64,000 nucleotides of DNA from the NCBI RefSeq assembly GCF_014898095.1, contig NZ_CP062946.1:2480001-2544000 (forward strand), read 5' to 3'. This document shows, in pieces, positions 1 through 64,000 of this stretch; the stretch's first letter is position 1, and every line of letters begins with the position of its first letter. The DNA comes from Thalassotalea sp. LPB0316 (lineage in GTDB: Bacteria; Pseudomonadota; Gammaproteobacteria; Enterobacterales; Alteromonadaceae). Under the pieces are notes generated by a model that did no database searches, was not told the DNA's origin, and saw only the letters and a list, made by a program, of their open reading frames with translations. The translations under genes were made by a program, and so were the position numbers.

Positions 1-98
1 AAATGACCCAAGCTTATCAAGATTTTCAAGAGCCATCGGGGATCTACCCAGCAACCTATGCGTTATGTTCAGCAGTTTTAGTGAAATTAAATTATTAA
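1..98 (+). CDS. bioC: C-terminal end of BioC, malonyl-ACP O-methyltransferase (partial)
   Basis: An open frame enters from the left edge and stops at 96-98. The last about 32 codons include EPSGIYPATYALCSAVLVK, which resembles the G-x-YP-x-TY ending of BioC methyltransferases. BioC methylates malonyl-ACP to begin pimeloyl synthesis for biotin. bioD follows after 6 bp, the usual bioC-bioD order at the end of a bio operon. Only the tail is visible, so the identification rests on this ending and on the neighbour. Confidence 0.7.
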   Translation, partial: MTQAYQDFQEPSGIYPATYALCSAVLVKLNY

Positions 99-104
99 AT
101 ATCG

Positions 105-770
105 ATGAAAACCTACTTTATTACCGCAACAGATACCGATGCCGGCAAAACTTTTATTGGCTGCGCGTTAACACACTTGTTCCAGCAACAGGGTAAAACA
201 CTCGTGTTTAAGCCAATTTCTGCGGGATGTGAACTAATTGATGGCCAGTTAGTTAACGAGGACGCTAAATTGCTAGGCCATTACGCCGGCGCTAAGCAAA
301 CAATTACAGAAATTAACCCTATTGCTTTTCAAGATCCTATTGCACCACATATTGCCGCGGCAAAAGCAAATTGCCAGCTTAGTGCCGAGCAAGTTAGCAC
401 TTATTTTGACCAGCTTGTTAAACAAGCGCCTGACTATTTGATCACCGAAGGTGCAGGGGGCTGGCGACTCCCATTAGGCAACAAGCAATTTTTATCTGAC
501 TTTGCTAAACAGACGAAACAACAAGTTATTTTAGTCGTCAATATGAAGCTTGGTTGTTTAAACCACGCGCAATTAACGTATGAGACGATCAAAGCTGATG
601 GCCTGGATTGTGTTGGATGGGTGGCAAACTGTATAGAAACTATGCCATATTTAGCTGAAAACTTGGCAGAGTTAAACCAGTTATTTGATATGCCGTGTTT
701 AGGTGTTGTTAGTCATTGTGCAAGCATTGAAGAAGCTGCTCAACAATTAAATATTGGCCAGCTTCTATAA
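105..770 (+). CDS. bioD: Dethiobiotin synthetase BioD
   Basis: This 221-residue ATP-dependent carboxylase closes the ureido ring of dethiobiotin from 7,8-diaminopelargonate, CO2 and ATP in the cytoplasm. The P-loop TDTDAGKT sits at residues 9-16 (family TDTxVGKT), the substrate lysine motif FKPISAG at 35-41, and the EGAGG switch loop at 115-119. Length is typical of the family. It follows bioC by 6 bp and is probably translated from the same transcript. No terminator was recognised in the 18 bp before the convergent pepE gene. Confidence 0.96.
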   Translation: MKTYFITATDTDAGKTFIGCALTHLFQQQGKTLVFKPISAGCELIDGQLVNEDAKLLGHYAGAKQTITEINPIAFQDPIAPHIAAAKANCQLSAEQVSTYFDQLVKQAPDYLITEGAGGWRLPLGNKQFLSDFAKQTKQQVILVVNMKLGCLNHAQLTYETIKADGLDCVGWVANCIETMPYLAENLAELNQLFDMPCLGVVSHCASIEEAAQQLNIGQLL

Positions 771-788
771 TGGTTGCTTGATGGCGTA

Positions 789-1499
789 TTAATTAATGGC
801 GGTTAAATCGTAACCGTCAGCAATTTTGGTTTTCTCACCATTTAAAAACAAGAAACCTTCTTTGCCACCAATCAGTTTAAGGTGGTCACCTTGCATTTTG
901 ATCGCACTACCTTCAACAATACCGACAATATGGGTAGTTGGATTTAACACCATAAACTCTTGCAGGCGTTGCTCGCGTGTTTCACCATTGTGGCCAGGTG
1001 GTGTGTAATCGGTGTAATGCGGGTTAATTTGAAAGTTCACTAAATTTAAAGCGTTAAAGCTTGGCGGCTCAATAATCGGCATATCGTTAGTTGTTCGAAT
1101 TGTCGCACCAGCTACGTTAGAGCCGGCACTCCAACCAATATAAGGCGTGCCTGAACTTACTTTAGTTTGAATTGCATCGACTAGTTTATTTTCATATAAC
1201 TGATGTAATAACCTAAAGGTGTTACCACCACCTACCGCAATCGCTGCTGCTTGCTCAATAGCGGTAACAGGATCATTAAATTGATGGATCCCTTTAACTT
1301 TAATGCCCTGATCTTTTAGCGCTGTTTGCACCATGTCTGTATATTCATCATAGGTAATCGTCACACCAGCATAAGGAATGAAAACAACCTCTTTAATGCT
1401 TCCTAAATGATCACTGATCATGCCTTTTGCGTGAGCAAGGTAAGGGGTGTCTTCAACGCGTGAACTACTTAATAGTAATAAATTCATATTTGTCATCAT
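789..1499 (-). CDS. pepE: Peptidase E, alpha-aspartyl dipeptidase
   Basis: A 236-residue cytosolic serine peptidase of family S51 that removes N-terminal aspartate from dipeptides. The nucleophile elbow GWSAGSN is at about residues 122-128 (Ser124), preceded by AVGGGNTFRLL at 88-98, and the NPHYTD segment carries the His/Asp partners. Length matches E. coli PepE (229) closely. Two adjacent ATG codons begin the frame (1499 and 1496) behind a GGAAA element. It is convergent with bioD and belongs to no evident operon. Confidence 0.94.
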   Translation of the reverse strand: MMTNMNLLLLSSSRVEDTPYLAHAKGMISDHLGSIKEVVFIPYAGVTITYDEYTDMVQTALKDQGIKVKGIHQFNDPVTAIEQAAAIAVGGGNTFRLLHQLYENKLVDAIQTKVSSGTPYIGWSAGSNVAGATIRTTNDMPIIEPPSFNALNLVNFQINPHYTDYTPPGHNGETREQRLQEFMVLNPTTHIVGIVEGSAIKMQGDHLKLIGGKEGFLFLNGEKTKIADGYDLTAIN

Positions 1500-1591
1500 T
1501 TTTCCAAGGTGATTATCGCTGCTATTTTATCGTGCTTACGCGCTTATTTACACAGTAAAACCAATGTATGAGTGATCTAAGCGCTAGTCGC

Positions 1592-1999
1592 TTATTGATT
1601 GAGCTCCTTTATACACGCTTGTGCAATAAACCCTGATCGCGAAGGATATTCGCCTGAATTGCCAACCCGATCATCAATTTTTCTAATTAATAACTCAGGT
1701 AATGTCACGTTAATCTTTTGACTCTTACCTAAATAGGGCGTGATATCAACTTGGTGCATCCCCCATAGCAAAACGTTTTTTTGAGCAAATTTATGTTGTA
1801 GTTCGATAAAGTCGGTTGAGTGGGGAATGGCTTCACCATATTCGGCAAGAATCGAAAGATGATCGCCAATCGCAATTTTTATTTTCTCAAAACCTTCTTC
1901 AAAATTTTTGGCACTAATTTGACATCCCGGTAGGTCAGGCACACTCACCAACATGGTGTCGTTATCTACGGTCGGTAAAAAGCAAAAAGGGTAATTCAT
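1592..1999 (-). CDS. hicB: HicB-family antitoxin/regulator (orphan)
   Basis: The protein of about 135 residues has the partially degraded RNase-fold HicB domain at the N-terminus (MNYPFCFLPTVDNDTMLVSV, then DLPGCQISAKNFEEG) and a ribbon-helix-helix segment at the C-terminus (KINVTLPELLIRKIDDRVG). HicB proteins neutralise the HicA mRNA interferase and repress their own promoter. An AGGAG Shine-Dalgarno ends directly at a first ATG (2005) and is 6 nt from the second ATG (1999), so 1999 is taken as the start. No hicA-like frame was seen on either side within 500 bp. An array of repeated sites lies just upstream, which suggests autoregulation. It could be a stand-alone regulator rather than part of a toxin-antitoxin pair. 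Confidence 0.85.
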   Translation of the reverse strand: MNYPFCFLPTVDNDTMLVSVPDLPGCQISAKNFEEGFEKIKIAIGDHLSILAEYGEAIPHSTDFIELQHKFAQKNVLLWGMHQVDITPYLGKSQKINVTLPELLIRKIDDRVGNSGEYPSRSGFIAQACIKELNQ

Positions 2000-2023
2000 A
2001 CGCATCTCCTAGTTATTGACTTA

Positions 2024-2053
2024 ATAATAACCCTAATAACTCTAGATAGTCAA
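2024..2053 (-). promoter_or_regulatory. Predicted sigma-70 promoter of hicB overlapping the operator array
   Basis: On the minus strand TTGACT (2053-2048) is followed after 18 nt by TATTAT (2029-2024), 24 bp before the chosen hicB start. The first operator pair (2027-2044) occupies almost the whole spacer between the -35 and -10 boxes. Occupancy there would block RNA polymerase, the usual arrangement for antitoxin autorepression. The prediction comes from inspection only. Confidence 0.5.
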
Positions 2054-2143
2054 CACGTGGTAACCCTGATAACCCTATACTGGTTTGAGTAGATAACCCT
2101 AATAACTCTAACGCAGTGTTCTGCAATAACTCTTATAACTCCA
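2027..2143. repeat. Eight-copy 9-bp operator array with exact 33-bp period
   Basis: Four tandem pairs of a 9-bp direct repeat (consensus ATAACYCTA) start at 2027, 2060, 2093 and 2126, exactly 33 bp apart. Each pair is ATAACCCTAATAACTCTA or a close variant; pairs 1 and 3 are identical over 18 bp. The 15-bp intervals between pairs are not conserved. The pattern suggests repeated dimer-binding sites for a ribbon-helix-helix protein, most likely the HicB encoded 27 bp downstream. Sites did not continue at 1994 or 2159. Confidence 0.8.
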
Positions 2144-2419
2144 TGTGAGTACTTACATTCGCTCATCTATAGCAAAATAATCACCAAAAAACTGGATGTA
2201 GTTTTTTAGGATACGTCTCTGCAGATCAATATAAATGGGAGTTACCAGGGGTTTAGGTGGCTATGGTAAGCTAGAAAATATACGGCAAAGCTGATTGTTG
2301 AATATTATTCAGCTAGTAGCGTTAAGGCACGAAGCAGCTCGCATTTTGTGTGTCTCACAAATCAAATTTAATTCGGATTGTGTATTGGAAGAGGTTTAAC
2401 AGCTTAGGGTAAAAAGCAT
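2144..2419. other. Intergenic stretch with no recognised feature
   Basis: Between the operator array and the pyk terminator I found no coding frame of useful length on either strand, no tRNA and no HicA-like sequence. The longest minus-strand ATG frame I read here ends after about a dozen codons. Confidence 0.5.
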
Positions 2420-2450
2420 AAAAAAAGCACAGCGTTTGAGGCTGTGCTTT
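2420..2450 (-). terminator. Rho-independent terminator of pyk
   Basis: The 8-bp stem AGCACAGC/GCTGTGCT (2426-2433 and 2441-2448) with a 7-nt loop is followed on the minus strand by a run of T residues (2420-2426), 32 bp after the pyk stop codon. Confidence 0.9.
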
Positions 2451-2481
2451 AACGAATTAAGGTTATTATTTGAGTTAAGTT

Positions 2482-3933
2482 TTAGTGGTGACTCTTAGCA
2501 ACTTTTAATACTTTTAACGTATTAGTAGCACCAACTGTTTCCATCATGTCACCGTGCGTGAAAATCACTTTGTCACCTAGCTTTAAGTGACCAGCTGCAA
2601 CAAGTGTTTTTAATACTTCATTAGCTAAGCTGTCATTCGAGCAATCGGTTGAATCAAACTCAACTGGGTAAACACCTCGGTAGATTGCTGTTTTAGTCAG
2701 TGTTTTTGCGTGGCGTGACAAAGAGTAAATCGGTAACCCAGAGGTGATACGCGACATAATCTTACTCGTTTGGCCTGATTCGGTTAACGCGATGATTGCC
2801 TTAACGCCATCTAAATGGTTAGCAGCGTACATTGCTGATAAGGCGATGGTTTCAGAGACCTCAGAAAAGGTTAAATCCACGCGGTGTTTTGAAATATTGA
2901 CTGAGCGGTGTTTTTCGGCACCAACACAAACGTTAGCCATTGCCACAACTGTTTCGACTGGATAATCGCCAGCAGCGGTTTCTGCACTTAACATGACCGC
3001 ATCTGTACCATCTAATACCGCGTTAGCAACGTCCATGACTTCTGCTCGTGTTGGCATTGGGCTAGTGATCATAGATTCCATCATTTGTGTTGCCGTGATC
3101 ACTACGCGATTTAATTGGCGTGCGCGAGCAATCATATGTTTTTGCTTACCAACAAGTTCAGCATCACCAATTTCAACACCCAAATCACCACGAGCGACCA
3201 TCACGGCATCAGAGGCCAAGATTATGCCGTCTAACGTTGCGTCATCGGCAACCGCTTCTGCACGTTCAACTTTGGCAACAAGACGAGCGTCACACCCAGC
3301 TTCCTGGGCTAAAAGACGGGCTTCACGCATATCCGCTGCATCACGCGGAAAAGATACTGCTAAGAAATCAGTTTGAATTTGTGCAGCGAGTTTAATGTCT
3401 GCTTTATCTTTTTCTGTAAGAGCCGCTGCTGACAAGCCACCGCCTTTGCGATTAATGCCTTTATTGTTAGAAAGGGGGCCACCTACGGTTACTTCGGTCA
3501 TCACTGACGTGTCTGTGGTTGATAACACCTTTAATTGCACACGACCGTCATCTAACAACAGAATATCACCGGCAGAAACGTCTTGCGGTAATGCTTTATA
3601 ATCAATACCGACTTTTTCTTGGTTACCTTCACCTTTGGGTAGTAGGGCGTCTAACTCAAAGTTGTCACCAACGGCGAGTTTAATTTTCTGGTTGTCTTTA
3701 AACGTTGATACGCGGATCTTAGGACCTTGTAAATCGCCTAAAATACCAACGTAAATGCCTAATTCTTTTGAAATCTCGCGGACTAAATTAGCGCGTTGAA
3801 TATGATCTTCTGGTGCGCCATGAGAAAAGTTAAGGCGAACAACGTTAACACCTGCTGCTAGGACTTTTTTTAGGGTTTCTCTGTCATCGGTTGCTGGACC
3901 AAGCGTGGCAACAATTTTAGTTCTTCTTAGCAT
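2482..3933 (-). CDS. pykA: Pyruvate kinase (PykA type)
   Basis: The 483-residue enzyme converts phosphoenolpyruvate and ADP to pyruvate and ATP. The N-terminus [13 protein letters not shown] is the family signature; RLNFSHG at about 33-39 supplies nucleotide/metal contacts; the active-site segment [13 protein letters not shown] lies near residues 244-256, followed by [10 protein letters not shown]. Length fits PykA (about 480) rather than PykF (470). It lies downstream of hexR on the same strand, separated by 68 bp containing a hexR terminator, so expression is either by readthrough or by a promoter I could not define. HexR commonly controls pykA in gammaproteobacteria. Confidence 0.96.
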
Positions 3934-3956
3934 GATATACTCTTTAATGGGTTTTC

Positions 3957-3993
3957 TTGAAAAAAGAGCTTAGCGATTTATCGTTAAGCTCTT
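3957..3993 (-). terminator. Terminator between hexR and pyk
   Basis: A near-perfect inverted repeat (AAGAGCTTA-x-CGAT, 2-nt loop) spans 3964-3993. On the minus strand it is followed by a T-rich run at 3965-3958. It lies 8 bp after the hexR stop and 24 bp before the pyk start, so it would terminate or attenuate hexR transcription ahead of pyk. Confidence 0.8.
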
Positions 3994-4001
3994 ATGAAAT
4001 T

Positions 4002-4850
4002 CTATTCTTTGCGGTCAAATCGAGAACTGCGCAGACTGTCTTTTACTTTCTTAAGGTTATCTCTAAATTTAGTGCCTCTGCGCAATGTGAAACCCGTAGC
4101 GAGAATATCGACTAGGGTAAGCTGGGCTATTCGCGAAGACATCGGCATATACAAATCAGTATCTTCAGCAACATCCATCGACAATACAATTGAACATTCT
4201 TTTGCCAACGGCGTTCCTTCAGTTGTAATACCGATAACTGTCGCGTCATTTTCTTTTGCGAGACTTGCCACTTCAACTAACGACTTAGTTCTACCCGTAT
4301 GTGAGATGAGGACAACAACATCACCTTGTCTGGAATTAATTGCACTCATCCGTTGCATCAGTATGTCGTCAAAATAAACGACCGGAACGTTAAAGCGAAA
4401 GAATTTGTTTTGCGCGTCGTGAGCAACAACAGCACTTGCACCTAAACCAAAGAATGAGATTTTGTTCGCTTGTGTTAATAAATCGACAGCGCGATTGATC
4501 ATCGATGAATCTAAACTTTTACGCGCCATTTCAAGATTGGCCATCGTCGACTCAAAGATTTTTGCGGTGTATTCATCGGCACTATCATTTTCATCAACGT
4601 GACGGTTTACATAGGGTGTACCGTTAGCCAAACTTTGAGCTAAATGGAGTTTAAAATCAGGGTAGCCTTTAGTGTCTAATCGACGACAAAACCGGTTAAC
4701 CGTTGGCTCACTAATATTAGCCTGTTTAGCGAGGGCAGCTATACTTGCATGTATAACTGTACTTGGTGAAGCGAGGATCACTTCGGCTACTTTGCGTTCA
4801 GATTTGCTGAATGTATCGAGCTCGTTAGCGATCTTTTCTAATATATTCAT
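4002..4850 (-). CDS. hexR: HexR, RpiR-family repressor of central carbon metabolism
   Basis: This 282-residue regulator has an N-terminal RpiR helix-turn-helix domain (about residues 1-77, with ISEPTVNRFCRRLDTKGYPDF as the recognition region) and a C-terminal SIS sugar-phosphate domain (about 120-260, FFGLGASAVVAHDAQNKFFR). HexR senses 2-keto-3-deoxy-6-phosphogluconate and controls Entner-Doudoroff and pyruvate genes. It is divergent from zwf-pgl-edd-glk-eda and next to pyk, both classical targets. A perfect HexR operator lies in the divergent promoter region and a weaker one next to its own start. Confidence 0.95.
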   Translation of the reverse strand: MNILEKIANELDTFSKSERKVAEVILASPSTVIHASIAALAKQANISEPTVNRFCRRLDTKGYPDFKLHLAQSLANGTPYVNRHVDENDSADEYTAKIFESTMANLEMARKSLDSSMINRAVDLLTQANKISFFGLGASAVVAHDAQNKFFRFNVPVVYFDDILMQRMSAINSRQGDVVVLISHTGRTKSLVEVASLAKENDATVIGITTEGTPLAKECSIVLSMDVAEDTDLYMPMSSRIAQLTLVDILATGFTLRRGTKFRDNLKKVKDSLRSSRFDRKE

Positions 4851-4880
4851 GAATATACGACCCTAGATTTTTTTATAATT

Positions 4881-4895
4881 TGTAATAAAGTTTCG
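4881..4895. promoter_or_regulatory. Possible weak HexR operator near hexR
   Basis: TGTAATAAAGTTTCG matches 12 of 15 positions of the HexR consensus TGTARTWWWAYTACA, with the right half degraded. It lies about 30 bp upstream of the hexR start and could provide autoregulation. A chance match in A+T-rich DNA is not excluded. Confidence 0.3.
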
Positions 4896-5035
4896 CACTT
4901 TTTCAGTCAAATGTGAAATTTATTTTCATAATTAACCGTTAATATAATTCAATTTGGTAAATAGTTGCAAATGTTTAATAAATAAACATCAGGAAATCGT
5001 TATCTAGTGCATTAAAACCAAAGATTTTTTCAAAA

Positions 5036-5050
5036 TGTAGTAAAATTACA
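5036..5050. promoter_or_regulatory. HexR operator upstream of zwf
   Basis: TGTAGTAAAATTACA matches all 15 positions of the published gammaproteobacterial HexR consensus (TGTARTWWWAYTACA). It is 84 bp upstream of the zwf start and inside the hexR-zwf divergent region, so binding would control the five-gene glucose operon. Confidence 0.88.
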
Positions 5051-5134
5051 AAAAATACTTTACTGAATCGTGAACTAGCGTTAGATTATGGCTCAATATA
5101 GTTGAGTTAAACGCTGTAAATTAGAGAATAACTA

Positions 5135-6604
5135 ATGAAAAACAACGAACAACATGTCGCGACCGAAATTGTCATCTTTGGAGCGCTCGGCGATCTCTCT
5201 CGTCGAAAATTGCTACCAGCCCTTTACCAATTAGATTTAGCAGGACTCCTCCACGACGATAGTCATGTCGTTGCCGCTGCTCGTAATGATGTAAGTGAAG
5301 ATGAATTCGTTGAGTTGGTCAAAGAAAGCTTAACCAGTTTTGTTAAAGAAGGGTTAGATGAAACGGTTTTAGCGCGCTTTGTTGGCCGACTCGTTTATCA
5401 AAAAATGGATTTTAAAGATGTTAAGTCGTTTAAAGGCTTAGCAGACACTTTAGCTAAAGGCAGTGACACACGCGTATTCTATTTCTCTACATCGCCATCA
5501 ATATACGGCGATATTTGCGATGGTTTAAATCATGCTAAGTTAAACACGCCTGATGTTCGTGTTGTTATGGAAAAACCGATCGGTCATTGTTTGGAGTCAT
5601 CGAAAGTTATTAATGATCAAGTTTCTCGCTATTTTAAAGAGAAACAAATTTATCGCATCGATCATTATTTGGGTAAAGAAACGGTACTTAACTTACTTGT
5701 GCTTCGTTTTGCTAACTCGTTGTTCACCAATAACTGGGACAGAAACCACATTGACCATGTCCAAATTACGGTTGCCGAAAGTGTCGGCATAGAAGGTCGT
5801 TGGGGCTTTTATGACGAAGCAGGGCAGATGCGAGATATGGTGCAAAATCATTTATTGCAGATCTTGTCATTATTAGCGATGGAGCCGCCAGCTGATCTTG
5901 GTGCAGATAGTATTCGCGATGAAAAACTCAAAGTATTAAAAGCACTATTGCCAATTGATCGCCATAACGTCAAAGAAAAGACGGTTCGTGGACAATATAC
6001 CGAAGGCTTTTTAAACGGTGGCGCAGTACCGGGTTATTTGCAGGAAGAAGGTGCCAATACTGACAGCAACACTGAAACCTTTGTCGCGATAAAAGCTGAA
6101 ATTGATAACTGGCGCTGGACAGGTGTACCGTTTTACTTAAGAACGGGTAAACGTATGCCAGCTAAACACAGTGAAATCGTTGTTCACTTCAAAGAGCAGC
6201 CACATAACATTTTTAAAGACAGTTATGATGACTTACCAGCAAATAAGTTAACGATTCGTCTGCAACCTGACGAAGGTGTAGAATTAGAAGTCATGAACAA
6301 GATCCCGGGGATCGCTTCTCAGTTACACATTCACGAGAACAAACTCGACCTAAGCTTTTCGGAAACCTACAACAACCTACGTGTCGTAGACGCCTACGAG
6401 CGTCTTATGCTCGAAGTTATTAACGGTAATCAATCGTGGTTTGTCCGTCGCGACGAAGTAGAAGCAGCATGGGTCTGGGCTGATAGCATTATTGATGCGT
6501 GGCAGTCGAGCAATGACAAACCAAAACCTTATGCAGCAGGCTCGTGGGGCCCTGTATCTTCAATTTCACTCATCGCCCGTGATGACAGACAGTGGGTTGA
6601 ATAA
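5135..6604 (+). CDS. zwf: Glucose-6-phosphate 1-dehydrogenase
   Basis: The 489-residue enzyme oxidises glucose-6-phosphate to 6-phosphogluconolactone with NADP+. The dinucleotide motif GALGDLSRRKL is at residues 16-26, EKPIGH at 146-151, and the catalytic substrate motif RIDHYLGKE at 174-182. Length is standard. It is the first gene of zwf-pgl-edd-glk-eda, which together turn glucose into pyruvate and glyceraldehyde-3-phosphate by the Entner-Doudoroff route. A HexR operator lies in its promoter region. Confidence 0.98.
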   Translation: MKNNEQHVATEIVIFGALGDLSRRKLLPALYQLDLAGLLHDDSHVVAAARNDVSEDEFVELVKESLTSFVKEGLDETVLARFVGRLVYQKMDFKDVKSFKGLADTLAKGSDTRVFYFSTSPSIYGDICDGLNHAKLNTPDVRVVMEKPIGHCLESSKVINDQVSRYFKEKQIYRIDHYLGKETVLNLLVLRFANSLFTNNWDRNHIDHVQITVAESVGIEGRWGFYDEAGQMRDMVQNHLLQILSLLAMEPPADLGADSIRDEKLKVLKALLPIDRHNVKEKTVRGQYTEGFLNGGAVPGYLQEEGANTDSNTETFVAIKAEIDNWRWTGVPFYLRTGKRMPAKHSEIVVHFKEQPHNIFKDSYDDLPANKLTIRLQPDEGVELEVMNKIPGIASQLHIHENKLDLSFSETYNNLRVVDAYERLMLEVINGNQSWFVRRDEVEAAWVWADSIIDAWQSSNDKPKPYAAGSWGPVSSISLIARDDRQWVE

Positions 6605-6605
6605 C

Positions 6606-7298
6606 ATGTATCAATTTAACGAATTTAAAACGCGCACTGCGTTAGATGAAAAGCTAGCCGAGCACATCGGTAACATTTTAGCGCAAGGCGTTGCCGCTAA
6701 TGGCAAGGCTAGTATTGCCGTTTCTGGTGGCTCAACCCCTAAAGGGTTGTTTGAAAAACTTGCGAACATGGATTTACCATGGCAAAACATCACTGTCACC
6801 CTTGCTGATGAGCGCTGGGTTGATTTTGAATCAAGTGATAGCAATACCCGCTTAGTGCATGAAAATTTATTACAAGCAAAGGCTAAAGCAGCGACGTTTT
6901 TTCACATTAAGCAAGGTGATGAACTCACTGAATCTGTGCTAGCGCAATTGAATCAACAAGCACAAGCACAGGTATTGCCATTTGATGTGCTGATTTTAGG
7001 CATGGGCGAAGATGGTCATACCGCGTCTTTGTTTCCATGTAGCGCGGAGATAGCACAAGGTTTTGCCGAAGATGCGCAACCTTTACTTGCCGTTCAACCG
7101 ACGACGGCGCCTCATCAGCGTATTTCATTTAGCTTCGCTCACTTGGCTAACGCTAAAAACACCATTTTACATATATGTGGTGACAGCAAGAAAGCCGTTT
7201 TGGATCAAGCACTAGCGAACAAAAATCACTTAGAGATGCCAATTCGAGCATTTTTACACAGTGACAAAATTACCACAGAAATATTTTGGGCAGAGTAA
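6606..7298 (+). CDS. pgl: 6-phosphogluconolactonase (SOL/DevB type)
   Basis: The 230-residue enzyme hydrolyses the lactone made by Zwf. The family signatures VSGGSTPKGLFEKL (about 37-50) and TLADERWV (about 63-70) are present, as is the ILGMGEDGHTASLFP motif near 132-146 carrying the catalytic region. The frame is open further upstream inside zwf, but starting at the ATG of MYQFNEF, 1 bp after the zwf stop, gives the usual family length and natural N-terminus. The ribosome binding site is weak, consistent with translational coupling to zwf. Confidence 0.93.
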   Translation: MYQFNEFKTRTALDEKLAEHIGNILAQGVAANGKASIAVSGGSTPKGLFEKLANMDLPWQNITVTLADERWVDFESSDSNTRLVHENLLQAKAKAATFFHIKQGDELTESVLAQLNQQAQAQVLPFDVLILGMGEDGHTASLFPCSAEIAQGFAEDAQPLLAVQPTTAPHQRISFSFAHLANAKNTILHICGDSKKAVLDQALANKNHLEMPIRAFLHSDKITTEIFWAE

Positions 7299-7301
7299 AT
7301 C

Positions 7302-9137
7302 ATGAATAAAGATATCTTAGCGATTACCGAGCGTATAAAAGAGCGAAGTAAAGAAACACGAGCTGCCTACTTAGCAAAAATTTCGGCAGCCAAATCAGAG
7401 GTTGTTCACCGTGCAAGTTTGTCTTGCGGTAACTTAGCACACGGCTTTGCCGCTTGTGGCAAAGAAGATAAAGCTAAATTACGTGGGTTAAATCACACAG
7501 ACATTGCCATCGTTTCTTCTTACAACGATATGCTGAGTGCGCATCAGCCATACCAAACGTATCCTGATATTATTAAACAAGCTGTAGCTGAAGTTGGCAG
7601 TGTCGCGCAATTTGCCGGTGGTGTGCCTGCGATGTGTGACGGTGTGACACAAGGCCAACCAGGTATGGATTTAAGCTTGATGAGCCGCGATGTCATTGCA
7701 ATGTCTACGGCTGTAGCTTTATCACATAACATGTTCGATGGCGCATTAATGCTAGGGATTTGTGACAAAATCGTACCTGGTTTATTGATCGCCAGTATGA
7801 CCTTTGGTCATTTACCTACGGTTTTTGTGCCGGCAGGGCCAATGCCATCGGGGATCCCAAATAAAGAAAAAGCCCGTGTTCGCCAGCAATTTGCTAAAGG
7901 TGAAGTGGGTAAAGAAGAATTACTCGCTGCTGAATCTGCCTCTTACCACAGCGCCGGTACCTGTACTTTCTTTGGCACGGCGAACTCAAACCAGTTAGTG
8001 GTTGAAATTATGGGCTTGCATTTACCTGGCTCGTCATTTGTTGCACCCAATACACCATTGCGTGAAGCGTTGACGAAAGCTGCCGCAAGACAAGTTACTC
8101 GCTTAACCAGCCAAGCAGGTAATTATATGCCGGTTGGTCAAATGATTGATGAGCGTTCAATTGTTAACGCGATAGTTGGTTTAACCGCAACCGGTGGTTC
8201 GACAAACCTAACGATGCATATTATCGCTTTTGCTCGAGCGGCTGGCATTATCATTGATTTCCAAGACTTTAGTGATATTTCCGATGCGGTTCCGCTCATT
8301 ACGCGAATCTATCCAAACGGCCACGCCGATATTAACCATTTCCACCAAGCTGGTGGTATGGCATTACTCTTTAAAGAACTGTTAGATGCTGGCTTATTGC
8401 ATGAAGATGTTGAAACCATTTGTGGTAAAGGCCTACGTCGTTATACTCAGCAACCCGTATTACAAGATGGTGAACTTGTCTGGGTCGATGGTGCAACAGC
8501 GTCTGGTGATCCTGAAGTTATTGCTAGTGTCGCCCAGCCATTTAAACATGACGGTGGTTTGAAGGTACTTAAAGGTAACTTGGGTACATCGGTTATTAAA
8601 ACGTCATCACTGCGCCCTGGTAGTGAAATCGTTAAAGCACCAGCCGTCGTTTTTGAAGATCAACACGAATTAGAAGCAGCGTTTAAAGCAGGTCAATTAG
8701 AAAAAGACTTTGTTGCCGTTGTTCGCTTTCAAGGGCCAAAATCACGCGGTATGCCCGAGCTGCACAAACTAACGCCACCACTAGGCGTATTGCAAGATAA
8801 AGGCTTTAAGGTAGCGTTGGTAACAGATGGTCGAATGTCTGGTGCCTCGGGTAAAGTGCCAGCGGCGATTCACTTATGCCCTGAAGCACTTGATGGTGGT
8901 TTGATCGCAAAAGTACAAGATGGCGACATGATCCAATTAAATGGTGAAACAGGTGAACTGACCTTATTAGTCAGTGATGAAGAACTTTCGAAGCGCGAGA
9001 GCTCTAATTGCCAAGTTAATTTGCATCACGTAGGAATGGGACGTGAATTATTTGGCTCAATGCGCCGAAATCTAAGTACTGCAGATACCGGTGCTTGTTC
9101 TTTATTTGACGATAATTACTTAGCGGAACAAAAATAA
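7302..9137 (+). CDS. edd: Phosphogluconate dehydratase
   Basis: The 611-residue IlvD/Edd-family iron-sulfur enzyme dehydrates 6-phosphogluconate to KDPG, the first committed Entner-Doudoroff step. Family landmarks are [13 protein letters not shown] near residue 69, [18 protein letters not shown] near 110, the [14 protein letters not shown] cysteine motif near 216-229, and [18 protein letters not shown] near the C-terminus. Length matches E. coli Edd (603). It starts 3 bp after pgl and ends 2 bp before glk. Confidence 0.97.
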
Positions 9138-9139
9138 CT

Positions 9140-10123
9140 ATGGCTAAGCAAATAACCAACCTTGTCGCTGATATCGGTGGCACTAATATTCGAATCGGGC
9201 AAGTGCTCGACAATCGAGAGATAGTAAACATTGATGTGTTTCAATGTCGTGATTTTCCATCGCTAGCGGATGTCTTCACACATTATTTAACGCGTAACGA
9301 ATTAGCGCAATCGCAATTAAATGTGTGTTTAGCGATTGCATGCCCAGCAGAGCAAGACTTGGTTGTCATGACCAACATGCCTTGGCAATTTTCAAAGAGC
9401 GAACTAAAAGCTACGCTAAATTTAAACCACTTGTTGGTGATCAATGATTACACCGCCATTGCTCATGCCGTACCGTTTTTGACTGATGATCAAAAAGTCC
9501 AGATTGGTCGCGGTGAAGCACTTGCTAATCGGCCAATTTCTATTTGTGGACCAGGCACAGGCTTAGGTGTTGCGAATGTGGTGCCAAGTGAAAATGGTTG
9601 GGTGAGCCTTGGTGGTGAAGGCGGTCATGTTGATTTTGCACCGATAGATGAAGCAGAAATGGCTATTTTGCGTTTCTTAATGAAAAAATACGCGCATGTA
9701 TCATACGAGCAATTGTTATCTGGTTTGGGGATTGAACAAATCTATCAAGCATTAGCTGACTATCAAGGTGTTGAAGCAAAACCACTTGCTGCGCATGAGA
9801 TTTCAGCCGCAGCACTGGATAACACCGATGATCTTTGTCATCAAACACTTGAGCAGTTTTGTAAAATTTTAGGTAGTTTCGCTGGTAACTTAGCGTTAAC
9901 GCTCAGTAGTTTTAGCGGTGTATATATTGCCGGCGGTATCGTTCCGCGTTTTATAGAATTCTTAAAACAAAGTGAATTTAGAGCTCGCTTTGAAGAAAAA
10001 GGGCGCTTGAGCCCATTTAACCAAAATATTCCAACATACGTCATCACAGAGGCGCAACCTGGTTTACTGGGCGCATGTGCTTATTTGTGCCAGCAGCTTA
10101 AAGAGGATTTATCACGTGACTAA
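9140..10123 (+). CDS. glk: Glucokinase
   Basis: The 327-residue ATP-dependent kinase phosphorylates glucose to glucose-6-phosphate. LVADIGGTNIRIGQ at residues 8-21 is the phosphate-1 loop; CGPGTGLGVANV near 137-148 and the SLGGEGGHVDF region near 155-165 carry nucleotide and zinc/sugar contacts; VYIAGGIVPRF near 263 completes the ROK-like/Glk fold. It sits between edd and eda, so the operon covers glucose to pyruvate. Confidence 0.96.
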   Translation: MAKQITNLVADIGGTNIRIGQVLDNREIVNIDVFQCRDFPSLADVFTHYLTRNELAQSQLNVCLAIACPAEQDLVVMTNMPWQFSKSELKATLNLNHLLVINDYTAIAHAVPFLTDDQKVQIGRGEALANRPISICGPGTGLGVANVVPSENGWVSLGGEGGHVDFAPIDEAEMAILRFLMKKYAHVSYEQLLSGLGIEQIYQALADYQGVEAKPLAAHEISAAALDNTDDLCHQTLEQFCKILGSFAGNLALTLSSFSGVYIAGGIVPRFIEFLKQSEFRARFEEKGRLSPFNQNIPTYVITEAQPGLLGACAYLCQQLKEDLSRD

Positions 10124-10760
10124 GAATTGGCAAATTACGCCGCAAGATTTATTTGCTATGGGTCCTATTGTCCCTGTGTTGGTAATTGAAGATGTAGAAG
10201 ATGCGCTTCCGATTGCAAAAGCTTTACTTGCAGCTGATATCAAAGTACTTGAAGTAACTTTGCGAACACCGTCTGCTTTAAAAGTTATTGAAACAATAGC
10301 TAAGGCTTTACCTGACGCTGTTGTTGGCGCAGGAACGGTAACAAATCGAGAATTACTTCAAGCCTCTGCCGATGCTGGTGCTAAGTTCGCCATTAGCCCA
10401 GGTTTAACGAAAGACTTGTTGAAAGCAGGTAATCAAGGAAACATCGCCTTGATCCCCGGTATTTCCTCTATTTCCGAATTAATGGATGGTATCGATTACG
10501 GCTACGATCACTTTAAGTTTTTTCCTGCTGAAGCATCGGGTGGCGTAAAAGCTATTCAAAGTATTGGTGGCCCTTTCCCTGACATTAAGTTTTGCCCAAC
10601 AGGTGGTATTAACGTCAATAATGTAAAGAGCTACTTGGCCCTTAAAAATGTTGCATGTTGTGGCGGCTCTTGGCTTGTTTCTGATGAGATCATCAAAAAC
10701 AAAGATTGGGATAAAGTGACTCAATTAGCCAAAGAAGCAGTGGCACTAGCAAATTCATAG
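10116..10760 (+). CDS. eda: KDPG/KHG aldolase
   Basis: The 214-residue aldolase cleaves KDPG to pyruvate and glyceraldehyde-3-phosphate. VLEVTLRTPSAL carries the catalytic Glu region, GAGTVTNRELL the phosphate/pyruvate site, and FKFFPAEASGG the Schiff-base Lys. The GTG start at 10116 overlaps the glk stop by 8 bp and has GAGG nine bases upstream; it gives the same length as E. coli Eda (213). The frame is open further upstream inside glk, but that extension is not Eda-like. Confidence 0.95.
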   Translation: MTKNWQITPQDLFAMGPIVPVLVIEDVEDALPIAKALLAADIKVLEVTLRTPSALKVIETIAKALPDAVVGAGTVTNRELLQASADAGAKFAISPGLTKDLLKAGNQGNIALIPGISSISELMDGIDYGYDHFKFFPAEASGGVKAIQSIGGPFPDIKFCPTGGINVNNVKSYLALKNVACCGGSWLVSDEIIKNKDWDKVTQLAKEAVALANS

Positions 10761-10779
10761 CGCTCAGTGTACTCATCTA

Positions 10780-10805
10780 AAAGCCAGCTCTTGCTGGCTT
10801 TTTTG
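10780..10805 (+). terminator. Terminator of the zwf-eda operon
   Basis: AAGCCAGC (10781-10788), a 4-nt loop, GCTGGCTT (10793-10800) and a T run to 10805 form a compact intrinsic terminator 20 bp after eda. Confidence 0.92.
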
Positions 10806-10914
10806 TTCACGGACGAACATTATTAATGAATTGCCATGGACGGTGTAATGCGCACTTTGTCGACAGCGTAAAACTGGTTTATAGTGGTTCCCCCCTGTAT
10901 AGCGGAACCTTTTT

Positions 10915-11592
10915 ATGTGTGGTCGGTTAAATACTTATGCGCGCTCTGTTGCAAAAGCATCGCAAGAGCTAAACGTTATTAATCCAGATGCGCAAATCTA
11001 TCAGCGCTTTATTCGTGCAACCGATCGCGTTTCTATCATCGTTGAAGCCAATAACATCCGCTATATCGACAATGCTATTTGGTGGTTGCTATTAGAAAAA
11101 GATGCTAGTGGTCTTAAGCCTTCTAAATACACCTCGTTTAATACTCGCTACGATAAACTAAACACGCCGCGTTCAGCGGGTTATCAAGCTTTTAGGCAAA
11201 GTCGTTGTTTAATTCCGGTAAAGGGCTTTGGTGAAACAGAGTTTGTTAATAAAAAGCCATTACACTATGTCGATTTTACCGTAGAAGAGGGCGATTATAT
11301 GTGTTTAGGAGGCTTATACCGGCAATGGCAATTTGAAGATAACTTAATTTGCTCGTGTTCGGTTATCACGTTACCACCACACGATAAATTAACTCATATT
11401 CATTCAAAGGCGTCACCGCTTATTGTGCCAAAAATTCGATACAACCAGTGGTTAGATCCTAATGAGCAAAACCCGAAAGTGTTTGATGATTTACTTGCGC
11501 CGCACCTACCACACAAGCTCTATGCGCAACACATTGATAAACCATCGAGCTATCATCCAGTAGGACAAGTCGAAGTTATCGCTGCTGATTAA
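10915..11592 (+). CDS. SRAP-family (HMCES/YedK-like) DNA-crosslink protein
   Basis: The 225-residue protein begins MCGRLN; after removal of Met, Cys2 is the catalytic nucleophile of SRAP proteins, which form a covalent crosslink to abasic sites in single-stranded DNA. Further family features are FNTRYDKLNTPRSAGYQAF (about 77-95), RCLIPVKGFGETEF near 99, and THIHSKASPLIV, the position of the conserved His. The protein is near the size of E. coli YedK (222). No SOS box was seen upstream. It is a single gene flanked by the eda terminator. Confidence 0.9.
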   Translation: MCGRLNTYARSVAKASQELNVINPDAQIYQRFIRATDRVSIIVEANNIRYIDNAIWWLLLEKDASGLKPSKYTSFNTRYDKLNTPRSAGYQAFRQSRCLIPVKGFGETEFVNKKPLHYVDFTVEEGDYMCLGGLYRQWQFEDNLICSCSVITLPPHDKLTHIHSKASPLIVPKIRYNQWLDPNEQNPKVFDDLLAPHLPHKLYAQHIDKPSSYHPVGQVEVIAAD

Positions 11593-11650
11593 ATGAATAG
11601 TGACGTATTACTAAAATATATTTGCAACCAGCCTCATGCTTTAAGACATC

Positions 11651-11929
11651 TCAATCGGTAAACCAAGCACTGTAAACATAAAATGTTAGCCCGGCGACTA
11701 AGCCCAAATGGATTGCCCCAAGAACCATTATGAAAAAAGCATCGAACGAGTCGTTAGCACCAAATAAAGCGGGCACCCAGGTGCCGAAAAATGGCATTAT
11801 GACATATAAAAGTCCGCCACCAATAGCTGATGCTATCACTCATCCCAATATAGGGCTTACCGATTTTAATAGCAGAGGGAAGATAAAAATCACCAACAAA
11901 ACTGATAGAAATGTGAGTACTTGAACCAT
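11651..11929 (-). pseudogene. Small membrane-protein gene interrupted by an in-frame TGA
   Basis: Reading from ATG at 11929 gives a hydrophobic segment (VLTFLSVLLVIFIFPLLLKS), then TGA at 11842-11840, then the same frame runs on for 62 codons with two more membrane spans (IASAIGGGLLYVIMPFF and IMVLGAIHLGLVAGLTFYVY). Without the stop it would be a 92-residue protein with three transmembrane segments; TGG to TGA would explain it. The downstream half could be restarted at GTG 11839. I do not recognise the family. No terminator or strong ribosome binding site is visible. Confidence 0.6.
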
Positions 11930-12185
11930 AATTACACTAAGTTTTTACACTAAGATTTAGATGCTTAATACATGTATAAAGGTATTATATGAAGGATCTG
12001 CGTTAGTTCTGTGATTGTTTGTTACCGATTGACGATATCAATGTAACGTCAGGTTACCGTGGCCAGCATTAACACGATTGCAATAACTGATTACAGCGTT
12101 TTTGATTTCAAACTGTAACAGTTTTAATTTTCATTGCTCATAAAATAGGCACATATCATATAGCCCTATAGTCGATGGAAATGAG

Positions 12186-12295
12186 ATGTTAAGCAAAAGT
12201 TACAATCGCTTATTACTCAAATATCAAATAACCCAGAACGTCATTTATTTAGCACCATTTGTCGGGTATTAGAGAAGCATATAAATGCAAGTTGC
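12186..12295 (+). pseudogene. Frameshifted N-terminus of the GGDEF/EAL gene
   Basis: An ATG at 12186, preceded by GGA at 6-nt spacing, reads MLSK and then runs to a stop. The -1 frame from the AAAA run at 12195-12198 reads KLQSLITQISNNPERHLFST and continues without a stop into the downstream GAF-like sequence. Between the TGA at 12182 and GTG 12296 that frame contains no ATG, GTG or TTG. Restoring one A to the run would join start and frame. Confidence 0.65.
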
Positions 12296-14338
12296 GTGTT
12301 TATTGCGAGAATTTCTGACGATGAAAAAACTTATACTAGCGTAGTGGCTGTTGAAAATGGCAAGCAGATAGATAACTTTAGTTATGCGCTCGAGCATACC
12401 CCTTTTGCAGATTTAAAAAACGCGACGGTTGTCTGTATTAAAGATAGTGTTCAAACCTTATATCCACAAGATACGCTGATAACCAACATGGATTCACAAG
12501 GTTATCTCGGTATTCCTTTATGCATAGGTAGCGACAAAAAAAACGTACTTTTAGTCGCACTATATCAAACACCGTTTAAAGAGATAGAAGAAGTAGAAGC
12601 ACTTTGTGTCCTGTTTGCAAGTTATATAGAAAAGGAGCTGTTACAACAGGAATACCTGACAGCACTAAAGCTTAGTCACTCAATCGTTCAAAATAACAAA
12701 GAAGGTATTATTGTTTGCGATAAATTTAATCGAGTGATTTATACCAATCAAGCCTTTAGTCAAATTACCCAATATTCACGTGACGATATCTATGGCAACA
12801 ACCCAAGCATGTTGAAATCAGGTAAACATGACGAACTATTTTATCGCAATATGTACCACCAACTTCACACTGTGGGTAAATGGCAAGGTGAGATCTATAA
12901 TAAACGTAAAAATGGTGAGGTCTATCCTCAGTACCTAACTATCAATACTTTACTTGATGGTAGTAGCCAGGTGAGCCACTATATTGCGCAATTTTCCGAT
13001 ATCACGCCGGAAAAAGCTGCTGAACAAGCAATGTTTAATAAAGCTAACTTTGATCAACTGACTCAATTAGTTAATCGCAGCTATTTATTAGATTGTATCA
13101 ATAGTCAATTGCTAGCCAGCACTGATGCTGACGCAAGTGGCGCACTCATATTGTTTGATATAGACTCATTTCGAAATGTTAACTACGTTTTTGATCAGCA
13201 GTTTGGCAATTTATTATTAGTAGAAATAGCTAAACGGGTTTTAGAAATCACTGATAGCAATGAGACAGTGGCTCGTTTAAGTGCCGATAACTTTGCTTTT
13301 TATAGCCCAGAAATTCACTCAAGAGAGCAGCTGGAACATAAGATTTCTCAGTTGTGTTGTACCTTTGAGCAACCCTTTGATATTCGAGACACAAGTATTA
13401 GCTGCACAATAAGTGTTGGTGCAGCACTTGCGACACTTGACTTAGCTGATGCTGAGTCATTACTTATCAAAGCAGAGCAAGCACATTGTCGAGCCAAACG
13501 TCGCAATGGTCATAGCCATCAAATACACGATCAGAGTATTGAAGCAGACTTTAACCGCTTAAATCGTTTAATACCGGAGCTAAAACAAGCAATTGCTAAC
13601 GAAGAAATTGACGTACATTTTCAACCGATTTTTTGTCATAAGCACAACCAATTTACTAAGGTCGAAGCACTTGCGCGTTGGCAAAATAACGGTGAATGGG
13701 TTTCACCCGCAGAATTCATTCCTATTGCAGAAAAGTATGGTTTGATCAAAAGCCTTGGCGATATCGTGCTGAAAAAATCTTGTTTATTACTTAATCGCCT
13801 AGCACAACACGACATAAACGAGATTGTAGTCACCGTCAATCGTTCAGTTTATGAGTTTCCTTTGCGAACATCAGAAAATAGTAAGTGGATAGATACTATT
13901 ACCGCTTACCGTTTGTCACCCGAGCAATTTTGCTTTGAATTAACCGAAAGCATACTAGCAACTGAACAAGGCAACACGTTAGAGGTATTAAAACTTGTCC
14001 AAAGAAATGGTAGCCAAGTGGCGATTGACGACTTTGGTACAGGTTATTCATCGCTAAGTTATTTACGTAAATTTAATGCTGACTATTTAAAAATAGACCA
14101 ATCTTTTATTCGAGAACTATTTGATTCGCAAGAGTCTGCACAGCTGGTGCAAACTATTATTTCAATGGCACAGGCGATGAATATGGCAACTATTGCTGAG
14201 GGGATAGAAACCCAGGAGCAAGCTGACTATTTAATCCAAAATGGCGTAAATCTTTTACAAGGTTATTTTTATTCAAAACCATTGCCTGAAAGTTCATTAA
14301 TCAGTTTATTAACAAATTCATGTGGTGAGACGTGTTAG
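12296..14338 (+). CDS. GAF-PAS-GGDEF-EAL cyclic-di-GMP phosphodiesterase (5' end frameshifted)
   Basis: The open frame encodes 680 residues: remainder of a GAF-like sensor (1-110), PAS (about 125-245), GGDEF (about 255-410) and EAL (about 430-670). The GGDEF signature is degraded to SADNF near residue 330, so cyclase activity is unlikely. The EAL domain keeps EALARW (about 456) and IDDFGTGYSSL, so it should hydrolyse c-di-GMP. GTG 12296 lacks a ribosome binding site and begins inside the GAF fold; the natural start appears to be ATG 12186, separated by a one-base shift. The stop overlaps an open GTG of the next gene. Confidence 0.85.
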   Translation: MFIARISDDEKTYTSVVAVENGKQIDNFSYALEHTPFADLKNATVVCIKDSVQTLYPQDTLITNMDSQGYLGIPLCIGSDKKNVLLVALYQTPFKEIEEVEALCVLFASYIEKELLQQEYLTALKLSHSIVQNNKEGIIVCDKFNRVIYTNQAFSQITQYSRDDIYGNNPSMLKSGKHDELFYRNMYHQLHTVGKWQGEIYNKRKNGEVYPQYLTINTLLDGSSQVSHYIAQFSDITPEKAAEQAMFNKANFDQLTQLVNRSYLLDCINSQLLASTDADASGALILFDIDSFRNVNYVFDQQFGNLLLVEIAKRVLEITDSNETVARLSADNFAFYSPEIHSREQLEHKISQLCCTFEQPFDIRDTSISCTISVGAALATLDLADAESLLIKAEQAHCRAKRRNGHSHQIHDQSIEADFNRLNRLIPELKQAIANEEIDVHFQPIFCHKHNQFTKVEALARWQNNGEWVSPAEFIPIAEKYGLIKSLGDIVLKKSCLLLNRLAQHDINEIVVTVNRSVYEFPLRTSENSKWIDTITAYRLSPEQFCFELTESILATEQGNTLEVLKLVQRNGSQVAIDDFGTGYSSLSYLRKFNADYLKIDQSFIRELFDSQESAQLVQTIISMAQAMNMATIAEGIETQEQADYLIQNGVNLLQGYFYSKPLPESSLISLLTNSCGETC

Positions 14339-14427
14339 GTGAGACGTTCGCGCAAAAGACGGCCGGTAAAAAGAAGCTTCAGAAATGGTGCGATACTGAA
14401 AATGCAGAAAATAAGAAGAGAAAACTA

Positions 14428-15696
14428 ATGTTTGATAAGTTGCAAAGACAAATGCAGATGTACGAATCGCTGCTTACCAATGTCAATGCTTATATATTTG
14501 TAAAAGATCTCAATGGTGTTTACACGTTTGCAAATCAAAAAATGGCCGAGCTGTTCAATGTGCCAGTAGAAGATATTATTGGCCAAGATGATAGTGCATT
14601 TTTCGATTTGTCGGAATATCAGGCCATACTCGATAATGACCGCAAGGTCTTTGATGATGAAGTAACCATTGAATCGGAAGAAGAGAATTATATAAAGTCG
14701 TCTAATACGGTCCGTATTTATCAAACAACCAAGTCACCGATGTATGACGAGCAAGGTACCTTGATTGGTCTATATGGTATTGCAACAGATATTACGGAGC
14801 GTAAATTACTCGAGATTGAACTTGATGAGCAGCACGATTTACTGAATGTAGTACTTGATAACGTTGATGCCTTTATTTACATGAAAGATAGTAATCGCAA
14901 TTTTTTATATGTAAATAGCAAAACGGCTGACTTATTTGGCTACGATGCGAGTTATATTTCCGGCAAGCTCGACTCTAAAGTACTACCAACAGAAACTGCC
15001 GACCATTTTTGGCAATCTGACAAACAAGTTTTTGATAAAAACGAAAAAGTAGTTGCACATGAAAGTATGGACGCCGATGGCAAGAAGCTCCATTACCAAA
15101 GTGTAAAAGTACCTTTTGAATATGGTAAAGGTAAAAGGGCACTTATTGGGTTTTCTACCGATGTAACCGAGCTATACAATTTAAAAGAATCTTACGAGGA
15201 ATTGGCTACTAAAGACCACCTCACAGGTGCTTATAACCGGCGCTATTTTGAAGAGCATGCGCAAATAGAGTTTGCTCGCGCCAAGCGTCATAGCTCGCCT
15301 ATGGCGATGATTTTATTGGATGTTGATCATTTTAAACACGTCAATGACACCTTTGGTCACGCCAGTGGTGATAACGTATTGAAAAGTTTAACAACGCTCC
15401 TTAAGTCAATGATTAGAGAGCATGATATTGTTGCTCGAATTGGTGGAGAGGAGTTTATTATATTGCTACCTGAAACTAACGGCGACGATGCTTATGTAAT
15501 TGCACAAAGGATCAGGCAGGCACAAATGGATCTGCCAATTAAAGATGATGTGGTTGGTGATATTTTTATCACAATTAGCTCGGGTGTTGTTGAACGTTCT
15601 ACACTGCATCAATCGTTTAATGACATGTTAAAAGCAGCAGATAAAGCACTTTATCAAGCCAAAACATCTGGCAGAAATCGGGTGGAGATTGGTTGA
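14428..15696 (+). CDS. PAS-PAS-GGDEF diguanylate cyclase
   Basis: About 422 residues with two PAS domains (ANVNAYIFVKDLNGVYTFAN and DNVDAFIYMKDSNRNFLYVN mark their starts) and a C-terminal GGDEF domain. The cyclase loop is intact (RIGGEEFIILL), with DHLTGAYNRRYFEEH at its start, so c-di-GMP synthesis is expected. The frame is open to GTG 14332, overlapping the preceding phosphodiesterase gene, but ATG 14428 has AAGAG seven bases upstream and removes a lysine-rich, non-domain leader. The tandem phosphodiesterase and cyclase genes probably act on the same pool. Confidence 0.88.
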   Translation: MFDKLQRQMQMYESLLTNVNAYIFVKDLNGVYTFANQKMAELFNVPVEDIIGQDDSAFFDLSEYQAILDNDRKVFDDEVTIESEEENYIKSSNTVRIYQTTKSPMYDEQGTLIGLYGIATDITERKLLEIELDEQHDLLNVVLDNVDAFIYMKDSNRNFLYVNSKTADLFGYDASYISGKLDSKVLPTETADHFWQSDKQVFDKNEKVVAHESMDADGKKLHYQSVKVPFEYGKGKRALIGFSTDVTELYNLKESYEELATKDHLTGAYNRRYFEEHAQIEFARAKRHSSPMAMILLDVDHFKHVNDTFGHASGDNVLKSLTTLLKSMIREHDIVARIGGEEFIILLPETNGDDAYVIAQRIRQAQMDLPIKDDVVGDIFITISSGVVERSTLHQSFNDMLKAADKALYQAKTSGRNRVEIG

Positions 15697-15807
15697 TGTT
15701 TATCGGGCCAAATCAAGACTTTCGCTCATGCTATGATGGACTTAATTTGGCTCAACTATTCAGACATTTTGTGGAAATTTAACCCTCTAAAAATAAGAGG
15801 TTAGAAG

Positions 15808-15884
15808 TGGTCGGGATAGCAGGACTTGAACCTGCGACCTCACGTCCCCCAGACGCACGCGCTACCAGACTGCGCTATATCCCG
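15808..15884 (-). tRNA. tRNA-Pro(GGG)
   Basis: The minus strand folds as a 77-nt cloverleaf: acceptor CGGGATA/TATCCCG, D arm GCGC/GCGC, anticodon loop CTGGGGG (anticodon GGG), T arm GCAGG/CCTGC around TTCAAGT, and an encoded CCA end. Sequence resembles enterobacterial proL. Confidence 0.95.
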
Positions 15885-15961
15885 ATGTCCTTTTGACCAC
15901 GCTATATTAACCGTTTATCCTGAAAAAGCAATATAGAGTTTTTATCTAAAATATCAACTGG

Positions 15962-17653
15962 TTATTTGTTGTTCACTTGTTCATTCGATGTCGCATTATT
16001 CGTTGAAAACTGAGTAATGTAGTGAATGCCATCGATTAATAATGGAAAGTCTTTATCGTCCATAATAGGTTCTCCTAAACGCTGTGAAAACGTTTGGAAG
16101 TTCGAGTTCTGATCGACAAACACTGAACGATCTTTATCAAACACCATAATGCCGTTTTTATGGGTATTGGCTAATACGCGATCTCTTTTTAACGAAACAA
16201 TGGATTTACCAACGCTATAGCGTGGGGTTTTGATGTCACAAGCAAGCCAATGGTTTAATAACGTAGGTGCAATATCCATATGATTTGTACGCTCATCAAT
16301 ATCGACTTTCTTGATGTGTGGACTAATTAACAGTGCCGGCTTTTTAGATAAGCTGTCCGATAGGTTTTGATTACCGATACGAGAAATAAAAACGATATCG
16401 TTTTGTCGATTTTGTTTTTGAGCCAGTAATAGTGCATCAACAAAAATCTGATATTGATAGTTATCTTCCTGATCAAAATAAATAACATGTAAGCCAGGTG
16501 GAATTTCTTCAAAAATGTCTGCGTTCAAATACGGTGAAATATCATCAATTTGTTCTTCGCTTTCAAATAAGTCGCTTGCCCAGCTTGGCAAACCATGCGA
16601 AGTTTCACTACCAACTTGAGTAAAACTGGATGTTAACCCTTGCTGTGAAAGTGCTTGAAATAAGACTGGCGCTTTTTGCTGCGCAAGCACCTCTGGCTGG
16701 TAAATAGTGGGTAAGCTATAAAAGAGATTGAACCACGCATCGCTAAGTTCTGCGCTATCAGTATGGCGAAGCAACTTAGTTGTGCGTTGGTTTGAGCGCT
16801 CACTAAACTGGTTAATGTTTTTCTGACTCAAATTATTTTTAGTGAGGACAATCAATGCTCTTTGCGCTTCTTTATGTGCGCGACACTGACCTGTTAACTC
16901 AGGGTAGCTAGGCGCTTCATGGGCAAGCTTTAGTGGATTTGTTCTTCGCTCTAAATAGGCGTTCTTATCGAACATGCCATATTTCGTAAGGAGCGTTTTC
17001 GCGGTAAGTGGATAAGAAAGCGGTAGCACATTGTCTTGCCCTAAAATGTCATAATTAAGATTAGCATCGGCCCAAATATGGGTAATATGACTAAAGAAGA
17101 ACAAACCAACAAAACTGTGAATGAAGTATTTGGCAAATTTGGTATTTTGTAACTGCTCTAAGTGCTTCCAAGCGTAGTTAGATATAACTAACTCTACACT
17201 AAGCGCAATAATACAAACGACAACAGCCGTGAACCAAAATGCGCGACTATCAGCTTCTATTTGGGTGTTAATAACCGCCAATATTTGATCAGAAGATGAG
17301 CTATTGATGTGATAACCAAGTTGGCTGTAGATATAACCGTCGAGCAACAAGAGCATTATATAAACGGTAAAAACAACCGACGCGCTTGCCCGAATAAAGC
17401 GTGTGTATGGCAACAATAAGGTGATCGGGAATACAATCAATACAAAGGCTAAAAAGGTAATAAACGCCATATGGCTGAACCAGTTGGCGATTAAGTACAC
17501 TTGGCCAAGCAAAGTTTCAGGTAATGGCTCACTGGCGATGTAAATAACCGAACACGCAATTGCGATTGCAATGTTAAAAAACGTGAACCAATGACTCCAA
17601 CTAATTAACTTTAATAGTTTTTTGCTGTAATCCTTTGATACAATTGTTGCCAT
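15962..17653 (-). CDS. yejM: YejM/PbgA (LapC)-like inner-membrane protein, DUF3413 plus sulfatase-like domain
   Basis: The 563-residue protein has about five N-terminal transmembrane segments (residues 15-190, DUF3413) followed by a large periplasmic domain related to arylsulfatases, as in E. coli YejM (586). YejM/LapC senses periplasmic lipopolysaccharide and restrains LapB/FtsH degradation of LpxC. The expected catalytic metal cluster is not evident (RALIVLTKNNLSQKNINQF stands where active sulfatases carry metal-binding acids), in line with a non-enzymatic role. yejL follows the usual linkage, 9 bp upstream in the same operon, and yejK is divergent. Confidence 0.88.
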   Translation of the reverse strand: MATIVSKDYSKKLLKLISWSHWFTFFNIAIAIACSVIYIASEPLPETLLGQVYLIANWFSHMAFITFLAFVLIVFPITLLLPYTRFIRASASVVFTVYIMLLLLDGYIYSQLGYHINSSSSDQILAVINTQIEADSRAFWFTAVVVCIIALSVELVISNYAWKHLEQLQNTKFAKYFIHSFVGLFFFSHITHIWADANLNYDILGQDNVLPLSYPLTAKTLLTKYGMFDKNAYLERRTNPLKLAHEAPSYPELTGQCRAHKEAQRALIVLTKNNLSQKNINQFSERSNQRTTKLLRHTDSAELSDAWFNLFYSLPTIYQPEVLAQQKAPVLFQALSQQGLTSSFTQVGSETSHGLPSWASDLFESEEQIDDISPYLNADIFEEIPPGLHVIYFDQEDNYQYQIFVDALLLAQKQNRQNDIVFISRIGNQNLSDSLSKKPALLISPHIKKVDIDERTNHMDIAPTLLNHWLACDIKTPRYSVGKSIVSLKRDRVLANTHKNGIMVFDKDRSVFVDQNSNFQTFSQRLGEPIMDDKDFPLLIDGIHYITQFSTNNATSNEQVNNK

Positions 17654-17662
17654 AAATACTTC

Positions 17663-17881
17663 TTAAGATGATTTTATTGATTGTTTTAAAGCGTTTGCAA
17701 AGTTTTGCGTAATTTGCGCGCGTTGGCTCTCTGGCACTTGATTTAATATCACTTCAGTGACAGCATTCCCTAAACACATGAGTGCTAAGTCAGCTGTTGC
17801 AGACTCATCAGCTAAGACTTTCATCAAATCATCGATAATTTTTTCTACACGTTCGTTAGAATACTTGGATACAATAGGCAT
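17663..17881 (-). CDS. yejL: YejL-family (DUF1414) protein
   Basis: A 72-residue acidic cytosolic protein, [20 protein letters not shown] at the N-terminus, matching the DUF1414/YejL family in size (E. coli 75). Function is unknown; the family is nearly always linked to yejK and yejM. Here it precedes yejM by 9 bp and is divergent from yejK, the E. coli arrangement. Confidence 0.9.
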
Positions 17882-17955
17882 AATTTAGTTGTTAATTAAA
17901 AATTTAATAGCCGCTAGTTTACCAAAACCGATAACGATATAACACTAGACAATTT

Positions 17956-19002
17956 ATGAGTTTACTAATTAAAAATATTGCTTTGCATTTTATCGCCAAG
18001 CTCGACGAAAGCTCAGAAGCGAATTTACAGTTCGGTCCTGAAAACATCGAAGTCACTGAAAAACTTAACAGTTTTATAGACGTTTTACACCATTTATACA
18101 ACGGTAAAGGCTCAAAAGCTTACGCAAAGTTTAATACCATGCCCGCTGAAGGCGAAAAAGTTGGCTTTGATGAGTTACTTTCTCGTTACTTAGATGACGA
18201 ACAGAGCTTTACTCAGTTTTCGGTTGATGCTGCTGAGCGCTTAAAGCAAGAGCTCGACAAATATGAGTTAGTTGAAGCGGGATATCTCGTTATTTGCCAT
18301 TATGAATATATGGGCGGCCGCTTTATGTTTGTTGCGATTATCCCTGTAACCGAGCATTACAGTGTTGATGGTGAGTTGAATATCTCCGCGGATAAGCACC
18401 TTGATACCGCTAAATTACAACTTGCAGCCCGCATTGACTTATTCGACTATTTACAAAATAGCCAAAATAAATCATATATTTCTTTTATCAAAGGTCGAGC
18501 AGGGCGCAAGGTTGCCGATTTCTTCTTGGAGTTTTTGCACTGTGAAGAAGGTGTTGACGCAAAAGAGCAAAGCTTAACCCTGGTGCAGGCAGTAGAAGAT
18601 TATGTTGCGACAAACCAGTTAAACGCAGAAGAGAAACAAAACGCCCGTAAAGAGCTTTTGAGTTACTGTAAAGAACAAAAAGAATCAGGCCAAGAAGTTT
18701 CAATCAAAGCACTTGGTGACGTCTTGCCAAGCGAAAGTGAAGAAACGGATTTTTACAAGTTTTGTCAAGAGCAAGCATATCCGTTAGAAGAAAACTTCCC
18801 TCATGATCAGGCAGTGATAAATAAAGTGACAAAATACTCGGGTTACGGCAACGGTATTAGTGTCAGTTTTGAACGCAGTCACTTTGGACAAGACGTTGTC
18901 TATAATAAAGCAGCAGATACGTTAGTGATCCACAAAGTACCACCTAATTTAAAAGCCCAATTACTGGCACTATTAGAAGAAAACAACAGTAACGCGGACT
19001 AA
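17956..19002 (+). CDS. yejK: Nucleoid-associated protein YejK/NdpA
   Basis: The 348-residue protein starts MSLLIKNIALHFIAKLDE and shows family motifs such as FIKGRAGRKVADFFLEFL (about 175-192) and GNGISVSFERSHFG near the C-terminus. YejK (NdpA, E. coli 335 residues) is a nucleoid-associated protein that interacts with type II topoisomerases. It is divergent from yejL-yejM across 74 bp. Confidence 0.94.
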   Translation: MSLLIKNIALHFIAKLDESSEANLQFGPENIEVTEKLNSFIDVLHHLYNGKGSKAYAKFNTMPAEGEKVGFDELLSRYLDDEQSFTQFSVDAAERLKQELDKYELVEAGYLVICHYEYMGGRFMFVAIIPVTEHYSVDGELNISADKHLDTAKLQLAARIDLFDYLQNSQNKSYISFIKGRAGRKVADFFLEFLHCEEGVDAKEQSLTLVQAVEDYVATNQLNAEEKQNARKELLSYCKEQKESGQEVSIKALGDVLPSESEETDFYKFCQEQAYPLEENFPHDQAVINKVTKYSGYGNGISVSFERSHFGQDVVYNKAADTLVIHKVPPNLKAQLLALLEENNSNAD

Positions 19003-19074
19003 ATAAAGTAACGCGTTACGCAATAATTCAATTAGATTCAATAAGATAGATAGATTTACTTATAGGAAGACAAA

Positions 19075-20106
19075 ATGACCACTTTAACAATTAAAAGGCC
19101 TGATGATTGGCACATTCACTTACGCGACGGCAAAGTTTTAGCTGACACCGTCAAAGATGTTAGCCGTTATTTTGGTCGCGCTATTGTCATGCCTAATCTA
19201 GTACCACCTGTGGTAAATGCTGAAATGGCGAAAGCTTATTACGATCGCATTCAAGCGCATAATCACAGTGAAAACTTCACACCTTTGATGGTCTTGTACC
19301 TCACCGATCAAACAACGCCGCAAGATATTATTGATGCTAAAGCCTCAGGCATTGTTTATGCCGCTAAGCTATATCCTGCCGGTGCAACGACTAATTCGTC
19401 ATCAGGTGTAACGGATATTCAAAATATCGATGCAGTTATCGCGCAAATGCAAGCTTGTGAAATGCCGTTGCTTATACACGGTGAAGTAACCGATAATCAC
19501 ATCGACATTTTTGATCGCGAAAAAGTGTTTATCGACAATATATTATCGCCTTTAGTGGCTAAGTATCCAAATTTAAAAGTCGTGCTTGAGCATATTACCA
19601 CGAAAGATGCGGTCGAGTTTGTTAAATCAGCTGGCGCAAATGTTGCCGCGACGATTACGGCACATCATTTATTGTTCAACCGCAATCACATGCTCGTTGG
19701 CGGTATTCGTCCGCACTATTTTTGCTTGCCCATTTTAAAACGCAATATTCACCAACAAGCATTGGTTGAAGCCGCAACTTCTGGTAGTGAAAAGTTCTTT
19801 TTGGGCACCGATTCAGCACCGCATCCACAGCACGCCAAAGAGTCAGCTTGTGGCTGTGCGGGCTCTTATACTGCGCATGCGGCAATTGAATTATATGCCG
19901 AAGTATTCGAGCAAGAGGGTAAGTTAGACAACCTTGAAGGTTTTGCCAGCTTAAATGGCCCTAAGTTTTATAACTTACCGGTTAATAGCGATACTATTAC
20001 GCTAGAGAAAGTAAGCTGGGACGTACCTGCAACGTTAAGTTTTGGTGATGACGTTGTTGTACCTATTCGTGCAGACGAACAAATTCAATGGCAAGTTAAA
20101 GCCTAA
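19075..20106 (+). CDS. pyrC: Dihydroorotase (class II)
   Basis: The 343-residue zinc amidohydrolase interconverts carbamoyl-aspartate and dihydroorotate in pyrimidine synthesis. [10 protein letters not shown] (10-19) carries the first zinc histidines, [14 protein letters not shown] (about 102-115) the carboxylated lysine, LLIHGEV and LEHITT further histidines, and [10 protein letters not shown] the catalytic aspartate. AGGAAG precedes the ATG by 7 bases. The QueD-like gene follows after 8 bp. Confidence 0.97.
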
Positions 20107-20114
20107 GGACCACT

Positions 20115-20996
20115 ATGCAACTTTTTGTCAAAGATCTAACCGTTATCGATTTTTCATATTTGTGTGAAAAGCGCGGTATTGTCGGTGAAAGTTGGATCGT
20201 TGATGTACTGTTAGACGGTGCACTTAACGAAATGAGTATGGTGTTGGATTTTGGCGTGGTTAAAAAGCAAATCAAAGCCATTATTGATGATGCCGTTGAT
20301 CACAAATTATTGTTACCGATGCAATCAGCAAACTTACGCGTAATGGCTTCAAACCTGCACGAAGCCCATGAGTTTGTTGATTTTGAAAGTGATAACGGCT
20401 GCTATTACCTGCAATCGCCGAACCAAGCCTTCGCTAAAATTGATACTTTAACAATTGATATACCATCAGTGACTCAACACGTTACCGCTATCATAAAGCA
20501 AAGCTTACCTGACAATGTTGAAGGGCTGACAATTACCTTGCGAGAGGAAGCTATTGAAGGCGAGTATTATCATTACACCCACGGATTGAAAAAGCACGAT
20601 GGTAATTGCCAGCGGATCGCCCATGGTCATCGCTCAACTATTGAGGTGTATGAAAATGGTGAGCGCAGTCTAGAGCTTGAGCAACTATGGTGCGAGCGTT
20701 GGCGTGATATTTACCTCGCCAGTGAAGACGATGCTATTGCCCATGAGTTAGTTGAGTTGTCAGATTACGCCAAATCAAAATTAACCGAAGAATTCGACAC
20801 CTTTGCTTATACTGCACCGCAAGGTCGTTTTGATATTGCCGTAGAAAGGCAGCGTATTGATGTAGTCGATTGTGATTCAACCGTTGAGCTACTCGCCGAC
20901 TTTATCGCAAGACAATTGAAAAAGCATCGGCCACTCACGGATATTAAAGTGGTGGCTTATGAGGGTGTTGGCAAAGGAGCTATTGCTGATGCATAG
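20115..20996 (+). CDS. Two-part 6-pyruvoyl-tetrahydropterin synthase / QueD-family protein
   Basis: At 293 residues this is more than twice the size of QueD (about 120). An N-terminal half with WIVDVLLDGALNEMSMVLDFGVVKKQIK resembles the PTPS aspartate/glutamate strand, and the second half (from about 120) contains YYHYTHGLKKHDGNCQRIAHGH and TIEVYENG; NCQRIAHGH provides the Cys and the HxH zinc ligands of PTPS enzymes. The activity could be 6-carboxy-tetrahydropterin synthesis for queuosine, since queE and queC lie at 53-54 kb and no other queD is visible here. Substrate is not proven. AGGA five bases upstream supports the start; it is probably cotranscribed with pyrC. Confidence 0.75.
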   Translation: MQLFVKDLTVIDFSYLCEKRGIVGESWIVDVLLDGALNEMSMVLDFGVVKKQIKAIIDDAVDHKLLLPMQSANLRVMASNLHEAHEFVDFESDNGCYYLQSPNQAFAKIDTLTIDIPSVTQHVTAIIKQSLPDNVEGLTITLREEAIEGEYYHYTHGLKKHDGNCQRIAHGHRSTIEVYENGERSLELEQLWCERWRDIYLASEDDAIAHELVELSDYAKSKLTEEFDTFAYTAPQGRFDIAVERQRIDVVDCDSTVELLADFIARQLKKHRPLTDIKVVAYEGVGKGAIADA

Positions 20997-21846
20997 TCGA
21001 GTGCATAAACGTCGAGCCGTTAAAAACGTTACATGGGTCGCAATCTTTAGCGCGCTCTTTGGACTTAGCCAGCCCGCTAATGCTCAGGTGAGTTTATCGG
21101 GAGAGATAACGCAAGGTGCTTTGATCATTGGTAAAACGCAAGCCGGTAGCCAAGTAAGCCTTGATGGAAAAGCATTACCAGTGTCAAAAAATGGCGATTT
21201 TGCGTTTGGTTTTGGCCGCGATACCACAGAAAGTGTTGAATTAATCGTCAAAAGCCCGAGTGGTAAAGTACATAGTGAAACCTTGACCCCAAGCAGTCGT
21301 GAATACAATATTCAACGTGTTGAAGGTATTGCTCGTAAGATCATGAACCCTGATCCCAAGGCAGTTGAGCGAGCCCGTAAAGACAGTGCCCAAGTTAAGC
21401 AGGCAAGGGCAATTAGCTCAGAATTAACGGCCTTTTCACAGGGATTTGTTGCACCAATAGAAGGCACAATTACCGGCGTTTATGGTAGTCAACGTTACTA
21501 TAACGGTGTCCCTAAAACCCCGCATTATGGGCTAGATTATGCGGGTAATACCGGTGATCCAGTCAAAGCACCAGCTGATGGCAAAGTCATTTTATGGGTA
21601 CCAGATATGTTTTACTCTGGTGGCACGATGATAATCGATCATGGCCAAGGCATTTCTTCAACGTTTTTACATTTAAGCGGCAGTTATGTTGATGTTGGTG
21701 ACGATGTTAAACAAGGTCAAGTGGTGGCAAAAGTTGGCGCAAGTGGCCGAGCAACCGGGCCACACTTAGATTGGCGTATTAACTGGCATAATGTTCGACT
21801 AGATCCAGCGCTAGCATTAAAGTTAAAGCCCATTGAACAACGGTAG
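20989..21846 (+). CDS. Secreted M23 (LytM) family peptidase
   Basis: The 285-residue protein has a Sec signal peptide (WVAIFSALFGLSQPANA, cleavage before QVSL), an N-terminal beta domain and a C-terminal LytM domain (about 150-275). HYGLDYAG gives the first zinc His and Asp. The usual HxH motif reads GPHLDWRIN, with Asp where the third ligand His usually stands. A cell-wall hydrolase or a hydrolase activator is likely. ATG 20989 has GGAG nine bases upstream and overlaps the previous stop by 8 bp, so translation is coupled. Confidence 0.88.
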   Translation: MHSRVHKRRAVKNVTWVAIFSALFGLSQPANAQVSLSGEITQGALIIGKTQAGSQVSLDGKALPVSKNGDFAFGFGRDTTESVELIVKSPSGKVHSETLTPSSREYNIQRVEGIARKIMNPDPKAVERARKDSAQVKQARAISSELTAFSQGFVAPIEGTITGVYGSQRYYNGVPKTPHYGLDYAGNTGDPVKAPADGKVILWVPDMFYSGGTMIIDHGQGISSTFLHLSGSYVDVGDDVKQGQVVAKVGASGRATGPHLDWRINWHNVRLDPALALKLKPIEQR

Positions 21847-21882
21847 TTAATAAGCGCTCAGGTTAACTAGTATGTGAATTTA

Positions 21883-21915
21883 AAAGCAGCTTGGTTTTGC
21901 CACGCTGCTTTTTTT
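21883..21915 (+). terminator. Terminator after the M23 peptidase gene
   Basis: AAAGCAGC and GCTGCTTT form an 8-bp stem with a 13-nt loop and a T7 tail, 36 bp after the stop codon. Confidence 0.9.
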
Positions 21916-22305
21916 AATCTCGGTAGTATTTTGAAATAAATATATGCTTTATTTAAATCTTTGCAAATTATCTTGAGAGTCTTATTTATCAAGCGCTCCA
22001 CACTAATTACATTAGAAAATTCACGTTCGCTACGTAAAATCTAATTAATTAGGTGAGGTATTAGGCGTCAGATTTTAAAAAATCGCGCTATTTTGAATGC
22101 CAGATTTTGCGATAACACACATGTTTGATTATTTATTGCTAAATGTGGCGATTGATTTAGCAAGCTACAATATGGGGCAGAATTACATGACTTTTATTTC
22201 CGATATTTGTGAATATCGGAAATATTGAATTAGGGTGATTTATCGCGTATTATCGAGCTTATTTACCATTATCATTAAAAAAATAATAAATCGATAAATC
22301 AACTT
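21916..22305. other. Long intergenic region before the recombinase gene
   Basis: About 390 bp of A+T-rich DNA without a coding frame. It contains one imperfect inverted repeat (ATTAGA near 22012 to TCTAAT near 22046) and the perfect palindrome listed separately at 22195-22224. No clear promoter could be assigned. Confidence 0.5.
22195..22224. repeat. Perfect 13-bp palindrome with 4-bp centre
   Basis: TATTTCCGATATT (22195-22207) and its exact complement (22212-22224) flank TGTG. It lies 81 bp upstream of a tyrosine recombinase. The symmetry suits a repressor operator or a recombinase core site; 11-bp arms around a 6-bp centre would equally describe its inner 28 bp, the geometry of Xer-type sites. 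The sequence does not resemble known dif sequences, and there is no T run for termination. Confidence 0.7.
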
Positions 22306-23553
22306 ATGACATCTTCAATTCCCACACCACGGCCTTTTATCGATAACCTAGAATATCTAGGAAATCCATTTAAAGAAATTACCGTTAAGTTATCTGACCC
22401 GATCACAAAAATTAATAACGTTGAAACTGATTTAGAATTTTGTTTGAAGTTTGTTTATAGCTACAACGGCTCTAAGGCAACCTTTAATAGTTATCGCCGA
22501 GAAATCGAACGGTTAATTCAATGGGCTTGGTTGGTTGAACAGCGCTCAATTACCAGCTTTGTTCGGTCAGATATTGAAGCCTATATCGAGTTTTGTAAAT
22601 CACCACCCAAGCACTGGATCGGCACTAAAAATGTAGCGCGCTTTAAATCTAAAGCGGGTTTGCGTGTGGTTAACCCTGAATGGAAACCTTTTGTTGTTAG
22701 CGTGTCTAAATCCGAATTTAAAGCCGGTAAAGCAGCAAATATTACCAGCTATGAATTGTCTCAGGCTGCGGTTAAAGCCATGTTTACTGCACTTTCGTCG
22801 TTTTACGAGTTTTTGGTTCAAGAAGGTATTTGTGAACATAACCCTGTTGCGTTAATTCGCCAAAAAAGTAAATTTATTCAAAAAGAAACTCGAGCAGAAA
22901 TTCGCCGAATTAGTAATCTTCAATGGGAATATGTTATTGAAACAGCTGAAATTTTAGCTAATGAGAACCCTGAAGAGCACGAGCGGACACTGTTTATAAT
23001 GAATTGCCTGTACGCCATGTATTTACGTGTGTCAGAGCTCGTTGCAGACGAGCGTTCAATGCCAATGATGCAGGATTTTCGCAAAGATCACGATGGTAAT
23101 TGGTGGTTTCACGTATTAGGTAAAGGCAATAAAAACCGAATAATTACCGTCAGTGACGAAATGTTAATGGCGTTAAAACGCTATCGCAATTCACGCAAGC
23201 TCCCTGCTCTGCCAATTCCTGGCGAATATGAACCTTTGGTCACGAGTTTTAAAGGTAAAGGGCCGATCAGGTCGACACGGCAAATTAGAAATATCGTGCA
23301 ATATTGCTTTAATCAAGCGTTTGAGCGAATGAAAAATCATGGTTTAGCCGATGACGCCAACGAACTGCAAGCTGCAACTGTTCACTGGCTGCGCCATACC
23401 GGTATTTCAGAAGATGTTAAACATCGTCCGCGTGAGCACGTTCGTGATGATGCCGGCCATGCCTCGATGGCGACAACTGACCGCTATATCGATTCAGATC
23501 TAAGAGAGCGACATCAATCAGGTAAACGCAAAAAGCTTAAAGACGTTAACTAA
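22306..23553 (+). CDS. Tyrosine recombinase / site-specific integrase
   Basis: The 415-residue protein has a SAM-like core-binding domain (about 40-190) and a catalytic domain with all expected residues: Arg241 (YLRVSEL), Lys273/276 (GKGNKNR), His360 and Arg363 (HWLRHTG), His385 (GHAS) and the nucleophile Tyr394 (TDRYID). An insertion rich in charged residues (100-145) separates the N-terminal helices. It is not next to a tRNA, nor to other phage or plasmid genes, so it may be a lone resident recombinase or an island remnant. No good Shine-Dalgarno is visible. Confidence 0.88.
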   Translation: MTSSIPTPRPFIDNLEYLGNPFKEITVKLSDPITKINNVETDLEFCLKFVYSYNGSKATFNSYRREIERLIQWAWLVEQRSITSFVRSDIEAYIEFCKSPPKHWIGTKNVARFKSKAGLRVVNPEWKPFVVSVSKSEFKAGKAANITSYELSQAAVKAMFTALSSFYEFLVQEGICEHNPVALIRQKSKFIQKETRAEIRRISNLQWEYVIETAEILANENPEEHERTLFIMNCLYAMYLRVSELVADERSMPMMQDFRKDHDGNWWFHVLGKGNKNRIITVSDEMLMALKRYRNSRKLPALPIPGEYEPLVTSFKGKGPIRSTRQIRNIVQYCFNQAFERMKNHGLADDANELQAATVHWLRHTGISEDVKHRPREHVRDDAGHASMATTDRYIDSDLRERHQSGKRKKLKDVN

Positions 23554-23947
23554 TGAACTTTAACCAAGAAAGTATACTGACACACATAAAGGTGATAATT
23601 CCTATCAATGCAAAAAAGAACGACCCAAACCCCTTGATTGATATACTTACGTTTTTTGATCTTGTGTACCAATCATCAGGAATCTCGTCTTTACATGTCG
23701 ATAAATAGGTATTTAAAACATCAATTCTTGCGCTGTAATGAAAAATACAACCAAATATTGTGAAAGTGAACAAACCTGTAAAAAAAATTACTGTAATACC
23801 GACTGAAAGAACAAGCCCCTCACCATTGTATGCGATAGCACCTGCGATAAAAAAAACCATTATAGTTATGTACCAGGTAATACACTTGTGATGGAACTCT
23901 TGATAATACATTTTCATTTCTTTGACTTGATCAATTTTTGTGGTCAT
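23546..23947 (-). CDS. Hypothetical three-span membrane protein
   Basis: A 133-residue protein with hydrophobic segments at about 24-42, 46-68 and 106-128 and a short polar loop (YLSTCKDEIPDDWYTRS) between the second and third. I do not recognise the family. It is convergent with the recombinase and overlaps its last 8 bases. An upstream AGGAAC element supports the ATG at 23947. Confidence 0.7.
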   Translation of the reverse strand: MTTKIDQVKEMKMYYQEFHHKCITWYITIMVFFIAGAIAYNGEGLVLSVGITVIFFTGLFTFTIFGCIFHYSARIDVLNTYLSTCKDEIPDDWYTRSKNVSISIKGFGSFFFALIGIITFMCVSILSWLKFIS

Positions 23948-24030
23948 CTGGTTGTTCCTATATTAAATACTACATCAGGCATTATATAACGGGCATTAAA
24001 TTATTTAATTTAAGACATCAACTTTCACTG

Positions 24031-26745
24031 TTATGTTGAAGTTAATAGTTCTGAACATTGTATCTTGTTTACACGACGATTATAAAGCCGTTTAACATAT
24101 TGTTTTAATTCGGGTTTACAAGAGCCGCATTTCGTACCACAAGCTAACTGCTCTGATAGTTGTTCAACACTGTTGCAACCTTTATTGATGGCATTAACGA
24201 TTTGTTTTTCTCTTACACCTAAGCAGCTACAGACAATTTTTCCCTGTAAAAATTCATCACTTGGCTTGCCGATCAGCAGTGATTGAATATCCGCAAAGCT
24301 CAGGCTTTGTTTTGCCATCATCGCATCGAGCCACGCCGTATTTAACGCCTGATGTTTTTGCGTTTCAACAATATAACACTGTATGCAATCATCAATAGTG
24401 CACAAACTTATGTGTTGTTCTGGTGTTTGATAACTGTACCAACTGCCGTGATAATGCGCTTTAATTTGCTGAATTGTCTGGACATTTTTATTGGCGTCAT
24501 CACTTAACTGAGCAGCTTGATAGGCGTAGCCCGTTTTTGTGACAAGTTTATGCCAATAGTCAAATGACAGTTGAATGGCTTGCTTGCTATAAACCTGAAT
24601 GTATTTAGCAGGCTTAACTTTGGTAATACTTGCGAGTGTTTGTTTTAGTTGCGGCTGGCCAGATATTTGGTCGATGATAATGGGGTATAAGCTTGAAACA
24701 TTCGCATGAGAGGCAAATTGCTGATTCCAGTGAATCGGCACAAACAACTCACCTGCGGCTTGGTTGCTATCAAGCTGGGCTGGCAAGATCACCTTGCCAT
24801 ATTGGTTTTCAATCGCCAGTAAATCGAAGTTTTTAATCCCCTGCTTTTTAGCGTCATCGATGTTAATGGCAACAAAGGGCTGATCTTGCGTGGTAAATAA
24901 TTTTTCAGTTAAGCCGGTTCTTGTCATGGTATGCCACTGATCGCGCACTCGACCACTATTAACCAGAAAATCCTTCTGCGCTTGTTCAGCTAATTGCGCT
25001 CCAATCGGGGTGATGGCAATAAAATTAGCTTTTCTGTTTCGGGTAGAATATTGCTGATCGGCAAGTACATCTCGACAACCTAATGGATAGTGTTGGTTTA
25101 TCGGCCATTGCAATGGTTCAAGTTGGTCGTATTGTTGACGAGATAAATCACTCAAGCCTGAAATATCGAATTTTCGTTGATCTTGATGAGCAATACCTGA
25201 AAGCGCGGCAAACTCAGTGAAAATTTCCTGTGGGTGTTGGTAATCAAAGCCACTAAAGCCCATTTTATTAGCGACATCACAAATTAATTGCCAATCCTGC
25301 TTAGCATTTGCGTAGGGGGCTAAAACTGAGCGTTGCCTTGATATTCTTCGCTCCGAGTTTGTCACCGTGCCATTTTTTTCCAGCCAAGCACTTGCCGGTA
25401 GCTTAACGTCGGCAAACTGCATGGTATCGTTGTTTGCAACACAGTCAGATACCACCACAAGCGGACATGCCTCTAGTGCGTCTTTCACCAGTTGGTGATC
25501 TGGCAGGCTAACTACCGGGTTAGTTGCCATTATCCATATCGCTTTAATCTTACCTGATTTTATCGCTTCAAATATTGCGGTAGCGGTTAATCCTGATTCA
25601 CTAGCGATCGACGGTGACTGCCAAAAACTTTGGACAAGTTCACGGTGCGTTTTGTCTTCAATTGATAAATGCGCAGTTAATTGGTTAGCTAAGCCCCCTA
25701 CTTCTCGACCGCCCATGGCATTTGGTTGCCCTGTGATCGAAAATGGCCCCATACCTAGCTTGCCAATTTTTCCGGTCGCTAGGTGACAATTGATAATGCT
25801 ATTGCATTTATCAACGCCAGTATTCGATTGGTTAATACCCATTGAAAAGAAAGTGACGACTTTTTCTGTCGTGGCAAATAGCTGATAAACCTTGGTTAGT
25901 TGTTCTTGGCTTAGCTGGCAGAATTCACTTACGGTATCGAGCGTCCACGATTTACACGCTTTAACGGTTTTAGAAAAGTCGTTGGTGTGTTGTTCGATAA
26001 ATGCTTGGTCGATAGCATTTGTGCAGATTAAATAGTTGAGTAAGCCGTTGAAAAATCCTGCATCGGTGGCAGGTTTTAGGGCTAAATGGATATCTGCCAG
26101 TTCACTTGTTGCGGTTTTTCTGGGATCTAAACACACGACGGTTAAATTCGGGTTTATTTCTCGCGCGCGCTCTAAGCGTTGAAATAGTACTGGATGCGTC
26201 CAAGCCATATTAGAGCCAGTGATCACGAATAAATCACATTGCTCGATGTCTTGATAACTGCAAGGTACGATATCTTCACCAAATGCTCTTTTATAAGCGG
26301 CGACAGCACTGCTCATGCATAGCCTAGAGTTGGTATCTATATTGCCTGTGCCAATATAGCCCTTCATCAATTTGTTAGCCACATAGTAGTCTTCGGTCAA
26401 TAATTGCCCCGAGACATAAAATGCGATAGCGTCACGGCCGTGTTGCTCGATCACATGGTTAAATTGCTTCGCTACATAGCTAGTAGCCGTATCGACATCG
26501 ACGGTTTGACCGTCTATTTGCGCATCACCAAGTCGATTGTCTGTTGAAACAGTATTGAGTAAATTACTGCCTTTGACACAAAGCCGGCCATAATTGGCGG
26601 GATGCGAATGACAACCTGATAACTGTTTGACGGGTGAATTGGTCGTTTTGCTATTTAAACTAAGATCAATCCCGCAACCAACACCACAATAAGCACACGT
26701 TGTGGTAATTCTGCGGGCGTTTGGTGCTAGTAGTTTAGTTGTCAT
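24031..26745 (-). CDS. nasA: Assimilatory nitrate reductase, catalytic subunit
   Basis: The molybdopterin enzyme of about 904 residues reduces nitrate to nitrite in the cytoplasm. TTCAYCGVGCG begins the [4Fe-4S] cysteine cluster completed by GRLCVKGSN; MGINQSNTGVDKCN and GPFSITGQPNAMGGREVGG are molybdopterin-binding landmarks. A C-terminal BFD-like [2Fe-2S] domain is present (VCSCLGVREKQIV, then CGTKCGSCKPEL), as in NasA of Klebsiella. The frame is open to a TTG overlapping nirD, but ATG 26745 gives a natural start 19 bp after nirD. It is the last gene of the nitrate operon. Confidence 0.95.
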   Translation of the reverse strand: MTTKLLAPNARRITTTCAYCGVGCGIDLSLNSKTTNSPVKQLSGCHSHPANYGRLCVKGSNLLNTVSTDNRLGDAQIDGQTVDVDTATSYVAKQFNHVIEQHGRDAIAFYVSGQLLTEDYYVANKLMKGYIGTGNIDTNSRLCMSSAVAAYKRAFGEDIVPCSYQDIEQCDLFVITGSNMAWTHPVLFQRLERAREINPNLTVVCLDPRKTATSELADIHLALKPATDAGFFNGLLNYLICTNAIDQAFIEQHTNDFSKTVKACKSWTLDTVSEFCQLSQEQLTKVYQLFATTEKVVTFFSMGINQSNTGVDKCNSIINCHLATGKIGKLGMGPFSITGQPNAMGGREVGGLANQLTAHLSIEDKTHRELVQSFWQSPSIASESGLTATAIFEAIKSGKIKAIWIMATNPVVSLPDHQLVKDALEACPLVVVSDCVANNDTMQFADVKLPASAWLEKNGTVTNSERRISRQRSVLAPYANAKQDWQLICDVANKMGFSGFDYQHPQEIFTEFAALSGIAHQDQRKFDISGLSDLSRQQYDQLEPLQWPINQHYPLGCRDVLADQQYSTRNRKANFIAITPIGAQLAEQAQKDFLVNSGRVRDQWHTMTRTGLTEKLFTTQDQPFVAINIDDAKKQGIKNFDLLAIENQYGKVILPAQLDSNQAAGELFVPIHWNQQFASHANVSSLYPIIIDQISGQPQLKQTLASITKVKPAKYIQVYSKQAIQLSFDYWHKLVTKTGYAYQAAQLSDDANKNVQTIQQIKAHYHGSWYSYQTPEQHISLCTIDDCIQCYIVETQKHQALNTAWLDAMMAKQSLSFADIQSLLIGKPSDEFLQGKIVCSCLGVREKQIVNAINKGCNSVEQLSEQLACGTKCGSCKPELKQYVKRLYNRRVNKIQCSELLTST

Positions 26746-26764
26746 CAAATATTCGCTCTTTGAG

Positions 26765-27112
26765 TTATGCAAATAATTCTACATAGCCTTGATTAATACG
26801 CGCTGGATAAACCGGCACGCTAACCTCTGTTGCTTGTAAACACTGGCCACTGGTCAGCGAAAAATGCTGTTTATAAAGTGGTGAGGCAACAACAATTTGC
26901 TCATCAACTGAACCAACAATGCCGCGATATAAAACATTCGCTTTACCAATCGGATCATAATTGCCAATGGCGTAAACTTGTTGCTGTGTTTTGCCAACTT
27001 TGAAAATTGCAACTTGCTGCTCGCTTTGCTCGGTAGCAATAAGTGCGCAAACGCCTGCGTTATCGCACAACGCATCTTCGGCACAAATTCTTTGCCATTG
27101 TTGATTACTCAT
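26765..27112 (-). CDS. nirD: Nitrite reductase small subunit
   Basis: A 115-residue Rieske-like-fold protein; NirD partners NirB in NADH-dependent nitrite reduction to ammonium. IFKVGKTQQQVYAIGNYDPIGKANVLYRG-type sequence and the SPLYKQHFSLTSGQCL stretch are typical. The Rieske iron ligands are replaced, as usual for NirD (NYDPIGKAN in place of CxH). It lies between nirB (9 bp) and nasA. Confidence 0.94.
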   Translation of the reverse strand: MSNQQWQRICAEDALCDNAGVCALIATEQSEQQVAIFKVGKTQQQVYAIGNYDPIGKANVLYRGIVGSVDEQIVVASPLYKQHFSLTSGQCLQATEVSVPVYPARINQGYVELFA

Positions 27113-27121
27113 ACTCTGCTC

Positions 27122-29668
27122 CTATATGGCTTCGATGGTTTTAACACGAATTTTCTCATCAAAACGCGCTGGGCGAATTTGCTCACGCTCGGTGACAAAA
27201 ACGATATTGTCATCGCTTTTGTCTGAGTTGACATAATGCTTAAAACGCTTGAGCTTTTCAGGATCTTCAATCGTTGTTTTCCATTCACATTGATAGCTAC
27301 CAACAATATGAGCCATCTGGCTTTCTAGCTCAGCATTTATCCCAAGATGATCGTCAATGACCACTTGTTTTAAGTAGTCTAAGCCACCTTCTAGGTTTTC
27401 AAGCCATACTGAAGTGCGTTGTAGGCGATCAGCTGTTGCTACGTAAAACATTAAGATCCGATCGATATATTGAATTAAGCTGACATCATCTAAATCAGTG
27501 GCAAATAAATCGGCATGGCGTGGCTTCATACCGCCATTACCACAAACGTATAAATTCCACCCTTTGTCTGTCGCGATTACGCCAATGTCTTTGCTTTGCG
27601 CTTCAGCGCATTCTCGCGTACATCCTGAAACCGCCATTTTGATCTTATGAGGTGAGCGCAAGCCTTTATAGCGATTCTCAACAAGTAGTGCCATCGACAC
27701 ACTATCTTGAACGCCGTAACGACACCAAGTTGAGCCTACACACGATTTAACCGTGCGCAGTGACTTGCCATAAGCGTGGCCAGTTTCTAGGCCAGCGTCG
27801 ATAAGTTCACGCCAAATATCTGGCAACTGCTCTACTCTTGCGCCAAACAAATCAATGCGTTGTCCACCCGTGATTTTGGTGTATAAGTTATATTTTTTAG
27901 CAACTTCGCCAATGGTGATCAGCTTATCAGGCGTAATTTCTCCTCCTGGTATGCGCGGTACAACCGAATATGTGCCGTCTTTTTGCATATTCGCTAGGAA
28001 TAAATCATTGGTATCTTGGAGCGGTAAATGTTGATCTTTTAACACATAGTCGTTCCAAACAGACGCGAGAATTGAGCCTGCGGTAGGTTTACATATTTCA
28101 CACCCCAACCCTTTACCATGCTTTTCAAGTAATTGATCAAAGGTAGTAATCTTTTCGGCTTTAACGATGTGATACAGCTCGGTACGCGAATATGCAAAGT
28201 GTTCACACAAATCAGTATTAACTTCAACGCCACGTGCTGCCAATTCACTATCAGTAACGTTTTTGACAAGTGCCGCGCAGCCACCACAACCAGTACTTGC
28301 TTTCGTGCACTGCTTTATCGCATTAACATCACAAGCACCTTGTTCAACAGCTTGAACTATGTCTCCTTTTGAAACATTGTGACACGAACAAATGATTGCA
28401 CTATCGGGGAGCGCATCAGCGCCTAGTGCTGGTTTATCTGTCGCCATTGGTAAAATAAGCGACTCTGGCGCTTCAGGTAAGGTTAAGCCATTGAGCATGT
28501 ACTGCAATAACGTGTCATAATCGCTTGTATCGCCTACTAATACCGCGCCGAGTAATTGCGTTTTATCCTCGCTCACCACTATTTTTTTATAAATACCCTC
28601 TGGCTGATTTTCAAAGGTATAAGATTGCGATAGTGGTGTTTTACCGTGGGCATCACCAATCGAGCCTACATCAACGCCCATTAGTTTGAGCTTGGTGCTC
28701 ATGTCGGCACCGGTAAACGAGTTTACATCGCCGAGGATATGTGATGCGGCAACTTTCGCCATTTGATAACCAGGCGCTACTAACCCGAAAATAAAGTTAT
28801 TCCACAAAGCACATTCACCAATGGCATAGATATTTTCATCTGAGGTTAAACATTGGTTGTTGATAACGATGCCACCACGCTCACCCATTGCTAGATCTGA
28901 TACTTTGGCTAGTTCATCATGTGGTCTAATACCCGCTGAAAATAGAATCAAATCGGTTTCAAGTGCGGTATCATCGCTAAACACAAGCTTATAACGCGAT
29001 TGGTCTGATTTTACGATTTCAGTGGTCGCTTTTTGGGTGTGCACTTTAACGCCGAGCTCTTCAATTTTGTCTTTAAGCACGGCGCCACCACCTTGGTCAA
29101 TTTGAACCGCCATTAGCTGTGGTGCAAATTCAACGACATGTGTTTCTAAGCCTAATTGTTTAAGGGCATTTGCCGCTTCTAATCCCAATAAACCGCCACC
29201 GATAACGACACCCACGTTACTGACTTGAGCACTTGCTTGAATTGCCTCTAGATCTTCAATGGTGCGGTAGACTAGACAGTGTTCTTGGTCATTGCCTTTA
29301 ATTGGTGGCACAAAAGGATACGAGCCAGTGGCAATAACTAATTTATCGTAAGCAAGCGTTTCACCGCCTTCGATGGTGACAAATCGCTGTACTTTATCAA
29401 TAGCGATCACTTTGGCACTTGTTTTTACTTCAACTCCCCATTGAGCATAAATATCAAGGTTGGTTAGCGCTAAATCGTCAGCTGTTTTACCTGAAAAATA
29501 TTCCGATAAATGAACCCTGTCATAGGCTAACCGTGGCTCAGCTGACAACACCGTGATTTTATAAGTCACTGATTTATCAGTGTTTTCTTTTAGCTGAACT
29601 AATTGTTCGACAAAGTGATGCCCTACCATGCCGTTACCAACGACAAGTATTTGCTTTAAAGAAGACAT
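27122..29668 (-). CDS. nirB: Nitrite reductase [NAD(P)H] large subunit
   Basis: The 848-residue flavo-sirohaem protein reduces nitrite to ammonium. Domains in order: FAD/NADH oxidoreductase (1-300, VVGNGMVGHHFVEQL and VVIGGGLLGLEAANAL), a BFD [2Fe-2S] domain (about 425-475, CSCHNVSKGDIV then STGCGGC), and ferredoxin-nitrite reductase halves (about 565-800) with CVGSTWC and SGCTRECAEA providing the [4Fe-4S]/sirohaem cysteines. Length is as for E. coli NirB (847). Confidence 0.97.
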   Translation of the reverse strand: MSSLKQILVVGNGMVGHHFVEQLVQLKENTDKSVTYKITVLSAEPRLAYDRVHLSEYFSGKTADDLALTNLDIYAQWGVEVKTSAKVIAIDKVQRFVTIEGGETLAYDKLVIATGSYPFVPPIKGNDQEHCLVYRTIEDLEAIQASAQVSNVGVVIGGGLLGLEAANALKQLGLETHVVEFAPQLMAVQIDQGGGAVLKDKIEELGVKVHTQKATTEIVKSDQSRYKLVFSDDTALETDLILFSAGIRPHDELAKVSDLAMGERGGIVINNQCLTSDENIYAIGECALWNNFIFGLVAPGYQMAKVAASHILGDVNSFTGADMSTKLKLMGVDVGSIGDAHGKTPLSQSYTFENQPEGIYKKIVVSEDKTQLLGAVLVGDTSDYDTLLQYMLNGLTLPEAPESLILPMATDKPALGADALPDSAIICSCHNVSKGDIVQAVEQGACDVNAIKQCTKASTGCGGCAALVKNVTDSELAARGVEVNTDLCEHFAYSRTELYHIVKAEKITTFDQLLEKHGKGLGCEICKPTAGSILASVWNDYVLKDQHLPLQDTNDLFLANMQKDGTYSVVPRIPGGEITPDKLITIGEVAKKYNLYTKITGGQRIDLFGARVEQLPDIWRELIDAGLETGHAYGKSLRTVKSCVGSTWCRYGVQDSVSMALLVENRYKGLRSPHKIKMAVSGCTRECAEAQSKDIGVIATDKGWNLYVCGNGGMKPRHADLFATDLDDVSLIQYIDRILMFYVATADRLQRTSVWLENLEGGLDYLKQVVIDDHLGINAELESQMAHIVGSYQCEWKTTIEDPEKLKRFKHYVNSDKSDDNIVFVTEREQIRPARFDEKIRVKTIEAI

Positions 29669-29744
29669 GTTTTACCCTTTTAGTTTTCGGTTGTTCCGTA
29701 TGACGATTTGATCGTTATTATTGTTTCATCAGGTCAGTTAGTTA

Positions 29745-29776
29745 GTGGGTGTATTGGCATACACCCACGCTTTTTT
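29745..29776 (+). terminator. Perfect 10-bp stem-loop between porin and nirB genes
   Basis: GTGGGTGTAT and ATACACCCAC pair around a 4-nt loop (29745-29768), with T6 on the plus-strand side (29771-29776). As drawn it is an intrinsic terminator for plus-strand transcripts, although the genes here are on the minus strand. In the operon mRNA it would be a strong hairpin without a U tail, possibly a processing or stabilising element. Confidence 0.55.
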
Positions 29777-29784
29777 ATCGTTTT

Positions 29785-30963
29785 CTAAAACTTAGCTTGT
29801 AGCCACAACCAAATTCTGTCGGTGTCGACCTTACCAGTCGCCACATCACCCGCCGAGTAATTAGCGTACTTTAAACCGCCGCTCACATACTTGGTGATTT
29901 TACGGGTGTATTGTGCATCGAATTCACTGCCGTAATTACTTGCTTGTGCGTTAGAATCATCAGATTGGAAGTCGTGGTATGCCACTAGCCATTTACCACC
30001 CCACAAATTACCGGCAAACGAAGCGTAGAAGTCTTGTAAACCCACATCTGGTGTTGAAAGAAATTGATCCGTCCAACCATTGAATTTGTGTAGTGTCGCT
30101 AACGGCGTTTGAAAGCCATATTCGCCGCTATCAGAACCGAGAATTTCAAAGCCAAGTTTTGCTGTTACTTGGTCAAATTTATAACCCGCTTCGAGCAACA
30201 TGTATTCACTTGAATATTCAGTCGTGCCCATTTCATAGTCTTGTAAGGCAAATTCAGCTTGTAGCAAGAACTTCTCAACACCGCCAGTCCAACGCACACC
30301 CCAAGTATCAAGGGCATTGTTGATCATATCGTCTTGCTCTAGTAAATAGCCATAACCGGTAAATTTGCCGTATTGAGTGTTGTAGCTAGCATTAATTAGG
30401 TGATCACTTGAATCAATATCTTTTTCATCAGCGAAAATGCGGTTGCGCTTGTTAATATAGCTATAGTCGAATTTCCACTTGTCTTCACCGGCGGTAAAAC
30501 GAAATGCATCGAAGGTTTGCTTATCTTGGCGCCAACCGACATTACCTACAAAACGATGGTTGTCTAAATTGATATCTTGGCGACCAATCTTGGCACTAAA
30601 GCCCTCTTGCTTATATTGGATAAATAGTTGGTCTAGCTCTGTGGTTTCAGGGTCAGCTACAACAGAATAATCAGGGTTTTTGCCTAAAGTGTCGTTGTAA
30701 TCATCAATCAAGGCACGGGAATCTTCGAGCTCTATCATGCCCGAAAAACCATTGAAATCTTTGGTTTTAAAATTAAGTAAGGTACGTAACGTTAAAGCAT
30801 CAGCATCTTTTAAGCTATTAGCCTGATCGACACCTTCATAACGCAAACGAAAATCTGCATTAAATTCGCCAAACTCACTCTCAGCATAAACCGTTGAAGT
30901 TGAAGCAATTAAGCCTGCCACTATGAGGGCGAACTTGTGTTTCTTATTTATTTGCTTGTTCAT
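29785..30963 (-). CDS. Outer-membrane porin-like beta-barrel of the nitrate operon
   Basis: The 392-residue protein has a signal peptide (FALIVAGLIASTSTVYA, cleavage before ESEF), many alternating amphipathic strands and a terminal WLWLQAKF ending with Phe, the outer-membrane assembly signal. LRYEGVDQ and KIGRQDINLDNHRFVGNVGWRQ resemble alginate-export-type porins. Its position between nrtD and nirB suggests a role in nitrate or nitrite entry, but specificity is inferred from context only. Confidence 0.82.
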   Translation of the reverse strand: MNKQINKKHKFALIVAGLIASTSTVYAESEFGEFNADFRLRYEGVDQANSLKDADALTLRTLLNFKTKDFNGFSGMIELEDSRALIDDYNDTLGKNPDYSVVADPETTELDQLFIQYKQEGFSAKIGRQDINLDNHRFVGNVGWRQDKQTFDAFRFTAGEDKWKFDYSYINKRNRIFADEKDIDSSDHLINASYNTQYGKFTGYGYLLEQDDMINNALDTWGVRWTGGVEKFLLQAEFALQDYEMGTTEYSSEYMLLEAGYKFDQVTAKLGFEILGSDSGEYGFQTPLATLHKFNGWTDQFLSTPDVGLQDFYASFAGNLWGGKWLVAYHDFQSDDSNAQASNYGSEFDAQYTRKITKYVSGGLKYANYSAGDVATGKVDTDRIWLWLQAKF

Positions 30964-31057
30964 GGGTATCCCTTAGTTCAAATATTATTATCGTGAATTG
31001 CACAGTTTTTGTGCAACTTAACTCTTATAGCATAGTCTGAATGTAAATATGTTGTTA

Positions 31058-31903
31058 TTACGCAACTTTTTCTTTTGTTTTAGCTGATTTTTTACCATGC
31101 TCTGATGCACTTATCGTTTCTATTTTTCTTTGCTTTTCATACAAGAAACTCAAAACTGTTGAGCGATACTCGTTGTAAAGAGGATCTTGCGCAAGTTCCA
31201 CGCGATTTCGCGGTCGTGGTAAATCCACGCTCAGTATTTCACCGATAGTTGCCGCTGGGCCATTAGTCATCATAATAATGCGATCGGAAAGTAACACCGC
31301 CTCATCGACATCATGAGTGATCATAATGACGGTGTTGTTGAGCTCCTGCTGAATTTCCATTAATGAATCTTGCATATGAGCACGAGTTAACGCATCAAGT
31401 GCGCCAAACGGTTCATCCATGAGTAAGATTTCAGGTTGCATCGCTAATGCTCTAGCAATCCCAACACGTTGCTTCATACCGCCTGAGATTTCATCTGGCT
31501 TTTTATCCATCGCGTGACTCATATGCACCAAATTGAGATTATGCTTGATCCACTCATCCATTTCGGCTTTATTCATGCGTTCGGAAAACACCTGTTTGAC
31601 GGCAAGCTCAACATTTTGATAAGCGCTCAACCATGGCAACAACGAGTGATTTTGAAAAACGACAGCTCGCTCTGGGCCAGGAGAATTAACTTCTTTGTTA
31701 TTAAGCAAAACCCCGCCCTTGGTTGCCTGATGGATCCCTGCAACGATATTTAACACCGTTGATTTGCCACAGCCTGAATGGCCAATCAAGGAAATAAACT
31801 CGCCATTAGCGATTTGCAAATCAACGTTTTTCAGGGCAGTGAAATCGCCTTTGGGTGTTGGGAACACCATATCAATTTTACTGATATCTAAAATAATACT
31901 CAT
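31058..31903 (-). CDS. nrtD: Nitrate ABC transporter ATP-binding protein
   Basis: The 281-residue ATPase has Walker A GHSGCGKST (about 42-50), signature SGGMKQRVGIARAL (about 140-153) and Walker B ILLMDEPFGALD, followed by the H-loop MITHDVDEAV. It powers NrtAB-type nitrate uptake across the inner membrane. It lies 50 bp after nrtB. There is only one ATPase gene, unlike cyanobacterial systems with nrtC plus nrtD. Confidence 0.92.
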   Translation of the reverse strand: MSIILDISKIDMVFPTPKGDFTALKNVDLQIANGEFISLIGHSGCGKSTVLNIVAGIHQATKGGVLLNNKEVNSPGPERAVVFQNHSLLPWLSAYQNVELAVKQVFSERMNKAEMDEWIKHNLNLVHMSHAMDKKPDEISGGMKQRVGIARALAMQPEILLMDEPFGALDALTRAHMQDSLMEIQQELNNTVIMITHDVDEAVLLSDRIIMMTNGPAATIGEILSVDLPRPRNRVELAQDPLYNEYRSTVLSFLYEKQRKIETISASEHGKKSAKTKEKVA

Positions 31904-31953
31904 GTTAGTTCCTTTTACTTAGCCTGTATTTGGCACTGGTGTCTTGTGATTGT

Positions 31954-32946
31954 TTAGCGTTGCGCACTATCTTTATCCCAAGATAACAAGCGTTGTAAGG
32001 CAAGCATCGAACGGTCTAATAGAAAGCCAATTAAGCCTATAACTAACACCGCAGCCATTATTCGGCTCAGTGATTGTGAGCTACCGTTTTGGAATTCATC
32101 CCAAACAAATTTTCCTAGACCAGGGTTCTGCGCTAACATTTCAGCAGCGATTAGCACCATCCAAGCAATACCGATAGACATCCGCATACCAATAAAAATC
32201 GACGGAATAGCAGCGGGTAAAACAATTCGGCGTATATGGGTTGCTGACGGCAAACTCAAGACTTTTGACACGTTCACCCAATCTTGGTTTATCGAAGAAA
32301 CGCCGACACAAGTATTGATAACCATGGGCCATAAACAACACAAGGTTACCGTGACAAGCGACACGATAAAGGATTTGGCAAACATTGGATCAGCAGTGGT
32401 GTAAAGTGCACTGACAACCATAGTGACTAATGGCAACCACGCAAGCGGTGACACCGGCTTAAAGATCTGAATTATTGGATTGATAGCAGTATTGAGTGTT
32501 TGACTCAAACCTATCGCAATCCCCAAAGGTATCGCAATAATGGCCGCTAAGATAAAGCCACTCAATACTGTTTTTAAACTTGTCCCAATCTGATCGATAA
32601 AGGTCTCTTTACCAGTATAAGAACGAATTTTCGGTTGGTAATTCGGATCTTTTGCTACGCGGTCCGCATTGCGCTTTTCTTGACGTTGGTAAAACGATGC
32701 CGCTTTTTCACGCTCAGCATTGTGCTCTTGGTATAAATTACCAAACTGCTCAAAGACATGGCTTGGCCCTGGAAACTGACCAAGCGAGGTTTGAATATTA
32801 TTTGCGGCCATTGCCCAAATGATCATGAAACATACAATACCAACAAACGGCAACAGTAATTGTTTAATCGATTCATTAGCAATCATTAAGGTTTTTATCC
32901 CGCTCAAGCCTGTATTTGAGGTTAACTTTCTGCTGATAGTGGTCAT
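31954..32946 (-). CDS. nrtB: Nitrate ABC transporter permease
   Basis: About 330 residues with six predicted membrane spans and the binding-protein-dependent transport motif region near VSKVLSLPSATHIRRIVLPAAIPSIFIGMR. A long periplasmic insert rich in Lys, Arg and Glu (about 70-110) follows the first span, as in NrtB proteins. The start at ATG 32946 (MTTISRKL) has AGGAAG eight bases upstream; a further in-frame ATG seven codons earlier overlaps less suitable sequence. Confidence 0.92.
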   Translation of the reverse strand: MTTISRKLTSNTGLSGIKTLMIANESIKQLLLPFVGIVCFMIIWAMAANNIQTSLGQFPGPSHVFEQFGNLYQEHNAEREKAASFYQRQEKRNADRVAKDPNYQPKIRSYTGKETFIDQIGTSLKTVLSGFILAAIIAIPLGIAIGLSQTLNTAINPIIQIFKPVSPLAWLPLVTMVVSALYTTADPMFAKSFIVSLVTVTLCCLWPMVINTCVGVSSINQDWVNVSKVLSLPSATHIRRIVLPAAIPSIFIGMRMSIGIAWMVLIAAEMLAQNPGLGKFVWDEFQNGSSQSLSRIMAAVLVIGLIGFLLDRSMLALQRLLSWDKDSAQR

Positions 32947-32967
32947 CGTTTTATCTTCCTTGTCCAA

Positions 32968-34356
32968 CTACAGTGTTTCGCCTGACTTCAAGCCAATTGA
33001 AAATTTGTTAATGTATTCATTTGGTTTGGTGCCGTCATAGACTATGCCGTCAATAAAGTGAGTTTGCGGATTTCTATATCCGTCTTCAGTAAACACTTCA
33101 GCAAAATCTGCGTTGGTCATTAGCTTGTCGTCGATCAGTGATTGAGCGGCCTTTTTATAAATGTCCGGACGATATACTTGTTCGGCAACTTGCTTGTACC
33201 AATCATCTGACTTATCTGTTGAGATTTGGCCCCAACGACGCATTTGCGTTAAATACCAAATAGCATCTGAATAATAGGGATATGTCGCGTTGTAACGAAA
33301 AAATACGTTAAAGTCTGGCACCGATCGTTTGTCACCTTTTTCGTATTCAAAGGTACCGGTCATCGAGTTGGCAATTACGTCATAATCCGCGCCAACATAG
33401 TTTGATTGAGATAAGATTTTTACGGCTTCAGGGCGATTGGCATTATCGTTTTCATCGAGCCATTTAGCAGCTCTGATCAATGCGCGAGTTAAGCGAATCG
33501 TGGTATTTGGGTACTTTTCGGCAAAGGTTTTACTGATGCCAAACACTTTTTCGGGGTTGTCTTTCCAAATTTCGTAATCGGTGACAACAGGTACTCCTAT
33601 CCCTTTAAATACGGCTTGCTGATTCCATGGTTCGCCGACACAGTAACCATAAATTGTTCCAGCTTCTAATGTTGCCGGCATTTGCGGTGGTGGCGTTACT
33701 GACAGCAAGACATCGGCGTCGAGTTGGCCTGATGTATCACCTTTGTGCGGGGCGTAATAGCCTGGGTGGATACCACCTGCAGCTAGCCAATAACGCAATT
33801 CATAATTATGGGTAGAAACGGGAAATACCATGCCCATGTTAAATGGTTTGCCTTGCTCTGCATATTTTTCAACAACAGGTTTTAAAGCATCGGCTTTAAT
33901 TGGGTGAACCGGCTTTCCATCGGCTTGTTTAGGGATGTTGCCCTTCATTTGTTGCCAAATATCATTTGAAACCGTAATGCCATTACCGTTCAAGTCCATT
34001 GAAAACGGCGTAATAATTTCAGCTGATGTACCATAACCTATACTCGCTGCAATAGGCTGGCCAGCCAGCATATGCGCGCCATCTAACCGGCCATCAATCA
34101 CACCATCTAATAGGACTTTCCAGTTTGCTTGCGCTTCAATGGTGACATAGAGGCCTTCGTCTTCGAAGAAACCCTTTTCATAGGCAATAGCGATAGGTGC
34201 CATATCCGTAAGTTTGATAAAGCCGAATTTTAGCTCTTCTTTTTCTGGATAACCCAATGCACTAGCGGTAAACGATGTAACAGCATAACTACTGACTAAC
34301 GCTAAACCACACAAAGACTTTTTTAGTTTCGATAAATTCATAGTAAGCAATGTCAT
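32968..34356 (-). CDS. nrtA: Nitrate ABC transporter substrate-binding protein
   Basis: A periplasmic binding protein of about 460 residues with a signal peptide ([18 protein letters not shown]...SALG) and the NrtA-family N-terminus [35 protein letters not shown] and [15 protein letters not shown] contribute to the nitrate site. Start choice is unclear: ATG 34356 directly abuts GGGAGA, while TTG 34350 and ATG 34341 are alternatives. It is the first transport gene after a leader terminator. There is no lipobox, so it is soluble or anchored by the uncleaved signal. Confidence 0.92.
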
Positions 34357-34362
34357 TCTCCC

Positions 34363-34413
34363 AAAAATAAAAAAGCCCAGCACTCGTCAGTGAAAACACT
34401 CAAGTGATGGGCT
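34363..34413 (-). terminator. Leader terminator immediately before nrtA
   Basis: On the minus strand AGCCCA (34413-34408) pairs with TGGGCT (34379-34374), with internal CACT/AGTG pairing, followed by T6-A-T5. The hairpin ends a few bases before the nrtA start, so transcription must be antiterminated for expression. An ANTAR-domain RNA-binding protein is encoded just upstream. Confidence 0.8.
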
Positions 34414-34473
34414 ACGATGCCAAACTAATCAACACTACGCCTTTGCAGTACCTTTAGTTATTAATTGTTTTTT

Positions 34474-34532
34474 AGCGGGTAATCCGCTTAATTATTAGAC
34501 GCTGTTGCCTAACTAGATAAATTACTCTAGTT
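34474..34532 (-). promoter_or_regulatory. Two small stem-loops in the nitrate operon leader, candidate ANTAR target
   Basis: AACTAGA/TCTAGTT (34532-34526 and 34517-34511, 8-nt loop) and AGCGG/CCGCT (34488-34474, 5-nt loop) lie between the predicted promoter and the leader terminator. ANTAR proteins bind paired hairpins with hexanucleotide loops carrying A1 and G4. These loops do not fit that rule exactly by eye, so the assignment is tentative. Confidence 0.4.
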
Positions 34533-34539
34533 TCTCTTT

Positions 34540-34555
34540 TACAAAATAAGTGCCA
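34540..34555 (-). promoter_or_regulatory. Candidate sigma-54 (-24/-12) promoter of the nitrate operon
   Basis: Minus-strand TGGCACTTATTTTGTA has the GG of the -24 box and the G of the -12 box exactly 12 bases apart, as in the consensus TGGCACN5TTGCW; the -12 element reads TTGT instead of TTGC. A start site would fall near 34529, giving a leader of about 170 nt that contains the terminator. Confidence 0.5.
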
Positions 34556-34688
34556 AATAAAATAACCCTAACAAAAACAATAATTAACGGGTTTTTTGTG
34601 TTTTCAAACCAACGACACTTGCTAGATAATGATGCACAAATTCCTAGCATTGCCTATTTTTGGTGCGATCTTATATACCTTTTGAACA

Positions 34689-35291
34689 TTAATGTGATTG
34701 ATTAATCAGTTGTTCAAGCGCAACGATATTTTTTGCGACATCTTCAATTTTTTGACTGTTGTCCATCGCTGTCTTTCGGATCAATTGATAAGCGTCATTT
34801 TCGTTCAGCTGCTTTGCTCGCATTAAACTCAACTTTGCTTGCTCGACGACCTTAACAGAAGATAGTTTTTGTTTCGTTTTGGTCAGGTCTTTTTGTAATT
34901 TAGACAACAGCCTAAATCGGCCTAAAGCACTTTCTAATATAGATATAATGCGATGCTCTGGAAGCGGCCCTTCAACATAGCCATTAACGCCTATACTCGC
35001 TAATCTACTCGCCTCACATTGACTCGATGACTTTGCAAAAACGACAATCGCAAACTGCTTGAGGATGGTAAGTTGGTTTAAACGCTGAAATAGTGATTTA
35101 TCTACACGCTCTACACAAAATATCAGTAGCTCGATAGGTTGATCTATTATTTCTGGTTCAATGTCATCTAGTGACCACTTGGCGACTAAGCTAAATTGGC
35201 TTACTGACAGCAGATTACTGATTTTTTGGGCAAATATTGGTGCCTGATAGACAATACCGTATCGGATCGTAGCTATTGGTTGTTTGTTCAT
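34689..35291 (-). CDS. nasT: ANTAR-domain antitermination regulator (NasT-like)
   Basis: The 200-residue protein has a degenerate receiver-like domain (1-125; the β3 segment is IELLIFCVERVD without the usual phospho-Asp context) and a C-terminal ANTAR helical domain (about 135-195: LSSVKVVEQAKLSLMRAKQ, then NENDAYQLIRKTAMDNSQKI). ANTAR proteins bind leader RNA to prevent termination; NasT does this for nitrate operons. It lies upstream of nrtA on the same strand, with about 330 bp holding a terminator. No NasS sensor gene is adjacent. Confidence 0.85.
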   Translation of the reverse strand: MNKQPIATIRYGIVYQAPIFAQKISNLLSVSQFSLVAKWSLDDIEPEIIDQPIELLIFCVERVDKSLFQRLNQLTILKQFAIVVFAKSSSQCEASRLASIGVNGYVEGPLPEHRIISILESALGRFRLLSKLQKDLTKTKQKLSSVKVVEQAKLSLMRAKQLNENDAYQLIRKTAMDNSQKIEDVAKNIVALEQLINQSH

Positions 35292-35431
35292 AGATCGATT
35301 GATTGGCTAAATAAAGCAAGGATATAACTATCGTTATCAAAATCTATGCCACGAGTACAACTTATTAAAAAACAAAAGCTTAATAAAAAAATCTAAATCA
35401 AGCTAAGTTTTTTATGCACCAATAAAGGACA

Positions 35432-36820
35432 TTATCTGGGTGAAATTGGTACTTGGATTTTAAAACGAACACCTTTAGGGGATTTCTCTAGCACAATGTT
35501 ACCGTTCAGGTTCGTTACCAGGGCATTTTGAACAAGATTTAGCCCAAGGCCTAGCCGTTTTTGATGACGTTTATTGGTGTAAAATGGCTCAAAAATTCGC
35601 TCAGCTTCGTTATCAATTAACCCCGCACCATCGTCTTGAAAGTTAATCTCAACGAACTCTGGGTTAGCATGCGCATGAACATGAATGGTCCCGGTTTTGT
35701 TGTCAGTAAAGCCATGACTCACCGCGTTATCTATTAGCTCACTAAAAACTTGCCACAATACATCTTTTTGACAGTTTATGGTGATATCATCACAACTAAT
35801 CGACACGGTATGACCACCTAATGTACTCTTTTTAGCGGTAACAACTTCATCTAAAAACGGTCTTAATGCAAACACGCTATAATCGTTACTCGCATCGTTG
35901 AAATTAAGCGTACGAAATTTACTGACCAAATCATTCACTTTTGACAAGCTTTGATTTGAAATGTCAGCTAATTGCTCAACCTGCTTTAGGTAGCTAAGTA
36001 ACTTTTGTTTGGTTATTTGGTTGTGATCAAAGTCAACGCAAATATCCAAGGTTTTTTCGTGAATCGAATGAATAGCAACTTGGGCATTGTTAACTGGCGT
36101 GCTTATCTCGTGCGAAAAACCAGCGATTAATCGATTAGTCGTCTGAGATTTTTCAGACGACACTTTGACATCATGAGCTTGTTGTTGTTCAGAAATCAAC
36201 CTGTTCAACTCTTGATTAGCATTAAATAATTGTTGTGAGCGCTCGTCCAGTGATTGACTAAGCATTTTATTTTGCTCAAGAATTTTTAAACGATTGAAAT
36301 GATTATCGTAAACAATTGTCGCCAAATAGGCATTTAACTCAATAAACTTAAGATCTTCTTCACTTGGCTCTTTGGGCTCTTTGTAATAAATAGCATAGGT
36401 ACCGTAAAGCTGACCTTGTGCACCGATTATCGGGTGTGACCAACACGCTTGAACATCAGCACTTAGTGCGAGATCTTTGTACTGATTCCAATAGGGATGG
36501 GTATTAATATCTTCAACAATGACAAGCTCTTTGATAAAAGCCGCGGTACCACACGAGCCAACACCTGGACCAATTGTAACGCCATCTAGCGCTTCACTAT
36601 AGAACTCAGGTAAACCAACAGAAGCTTTTGGATGTAAGGTGTTTGATACTTCGTTAAACTCAAGAATTGAACAAAGCATTTCTGGATTATAGATTTTAGC
36701 TTTCTGACACAAAACATCTAAGATTTTCTCTAATGGTTCATTACGAGCAACTAATCGTAACACCTCATTTCGACCGGCTTCGAGTTGCTGCGCTTTTTTC
36801 CAATAATCTAGAGAATTCAT
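35432..36820 (-). CDS. GAF-domain sensor histidine kinase
   Basis: The 462-residue kinase has an N-terminal GAF domain (about 20-175, with GVGSCGTAAFIKELVIVEDI), a coiled-coil linker (180-225), a HisKA-like segment with the phospho-acceptor in GFSHEISTPVNN near residue 238, and a HATPase domain with N box ELIDNAVSHG, DDGAG and GLGLNLVQNAL. No membrane span is evident, so the sensor is probably cytosolic. The ligand is unknown. It lies next to the nitrate regulator and to a TPR-receiver gene on the same strand. Confidence 0.87.
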   Translation of the reverse strand: MNSLDYWKKAQQLEAGRNEVLRLVARNEPLEKILDVLCQKAKIYNPEMLCSILEFNEVSNTLHPKASVGLPEFYSEALDGVTIGPGVGSCGTAAFIKELVIVEDINTHPYWNQYKDLALSADVQACWSHPIIGAQGQLYGTYAIYYKEPKEPSEEDLKFIELNAYLATIVYDNHFNRLKILEQNKMLSQSLDERSQQLFNANQELNRLISEQQQAHDVKVSSEKSQTTNRLIAGFSHEISTPVNNAQVAIHSIHEKTLDICVDFDHNQITKQKLLSYLKQVEQLADISNQSLSKVNDLVSKFRTLNFNDASNDYSVFALRPFLDEVVTAKKSTLGGHTVSISCDDITINCQKDVLWQVFSELIDNAVSHGFTDNKTGTIHVHAHANPEFVEINFQDDGAGLIDNEAERIFEPFYTNKRHQKRLGLGLNLVQNALVTNLNGNIVLEKSPKGVRFKIQVPISPR

Positions 36821-36955
36821 CTTTCATACCACCCTAGTACGTGTTTACCTGCTTGAGTATTAATCAATTCTACAAGTAAAAAATACGCCCAATTACCCTA
36901 TGAATAAGCGTAGTCCGAAATCATTAAATCTTCACTTCAATCAGCTATCTTCAGC

Positions 36956-38590
36956 TTAATCAGCTAACCATCGTGATTTTAGTTGATGAAAAAGAATACT
37001 ATCTTTTTCGCTCAACTGGCTATTCTCGAGTAAACCTATCGTTTGCTCTGCTAATGCGATTTGCTCGATATCATGCTGATCTTGCTCTTTAATATTGATT
37101 AGCACCTTGAGAATACTCATCGCGAACTTTTCATTATTGGGCGACAAGGCTAACGCTTGTTCTAAACATTTAAGTGAAGAAACAAAGCGCCCTTTTTTAA
37201 AATATTCAACGGCCATTTGATTAAGCTTTCTGGCACTAAATTGTTGGCTTTTTTTATCTAACTTTTGGTCGAGGTAGTTATTAACCGCCTGACTATTTAG
37301 ATTTTCACTGTGACTTTGTTTCTCTATTTTAGCGAGCAACTCGTCTGACTCTTCTTGTAACCCAAGCTCTTGATAAACTTTTACTTTCTCTAAGTTGTTT
37401 TCAATATTAGCGCTTGCCCTTGTCGAAAAATGATTCTCAACAATACGCATCGCCTTATCTTCATTACCTTGAGTAGTATAAAGACGTGCCTTAGCCACCC
37501 ACACTTGTTGCTGAATATCTTCATCGTCGGCATAGTTTTGCTCAATTTGGCCAAGGCTGCGCTCAATCTCGTTAAATGTACTCGCCGCTTGTCCTTGTGC
37601 CAGTGAATTAACATAATCTAAACCCGAACGCACCATGTTAAGCTCGAACATCGGAGATTGGTGAATGGAGTTTTTAGCACAGCGAACCATGTTTTTACTG
37701 GCGAGATACTGACCAGCAAAATCATTATTCAATCTTGCTAATTCAAATAGTTTACGTTGTCTTTCAATGTTGCGTGGCGCAAGCTCACAAGCTTGTTTAA
37801 TTTGCTCATAAGCTAATTCATACTGCTTATTGTCGATGTAGTATTGAGCTAACAGATCATAAGTGGCAAAACGGGTGTCTGGCTTTTCCACTAATTGCCC
37901 TAATAATGTTTCTATATCAGCAATCTTGTTTTGCTGGAGTAAAGCATTAACAAAGCCTATATACACCCAAGAGTGTTGACACTGATTGAGTAATATTTTG
38001 AAAAACTGCTCTGCCTCTTTGAATTCTCTAAGTTTTAAATACGCTTGCCCTTTTAAACGGCAAACATTGAGGTGATAAGGTTTAAGCGAATCATCTAGCA
38101 GTAATCTATCAGCAAAATAGATCGCTTTAGCGTAGCGATTAAGATCGTATGCTAAATAAATATTAAATAACTTTTTCTTAATATTAATGGTCTTTGTTAA
38201 GCGCTCGACAACCTTTGCTTTGTTGAGCGGCTTTGACCAAAAATCGTCAGGTTGTAGTTCAACAATTGAATTGACTAACGCTTCAGAGGTTTCACCACTT
38301 AAAAAAATTAAAATAGTCCGCTTAGAAACAAAGCCTCTGGACTTGAGCTCTTCAAGTAAATGGAAACCGTCTTTGTCGCTTTTTACATTAAAAGCGCAAA
38401 TAACAATATGAAAGTAAGTTTTTTCACACAGTTTAAGTGCTTTGTAGGCGTTTGTACAAACGCTAACTTTGGTAATATTTAAATCTAGTAATGCGGTTTG
38501 CAAAAGATGATGAACAAACTCATTTTCGTCAACAATAAGTACATTCAGTTGGTGACTCAATGCCAATTCACTGGCGTGAGTTAGCTCCAT
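36956..38590 (-). CDS. Pseudo-receiver protein with TPR repeats
   Basis: The 544-residue protein starts with a CheY-like domain (15-135) and continues with tetratricopeptide helices to about 530 (for example KGQAYLKLREFKEAEQFFKI and KGRFVSSLKCLEQALALSPN). The acidic pair is Asp21/Glu22 and the conserved Lys is at 120 (SKPL), but the phospho-acceptor position reads VICAFN with Ala66 instead of Asp. It may bind partners without phosphorylation. It lies directly upstream of the GAF kinase on the same strand. The output of this family of receiver-TPR proteins is not known to me. Confidence 0.85.
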   Translation of the reverse strand: MELTHASELALSHQLNVLIVDENEFVHHLLQTALLDLNITKVSVCTNAYKALKLCEKTYFHIVICAFNVKSDKDGFHLLEELKSRGFVSKRTILIFLSGETSEALVNSIVELQPDDFWSKPLNKAKVVERLTKTINIKKKLFNIYLAYDLNRYAKAIYFADRLLLDDSLKPYHLNVCRLKGQAYLKLREFKEAEQFFKILLNQCQHSWVYIGFVNALLQQNKIADIETLLGQLVEKPDTRFATYDLLAQYYIDNKQYELAYEQIKQACELAPRNIERQRKLFELARLNNDFAGQYLASKNMVRCAKNSIHQSPMFELNMVRSGLDYVNSLAQGQAASTFNEIERSLGQIEQNYADDEDIQQQVWVAKARLYTTQGNEDKAMRIVENHFSTRASANIENNLEKVKVYQELGLQEESDELLAKIEKQSHSENLNSQAVNNYLDQKLDKKSQQFSARKLNQMAVEYFKKGRFVSSLKCLEQALALSPNNEKFAMSILKVLINIKEQDQHDIEQIALAEQTIGLLENSQLSEKDSILFHQLKSRWLAD

Positions 38591-38732
38591 ATCAATAATC
38601 CTTTCGCTTGTTTGCTTTTATAATGTTTAAACCGAGAATAAAAAATACGTGTAGATAAAAAGTTAGGCTTTTAGCTTGCACATACATTTATGCCCTATCC
38701 GCGCAATGCATGCAAATAAAACGCATCGCAGG

Positions 38733-39557
38733 CTATGAGATAACCGCTTTTTTGACTTTATCTTTGTAACTTCGGCTGACTTTTAGCTCTTTGTCGTTCT
38801 TCATGACTAAATAGTATTCACCATTAACTTGCGAGCAGAATTTTGCGATGAAATGTTTATTGACAATAATTGAGCGATGACAGCGAATAAATTGTCGAGG
38901 ATCTAGGCTTTCCTCAAGCTCTTTCATCGTTTTTCGTAGGATATGGGTCGTGTCTGTGGTGTGGACGCACATATAATCGCCAGCAGCATCTATCCACATG
39001 ATGGTTTTTACTGCCACTCTTGATACTTCGCCAGCATCTTTGATTGGCAGAATATCAGAATAGCTTGATAACGTACTTATTTCGTCCTTTTCTAAGCCTT
39101 CGATTAGCTGTTGGTAATCATTACCCGTAACGTCGCTAACAAAATTCAACAACTGATCTTTGTGTTGTTTATCAATGTTAGATTGAATACTTTGTTTGAC
39201 TTTTTCAATCGCCTGATCGATACGCTGTTCATCTGCCGGTTTCAATAAATAGTCTAACGCGTGAACTTCAAAAGCTTTTAGCGCATATTGATCAAACGCA
39301 GTAACAAAGACAATATTAGGCAGTGGTATTTGCTCGTTGACGAGTGCTTCTAATACATCAAAGCCTGTCATACCTGGCATTTGAATGTCTAGAAACAATA
39401 AATCTGGCGCTAGCTCTCTAACTGCGTTAATCGCCTCTCGACCATTGGAACACTCAGCAACAATGTTTATATCGCTGCGTTTACTCAGCCTAACACGCAA
39501 GCCTTTTCGGGCAAGGGGTTCATCGTCAACAATAATGGTTGTTAACTGATTGTCCAT
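38733..39557 (-). CDS. LytTR-family response regulator
   Basis: The 274-residue protein has a complete receiver domain (Asp11/Asp12, phospho-acceptor Asp57 in LLFLDIQMPG, Lys in LLKPAD) and a C-terminal LytTR DNA-binding domain (about 170-272, with FIRCHRSIIVNKHFI and LKVSRSYKDKVK). It follows the LytS-like kinase gene by 4 bp and will be its partner. Target genes are not evident from the sequence. Confidence 0.93.
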   Translation of the reverse strand: MDNQLTTIIVDDEPLARKGLRVRLSKRSDINIVAECSNGREAINAVRELAPDLLFLDIQMPGMTGFDVLEALVNEQIPLPNIVFVTAFDQYALKAFEVHALDYLLKPADEQRIDQAIEKVKQSIQSNIDKQHKDQLLNFVSDVTGNDYQQLIEGLEKDEISTLSSYSDILPIKDAGEVSRVAVKTIMWIDAAGDYMCVHTTDTTHILRKTMKELEESLDPRQFIRCHRSIIVNKHFIAKFCSQVNGEYYLVMKNDKELKVSRSYKDKVKKAVIS

Positions 39558-39561
39558 CTAG

Positions 39562-40626
39562 CTACCTTTCTTGAAATGGAATACGAATATTAACTTTTAC
39601 GCCCGACGGGGTATTATTGGCCACGACTAGCGAGTAGTTGTCTCGATACAAGGCATTTAAACGCTCTCTTGTATTGGCTAAACCAACACCGTTTTCACGG
39701 TAAAGGTTACCATTTTCGATTTGGGCACCTGGACCATTGTCTGCTAGTTCGAGTAACAAGTCGTCGCCAAACTTGGTTACCGTCACCGCTATAGTACCAC
39801 CGCTTTCTTGTGTCGCAATAGCATATTTAATCGCATTCTCGGCGATTGGCTGGAAAATCATACTGGGAACCAAAGCGTTCTGACAATTATCGTCGATATC
39901 TATAACAACTTTCAAACGCTCCTCAAAGCGCACTTTTTCTATATCAAGATATAACTCAAGTACGTGAATTTCACTCGATAGCGTCACCCGCTTCATCGGA
40001 TCTTTATCTAAGGTATAACGCAAAAACTCACTTAATTTGGTCACCATTTTATTAGCGCTTTCGTTTTCCTCAACCAAAATAAGTGTAGAGATTGCATTTA
40101 GTGTGTTGAATAAAAAATGTGGATTTAGCTGATAACGCAGCATCTTTAATTGAGCTTGGTGAGCGATGGTATTGGCCTGTAATACGTTTTGTTTTTCTTT
40201 CTGGAGCATTTGGTAATACTTGATACCAAAATACAAGCCACTCCAGCTTAAAATGATATAGAAAGACCATACACTGTTTTGGGTGTAATACAGCCAAAAA
40301 TCAGGGGTATAACCGTGTTTATAGATTGTCCAATAGGTGAAGTTTTTAATAACTTGCCAAATAACACCAACAATATAGGAGCTGACAACCACAACAATAG
40401 CAATTTTTAACGGCGAGAAATTCCACGCACGGCGATAGATATAACGCAAAGGAATGGTGATCATCCAACCGGCATAAGCATTAAGAAAAATAATGACGGC
40501 AAAAATCGGACGCAGATCATGTAATAACGAACCAAGGTAATGGACAAAGGCAAAGCCCAGCCAACCTGCGGTGTGTAATACCCAGAAAAAACGATTACGA
40601 TCTTCTATTAATGCTTTCCAATTCAC
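39562..40626 (-). CDS. LytS-like sensor histidine kinase
   Basis: The 354-residue kinase has four predicted membrane spans in the first 140 residues, then the His_kinase motif LRYQLNPHFLFNTLNAISTL (about 157-176) and a HATPase domain with PIAENAIKYAI and LADNGPGAQ. It pairs with the LytTR regulator 4 bp downstream. There is no extracytoplasmic sensor domain, so the signal may come from the membrane. Confidence 0.92.
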   Translation of the reverse strand: MNWKALIEDRNRFFWVLHTAGWLGFAFVHYLGSLLHDLRPIFAVIIFLNAYAGWMITIPLRYIYRRAWNFSPLKIAIVVVVSSYIVGVIWQVIKNFTYWTIYKHGYTPDFWLYYTQNSVWSFYIILSWSGLYFGIKYYQMLQKEKQNVLQANTIAHQAQLKMLRYQLNPHFLFNTLNAISTLILVEENESANKMVTKLSEFLRYTLDKDPMKRVTLSSEIHVLELYLDIEKVRFEERLKVVIDIDDNCQNALVPSMIFQPIAENAIKYAIATQESGGTIAVTVTKFGDDLLLELADNGPGAQIENGNLYRENGVGLANTRERLNALYRDNYSLVVANNTPSGVKVNIRIPFQER

Positions 40627-40727
40627 AAAGTAGTCTCTTCCAATAATTCAATTTAATTATGCGGTAACGGGGTCAAAGCGTCATTACGGCTAATCGTAAC
40701 TTACCGACTTTTGGTCGCATTTTTGAA

Positions 40728-41570
40728 TTATTGAGATAGCTGAGCAAAATATTTATCGGCTTGGCAGCGAAATGACTTGATATTTTGTTGTTGACCACGA
40801 GCTTGAAACCACAGTGCATTAATGGCGCAAGCTAGCTCGAAATAAAAATAACACTTAGTGGTCGTATGGTTGATCGGATGGTTTGGACTACTGCTGTTAT
40901 AGCGTTTAACGGCAGCATCGATATCCGTAGCGCTCAAGCCATTAATACTCAACGCCATCATTAAATCATAGCTATTTGGGGCAATCGATACCGCTTCAAA
41001 ATCAATGAGTTTATACCCCTTTGGCTCAACAAAAAGGTTATTCATATTCAAATCACCATGGCAAATTACCAGTGACTCGCTACCTTGCTCTTGTCTTTTA
41101 ACCTTATTGAGGAGGGTGTCAATGTTAGCAGTTTGATGTGGTGAGAGCTGGCAACTACTAGCAAGTTCAGTTAGCACCTGATAGAAATTGAGCGGCTTGA
41201 TCACCGAATTATTTAACTCGACTGGAGGGTTGTTGTGGAACAAAACGAGGGCGTTAACTAAATGTTCAAGCAGCGCTTGCTTCGATAGCTGACAATCACC
41301 TAATAACGGTGCGTTGATATATTCGCTAATAATCAGCTGAGGTTGGCTGGCAATTAAACGCGGGGCATAAGCTTTATTGGCAGCTAAAATGGTTAGTTCA
41401 GTATCAAAGGCTGCACGATGACCAAACCGCTTAACAACATATACTCCGCTAGCCGTCGTAATGCGATAAACCTGTTGGCTACACCCTATCGTTATCTGTT
41501 CTATCTGGTTTAATTCTACACCAAGTAACAACTCGATCTGATGAGATAGCACTTGCTCGTTCATTAGCAA
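40728..41570 (-). CDS. Aminoglycoside/choline-kinase-fold phosphotransferase, probable thiamine kinase
   Basis: The 280-residue protein shows the APH-family Brenner motif VICHGDLNMNNLFV (about 172-185) and the metal-binding KLIDFEAVSIAPNSYDLMMA (about 193-212). Size equals E. coli ThiK (274), which phosphorylates thiamine. As the last gene of a TPP-riboswitch operon with receptor, binding protein and PnuT transporter, phosphorylation of imported thiamine is the best guess. Sequence alone does not exclude another small-molecule substrate. Confidence 0.8.
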   Translation of the reverse strand: MLMNEQVLSHQIELLLGVELNQIEQITIGCSQQVYRITTASGVYVVKRFGHRAAFDTELTILAANKAYAPRLIASQPQLIISEYINAPLLGDCQLSKQALLEHLVNALVLFHNNPPVELNNSVIKPLNFYQVLTELASSCQLSPHQTANIDTLLNKVKRQEQGSESLVICHGDLNMNNLFVEPKGYKLIDFEAVSIAPNSYDLMMALSINGLSATDIDAAVKRYNSSSPNHPINHTTTKCYFYFELACAINALWFQARGQQQNIKSFRCQADKYFAQLSQ

Positions 41571-41586
41571 TAGTTCAATGCCTTGG

Positions 41587-42222
41587 TTATACAGCAGTTC
41601 GCGTTGAACTAAGTGCTAGGTTTGCTTGGCTTTTATACATTTTAAACCATTGGAAAAAACCATAACCAGCAAATACCGTATAGAAAACAAACAGCAATGC
41701 AGTGGGCTGCAAATCTTTCTCTATGTAGATAAAGATAGAGACTAGGTCTATGACGACCCAATACAGCCAGTTTTCTAACACGCGCTTGACCACTAAATAG
41801 GTACCAAAGACGGCAAAAACGGTCGTTGCCGCATCAATATATGGGAAGTCTGTTGGGGTATAGCTCGCCATTAACCAACCAAGTGCGAGGCTAACTAACG
41901 CCAGTAATGCAACCGCTTTTAAGTGAAAACAACCGGTATATGACACAATTGGTAGATCATTAGTTTGCTGTTGTTTCGCCCTATTCCAGTTTAGCCAGCC
42001 GATAATAGCCATAGCAAAGTAATAGACCTGCAATAAGCTATCCATCCACAAATACACGTCATAGAATATCGCGGTGTAGACTAATGTCGACACCAACGCC
42101 ATAGGCCAACACCAGATACTGCCCTTAGCTGCGAAGATAACATACAGTAAAGCGGTAACTACTCCGATTGCCTCGAGCACGGGCAGATTTAAGTAATAAT
42201 TGAATGATGCTACAACGTCCAT
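41587..42222 (-). CDS. pnuT: PnuC-family thiamine transporter PnuT
   Basis: The 211-residue protein has about seven membrane spans and PnuC-family motifs: GSIWCWPMALVSTLVYTAIF (about 29-48), YFAMAIIGWLNW and NWLYWVVIDLVSIFIYIEKD. PnuC proteins facilitate vitamin uptake driven by phosphorylation. Placement under a TPP riboswitch and next to a thiamine receptor and kinase indicates thiamine rather than nicotinamide riboside. The gene starts 2 bp after the YkoF-like gene. Confidence 0.88.
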   Translation of the reverse strand: MDVVASFNYYLNLPVLEAIGVVTALLYVIFAAKGSIWCWPMALVSTLVYTAIFYDVYLWMDSLLQVYYFAMAIIGWLNWNRAKQQQTNDLPIVSYTGCFHLKAVALLALVSLALGWLMASYTPTDFPYIDAATTVFAVFGTYLVVKRVLENWLYWVVIDLVSIFIYIEKDLQPTALLFVFYTVFAGYGFFQWFKMYKSQANLALSSTRTAV

Positions 42223-42224
42223 AA

Positions 42225-42506
42225 TTAAGTGTTTGTGTTCATCTGGTGATTAATAAGATGAGAGCGGTCACTGGCAATCATTTTCAAAATAAAGACTGCG
42301 CTGCCAGTGTGTTCGTGTACGCGTTTAATTTCAGCCATCACACTGGATGTCGTTAGTTGATACTCGCCAAAAACCTGGGTGCTCATACCATTGGTGATAA
42401 CTTTAAGCCCGTCGATTTGACTTAGGCGTTCAATGAACGCCCAAATCTCATCTTTATATTCGGCTTCAGCCAACGGATACAAGCTGATCTCAAAAGATAC
42501 TTGCAT
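42225..42506 (-). CDS. YkoF/MTH1187-family thiamine-binding protein
   Basis: A 93-residue protein starting MQVSFEISLYPLAE, with FIERLSQIDGLKVITNGMST, matching the thiamine-binding fold of the YkoF/MTH1187 family (about 95 residues). It has no signal peptide, so it is probably cytoplasmic. Its place between the TonB receptor (11 bp) and pnuT (2 bp) fits a thiamine carrier or sensor role. Confidence 0.82.
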   Translation of the reverse strand: MQVSFEISLYPLAEAEYKDEIWAFIERLSQIDGLKVITNGMSTQVFGEYQLTTSSVMAEIKRVHEHTGSAVFILKMIASDRSHLINHQMNTNT

Positions 42507-42517
42507 CTATATCGCTC

Positions 42518-44617
42518 CTAAAATTGATAGTCGAATGTCGCGCCAAAGACCATTGGCTCGCCATATTGATAATATGCTTTAGGAGTATAACCATCACGAG
42601 GATCATTACCAAAATAAAAGCCGCGAGTTTGATAATCTTTGTCGGCTAAGTTTCGTGCCCAAACTTTTACTAACCAATCGTCTGCTTGATAAGTAAACGA
42701 TGCATTGAGAAGAACAACAGCATCTGATTTTTGCTCGTGAGAATCAGAAAAATAGAACGCGTCTTTACCTTCAACCGATGCAGAAAACGACAGTGCTTGA
42801 TTGATCAGGTAATCAAAACCGAGGTGAAATTGATAATTTGGCGCATGCGCTTGCTCGCGTCCTGATAAATCTTCGCCATTAGCATTGATAAAACCGCTGA
42901 AATCAGTTTCAAGCAGGCCTAGCATGCCAAATACTTGTAAATCTGAACTTAGCTGCCATTGACCTTCAAGTTCTAAACCATAGTTGGTGCCCTGTGCCGC
43001 ATTGCCCAAATAATCAATAAATTCTGAACTGCCGTCTTCACGGACAATCGTTTGCGAGCTTTTTACTTGAACATCTTTGCGATCCATGAAAAACAGCGTT
43101 GCGGCAACGTAAGCATCACCGTTTAACAAACTCGACTTATAACCTACTTCATAATTCCATAAATACTCAGGGTCGAATGTGCGCAATTCATCTGGCAGTG
43201 TACCATCAGTGTTTGCCCCACCCGCTTTATAGCCACGATGAACGCCGGCATAAACCATCTGGTCGCTATCGATATGATGTGCTAACACAACTTTGCCACC
43301 TAACGCGCTATCAGATAAATCTTCGTAAAAACCGTCAGAGTTTTCATAAGTTGCATCGCGTGTTTCATAACGCAGACCTGTTGTTAACACAGTGTTCTTC
43401 GAAAGTTGCGTGTCAAATTGGCCAAAAACGGCAATTGAATCGGCGTTAAACGATGAATAAAAATCACTGTCGAGATAGGTGTATTGACGGGTTAAGTCTT
43501 CGTCTTCGTTTTTAAAATAAATCCCGCCAATCCACTGAGTTGTGCCATTGAAGATTTCGCTACCTTCAGTTGAACTAAAACGAAACTCAGCTGTATTCGT
43601 TGCTTTATCGCGATAGTAATAGTCGACTGACGCATAATCACCATATGGGCAATCGTTTATTTGACATAATGTAGGGTTCGACCAATCTTCATCGTAACCG
43701 TAGGCTAAATCAGAATTGGCTACGGCTAACAAGGTTTCAAATAGCACATGGTCAAAACCGCTATAGTTAAACTTAGCTGACACTGCACTGGTTTTTTGCT
43801 CATCTGATCCTGGGTTGTCAGATAATGTCTGACGGGTATTATCAAGTGAAAACGCATCATAGCCGTTATCAAAATCAAAATGCATTGCGCTTAAATCAAT
43901 CGATAAATTATCTGATGCTTCAATAGCTAATTTACCACGAACACTCAATTCATCGCGATTATTGGTATCTTGAACATTGAGGTAATCATTTTCAATAAAG
44001 CCATCACTGTTGTATTGTTCAACGGCAAAACGATAATTAACGCGCTCTGATGCAGGGCCAGAAAGCGCAACACCGGCGCTATAGCTACCGTAATTACCAG
44101 CGCTTAGTTTGACGTTACCTTCAAAATCTTCGGTTGGCGCTTTGGTGACGATATTGATCATACCAGCAAGAGCATTAGCACCAAACCGTGTGCCTTGCGG
44201 GCCGCGAAATACTTCGGTTTGTTCAACATCAAACAACGAAGATACTGAGCCAATACCGTTAAATTCTACGCCATCGATAATTACTCCGACAGATGGATTA
44301 ATGGCTTCACTAAATTGGCTGCGTTCACCAATACCGCGAATTTGATAATAACGCGCACGTTGCGAGCCACTTGAAAAATTTACATTAGGCGTTAATGCAA
44401 TGATCTCTTCAAGGTTTTGGGCACCGCGCTCTAAAATTTGTTGTTCGCCAACAATAGAAACCGCACTAGCACTGCGCTTTAACTGTGTTTGACGAAAATC
44501 GCCTTGCACAATTATGGTTTCAATGTCTGCGTCGATAGCATCATCTGCATAGGCTTGCGGCAGGATAAGGGTTGCCGCTAAGGCAACAAATAATGGAGAT
44601 TTTTTAAAATGTGTCAT
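42518..44617 (-). CDS. TonB-dependent receptor for thiamine
   Basis: The receptor of about 699 residues has a signal peptide (SPLFVALAATLILPQAYA), a TonB box (IETIIVQGD), a plug domain (about 45-155) and a 22-strand barrel ending VFGATFDYQF. ATG 44617 (MTHFKKS) is chosen because the longer frame runs through the TPP riboswitch. Regulation by thiamine pyrophosphate and the following YkoF-like, pnuT and kinase genes identify the probable ligand as thiamine. Confidence 0.9.
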   Translation of the reverse strand: MTHFKKSPLFVALAATLILPQAYADDAIDADIETIIVQGDFRQTQLKRSASAVSIVGEQQILERGAQNLEEIIALTPNVNFSSGSQRARYYQIRGIGERSQFSEAINPSVGVIIDGVEFNGIGSVSSLFDVEQTEVFRGPQGTRFGANALAGMINIVTKAPTEDFEGNVKLSAGNYGSYSAGVALSGPASERVNYRFAVEQYNSDGFIENDYLNVQDTNNRDELSVRGKLAIEASDNLSIDLSAMHFDFDNGYDAFSLDNTRQTLSDNPGSDEQKTSAVSAKFNYSGFDHVLFETLLAVANSDLAYGYDEDWSNPTLCQINDCPYGDYASVDYYYRDKATNTAEFRFSSTEGSEIFNGTTQWIGGIYFKNEDEDLTRQYTYLDSDFYSSFNADSIAVFGQFDTQLSKNTVLTTGLRYETRDATYENSDGFYEDLSDSALGGKVVLAHHIDSDQMVYAGVHRGYKAGGANTDGTLPDELRTFDPEYLWNYEVGYKSSLLNGDAYVAATLFFMDRKDVQVKSSQTIVREDGSSEFIDYLGNAAQGTNYGLELEGQWQLSSDLQVFGMLGLLETDFSGFINANGEDLSGREQAHAPNYQFHLGFDYLINQALSFSASVEGKDAFYFSDSHEQKSDAVVLLNASFTYQADDWLVKVWARNLADKDYQTRGFYFGNDPRDGYTPKAYYQYGEPMVFGATFDYQF

Positions 44618-44689
44618 GTTGATCTCATTTCTCAATGGGACCAGCAATAAGGACGGTAATAAAGTTATTTTTATAATGTGATAACGCTT

Positions 44690-44811
44690 AACCATTCCTA
44701 CGCTGGTATAATCCAGTTCAGGTTCTAAGGGTTCCGAAAACGGTCTCAGCGCTATATCAACTTGCTCAACTCTTGTTAAATTGAGTGATTGAGATATTGC
44801 ACCCCTTGGCT
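44690..44811 (-). promoter_or_regulatory. TPP (THI-box) riboswitch
   Basis: The minus strand contains the conserved blocks in order: GGGGTGC (44806-44800), GCTGAGA, ACCCTT-GAACCTGA and CTGGATTATACCAGCG, followed by AGGAATGG. AGCCA and TGGTT close the P1 stem. It lies 72 bp before the thiamine receptor start. I saw no strong downstream terminator, so control may act on translation initiation. Confidence 0.95.
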
Positions 44812-44874
44812 TCGGTGCGCATATTAACAAGAAATTTAAATATTTAAAGCGTTTTTTGTTCTAAGTAATTAAAA

Positions 44875-44908
44875 AACAAAAAAAGGCTTACGCATTACGT
44901 AAACCTTT
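44875..44908 (-). terminator. Terminator of hinT
   Basis: On the minus strand GGTTTACG and CGTAAGCC pair around a short loop, followed by T7, about 30 bp after the hinT stop. Confidence 0.85.
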
Positions 44909-44939
44909 GATTCATTTTACTTAGCAAAGTTAATCAGAG

Positions 44940-45290
44940 TTAAATCGCTAACATTGGCCCTAGTGGCTGACCACCGAGTAAATGCATGTGAATATGATAA
45001 ACCTCTTGGCCACCGTGTTTGTTGCAATTCATTATTAAACGATAACCATTTTCACTAATGCCTGCGTCTTTTGCTAACTTCGCAGCGACGGTAAACAGGC
45101 GACCTAGCGCGAGTTCATCATCTTGGGTTACATCGTTTACCGTTGGGATCAATTTATTAGGAATGATCAAAATATGGGTGTTCGCACGCGGTGAAATATC
45201 GCGAAATGCCGTCACTAATTCATCTTGGTATAGCAATTCCGTTGGTATTTCACGTCGGATAATTTTTGAAAAAATGGTTTCTTCTGCCAT
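44940..45290 (-). CDS. hinT: HIT-family purine nucleoside phosphoramidase HinT
   Basis: The 116-residue protein hydrolyses adenosine phosphoramidates. The histidine triad reads HIHMHLLGG near residues 99-107, with [16 protein letters not shown] earlier. ATG 45290 (MAEETIF) has AGGA six bases upstream; an in-frame TTG two codons earlier is less suitable. It lies 38 bp after metC on the same strand. Confidence 0.95.
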
Positions 45291-45328
45291 GGTCAATCCT
45301 GCTAACTATTTGTTAAACCAATCATAGG

Positions 45329-46504
45329 TTAATTCAATGCTTGATGAAAGCGATTAAACGCGCGTTCTAGATCGTCAATCAAATCCTCAACGTCTTCTAA
45401 ACCAATATGAAGGCGAACAAGGGGCGCTTGATAAGGCCATGTCGTCGCACTGCGCAATGCTTGAACATTGTTAACGCCAATGACTAAACTTTCAAATCCG
45501 CCCCAAGAATAGCCCATTTTAAAATGCTCCATACCCTCTAAAAAGGCATTGAGTGCTTGTTGATTACCCTGTTTAAAAACAAAAGAGAACAAACCGTTAG
45601 CACCGAGAAAATCGCGTTTAAACACCTCATGCCCAGGACACGATGGCAAGGCTGGATGTAACACGACTTCAACGTCATCTCGTTGATCGATATAGTGTGC
45701 GACTTTAAGCGCATTTTCCTGATGCTGCTTTAATCTAACACCCAGTGTTCTGATACCGCGCATTGCCAAATACAAATCATCAGGTGAGGTACATTGCCCC
45801 ATTAAATAGCTGTTTTCTCTCAGCTGTGGCCAGTGCTCTTGTGTCGCCGTTGCCGTACCAAGCATGACATCTGAGTGACCAACGACATATTTGGTCGCCG
45901 CTTGGATCGAAATATCGACACCGTGCTCAAAAGGTTGGAAATTTATTGGTGATGCCCAAGTATTATCGAGCATTACAATACAGTTGTGCTGATGCGCAAT
46001 CTGAGCAAGCGTTGGTACATCTTGTACTTCCATCGTTAATGAACCCGGTGACTCAAGAAATAATACTTTAGTATTTTCTTGAATCAGTTGTTCAATGCCT
46101 TCACCAATTAACGGATCGTAATAGGTTGTGGTAATACCAAGTTTAGCCAACACTTTGTCGCAAAAATCGCGCGTGGGTTCGTACGCCGTATCCACCATCA
46201 GAATGTGATCGCCGGTTTCGACAAAAGATAATATTGCGTTAGTGATTGCGGCAGTACCTGATGGGTATAATGCGCACCCTGCTCCACCTTCGAGTTCGGT
46301 CATGGCATCGCTAAAGGCAAATGAGGTCGAGGTGCCACGACGGCCGTAAAACAATACTTGGTTACCGCGGTTTGCCGTCGCGTGCTTCATCTCTTTTATC
46401 GAGTCAAAAACAACGGTAGATGCGCGCTCTACTGGCGGATTAACAACATTACCCGTCCATTTTTTACTGCGACCGGCATTGACTATTTGGGTTTGCTTTT
46501 TCAC
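45329..46504 (-). CDS. metC: Cystathionine beta-lyase
   Basis: The 391-residue PLP enzyme splits cystathionine to homocysteine, pyruvate and ammonia for methionine synthesis. FYGRRGTSTSFAF (about 53-65), YPSGTAAIT, DNTWASP and the Schiff-base motif AATKYVVGHSD (Lys near 204) are all present. RGTxT at this position and overall length match bacterial MetC rather than MetB. Confidence 0.93.
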   Translation of the reverse strand: MKKQTQIVNAGRSKKWTGNVVNPPVERASTVVFDSIKEMKHATANRGNQVLFYGRRGTSTSFAFSDAMTELEGGAGCALYPSGTAAITNAILSFVETGDHILMVDTAYEPTRDFCDKVLAKLGITTTYYDPLIGEGIEQLIQENTKVLFLESPGSLTMEVQDVPTLAQIAHQHNCIVMLDNTWASPINFQPFEHGVDISIQAATKYVVGHSDVMLGTATATQEHWPQLRENSYLMGQCTSPDDLYLAMRGIRTLGVRLKQHQENALKVAHYIDQRDDVEVVLHPALPSCPGHEVFKRDFLGANGLFSFVFKQGNQQALNAFLEGMEHFKMGYSWGGFESLVIGVNNVQALRSATTWPYQAPLVRLHIGLEDVEDLIDDLERAFNRFHQALN

Positions 46505-46580
46505 GGTGACGACCTTTACATCAATTTAGCTATCTAGCCATCTAAAATAATCAAGCCAAGGCATAACTGCAAGCCAAAAT

Positions 46581-48959
46581 TTAAAATAATGACATTTGAT
46601 GATCGGTTATCTCATCAAAACTGGTATTCACAAAAGGTAAAATCGCATCTGCCACTGCTTTTAATTGGCGCTCGACATACAATTGATAATCAATTGGTGC
46701 AGTTAAATACTCTACTGCCTGTGGCCCTTGAGTTGTCAGGTAATACGCGATTTGGCCACGGCGCTGATACTTTAGCGGTTTCCCTAAGGCTTTGTTTTTT
46801 TCATCTGCTGCCCTCGCCGCTTTAATATGCGGTGGGACATTTTTGACGTATTTATCGAGTTTACGGCGTATTCTTTTTCGATAAATCAGCTTTTTATCAA
46901 ACTCTCCCTGTAACGTGCGTTGAGTCATTTCAAAGACGTATTCTTTGACGGGTAAATCATTGAATACTCGATGATACAGCCCCTGCTGGAATTCTTTAGC
47001 TAGATCTGTCCAATCCGTTCTGACAGTTTCAAGCCCTTTATAAACGATGCGCTGAGTGATCTCGTTGTTATCGTCAACGGTTTCCACTAACCCAGCGTAG
47101 CGCTTTTTGGTACCAACCTCCTGCCCGCGTATTGTCGGCATAAAAAACTTTGAAAAGTGGGTTTCAAATTCCAGTTCAAGATAAGAGCTTATGCTAAATT
47201 TTTCAGATAAATAATCTTGTAATTTATTATTGGTAAATGTTGCTAACTCATCACCAATTTTCATTGCTGCCGCTTTGTCGTGGGTATCACCGATAAAAAC
47301 AAAGATAGAATCGGTATCACCATAAATAACGCGATGGCCAAGCGCTTCGACCCATTGTTTGGTGAGTTTTAGTAATTCATGACCACGCTTGGTGATAGAG
47401 CCGGATAAACGCGGATCGAAAAATCGACAACCTGTGGAACCCAGTACGCCGTAAAACGAATTCATAATGATTTTTATCGCTTGCGATAACACGGCATTAT
47501 TATCGCGCTTTGCAATATCTCGCTCTAACCATAACTGCTCGATAATTTGTGGTAAAAAGTGTTTCTCGCGGGAAAATTTAGCTCCGTCAAAGCCATCAAT
47601 TGCTTGCTCTGGCAGTTTTAAACCTTCAACCATCCCCATCGGATCAATACAAAAAGTGCGGATAATACTCGGATACAGGCTTTTAAAATCTAGCACCAGC
47701 ACGTTTTTATACAGGCCTGGAATTGAATCCATAACATAACCACCTGGCGAAACCAGCCCCTGTAAACCATCACCTAAGTTAGGTGCGACATAACCTGCGC
47801 GATGCAATTTAGGTAAGTACAAATTGGTAAAAGCAGCGACTGAGCCACCAGCGCGGTCAATTTCTAATCCGGTTAATTGGGCGCGCAGTTTGGCAAAATC
47901 AAGCAAGTTAGTTTTTTGAAAAATTTGCCAAACTAACCGACAATCTTCGAGGTTATACTGGGCCAAAGCAGGTTTGTTATGGTGAAATTTTTCGGTAATT
48001 TCAACGACTCGATTATCGACATCATCGATTATCTTACCTGTACCAAGTAACTCATGAGATACGTGTTCTAGTGAGAAACTGGCAAAATTATAGGTTGCAG
48101 TTTTTAATAAATCGATACCATCTAATACCACCCGACCTTCGATATCTATGTACTGCTGCTCACTTGATTGATGTTTGCGCCAGTACGGTACACTGCCATC
48201 TCGGCCAATCGCGAACTTTATGTTGTAGTGTTGGCAGCGTTTATCGAGCAAACTTAAATCAAAGTTAACCACATTCCAGCCGATTAATATGTCAGGATCA
48301 ATTTGGTTAAGCCAAGCGATAAAATGCTCGAGTAAGCTTTTTTCGTCATCAACCCAATCGAGGTAATCAAGCGTGGTTGCTTGTGGTTGACCGATCATAA
48401 AAACCTTTTCAACCCCATCAGCATACGCGCCGATTGAGTACAACTCGCCTTTCATCGAACATTCCAGATCAATCGAAAGCATAGATAACTCAATTGGCGT
48501 ATTTGATGGGCGACATTTTGCGCCACTGACAACGCTGATGTTGCTGTTAACCTTTAGCTGACCGGTAAATTCTATGCCAGCGGTGATAAAGCGCTCGTTC
48601 AAATAACGCTCTTCTGGCCGAAAGTCATCCTCATAACAGGTAATGCCGTGTTCTTTTAACAGCCTGCGCGCTTGGTAGAAGTCTTGGAGCTTTTCAAAAT
48701 ATAAACCAGCAACGCGTTTATTTTTAAAGGTGCTTAATGATAACGGCCGAATGGTTACCTTGGTGATCTGGTTTTCTGCTAATAGCGATTGAGTTGACTC
48801 ACAAGCACTTTGTTCAATAAAAAATAACGCCTGTTGCGGCTCAACCACCACTTTTAATGGCCCATTCGGTGTTTTCACCCAATAGCTCGTTTCAAGGCCG
48901 TGTTTGGTATCTCGGCTGTGGCGTGTTAATAAAAAGCCAATCTCTTGAATTTGATTCAT
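46581..48959 (-). CDS. polB: DNA polymerase II
   Basis: The 792-residue family B polymerase takes part in SOS-inducible lesion bypass and repair. The exonuclease motifs are SIDLECSMKGE (Exo I), NVVNFDLSLLDKR (Exo II) and the YNLEDCRLV region (Exo III); polymerase motifs are DFKSLYPSIIRTF (motif A), KIIMNSFYGVLGS (motif B) and YGDTDSIFV (motif C). E. coli PolB is 783 residues. A LexA box lies in the divergent region shared with dinG. Confidence 0.97.
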   Translation of the reverse strand: MNQIQEIGFLLTRHSRDTKHGLETSYWVKTPNGPLKVVVEPQQALFFIEQSACESTQSLLAENQITKVTIRPLSLSTFKNKRVAGLYFEKLQDFYQARRLLKEHGITCYEDDFRPEERYLNERFITAGIEFTGQLKVNSNISVVSGAKCRPSNTPIELSMLSIDLECSMKGELYSIGAYADGVEKVFMIGQPQATTLDYLDWVDDEKSLLEHFIAWLNQIDPDILIGWNVVNFDLSLLDKRCQHYNIKFAIGRDGSVPYWRKHQSSEQQYIDIEGRVVLDGIDLLKTATYNFASFSLEHVSHELLGTGKIIDDVDNRVVEITEKFHHNKPALAQYNLEDCRLVWQIFQKTNLLDFAKLRAQLTGLEIDRAGGSVAAFTNLYLPKLHRAGYVAPNLGDGLQGLVSPGGYVMDSIPGLYKNVLVLDFKSLYPSIIRTFCIDPMGMVEGLKLPEQAIDGFDGAKFSREKHFLPQIIEQLWLERDIAKRDNNAVLSQAIKIIMNSFYGVLGSTGCRFFDPRLSGSITKRGHELLKLTKQWVEALGHRVIYGDTDSIFVFIGDTHDKAAAMKIGDELATFTNNKLQDYLSEKFSISSYLELEFETHFSKFFMPTIRGQEVGTKKRYAGLVETVDDNNEITQRIVYKGLETVRTDWTDLAKEFQQGLYHRVFNDLPVKEYVFEMTQRTLQGEFDKKLIYRKRIRRKLDKYVKNVPPHIKAARAADEKNKALGKPLKYQRRGQIAYYLTTQGPQAVEYLTAPIDYQLYVERQLKAVADAILPFVNTSFDEITDHQMSLF

Positions 48960-48973
48960 TAATCTAGATTAAA

Positions 48974-48989
48974 CTGGTATTATATACAG
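48974..48989. promoter_or_regulatory. LexA (SOS) box between polB and dinG
   Basis: CTGGTATTATATACAG has the CTG-N10-CAG spacing and A+T-rich alternating core of the proteobacterial LexA site. It lies 15 bp from the polB start and 42 bp from the dinG start, both SOS genes in E. coli. Confidence 0.85.
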
Positions 48990-49030
48990 CAGTTTACTCG
49001 ATACCACCTCGATAGGGAATAGCGCTACGC

Positions 49031-51109
49031 ATGTTAAGCGATAAAATAAAAACCATTATCCGCCAGTCATACAAAGCGATTGGTGAAAGCTTGCCAAACT
49101 TTACCCCGAGGAAGCAACAAACGTTATTGATCGCTGAAATTGCCAAAACCCTAGCAGGCGAGTATTCAAAAGATCGTAAAATCATCACCATTGAAGCAGG
49201 TACCGGCACAGGTAAGTCGCTTGCTTATTCTTTAGGCACTATCCCACTGGCGTTATCTCGCCAAAAGAAAGTGTGTATTTCTACCGCTACCGTTGCGCTA
49301 CAAGAGCAGCTCGTAGACAAAGATCTGCCATTTTTAGCAAAACACAGTAAATTAGATTTTAAGTTTACCTTAGTTAAAGGCCGACAACGCTATGTTTGTC
49401 GCCAAAAACTTGCCCTAGCTTGCCAAGAGGATGAACAAGCACAAGTGGGTTTTACATTCGCAGAAAAGCCCAAAGAAGATGATTTAGTACAGTTAAAAGC
49501 GATGTTTAAAGCGTTAAACGATGGTAGCTGGCACGGCGATATCGATTCATGGACAACACCTATTCCCCATTATATTTGGCAACAAGTTCAATCAGATAAA
49601 CACAGCTGTTTAAAACATTTAGATGAACATAAAAACTGCCCTTTTCATCAGGCGCGAGAAGCCATGTTGCTAGCAGATGTTCTCGTGATCAACCACAGTT
49701 TATTGCTTGCCGATTTAGAATTAGGTGGCGGTAAAATACTACCCGAGCCAGAGGATTGTTTTTACGTTATTGATGAAGCGCATCACCTGCCAAAAGTAAC
49801 GCGTGACCATGCAAGCGCAAGTATAACGGTTAAAGGCTCAATGGACTGGCTCAATAAAATCAACACCTGCGGCGATAATATTGCCAAGTTAGTCGATAAG
49901 CGTAGTGCGATTGAACCATCGATTAAACTTGCCGATCACGTAACTGATATTCTGGCAGACATGACCAAAGTTAATGACTTTTTGCAAAATAATAGTGCGG
50001 TATATTTCGCTAAAGAATCAAGTTATCGCTTTGAACATGGTGTTATTCCAAAAACCTTAAAACACTGGGCCGAAGATTTAACTAACTCAAGCCAAAAAGC
50101 GTTAAGCTCATTAAACAAGCTATACAATGCCTTGATGGAGTCGGTAAAAGAAGGCGATGTTAAAGCCTACTTAGCCGAAGCGCTGTTAGCTGAATCTGGC
50201 TTTTTTATTCAGCGCTTGGAGAATTTTAATCACTTGTGGCTTATGTTTGAGAAAACCGACAATGAGAAAGCTGCGCCACTCGCAAGATGGCTTGAGCAAA
50301 CCACAGGTAAAAAAGCGGATATCGTGATTAGTGCCTCTCCGATTGAAGTCGGTTTTACCCTCGAAGATAATTTGTGGAGCAAATGCGAAGGTGCCCTATT
50401 GTGCTCAGCCACGATTAGAGCACTAAATAGTTTTGATCACTTTAAACGCCAAGCGGGGTTGTCATCAAACGATGGCAGTCAATACTTGCACGTTGATTCG
50501 CCATTTGACTACCAAAACAACGCAGTATTGTCCGTACCAACGATGCGCAATGAACCAAGTAGCGATAAGTTCACCGATGAAATAGCTGAAAAGTTGCCAT
50601 CGTTATTGAAAGACGCCAAAGCTAGCCTTGTTTTGTTTTCTTCGTATTGGCAGATGGAGCAAGTTGCAAAAACACTGCGTACTAAGCACAAAATGTCGAT
50701 TAGTGTGCAAGGTGAGCACTCGCGACAATTTATTATCGATTTACATAAAAACCGAATTAACAAAGGCTTAATCAGTATTATTTTCGGCACGCAGAGCTTC
50801 TCGGAAGGTTTAGATTTACCTGGCGAGTTACTCACTAACCTCATTATTACGAAATTGCCGTTTGCCGTACCTACTTCGCCAGTTGAGGAAGCCCACGCTG
50901 AATTTATTAGTGCTAAAGGTGGTAATCCGTTTATGGCACTTAGCGTGCCTGAAACATCGAAAAAGCTCATTCAGTCGTGCGGTCGACTACTGAGAAACGA
51001 AAAAGACAGCGGCAAAATCACCCTGCTCGACAGACGCGTTGTAACTAAACGCTACGGTAAAGACTTACTTGATGCTTTACCGCCGTTTAAACGTCAAATT
51101 GATTACTAA
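49031..51109 (+). CDS. dinG: ATP-dependent DNA helicase DinG
   Basis: The 692-residue XPD-like 5'-3' helicase unwinds forks, D-loops and R-loops. Walker A EAGTGTGKS is at residues 55-63, the iron-sulfur cysteines lie in the segment CRQKLALAC through CLKHLDEHKNC (about 118-205), and the DEAH box in VIDEAHHLPK (about 246). The C-terminal motif QSCGRLLRNEKDSG is motif VI. AUG 49031 follows a weak ribosome binding site. Confidence 0.96.
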   Translation: MLSDKIKTIIRQSYKAIGESLPNFTPRKQQTLLIAEIAKTLAGEYSKDRKIITIEAGTGTGKSLAYSLGTIPLALSRQKKVCISTATVALQEQLVDKDLPFLAKHSKLDFKFTLVKGRQRYVCRQKLALACQEDEQAQVGFTFAEKPKEDDLVQLKAMFKALNDGSWHGDIDSWTTPIPHYIWQQVQSDKHSCLKHLDEHKNCPFHQAREAMLLADVLVINHSLLLADLELGGGKILPEPEDCFYVIDEAHHLPKVTRDHASASITVKGSMDWLNKINTCGDNIAKLVDKRSAIEPSIKLADHVTDILADMTKVNDFLQNNSAVYFAKESSYRFEHGVIPKTLKHWAEDLTNSSQKALSSLNKLYNALMESVKEGDVKAYLAEALLAESGFFIQRLENFNHLWLMFEKTDNEKAAPLARWLEQTTGKKADIVISASPIEVGFTLEDNLWSKCEGALLCSATIRALNSFDHFKRQAGLSSNDGSQYLHVDSPFDYQNNAVLSVPTMRNEPSSDKFTDEIAEKLPSLLKDAKASLVLFSSYWQMEQVAKTLRTKHKMSISVQGEHSRQFIIDLHKNRINKGLISIIFGTQSFSEGLDLPGELLTNLIITKLPFAVPTSPVEEAHAEFISAKGGNPFMALSVPETSKKLIQSCGRLLRNEKDSGKITLLDRRVVTKRYGKDLLDALPPFKRQIDY

Positions 51110-51191
51110 TTACTTGTTACTAGTTATAAGCGATAAGGCGTTAAGGCTGGATGATAATTTCCTTGGTGTGACCCCATAATAATGGACACAT

Positions 51192-51998
51192 TTAACTTGC
51201 TCGTAAGTATCGAGCTAATGGTACTTCTCCATGAGTGCCATGCACTCTAAATCGGTTATAAATATTTTCAATATAACCCGTAACCCTTTGACTCATGTAT
51301 TTCAATGGCTGTACCCCTTGTGGGTGTAGCCATTGTTGTTTCATGAGTGAGAAAAAGCTTTCAACACAAGCATTATCCCAACAGTTTCCCTTACGAGACA
51401 TACTAATTATAGCACCTTGAGCATTTAGCCACCGAACGATCAAGTCACTTTTATATTGAGAGCCTTGGTCTGAATGACAAAGAACACCATTTAAGTTACT
51501 GAGCTTACTAAAACGCTTTGCATTCAAATACGCCTTTTTAACTAAATCCGAAGTTGCTGCGCGCCCTTGACTGTAACCAAGCACAGCTCGAGAATATAAA
51601 TCGATAATGACGCAAACATACAGCCAACCTTCACGACAATAAACTTGCGTAATATCCGTCGCCCAAACTTGATTTACTGATTTAGGTAAAAACTCTCGGT
51701 TTAATAAATTGGGCCGTGTGTTAATACGGCTAACCTTAGGGTAGCGCTTTTGTTTTCGAGACATAACAGCACGATAGTGCTGTGCCTGTAATAGGCGTTG
51801 AACCCTATTAGGGCTTGCTTGATAGCCTTCAGCAAGTAATTGCTCATGAATCTGCCGGTAGCCAAATGCCCCTTCAGATATTTGAATTATCTTGTCTATT
51901 GCACGTAATAACTCAGCGTTGCTTGCATCTCTTTTCGATGTGCCACGCTTAAAGTACGCATAAAAACCAGAGCTTGATACATCTAGCAGTTTACACAA
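51192..51998 (-). CDS. IS3-family transposase OrfB (DDE integrase core)
   Basis: The 268-residue catalytic half has an HTH_21 segment (GAFGYRQIHEQLLAEGYQAS) and the rve core with DDE residues in WATDITQ, CHSDQGSQYKS and NACVESFFS. The same frame is open further upstream to the end of orfA (AEKFEFIEQIRTPGD), so the active protein is probably an OrfAB fusion made by -1 frameshifting on the A-run near the orfA end. The visible start is TTG. Confidence 0.92.
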   Translation of the reverse strand: MCKLLDVSSSGFYAYFKRGTSKRDASNAELLRAIDKIIQISEGAFGYRQIHEQLLAEGYQASPNRVQRLLQAQHYRAVMSRKQKRYPKVSRINTRPNLLNREFLPKSVNQVWATDITQVYCREGWLYVCVIIDLYSRAVLGYSQGRAATSDLVKKAYLNAKRFSKLSNLNGVLCHSDQGSQYKSDLIVRWLNAQGAIISMSRKGNCWDNACVESFFSLMKQQWLHPQGVQPLKYMSQRVTGYIENIYNRFRVHGTHGEVPLARYLRAS

Positions 51999-52030
51999 GT
52001 GAAGAGTATCTCCAGGCGTTCGAATTTGCT

Positions 52031-52372
52031 CTATGAACTCGAATTTTTCTGCCGTTTTTCCTTGAAGAACTCTTCCGCCTTTTTTAGGATTTCAATATCT
52101 TCATTCGCACGTTCAAGTTGTTTCTTTAAACGTTCATTTTCTTTTTCAAGTTGTTTGTAGCTTTTATCAGGACCTTTCAATTTTTTTAACTCCACTGGAA
52201 CTATTGGATCTGATGAAAGGTATTTTTTACGCCACCGCTGTATCATGTGAACATTTATGCCAACTCGCTTGGCAAACTCTGGGAGAGTTTCAATGCTTTC
52301 AACAGATTGTCTTACAACATCCATCTTATAGCATTCACTGTATTGTTTTCGAGATTTGTATCGCATAGACAC
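52031..52372 (-). CDS. IS3-family transposase OrfA
   Basis: The 113-residue protein has an N-terminal helix-turn-helix (YKMDVVRQSVESIETLPEFA, then MIQRWRKKYL) and a C-terminal leucine-zipper-like coiled coil (YKQLEKENERLKKQLERANE). It binds the inverted repeats. Its end contains GGAAAAACGG, a likely slip site joining it to OrfB. Both frames are undamaged. Confidence 0.92.
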   Translation of the reverse strand: MSMRYKSRKQYSECYKMDVVRQSVESIETLPEFAKRVGINVHMIQRWRKKYLSSDPIVPVELKKLKGPDKSYKQLEKENERLKKQLERANEDIEILKKAEEFFKEKRQKNSSS

Positions 52373-52439
52373 CTCTAAATATTAAATTTAAAAAGGTGTC
52401 CACTAAAACGGGGTCACTCTACCTTAACGCATTACAGCG

Positions 52440-52510
52440 TTCTAGCGTTAAGACCCTATAGCTTTCTACTCTATCCCTAAGTATTTATGCACTTGTACCG
52501 ATAAGCGCCA
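52440..52510. repeat. Direct repeat, left copy (fragment of queE 3' end)
   Basis: About 71 bp nearly identical (4 mismatches by my count) to 53117-53187, offset exactly 677 bp. It encodes on the minus strand WRLSVQVHKYLGIE and a stop, the last residues of QueE, but the homology ends there, so it is a fragment rather than a gene. It starts 24 bp right of the IS3 element. Confidence 0.88.
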
Positions 52511-52653
52511 TTTAAGTTTATAAAAGTCGTGATTTCACTAATAGAAAAAATTTTTCTATGCCTAGTAAGTACTTATAAAATTAGTTATAAAGTAATAAGA
52601 ACTTTAACACGGTAGAGAAAAGATACTACCATTAACTATTTTGGTTTAATTCT

Positions 52654-53004
52654 ATGAATAAAAAGGTTGGCCTTTGGCTAGGCGCGCTACACCTTGTTTT
52701 CGTGCTTTTTATAGGGTATCAGATTGCAACGAGTCACACCGGTGAAGCCGTTATGGGTTGGCTTATATTTATGGTTGTTGACTTCCCTGTTGGTTATGGA
52801 ATGATTCCTTTAGCATATCTTATCGACTCTGCTAACACTCTTAGTAGTTATGATGCCAATGGTATTTATCAGATTTATCTAGATGTAGAAAATTTCTGGT
52901 TTCCGTTTATATATACAGGTGTGGTAGGTACTTTGTGGTGGTACTATGTACCAGTGTTGCTCGCAAAATCATATAGTTGGGTGAAAAATCGCGTAGGCAC
53001 TTAA
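52654..53004 (+). CDS. Hypothetical three-span membrane protein in the queE-repeat cassette
   Basis: The 116-residue protein has hydrophobic segments at about 7-26, 34-57 and 80-103 and a basic tail (SYSWVKNRVGT). I do not recognise it. It lies between two direct repeats 677 bp apart that duplicate the queE terminus, so it appears to be cargo of an insertion. A promoter or ribosome binding site is not evident, and upstream DNA is very A+T-rich. Confidence 0.6.
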   Translation: MNKKVGLWLGALHLVFVLFIGYQIATSHTGEAVMGWLIFMVVDFPVGYGMIPLAYLIDSANTLSSYDANGIYQIYLDVENFWFPFIYTGVVGTLWWYYVPVLLAKSYSWVKNRVGT

Positions 53005-53116
53005 CAACTAGCCCACCGAAATGTTTCTAAAAAATAGAGCTCTTAAGTTTTAGCTTCTTCTTGCTGTAAGGGGATTTACACCCGTTACAGCTTTCAAGCG
53101 CTAAAGCCTTAAATCC

Positions 53117-53187
53117 TTCTAGCATTATGGCCCTATAGCTCTCTACTCTATCCCTAAGTATTTATGCACTTGTACCGATAAGCGCCA
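53117..53187. repeat. Direct repeat, right copy (true queE 3' end)
   Basis: This copy overlaps the last 14 codons and stop of queE and about 26 bp of downstream sequence. A related left copy lies at 52440-52510. The pair encloses the small membrane-protein gene. Confidence 0.88.
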
Positions 53188-53820
53188 ATTGTTTTTAATA
53201 CAGGTATCGATGGCTAGCTTGGTGGCGCGATCTTTTTGGCTGATCGGTTGCAGATAAACGGGTGTGTTCTCAACTTTGTGCGTTGCTAACAACGCTTTAA
53301 GATCTTCTACGTGTTGCTCGGTTGCTACAGGGTGTTTAATTTCATTCGCTCGTTGCATGGCACTTGATAAAATTTCATAGCCGCCGCGCATATTTACTTT
53401 GGGCGAAACAGTAACCCAGCAGTTATCTGACACTAAAATTTCAAATGTACCTGAGGTTTCTACTTGGCATGAGTAACCGTTAGCTTCTAACGTTTGACAT
53501 AGCGGCTTTAAATCCACCATACAAGGCTCGCCGCCTGTAATAACCACGTGTTTGGCGTGAAAGCCCTGCGCATTAAATACTTCAATGATATCGGCGGTTG
53601 TTAAATTAGCCCAGCGATCATCTTCATGTGGCTTAGCCAGCATGTCTTTACTTGGGATCAGCAGTGTATCGTCAATTTCCCACGTATGTTTTGTGTCACA
53701 CCAACTACAACCAACGGGGCAACCTTGTAAGCGAATAAATATCGATGGTTGGCCAGTAAAACTCCCCTCACCTTGGATGGTTTCAAATAATTCATTAATT
53801 TTATAGCTGTGTTTAGACAC
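53143..53820 (-). CDS. queE: 7-carboxy-7-deazaguanine synthase
   Basis: A radical-SAM enzyme of about 225 residues that makes the deazaguanine ring for queuosine. CPVGCSWC (Cys34, Cys38, Cys41) is the cluster motif; NELFETIQGEG near the N-terminus and VITGGEPCM are family features. GTG 53820 (AGGT five bases upstream) gives the family N-terminus SKHSYKINELFE; the longer open frame (start 53865) adds an unlikely hydrophobic leader. It is divergent from queC. Its 3' end is duplicated 677 bp away. Confidence 0.95.
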   Translation of the reverse strand: MSKHSYKINELFETIQGEGSFTGQPSIFIRLQGCPVGCSWCDTKHTWEIDDTLLIPSKDMLAKPHEDDRWANLTTADIIEVFNAQGFHAKHVVITGGEPCMVDLKPLCQTLEANGYSCQVETSGTFEILVSDNCWVTVSPKVNMRGGYEILSSAMQRANEIKHPVATEQHVEDLKALLATHKVENTPVYLQPISQKDRATKLAIDTCIKNNWRLSVQVHKYLGIE

Positions 53821-53927
53821 TTTACCTTTTGCCTTCTGGTAGAGTTGCAGTAAAATTAGCAACATATGTTTATTTGTTGGCGAGTATTTCGACTCGATTC
53901 GCCAATTATACCCTAAGAGATTATTAA

Positions 53928-54584
53928 ATGACTGAAAAAGTTGTCGTTATTTATTCAGGCGGAATGGACTCTTTTACCGTCTTAAACCGCGCAATCAAAG
54001 ATGGTAAAGAAGTTTACGCGTTGACTTTCGATTATGGTCAAAAGCACGTCAAAGAGATTGATTATGCTCGCGCTGTTTGTGAAGAACTAAAGATTGAGCA
54101 CAAGATTATTGATATTAGTGCGATAAACCAATTACTTGCTGGCTCTTCATTGACCGATGACATTGACATCCCCGAAGGTCATTACGAAGAAGAAAGCATG
54201 AAATCAACGGTTGTACCAAACCGCAATATGATTTTATTATCGCTTGCCGTTGGCTATGCAGTGTCGAAAGGTGCAAGCCAAGTATATTACGGCGCTCATT
54301 CAGGTGATCATGCGATATACCCTGATTGTCGCCCAGAATTTGTCCAAAAGATGAGCGAAGTGTGTCAGATTGCTAACTACGAACCGGTGACGATTTACTG
54401 CCCTTATTTAGACAACAGCAAAATCGATATTCTTACCGACGGTTTAAAGATGGGCTTAGATTACGGTAAAACATGGACTTGTTACAACGGTCGTGAAAAA
54501 GCCTGTGGTAAATGTGGCGCATGCCAAGAGCGCCTAGAAGCATTTGCAGAAAATAACGTCACAGATCCTTTGTGCTACGAATAG
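53928..54584 (+). CDS. queC: 7-cyano-7-deazaguanine synthase
   Basis: The 218-residue ATP-dependent enzyme converts carboxydeazaguanine and ammonia to preQ0. The PP-loop IYSGGMDSF is at residues 8-16; the zinc cysteines lie in [16 protein letters not shown] (about 184-199). It is divergent from queE across about 107 bp. No preQ1 riboswitch was recognised in that region. Confidence 0.96.
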
Positions 54585-54618
54585 CCAAGCACGATAACCA
54601 AACAAAATAGCCAAACAT

Positions 54619-54662
54619 GTACAGCATGGTAGAACACCGATTTTTCTACCATGTATTTGTAC
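54619..54662 (+). terminator. Stem-loop after queC
   Basis: CATGGTAGAA (54625-54634) pairs with TTCTACCATG (54644-54653), and outer GTACA pairs with TGTAC (54658-54662). There is no T run, so it is either a weak terminator or an mRNA 3'-end structure. Confidence 0.45.
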
Positions 54663-54775
54663 CTGCCAACTATCCTACTTTCCTTACGATTAATTACATC
54701 TAATCGATTGCTTTTTAACAGTTTTGTTTTCTATTATGACTAGACAACCAGAAAGCGTTAAAGGAACTTTTGGAT

Positions 54776-55663
54776 ATGATTTCTCAAATTTTGCCGTCTG
54801 CTAGACCACCGTTTTTGATTTTGGCGGTAGTCTGTGTCCTGCTCGGTACAAGCATTGCTAATTTTCAGGGGGCTGAATTAAATAGCTTACATTTTGCATT
54901 AGCCATAATTGGCGCCATTTGTGCTGCGATGAGCGTTAATTTACTCAATGAATACAGTGATTTTAAATCTGGCTTAGATGCAAACACTAAAAAGACGCCA
55001 TTTAGTGGTGGTAGCGGTTGGCTGATAGCAAACCCTGAACTGAGCAGTAAAGTTTTTAAAGCCGGATTATTTGCAATATTAGTGACTTCCCTTATTGGAA
55101 TTTACTTTGCCTACCAATACGGTCAAGTGATTGTTATTGGTGGATTAATCGGGCTTGCGATCATTGCTTCGTACACCAACATACTGAATAAATCAGCAAT
55201 GTTATGTTTAATTGCGCCAGGCGTCGGCTTTGGCATTTTAATGACATTAGGCAGTGAGGTGGTGCAATCAGGTATGGTATCAAAGTTAGGTTTGTGGCTA
55301 TCACTGATCCCATTTTTTCAGATCAATAACCTACTGCTGTTAAATCAATATCCAGATATTGAAGCCGATAAACAAGTGGGCAGAAATCACTTTCCGATTC
55401 GCTATGGTATTAATGTCAGTAACATTATTTACGGATTACAATTGCTAGCGAGTGCTGTTGTACTGGTTTACTTAATTGCCGCACAGATGCTTCCACCACT
55501 TGCTGCCATTGCTTTTCTTCCAATGATGATGGCAAGCGTAACTTTTTATGGCATGGTGAAATATCAAAGTGACGTTGAAAACAAGCTGCAATTTTTTGGT
55601 TTAAATGCCGCAAGTGCTAATTTAACGCCGCTTACGCTCGCCATTGTGTTATTTGTCAGCTAA
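54776..55663 (+). CDS. UbiA-family prenyltransferase (MenA-like)
   Basis: The 295-residue membrane protein has about eight spans and the two aspartate-rich motifs of UbiA transferases: NEYSDFKSGLD (about 60-70) and NQYPDIEADKQVGR (about 189-202). The second matches MenA/dihydroxynaphthoate prenyltransferases. The aromatic acceptor is uncertain, since no menaquinone genes lie nearby. ATG 54776 is chosen; TTG 54770 is also possible behind the AAGGA at 54760-54764. Confidence 0.82.
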   Translation: MISQILPSARPPFLILAVVCVLLGTSIANFQGAELNSLHFALAIIGAICAAMSVNLLNEYSDFKSGLDANTKKTPFSGGSGWLIANPELSSKVFKAGLFAILVTSLIGIYFAYQYGQVIVIGGLIGLAIIASYTNILNKSAMLCLIAPGVGFGILMTLGSEVVQSGMVSKLGLWLSLIPFFQINNLLLLNQYPDIEADKQVGRNHFPIRYGINVSNIIYGLQLLASAVVLVYLIAAQMLPPLAAIAFLPMMMASVTFYGMVKYQSDVENKLQFFGLNAASANLTPLTLAIVLFVS

Positions 55664-55691
55664 TTTAGAAACCAAATCAACGTCTAAACAC

Positions 55692-55722
55692 AAAAAAAAA
55701 GCTAGCCAATTGGCTAGCTTTT
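55692..55722. terminator. Bidirectional terminator between the prenyltransferase gene and icd
   Basis: The palindrome GCTAGCCAATTGGCTAGC (55701-55718) has TTTT on the plus side and a run of nine T on the minus side, placed between two converging genes. Confidence 0.9.
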
Positions 55723-55739
55723 CTAATTAAACTTAACGA

Positions 55740-57992
<2,253 letters not shown>

Positions 57993-58149
57993 TTACAGCT
58001 CTGTATTTGTACACTAGAGCCACTTTAATAATTCATCTAGTTTATCCGCTAGATGCTCTAAATTTATTTTTGTGCGCGCATAGTATAGGAATTCATTGCA
58101 CATTAAAATAGCTCGACAAAAGTCGTATAAGAAAATTAGGCAACAATTA

Positions 58150-58791
58150 ATGACAAATTCTTATAACAACCGCAGACAAGATAAGCAAAGGCGCGGTTTG
58201 GGCAATCACAAAGCCAATAAACATCGTACCAGTGAAAAAAAGCACTATAAGGGCGAGCGAAAAATTGTCCTGTTCAATAAACCGTTTGATGTGCTGAGCC
58301 AATTTACCGATGACGACAAACGCAAAACATTGAAAGATTTTATCGATGTGCCGCATGTATATGCCGCAGGCAGGTTAGATAAAGACAGCGAAGGCCTGTT
58401 ACTATTGACCAACGACGGTAAACTTCAACACCAACTAGCAAACCCCAAACAAAAAACGCAAAAAACTTATTGGGTGCAAGTAGAAGGTCAGCCAAGTGAA
58501 AATGATTTGCAAAAACTGCGTGATGGTGTCGAGTTAAAAGATGGGCCAACACTGCCAGCACAGGTAAGTATTATTAACGAACCCAATATTTGGCCACGCA
58601 ACCCACCGATCCGTGAACGGGCAAATATTCCAACGACTTGGCTTGAAATTAAAATAATTGAAGGTCGAAACCGCCAAGTTAGACGTATGACAGCTAATAT
58701 CGGCTTTCCAACCTTGCGGTTAATTCGATATGCCATAGGCGCGTACAACATAAACGACATTAACAACGGCGATTATAAAATCGTTAAATAA
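58150..58791 (+). CDS. rluE: 23S rRNA pseudouridine(2457) synthase RluE
   Basis: The 213-residue RsuA-family synthase has the catalytic aspartate in [19 protein letters not shown] (about 74-92), an [16 protein letters not shown] start and the [21 protein letters not shown] motif near 172-192. A basic N-terminal tail precedes the domain, as in RluE. ATG 58150 has AGG nine bases upstream; a TTG at 58096 with AGGA is a possible longer start. Confidence 0.92.
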
Positions 58792-58799
58792 ATCAAGAT

Positions 58800-59276
58800 A
58801 TGACAAACCATACGACAGAGCAGTTTAAACCCAACACCACAGTAGCAGCGGTTATTTGCTATCAGGACAAATTTCTTTTAGTAGAAGAAGTTGATAACGG
58901 GGTTACCGTATTCAACCAGCCAGCCGGGCACGTAGAAGCTAATGAGAACCTTATCGGCGCTGTTAAAAGAGAAGTATACGAAGAAACAGGTTTAATCATA
59001 GAGCCAAGCTATGTTTCAGGCATCTATTACTTTCATCGCCCATTTAACCACAACAATATCGATTTATATTTTCTGCGGTTTTGTTTTGTTGTTGAATTAG
59101 ACCACTTACCGCTAACCAAGCCCATTGATGATGATATTGTTGACTGTCATTGGCTGACACTTGACCAAATCAAAGCACGTGAGAGCCAGCTTAGAAGCCC
59201 CATGGTACTTGAGTGTATTGAAGATTATTTATCGGGTAACAAAATAGCATTAAACACCCTAAAAAGTAATATTTAG
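58800..59276 (+). CDS. nudJ: Nudix hydrolase NudJ (phosphatase)
   Basis: The 158-residue hydrolase has a full Nudix box, GHVEANENLIGAVKREVYEE (about 42-61) followed by TGL. N-terminal TTVAAVICYQDKFLLVEE and the FLRFCFVVEL strand match NudJ, a thiamine and nucleoside pyrophosphate hydrolase. It lies 8 bp after rluE and before mnmA, its usual neighbour. Confidence 0.93.
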   Translation: MTNHTTEQFKPNTTVAAVICYQDKFLLVEEVDNGVTVFNQPAGHVEANENLIGAVKREVYEETGLIIEPSYVSGIYYFHRPFNHNNIDLYFLRFCFVVELDHLPLTKPIDDDIVDCHWLTLDQIKARESQLRSPMVLECIEDYLSGNKIALNTLKSNI

Positions 59277-59340
59277 CCTATTACATCAATAATTTCACTA
59301 TGCTATAATGCGCGCCTTTTAAAATGCTGTGTGATTATTA

Positions 59341-60480
59341 ATGACCGAATCTTCTTTATATCGTGCACCTCAAACACTTGATCATGTACCGAGCGAAACT
59401 AAGGTTATCGTGGGTATGTCAGGTGGTGTTGACTCATCTGTATCGGCTTACCTGTTAAAAGAGCAAGGCTATCAAGTCGAAGGTCTTTTCATGAAAAACT
59501 GGGAAGAAGACGACACCGATGAATACTGTGCGGCAGCTGAAGATTTAAAAGATGCACAAAAAGTTTGTGACAAACTTGGCATTAAATTACACACCATCAA
59601 CTTTGCTACCGAATACTGGGATAACGTGTTTGAATACTTCCTTGAAGAATACAAGGCTGGCCGCACGCCAAATCCAGATATTATGTGTAACAAAGAAATC
59701 AAATTTAAAGCCTTTCTCGAGTTTGCTTGTGAAGATTTAGGCGCTGACTACATCGCTACCGGTCATTATGTCCAGCGTGAGATGAGAGATGGTCAATGGG
59801 CGATGATACGTGGCTTAGACAGCAACAAAGATCAGAGCTACTTCTTATATACATTAAGCGACAAGCAAGTCGGTCAAACGTTATTTCCTGTTGGCCACAT
59901 CGAAAAGCCAGAAGTGCGTGCAATCGCTGAAAAAGCGGATTTGATCACCCATAACAAAAAAGACTCTACCGGTATTTGTTTTATTGGCGAGCGCAAGTTT
60001 AAAGACTTCTTAGCTAAATACCTACCAGCCCAGCCTGGGGTTATTGAATCAGCCGAAGGAGATGTTATTGGTGAGCACGACGGTTTGATGTATCACACGC
60101 TTGGTCAGCGCAAAGGTTTGCGTATTGGTGGCCTTGCTAATGCCGGTGACGAGCCTTGGTATGTGGTAGAAAAAGATTTAAAACGCAATGTCTTAATTGT
60201 TGGCCAAGGACACAATCACCCTCGCCTGTTTTCTAAAGGGTTAATTGCCAATCAATTACACTGGGTTGATCGCAAAGACGTGCTAGCACCATTTAAATGC
60301 ACGGTCAAAACACGTTATCGCCAACAAGACGTTGCATGCACCGTAACACCGCTAGATAACGGCGAGTATGAAATTCTCTTTGATCAACAACAAAGTTCAG
60401 TGACGCCAGGCCAGTCAGTGGTTTTCTACCAAGATGAAGTGTGTCTTGGTGGCGGTATTATCAATAGCTTAATTCGATAG
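59341..60480 (+). CDS. mnmA: tRNA-specific 2-thiouridylase MnmA
   Basis: The 379-residue enzyme thiolates uridine 34 of tRNA-Lys, -Glu and -Gln. The PP-loop [14 protein letters not shown] is at about 26-39; the catalytic cysteines lie in [12 protein letters not shown] (about 116) and [13 protein letters not shown] (about 214). The N-terminal extension [15 protein letters not shown] exceeds E. coli MnmA by about 10 residues. hflD follows after 9 bp. Confidence 0.96.
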
Positions 60481-60489
60481 CGAGGATCT

Positions 60490-62507
<2,018 letters not shown>

Positions 62508-62554
62508 ATAGTAGGTTAGGATTTATTTAAAACCTAATAGCACATACTTTGTTT

Positions 62555-62589
62555 AAAAAGGGATCTTAATTGACAAGATCCCTTTTTTA
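62555..62589 (+). terminator. Terminator after purB
   Basis: AAGGGATCTT and AAGATCCCTT form a 10-bp stem with a 7-nt loop (AATTGAC), followed by T-rich sequence, about 50 bp after the purB stop. Confidence 0.93.
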
Positions 62590-62621
62590 TTGGAATTGAC
62601 ATGCATCCAAAGGAACAACAA

Positions 62622-63782
62622 ATGAATCAGTTAGACTGGGGTGACTTAACGCCCGAGCGCTTTTTAAAAGAATACTGGCAAAAAAAACCACTATTAATCA
62701 AAGGTGGCTTTAAAAACTTCATCGATCCGGTTTCGCCCGAAGAACTGGCCGGTTTTGCCATGGAAGATGAAATTGAATCGCGTATCGTAGCTAAAGGTGA
62801 TGATCATATGTGGTCAGTGGAACACGGCCCATTTGAGCGTTTTGAAGATTATGGTGAAAAAGATTGGACGCTCCTAGTTCAAGCGACTAACAATTGGTCA
62901 GCAGCTACACACGCACTACTCGAGCCTTTCCGCTTCATGCCTAATTGGCGATTAGACGATGTAATGGTTTCTTTTTCGACACCAAATGGTGGTGTTGGCC
63001 CTCACCTTGATCAATATGACGTTTTTATCATTCAAGGGATGGGGAAACGCCATTGGAAAGTCGGTTTACCTGATGATTCACTAGAAACATTGGTACCGCA
63101 TGAAGACTTAAAACAAGTTAGCGCATTTACACCGATTATTGACGTGATAACAGAGCCTGGTGATATTTTGTATATTCCGCCAAATCACCCACATGACGGC
63201 ATTGCCACTGAAAATGCGTTGAACTATTCAGTTGGCTTTCAAGCGCCAAGCTCACAAGAATTGATTTCAACGTTTGCTGATTTGATGATTGATCGCGAGT
63301 TAGGTACAACCCGTTTTGCAGATCCGAAGCGCAAGCCAACAAATAGCCCTGAAGAACTAAGCCACAGTGATATAGCTAGTTTGCAAAGTTTTATGGTTGA
63401 GGCAATCAAAGATAGAAAATTGTTTAACAATTTTATTGGTGGTTACTTAACGCATAACCATCATACGTTGGAAATCATTGAACCAGAGGAAGAAATTTCT
63501 CATGAAGAATTTGAAGCGTTGATTGCCAATGGCGATATTATATTAAGACCAGTGCTTGGCATCAAAGCGCTGTACAACTGTGATAATGCGAGCCTTTTTG
63601 TCAATGGTAACAAGTTTGTTTTAGGAGACGACGGCGTGCCTTTAGCAAAACTAATAGCTCGCGGTGCTCCTTTGACTACACAGGAGTTAGAAAGTTCCCT
63701 ATCATCTTTGAATAATGTTAATTTGTTAACTACGCTTATCAATATGGGTTATTGGTATATTGATCAAAGTGATGAGTTATAG
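62622..63782 (+). CDS. roxA: Ribosomal protein uL16 arginine hydroxylase RoxA (JmjC)
   Basis: The 386-residue 2-oxoglutarate/Fe(II) oxygenase hydroxylates an arginine in ribosomal protein uL16. The iron facial triad is in GPHLDQYDVF (His and Asp, about 126-135) and NHPHDGIA (His, about 188-195). MNQLDWGDLTPERFLKEYW is the family N-terminus. ATG 62622 is favoured: AAGGA lies 7-8 bases upstream; an earlier ATG (62601) is open but lacks one. E. coli RoxA (YcfD) has 373 residues. Confidence 0.94.
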   Translation: MNQLDWGDLTPERFLKEYWQKKPLLIKGGFKNFIDPVSPEELAGFAMEDEIESRIVAKGDDHMWSVEHGPFERFEDYGEKDWTLLVQATNNWSAATHALLEPFRFMPNWRLDDVMVSFSTPNGGVGPHLDQYDVFIIQGMGKRHWKVGLPDDSLETLVPHEDLKQVSAFTPIIDVITEPGDILYIPPNHPHDGIATENALNYSVGFQAPSSQELISTFADLMIDRELGTTRFADPKRKPTNSPEELSHSDIASLQSFMVEAIKDRKLFNNFIGGYLTHNHHTLEIIEPEEEISHEEFEALIANGDIILRPVLGIKALYNCDNASLFVNGNKFVLGDDGVPLAKLIARGAPLTTQELESSLSSLNNVNLLTTLINMGYWYIDQSDEL

Positions 63783-64000
63783 TGTTTGTCGAGTTGATTG
63801 GCAGCAAGCAGAACCGCTATTAAAAGATGTCAGAGAAAAGGTATTCGTCTGTGAATGGCGAATACCCAAGCGCATAGAGTTTGACAGGCACGACAAAAGC
63901 TCTTATCACATCCTCGTTTGCGATGATAAATCACAAGAACCTATTGCCACAGGCAGAATTAAACCCAGTGGTGAAATCAGCCGAATCGCCGTATTAATTA
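63772..64000 (+). CDS. GNAT-family N-acetyltransferase (partial, N-terminal)
   Basis: The frame starts at ATG 63772, overlapping the last 11 bases of roxA, and runs off the right edge after 76 codons. REKVFVCEWRIPKRIEFDRH and IATGRIKPSGEISRIAVL match the N-terminal half of GNAT acetyltransferases (YjcF/ElaA-like). Substrate unknown. The overlap with roxA indicates translational coupling. Confidence 0.78.
   Translation, partial: MSYSVCRVDWQQAEPLLKDVREKVFVCEWRIPKRIEFDRHDKSSYHILVCDDKSQEPIATGRIKPSGEISRIAVLI

Follow-up and report, generated by a model that had tools for sequence, protein, structure and literature searches.

Introduction

In the accessible portions of the published descriptions, HicB antitoxins with a ribbon-helix-helix (RHH) domain form tetramers and repress their own promoters (PMC11594946), and their operators are given as palindromic or inverted repeats, one or two per promoter (PMC11594946; PMC10865869). 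Y. pestis HicB3, with sites BS1 and BS2, and B. pseudomallei HicB, with its palindrome, are RHH proteins that act at or beside the -10 element of the promoter they are made from, with one or two sites and hicA present (PMC11594946, accessible part). Orphan HicBs are common in marine genomes, and orphan antitoxins have been considered possibly regulatory (PMC12654330, accessible part). A further point of comparison is pSM19035, whose omega protein (an RHH ParB) binds direct or inverted repeat pairs in parS arrays that lie over its own promoter (PMC9499535, accessible part). In the open-access literature searched, as far as its text was accessible, we found no multi-module HicB array.

Here we analyze such an array in a window of 64,000 nucleotides from the genome of Thalassotalea sp. 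LPB0316 (contig NZ_CP062946.1, positions 2,480,001 to 2,544,000); all coordinates below are those of the window. As in Y. pestis and B. pseudomallei, an RHH HicB is predicted to repress its own promoter at the -10 element, but the sites here are four direct pairs (three or five in some relatives) at a 33-bp pitch, and hicA is missing. We consider it likely that the array is the operator by which a toxin-less HicB represses its own sigma-70-type promoter, with cooperative modules and a second factor.

Results

The gene behind the array is an orphan hicB (positions 1592 to 2005, minus strand) that reads leftward from 2005, so that the array is its upstream region. The 137-aa product, with a partial RNase H fold in its N-domain and an RHH C-domain, belongs to the HicB antitoxin family of RHH type (PF15919, E 1.2e-24). 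Its nearest solved sequences are 6g1n and 4p78; the genome is close to those of Thalassotalea loyana (HicB 83% identical) and T. eurytherma (77%). In a predicted model with mean pLDDT 86.4, the best 16 PDB fold matches are all HicB chains, with TM scores up to 0.83 for the N-domain and 0.5 to 0.6 for the whole chain, the lower values probably reflecting a different setting of the two domains. No HicA family match was found in the Thalassotalea sp. LPB0316 genome, and the hicA beside hicB that makes a hicAB module is therefore lacking. HicA is likewise missing from 23 of the 24 array genomes searched, the sole match (G041) being on another contig, unlinked and with an internal stop; as HicA was also found in just one of six array-negative relatives, its rarity in array genomes says little. 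Downstream of hicB lie biotin genes and, in many genomes, pepE.

The geometry set out in the earlier note was recovered independently by repeat search. Four 18-mers on the minus strand, each made of two 9-bp half-sites, occupy 2027 to 2044 (module 1, proximal), 2060 to 2077 (module 2), 2093 to 2110 (module 3) and 2126 to 2143 (module 4, the distal end of the lattice), with spacings of 33, 33 and 33 bp. The eight half-sites start at 2027, 2036, 2060, 2069, 2093, 2102, 2126 and 2135, as the note had it, and five of them fit its consensus ATAACYCTA exactly, with one mismatch at 2126 and 2135 and two at 2060. The spacers, said to be nonconserved, are 33 to 38% identical among three Thalassotalea-type species, compared with 79 to 82% for the modules. 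When the window was scanned for four equally spaced 18-mers with a period of 20 to 60, the array scored 91 of 108 (start 2027, period 33); the top score elsewhere in the window was 58, that of 30 window shuffles was 63, and that of 2000 shuffles of the intergenic stretch was 60. With zero or one mismatch, the 18-bp pattern matches only the four array modules in the whole genome, on which ground a regulon of other strong sites in the same genome was rejected; with up to three mismatches allowed, the pattern matches 35 times and the reversed-pattern control 66 times.

The predicted hicB promoter, also on the minus strand, consists of a -35 element, TTGACT (2053 to 2048), in the spacer that separates module 1 from module 2, and a -10 element, TATTAT (2029 to 2024), that overlaps the last half-site of module 1, with a spacer of 18. 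A promoter scan of the window returned 2 sites against 2.6 in shuffles, a chance level that proves no promoter alone. The relatives are more informative. Alignment on an exact module 1, possible in 46 of 52 loci, places TANNNT at a fixed distance in 39 of the 46 and TTG at the -35 position in 18 of the 46, compared with one of the 70 other spacers. In the -10 element, the first T is set by the module pattern, and the final T (40 of 45 rows) is independent of it. Because of this placement in relatives, module 1 can be put between the -35 and -10 elements, where the first pair had been proposed to lie, with its last half-site forming part of the -10 element itself. The 52-locus counts leave out L077, a hicAB operon, and four copies (L078, L086, L092 and L095).

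Conservation of the array was followed from the protein and from the DNA. A HicB match was found in 27 of 98 genomes searched, 23 of them in the window's family (59 genomes). The earlier note had named absence of the repeats upstream of orthologous hicB genes as telling against its reading, and it had suggested a search of related genomes for arrays of 33-bp period; the array is present at 22 of the 23 family loci, the exception being L055 in G030, where the hicB frame is interrupted. Among 27 distinct loci (HicB at least 45% identical, with five additional loci included and with L060, L061 and L063, which are copies of L032 to L034, and the hicAB locus L069 dropped), there are one to four exact modules per locus and 95 in total. 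Of 64 steps between neighboring exact modules, 51 measure 33 bp, 7 measure 32 bp and 6 measure 34 bp; four further pairs of exact modules, 65 to 66 bp apart, each skip a degenerate module, and L041 has an extra half-site past its four exact modules. The exact two-module pattern occurs in 93 of 395 family genomes and in 19 of 52 genera, with one match for the reversed-pattern control (G110) among those listed. A sample of the class gave two matches in 369 genomes, both members of this family. The 'array-negative' genomes are negative for the exact pattern, and the hicB search covered 98 genomes. Of the array loci fetched through the DNA pattern, 30 of 30 have hicB within 1.5 kb, one of these (L077) being a hicAB operon. 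The gene upstream changes from genome to genome, and the array thus goes with hicB.

Two conserved elements beyond the lattice are new here and extend the earlier note. The first is a 12-bp palindrome, GTGAGTACTTAC (positions 2145 to 2156; family form GTRANNNNTYAC), a candidate site for a second factor. The family form, which was defined after inspection of the 27 loci, is found exact in 25 of them, no more than 45 bp upstream of the array. Among 25 further loci, which were not used in defining it and which stem from just two genera (g8 and g38), 22 carry it, separated from the first exact module by 13 to 16 bp. Of the remaining three, L096 and L099 have no exact copy there, and the single copy in L100 shares sequence with the first exact module. 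The gap shrinks to 3 bp, shorter by about one helical turn, in the three loci that belong to the window's genus. Judged from this conservation, the palindrome is probably the site of a second protein at the hicB promoter. The second element is a weak half-site pair of opposite orientation (positions 2238 to 2254, plus strand; two mismatches to the 17-mer), recognized by comparison of loci. An opposite-facing distal pair with at most two mismatches is present in 20 of the 27 loci, with a same-orientation pair in 0 of 27, but in just 5 of the 25 further loci, and it is therefore not general. The divergent gene was rejected as its target, since the upstream gene differs between genomes.

To look beyond orphans, we examined the 600 bp in front of hicB at 20 further loci whose HicBs are 23 to 46% identical. 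A pair of half-sites 9 bp apart occurs at least once in 13 of the 20, with any pair occurring in at most 1% of shuffles. The array, too, has pairs of this family half-site at the hicB promoter, as expected of a HicB operator. HicBs whose RHH strand reads K-I/V-N-V-T have such a pair in 13 of 14 loci; the exception, L181, has the K-I-N-V-T strand and hicA yet no pair within 600 bp. HicB loci without the strand have it in 0 of 6, of which three encode HicBs only 23 to 27% identical and one has a broken frame. Because the pair tracks this recognition strand, HicB itself is very probably the protein that binds the half-sites. The half-site goes with HicB and its strand into operons carried by unrelated hosts, by plasmids and by a phage, and hicA precedes hicB in 12 of the 13 pair-bearing loci (eight by family scan and four by annotation).

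The operators of these related HicBs have one or two modules, with pairs in direct (ff, rr) or inverted (fr, rf) orientation. Two modules lie over the promoter in seven loci, spaced by 33 bp in L077, L183 and L185, 34 in L069 and L186, 40 in L071 and 42 in L053, so that the 33-bp pitch is present in two-module hicAB operators too and is not confined to orphans. Five of them, in a Dongshaea plasmid (L183), a Buttiauxella plasmid (L185), a Moraxella phage (L186), Alkalilimnicola (L069) and the relative G139 (L077), share with the array the half-site, the 9-bp pairing and the 33- to 34-bp pitch; they differ in having two modules over the promoter, mixed orientations in three cases and hicA present. 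At L077, TTGACA lies between the two modules. The array had been called more elaborate than typical HicB operators, and the comparison bears this out, with four modules against one or two at related HicBs.

The XerD-positive relative G139 carries a complete hicAB operon (L077, 1186 to 1548) with two modules 33 bp apart, an intermediate form of the operator. In the hicAB operon of the Moraxella phage, there is also a third half-site pair, located 38 bp ahead of hicB. For a K-I-N-V-T HicB encoded on a Vibrio coralliilyticus plasmid (L184), we found an inverted half-site pair 102 bp upstream and no adjacent hicA; it may be an independent orphan whose operator has one module.

In a tree of 68 HicBs, the 52 orphans make up one side of a branch with support 100/99, a topology that fits a single origin; all 68 sequences were kept, and the rows labeled hicAB include L184. 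Identity among 44 orphans is 78% in the RHH domain and 47% in the N-domain, and among 13 other HicBs, it is 57% and 46%, respectively, with eight orphan and three hicAB rows omitted from these means because extraction had begun before a stop. The hicAB consensus eA..na.EA, in the first half of the helix at residues 35 to 56, is not preserved in orphan HicBs. As contact with HicA has been assigned to helix alpha 1 of the HicB fold (PMC10865869, accessible part), loss of toxin binding by the orphan is plausible, the lost consensus being a hint only.

Discussion

Taken together, the sequence comparisons suggest that the orphan array is very probably a HicB-family operator enlarged in a toxin-less lineage. 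From these comparisons, we infer binding, the placement of one tetramer per module, cooperativity and the roles of the palindrome and the distal pair. One half-site (RGRGTTRY in the hicB sense) would take one RHH dimer, and a pair 9 bp apart would take one HicB tetramer, a dimer of dimers. HicB on module 1 would block RNA polymerase, as this module takes up the gap from -35 to -10 and its last half-site contributes to the -10 element. Modules 2 to 4, recurring every three helical turns, would add HicB on nearly one face of the DNA, and occupancy would rise cooperatively, giving steep repression. The palindrome is roughly in phase with the lattice, and a second protein bound there would probably modulate the complex; in some genomes the distal opposite pair may join this complex by looping. 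Several points count against this reading. Four modules seem excessive for simple autorepression, and the pairs of the array are direct, whereas known RHH HicB operators are described as inverted or palindromic; direct pairs are nonetheless present in related hicAB operons, and the RHH ParB of pSM19035 binds pairs of either kind. The missing pair at L181, the chance-level promoter scan of the window and the low identity of three of the six HicBs without the strand also weigh against it.

Who binds, and what the binding serves, can be read differently. It is extremely unlikely that the half-sites belong to another transcription factor, with HicB linked to them by position only: the palindrome, as a second conserved element, means that another protein very probably acts at the promoter, but the half-site accompanies HicB and its recognition strand in unrelated hosts, plasmids and a phage. 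An orphan HicB could also be an anti-addiction repressor that silences incoming plasmid or phage hicAB, with the large array holding its own level constant. Silencing of this kind would follow from the reading of the same operator, and plasmid- and phage-borne hicAB operons do have the same K-I-N-V-T-L-P strand and half-site; the presence of HicA in only 1 of 24 array genomes would also fit, but it is found in only 1 of 6 array-negative relatives as well, and we regard this role as very improbable.

The position of the locus raises the question of a chromosomal role. One proposal is that the array serves as a nucleoprotein or centromere-like site close to the terminus of replication, with HicB as the binder and autoregulation as a by-product, as in pSM19035. 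In seven of eight single-contig genomes examined, hicB lies 7 to 55 kb from the GC-skew maximum, but in G015 the distance to it is 79 kb or more, and the combined GC and TA skew maximum is elsewhere, 16 to 80 kb from hicB. There is one array locus per genome among the matches listed, and XerD over the cutoff was found in none of 33 orphan-array genomes (0 of 12 and 0 of 21); it was likewise absent from congeners that have no exact array match (0 of 10). An RHH ParB needs four or more repeats, and parS of pSM19035 has contiguous 7-bp repeats and a ParA partner (PMC9499535, accessible part), whereas the repeats here are 9-bp pairs separated by 15-bp gaps, not the contiguous array of a parS-like site, and no ParA neighbor was identified among neighbors read only as ORF starts. 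The biotin cluster travels with hicB, so that synteny explains the place of the gene. We therefore hold a centromere-like site to be very unlikely. In seven single-contig relatives, hicB falls at 0.48 to 0.51 of the contig, which together with the lack of XerD had pointed to a dif replacement; a terminus link as the cause was rejected in view of the skew distances, the XerD pattern and the biotin synteny. The array as a MatP replacement was rejected as well: none of 32 family genomes, whether they carry the array or not, gave a MatP match, and its absence does not single out array genomes. A related idea is that a former antitoxin has become a DNA organizer of the terminus, with HicB, lattice, palindrome factor and distal pair assembled into a single looped or wrapped complex that would serve the chromosome (its terminus architecture or its segregation, in a clade that lacks XerCD/dif) and not only hicB control; we give this idea, too, very little credence.

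If the array is the operator of a toxin-less HicB, the loci compared here suggest how a toxin-antitoxin operator can grow after toxin loss, from one module, to two modules 33 bp apart, to four accompanied by another conserved element. What becomes of domesticated antitoxins can thereby be tested on a compact promoter fragment. The comparison also predicts a DNA code, GRGTTR pairs 9 bp apart, for KINVT-strand HicBs, including those borne by plasmids and phages.

A separate observation concerns the dif/Xer system. Colwellia psychrerythraea has been listed as being without dif/Xer, and the authors of that study asked whether a substitute exists (PMC2731167, accessible part). The canonical dif pattern is exact in two hicB-negative relatives and in none of eight hicB-positive genomes. 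The window encodes a 415-aa tyrosine recombinase (22306 to 23553) whose gene is 2.6 kb away from the GC-skew maximum. Immediately upstream of the gene is a near-perfect inverted repeat (22194 to 22225), and repeat and recombinase together (22194 to 23553) are a candidate dif/Xer replacement. An upstream inverted repeat is present in 8 of 10 genomes examined with such a recombinase, seven with a TCCG-type core and G008 with TCTAATA; none was seen in G002 and G022. In five of the eight, 0, 0, 1, 0 and 4 of 100 shuffles matched the real repeat. The end of the recombinase gene is 4 to 6 bp from the GC-skew maximum in G042 and G009, and the gene is 11 kb from it in G031 and about 28 kb in G053; the combined GC and TA maximum is elsewhere in these genomes. 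A different tyrosine recombinase, of about 300 aa, is found in the terminus region of G014, G015 and G023 (L115, L163 and L147), with no inverted repeat found beside it; in G014 and G023, it lies 54 and 86 bp from the GC-skew maximum. G008 has no XerD match, though its genus mate G056 has XerC/XerD-type matches, and it encodes a 415-aa-type recombinase with a perfect inverted repeat of 14-bp arms upstream.
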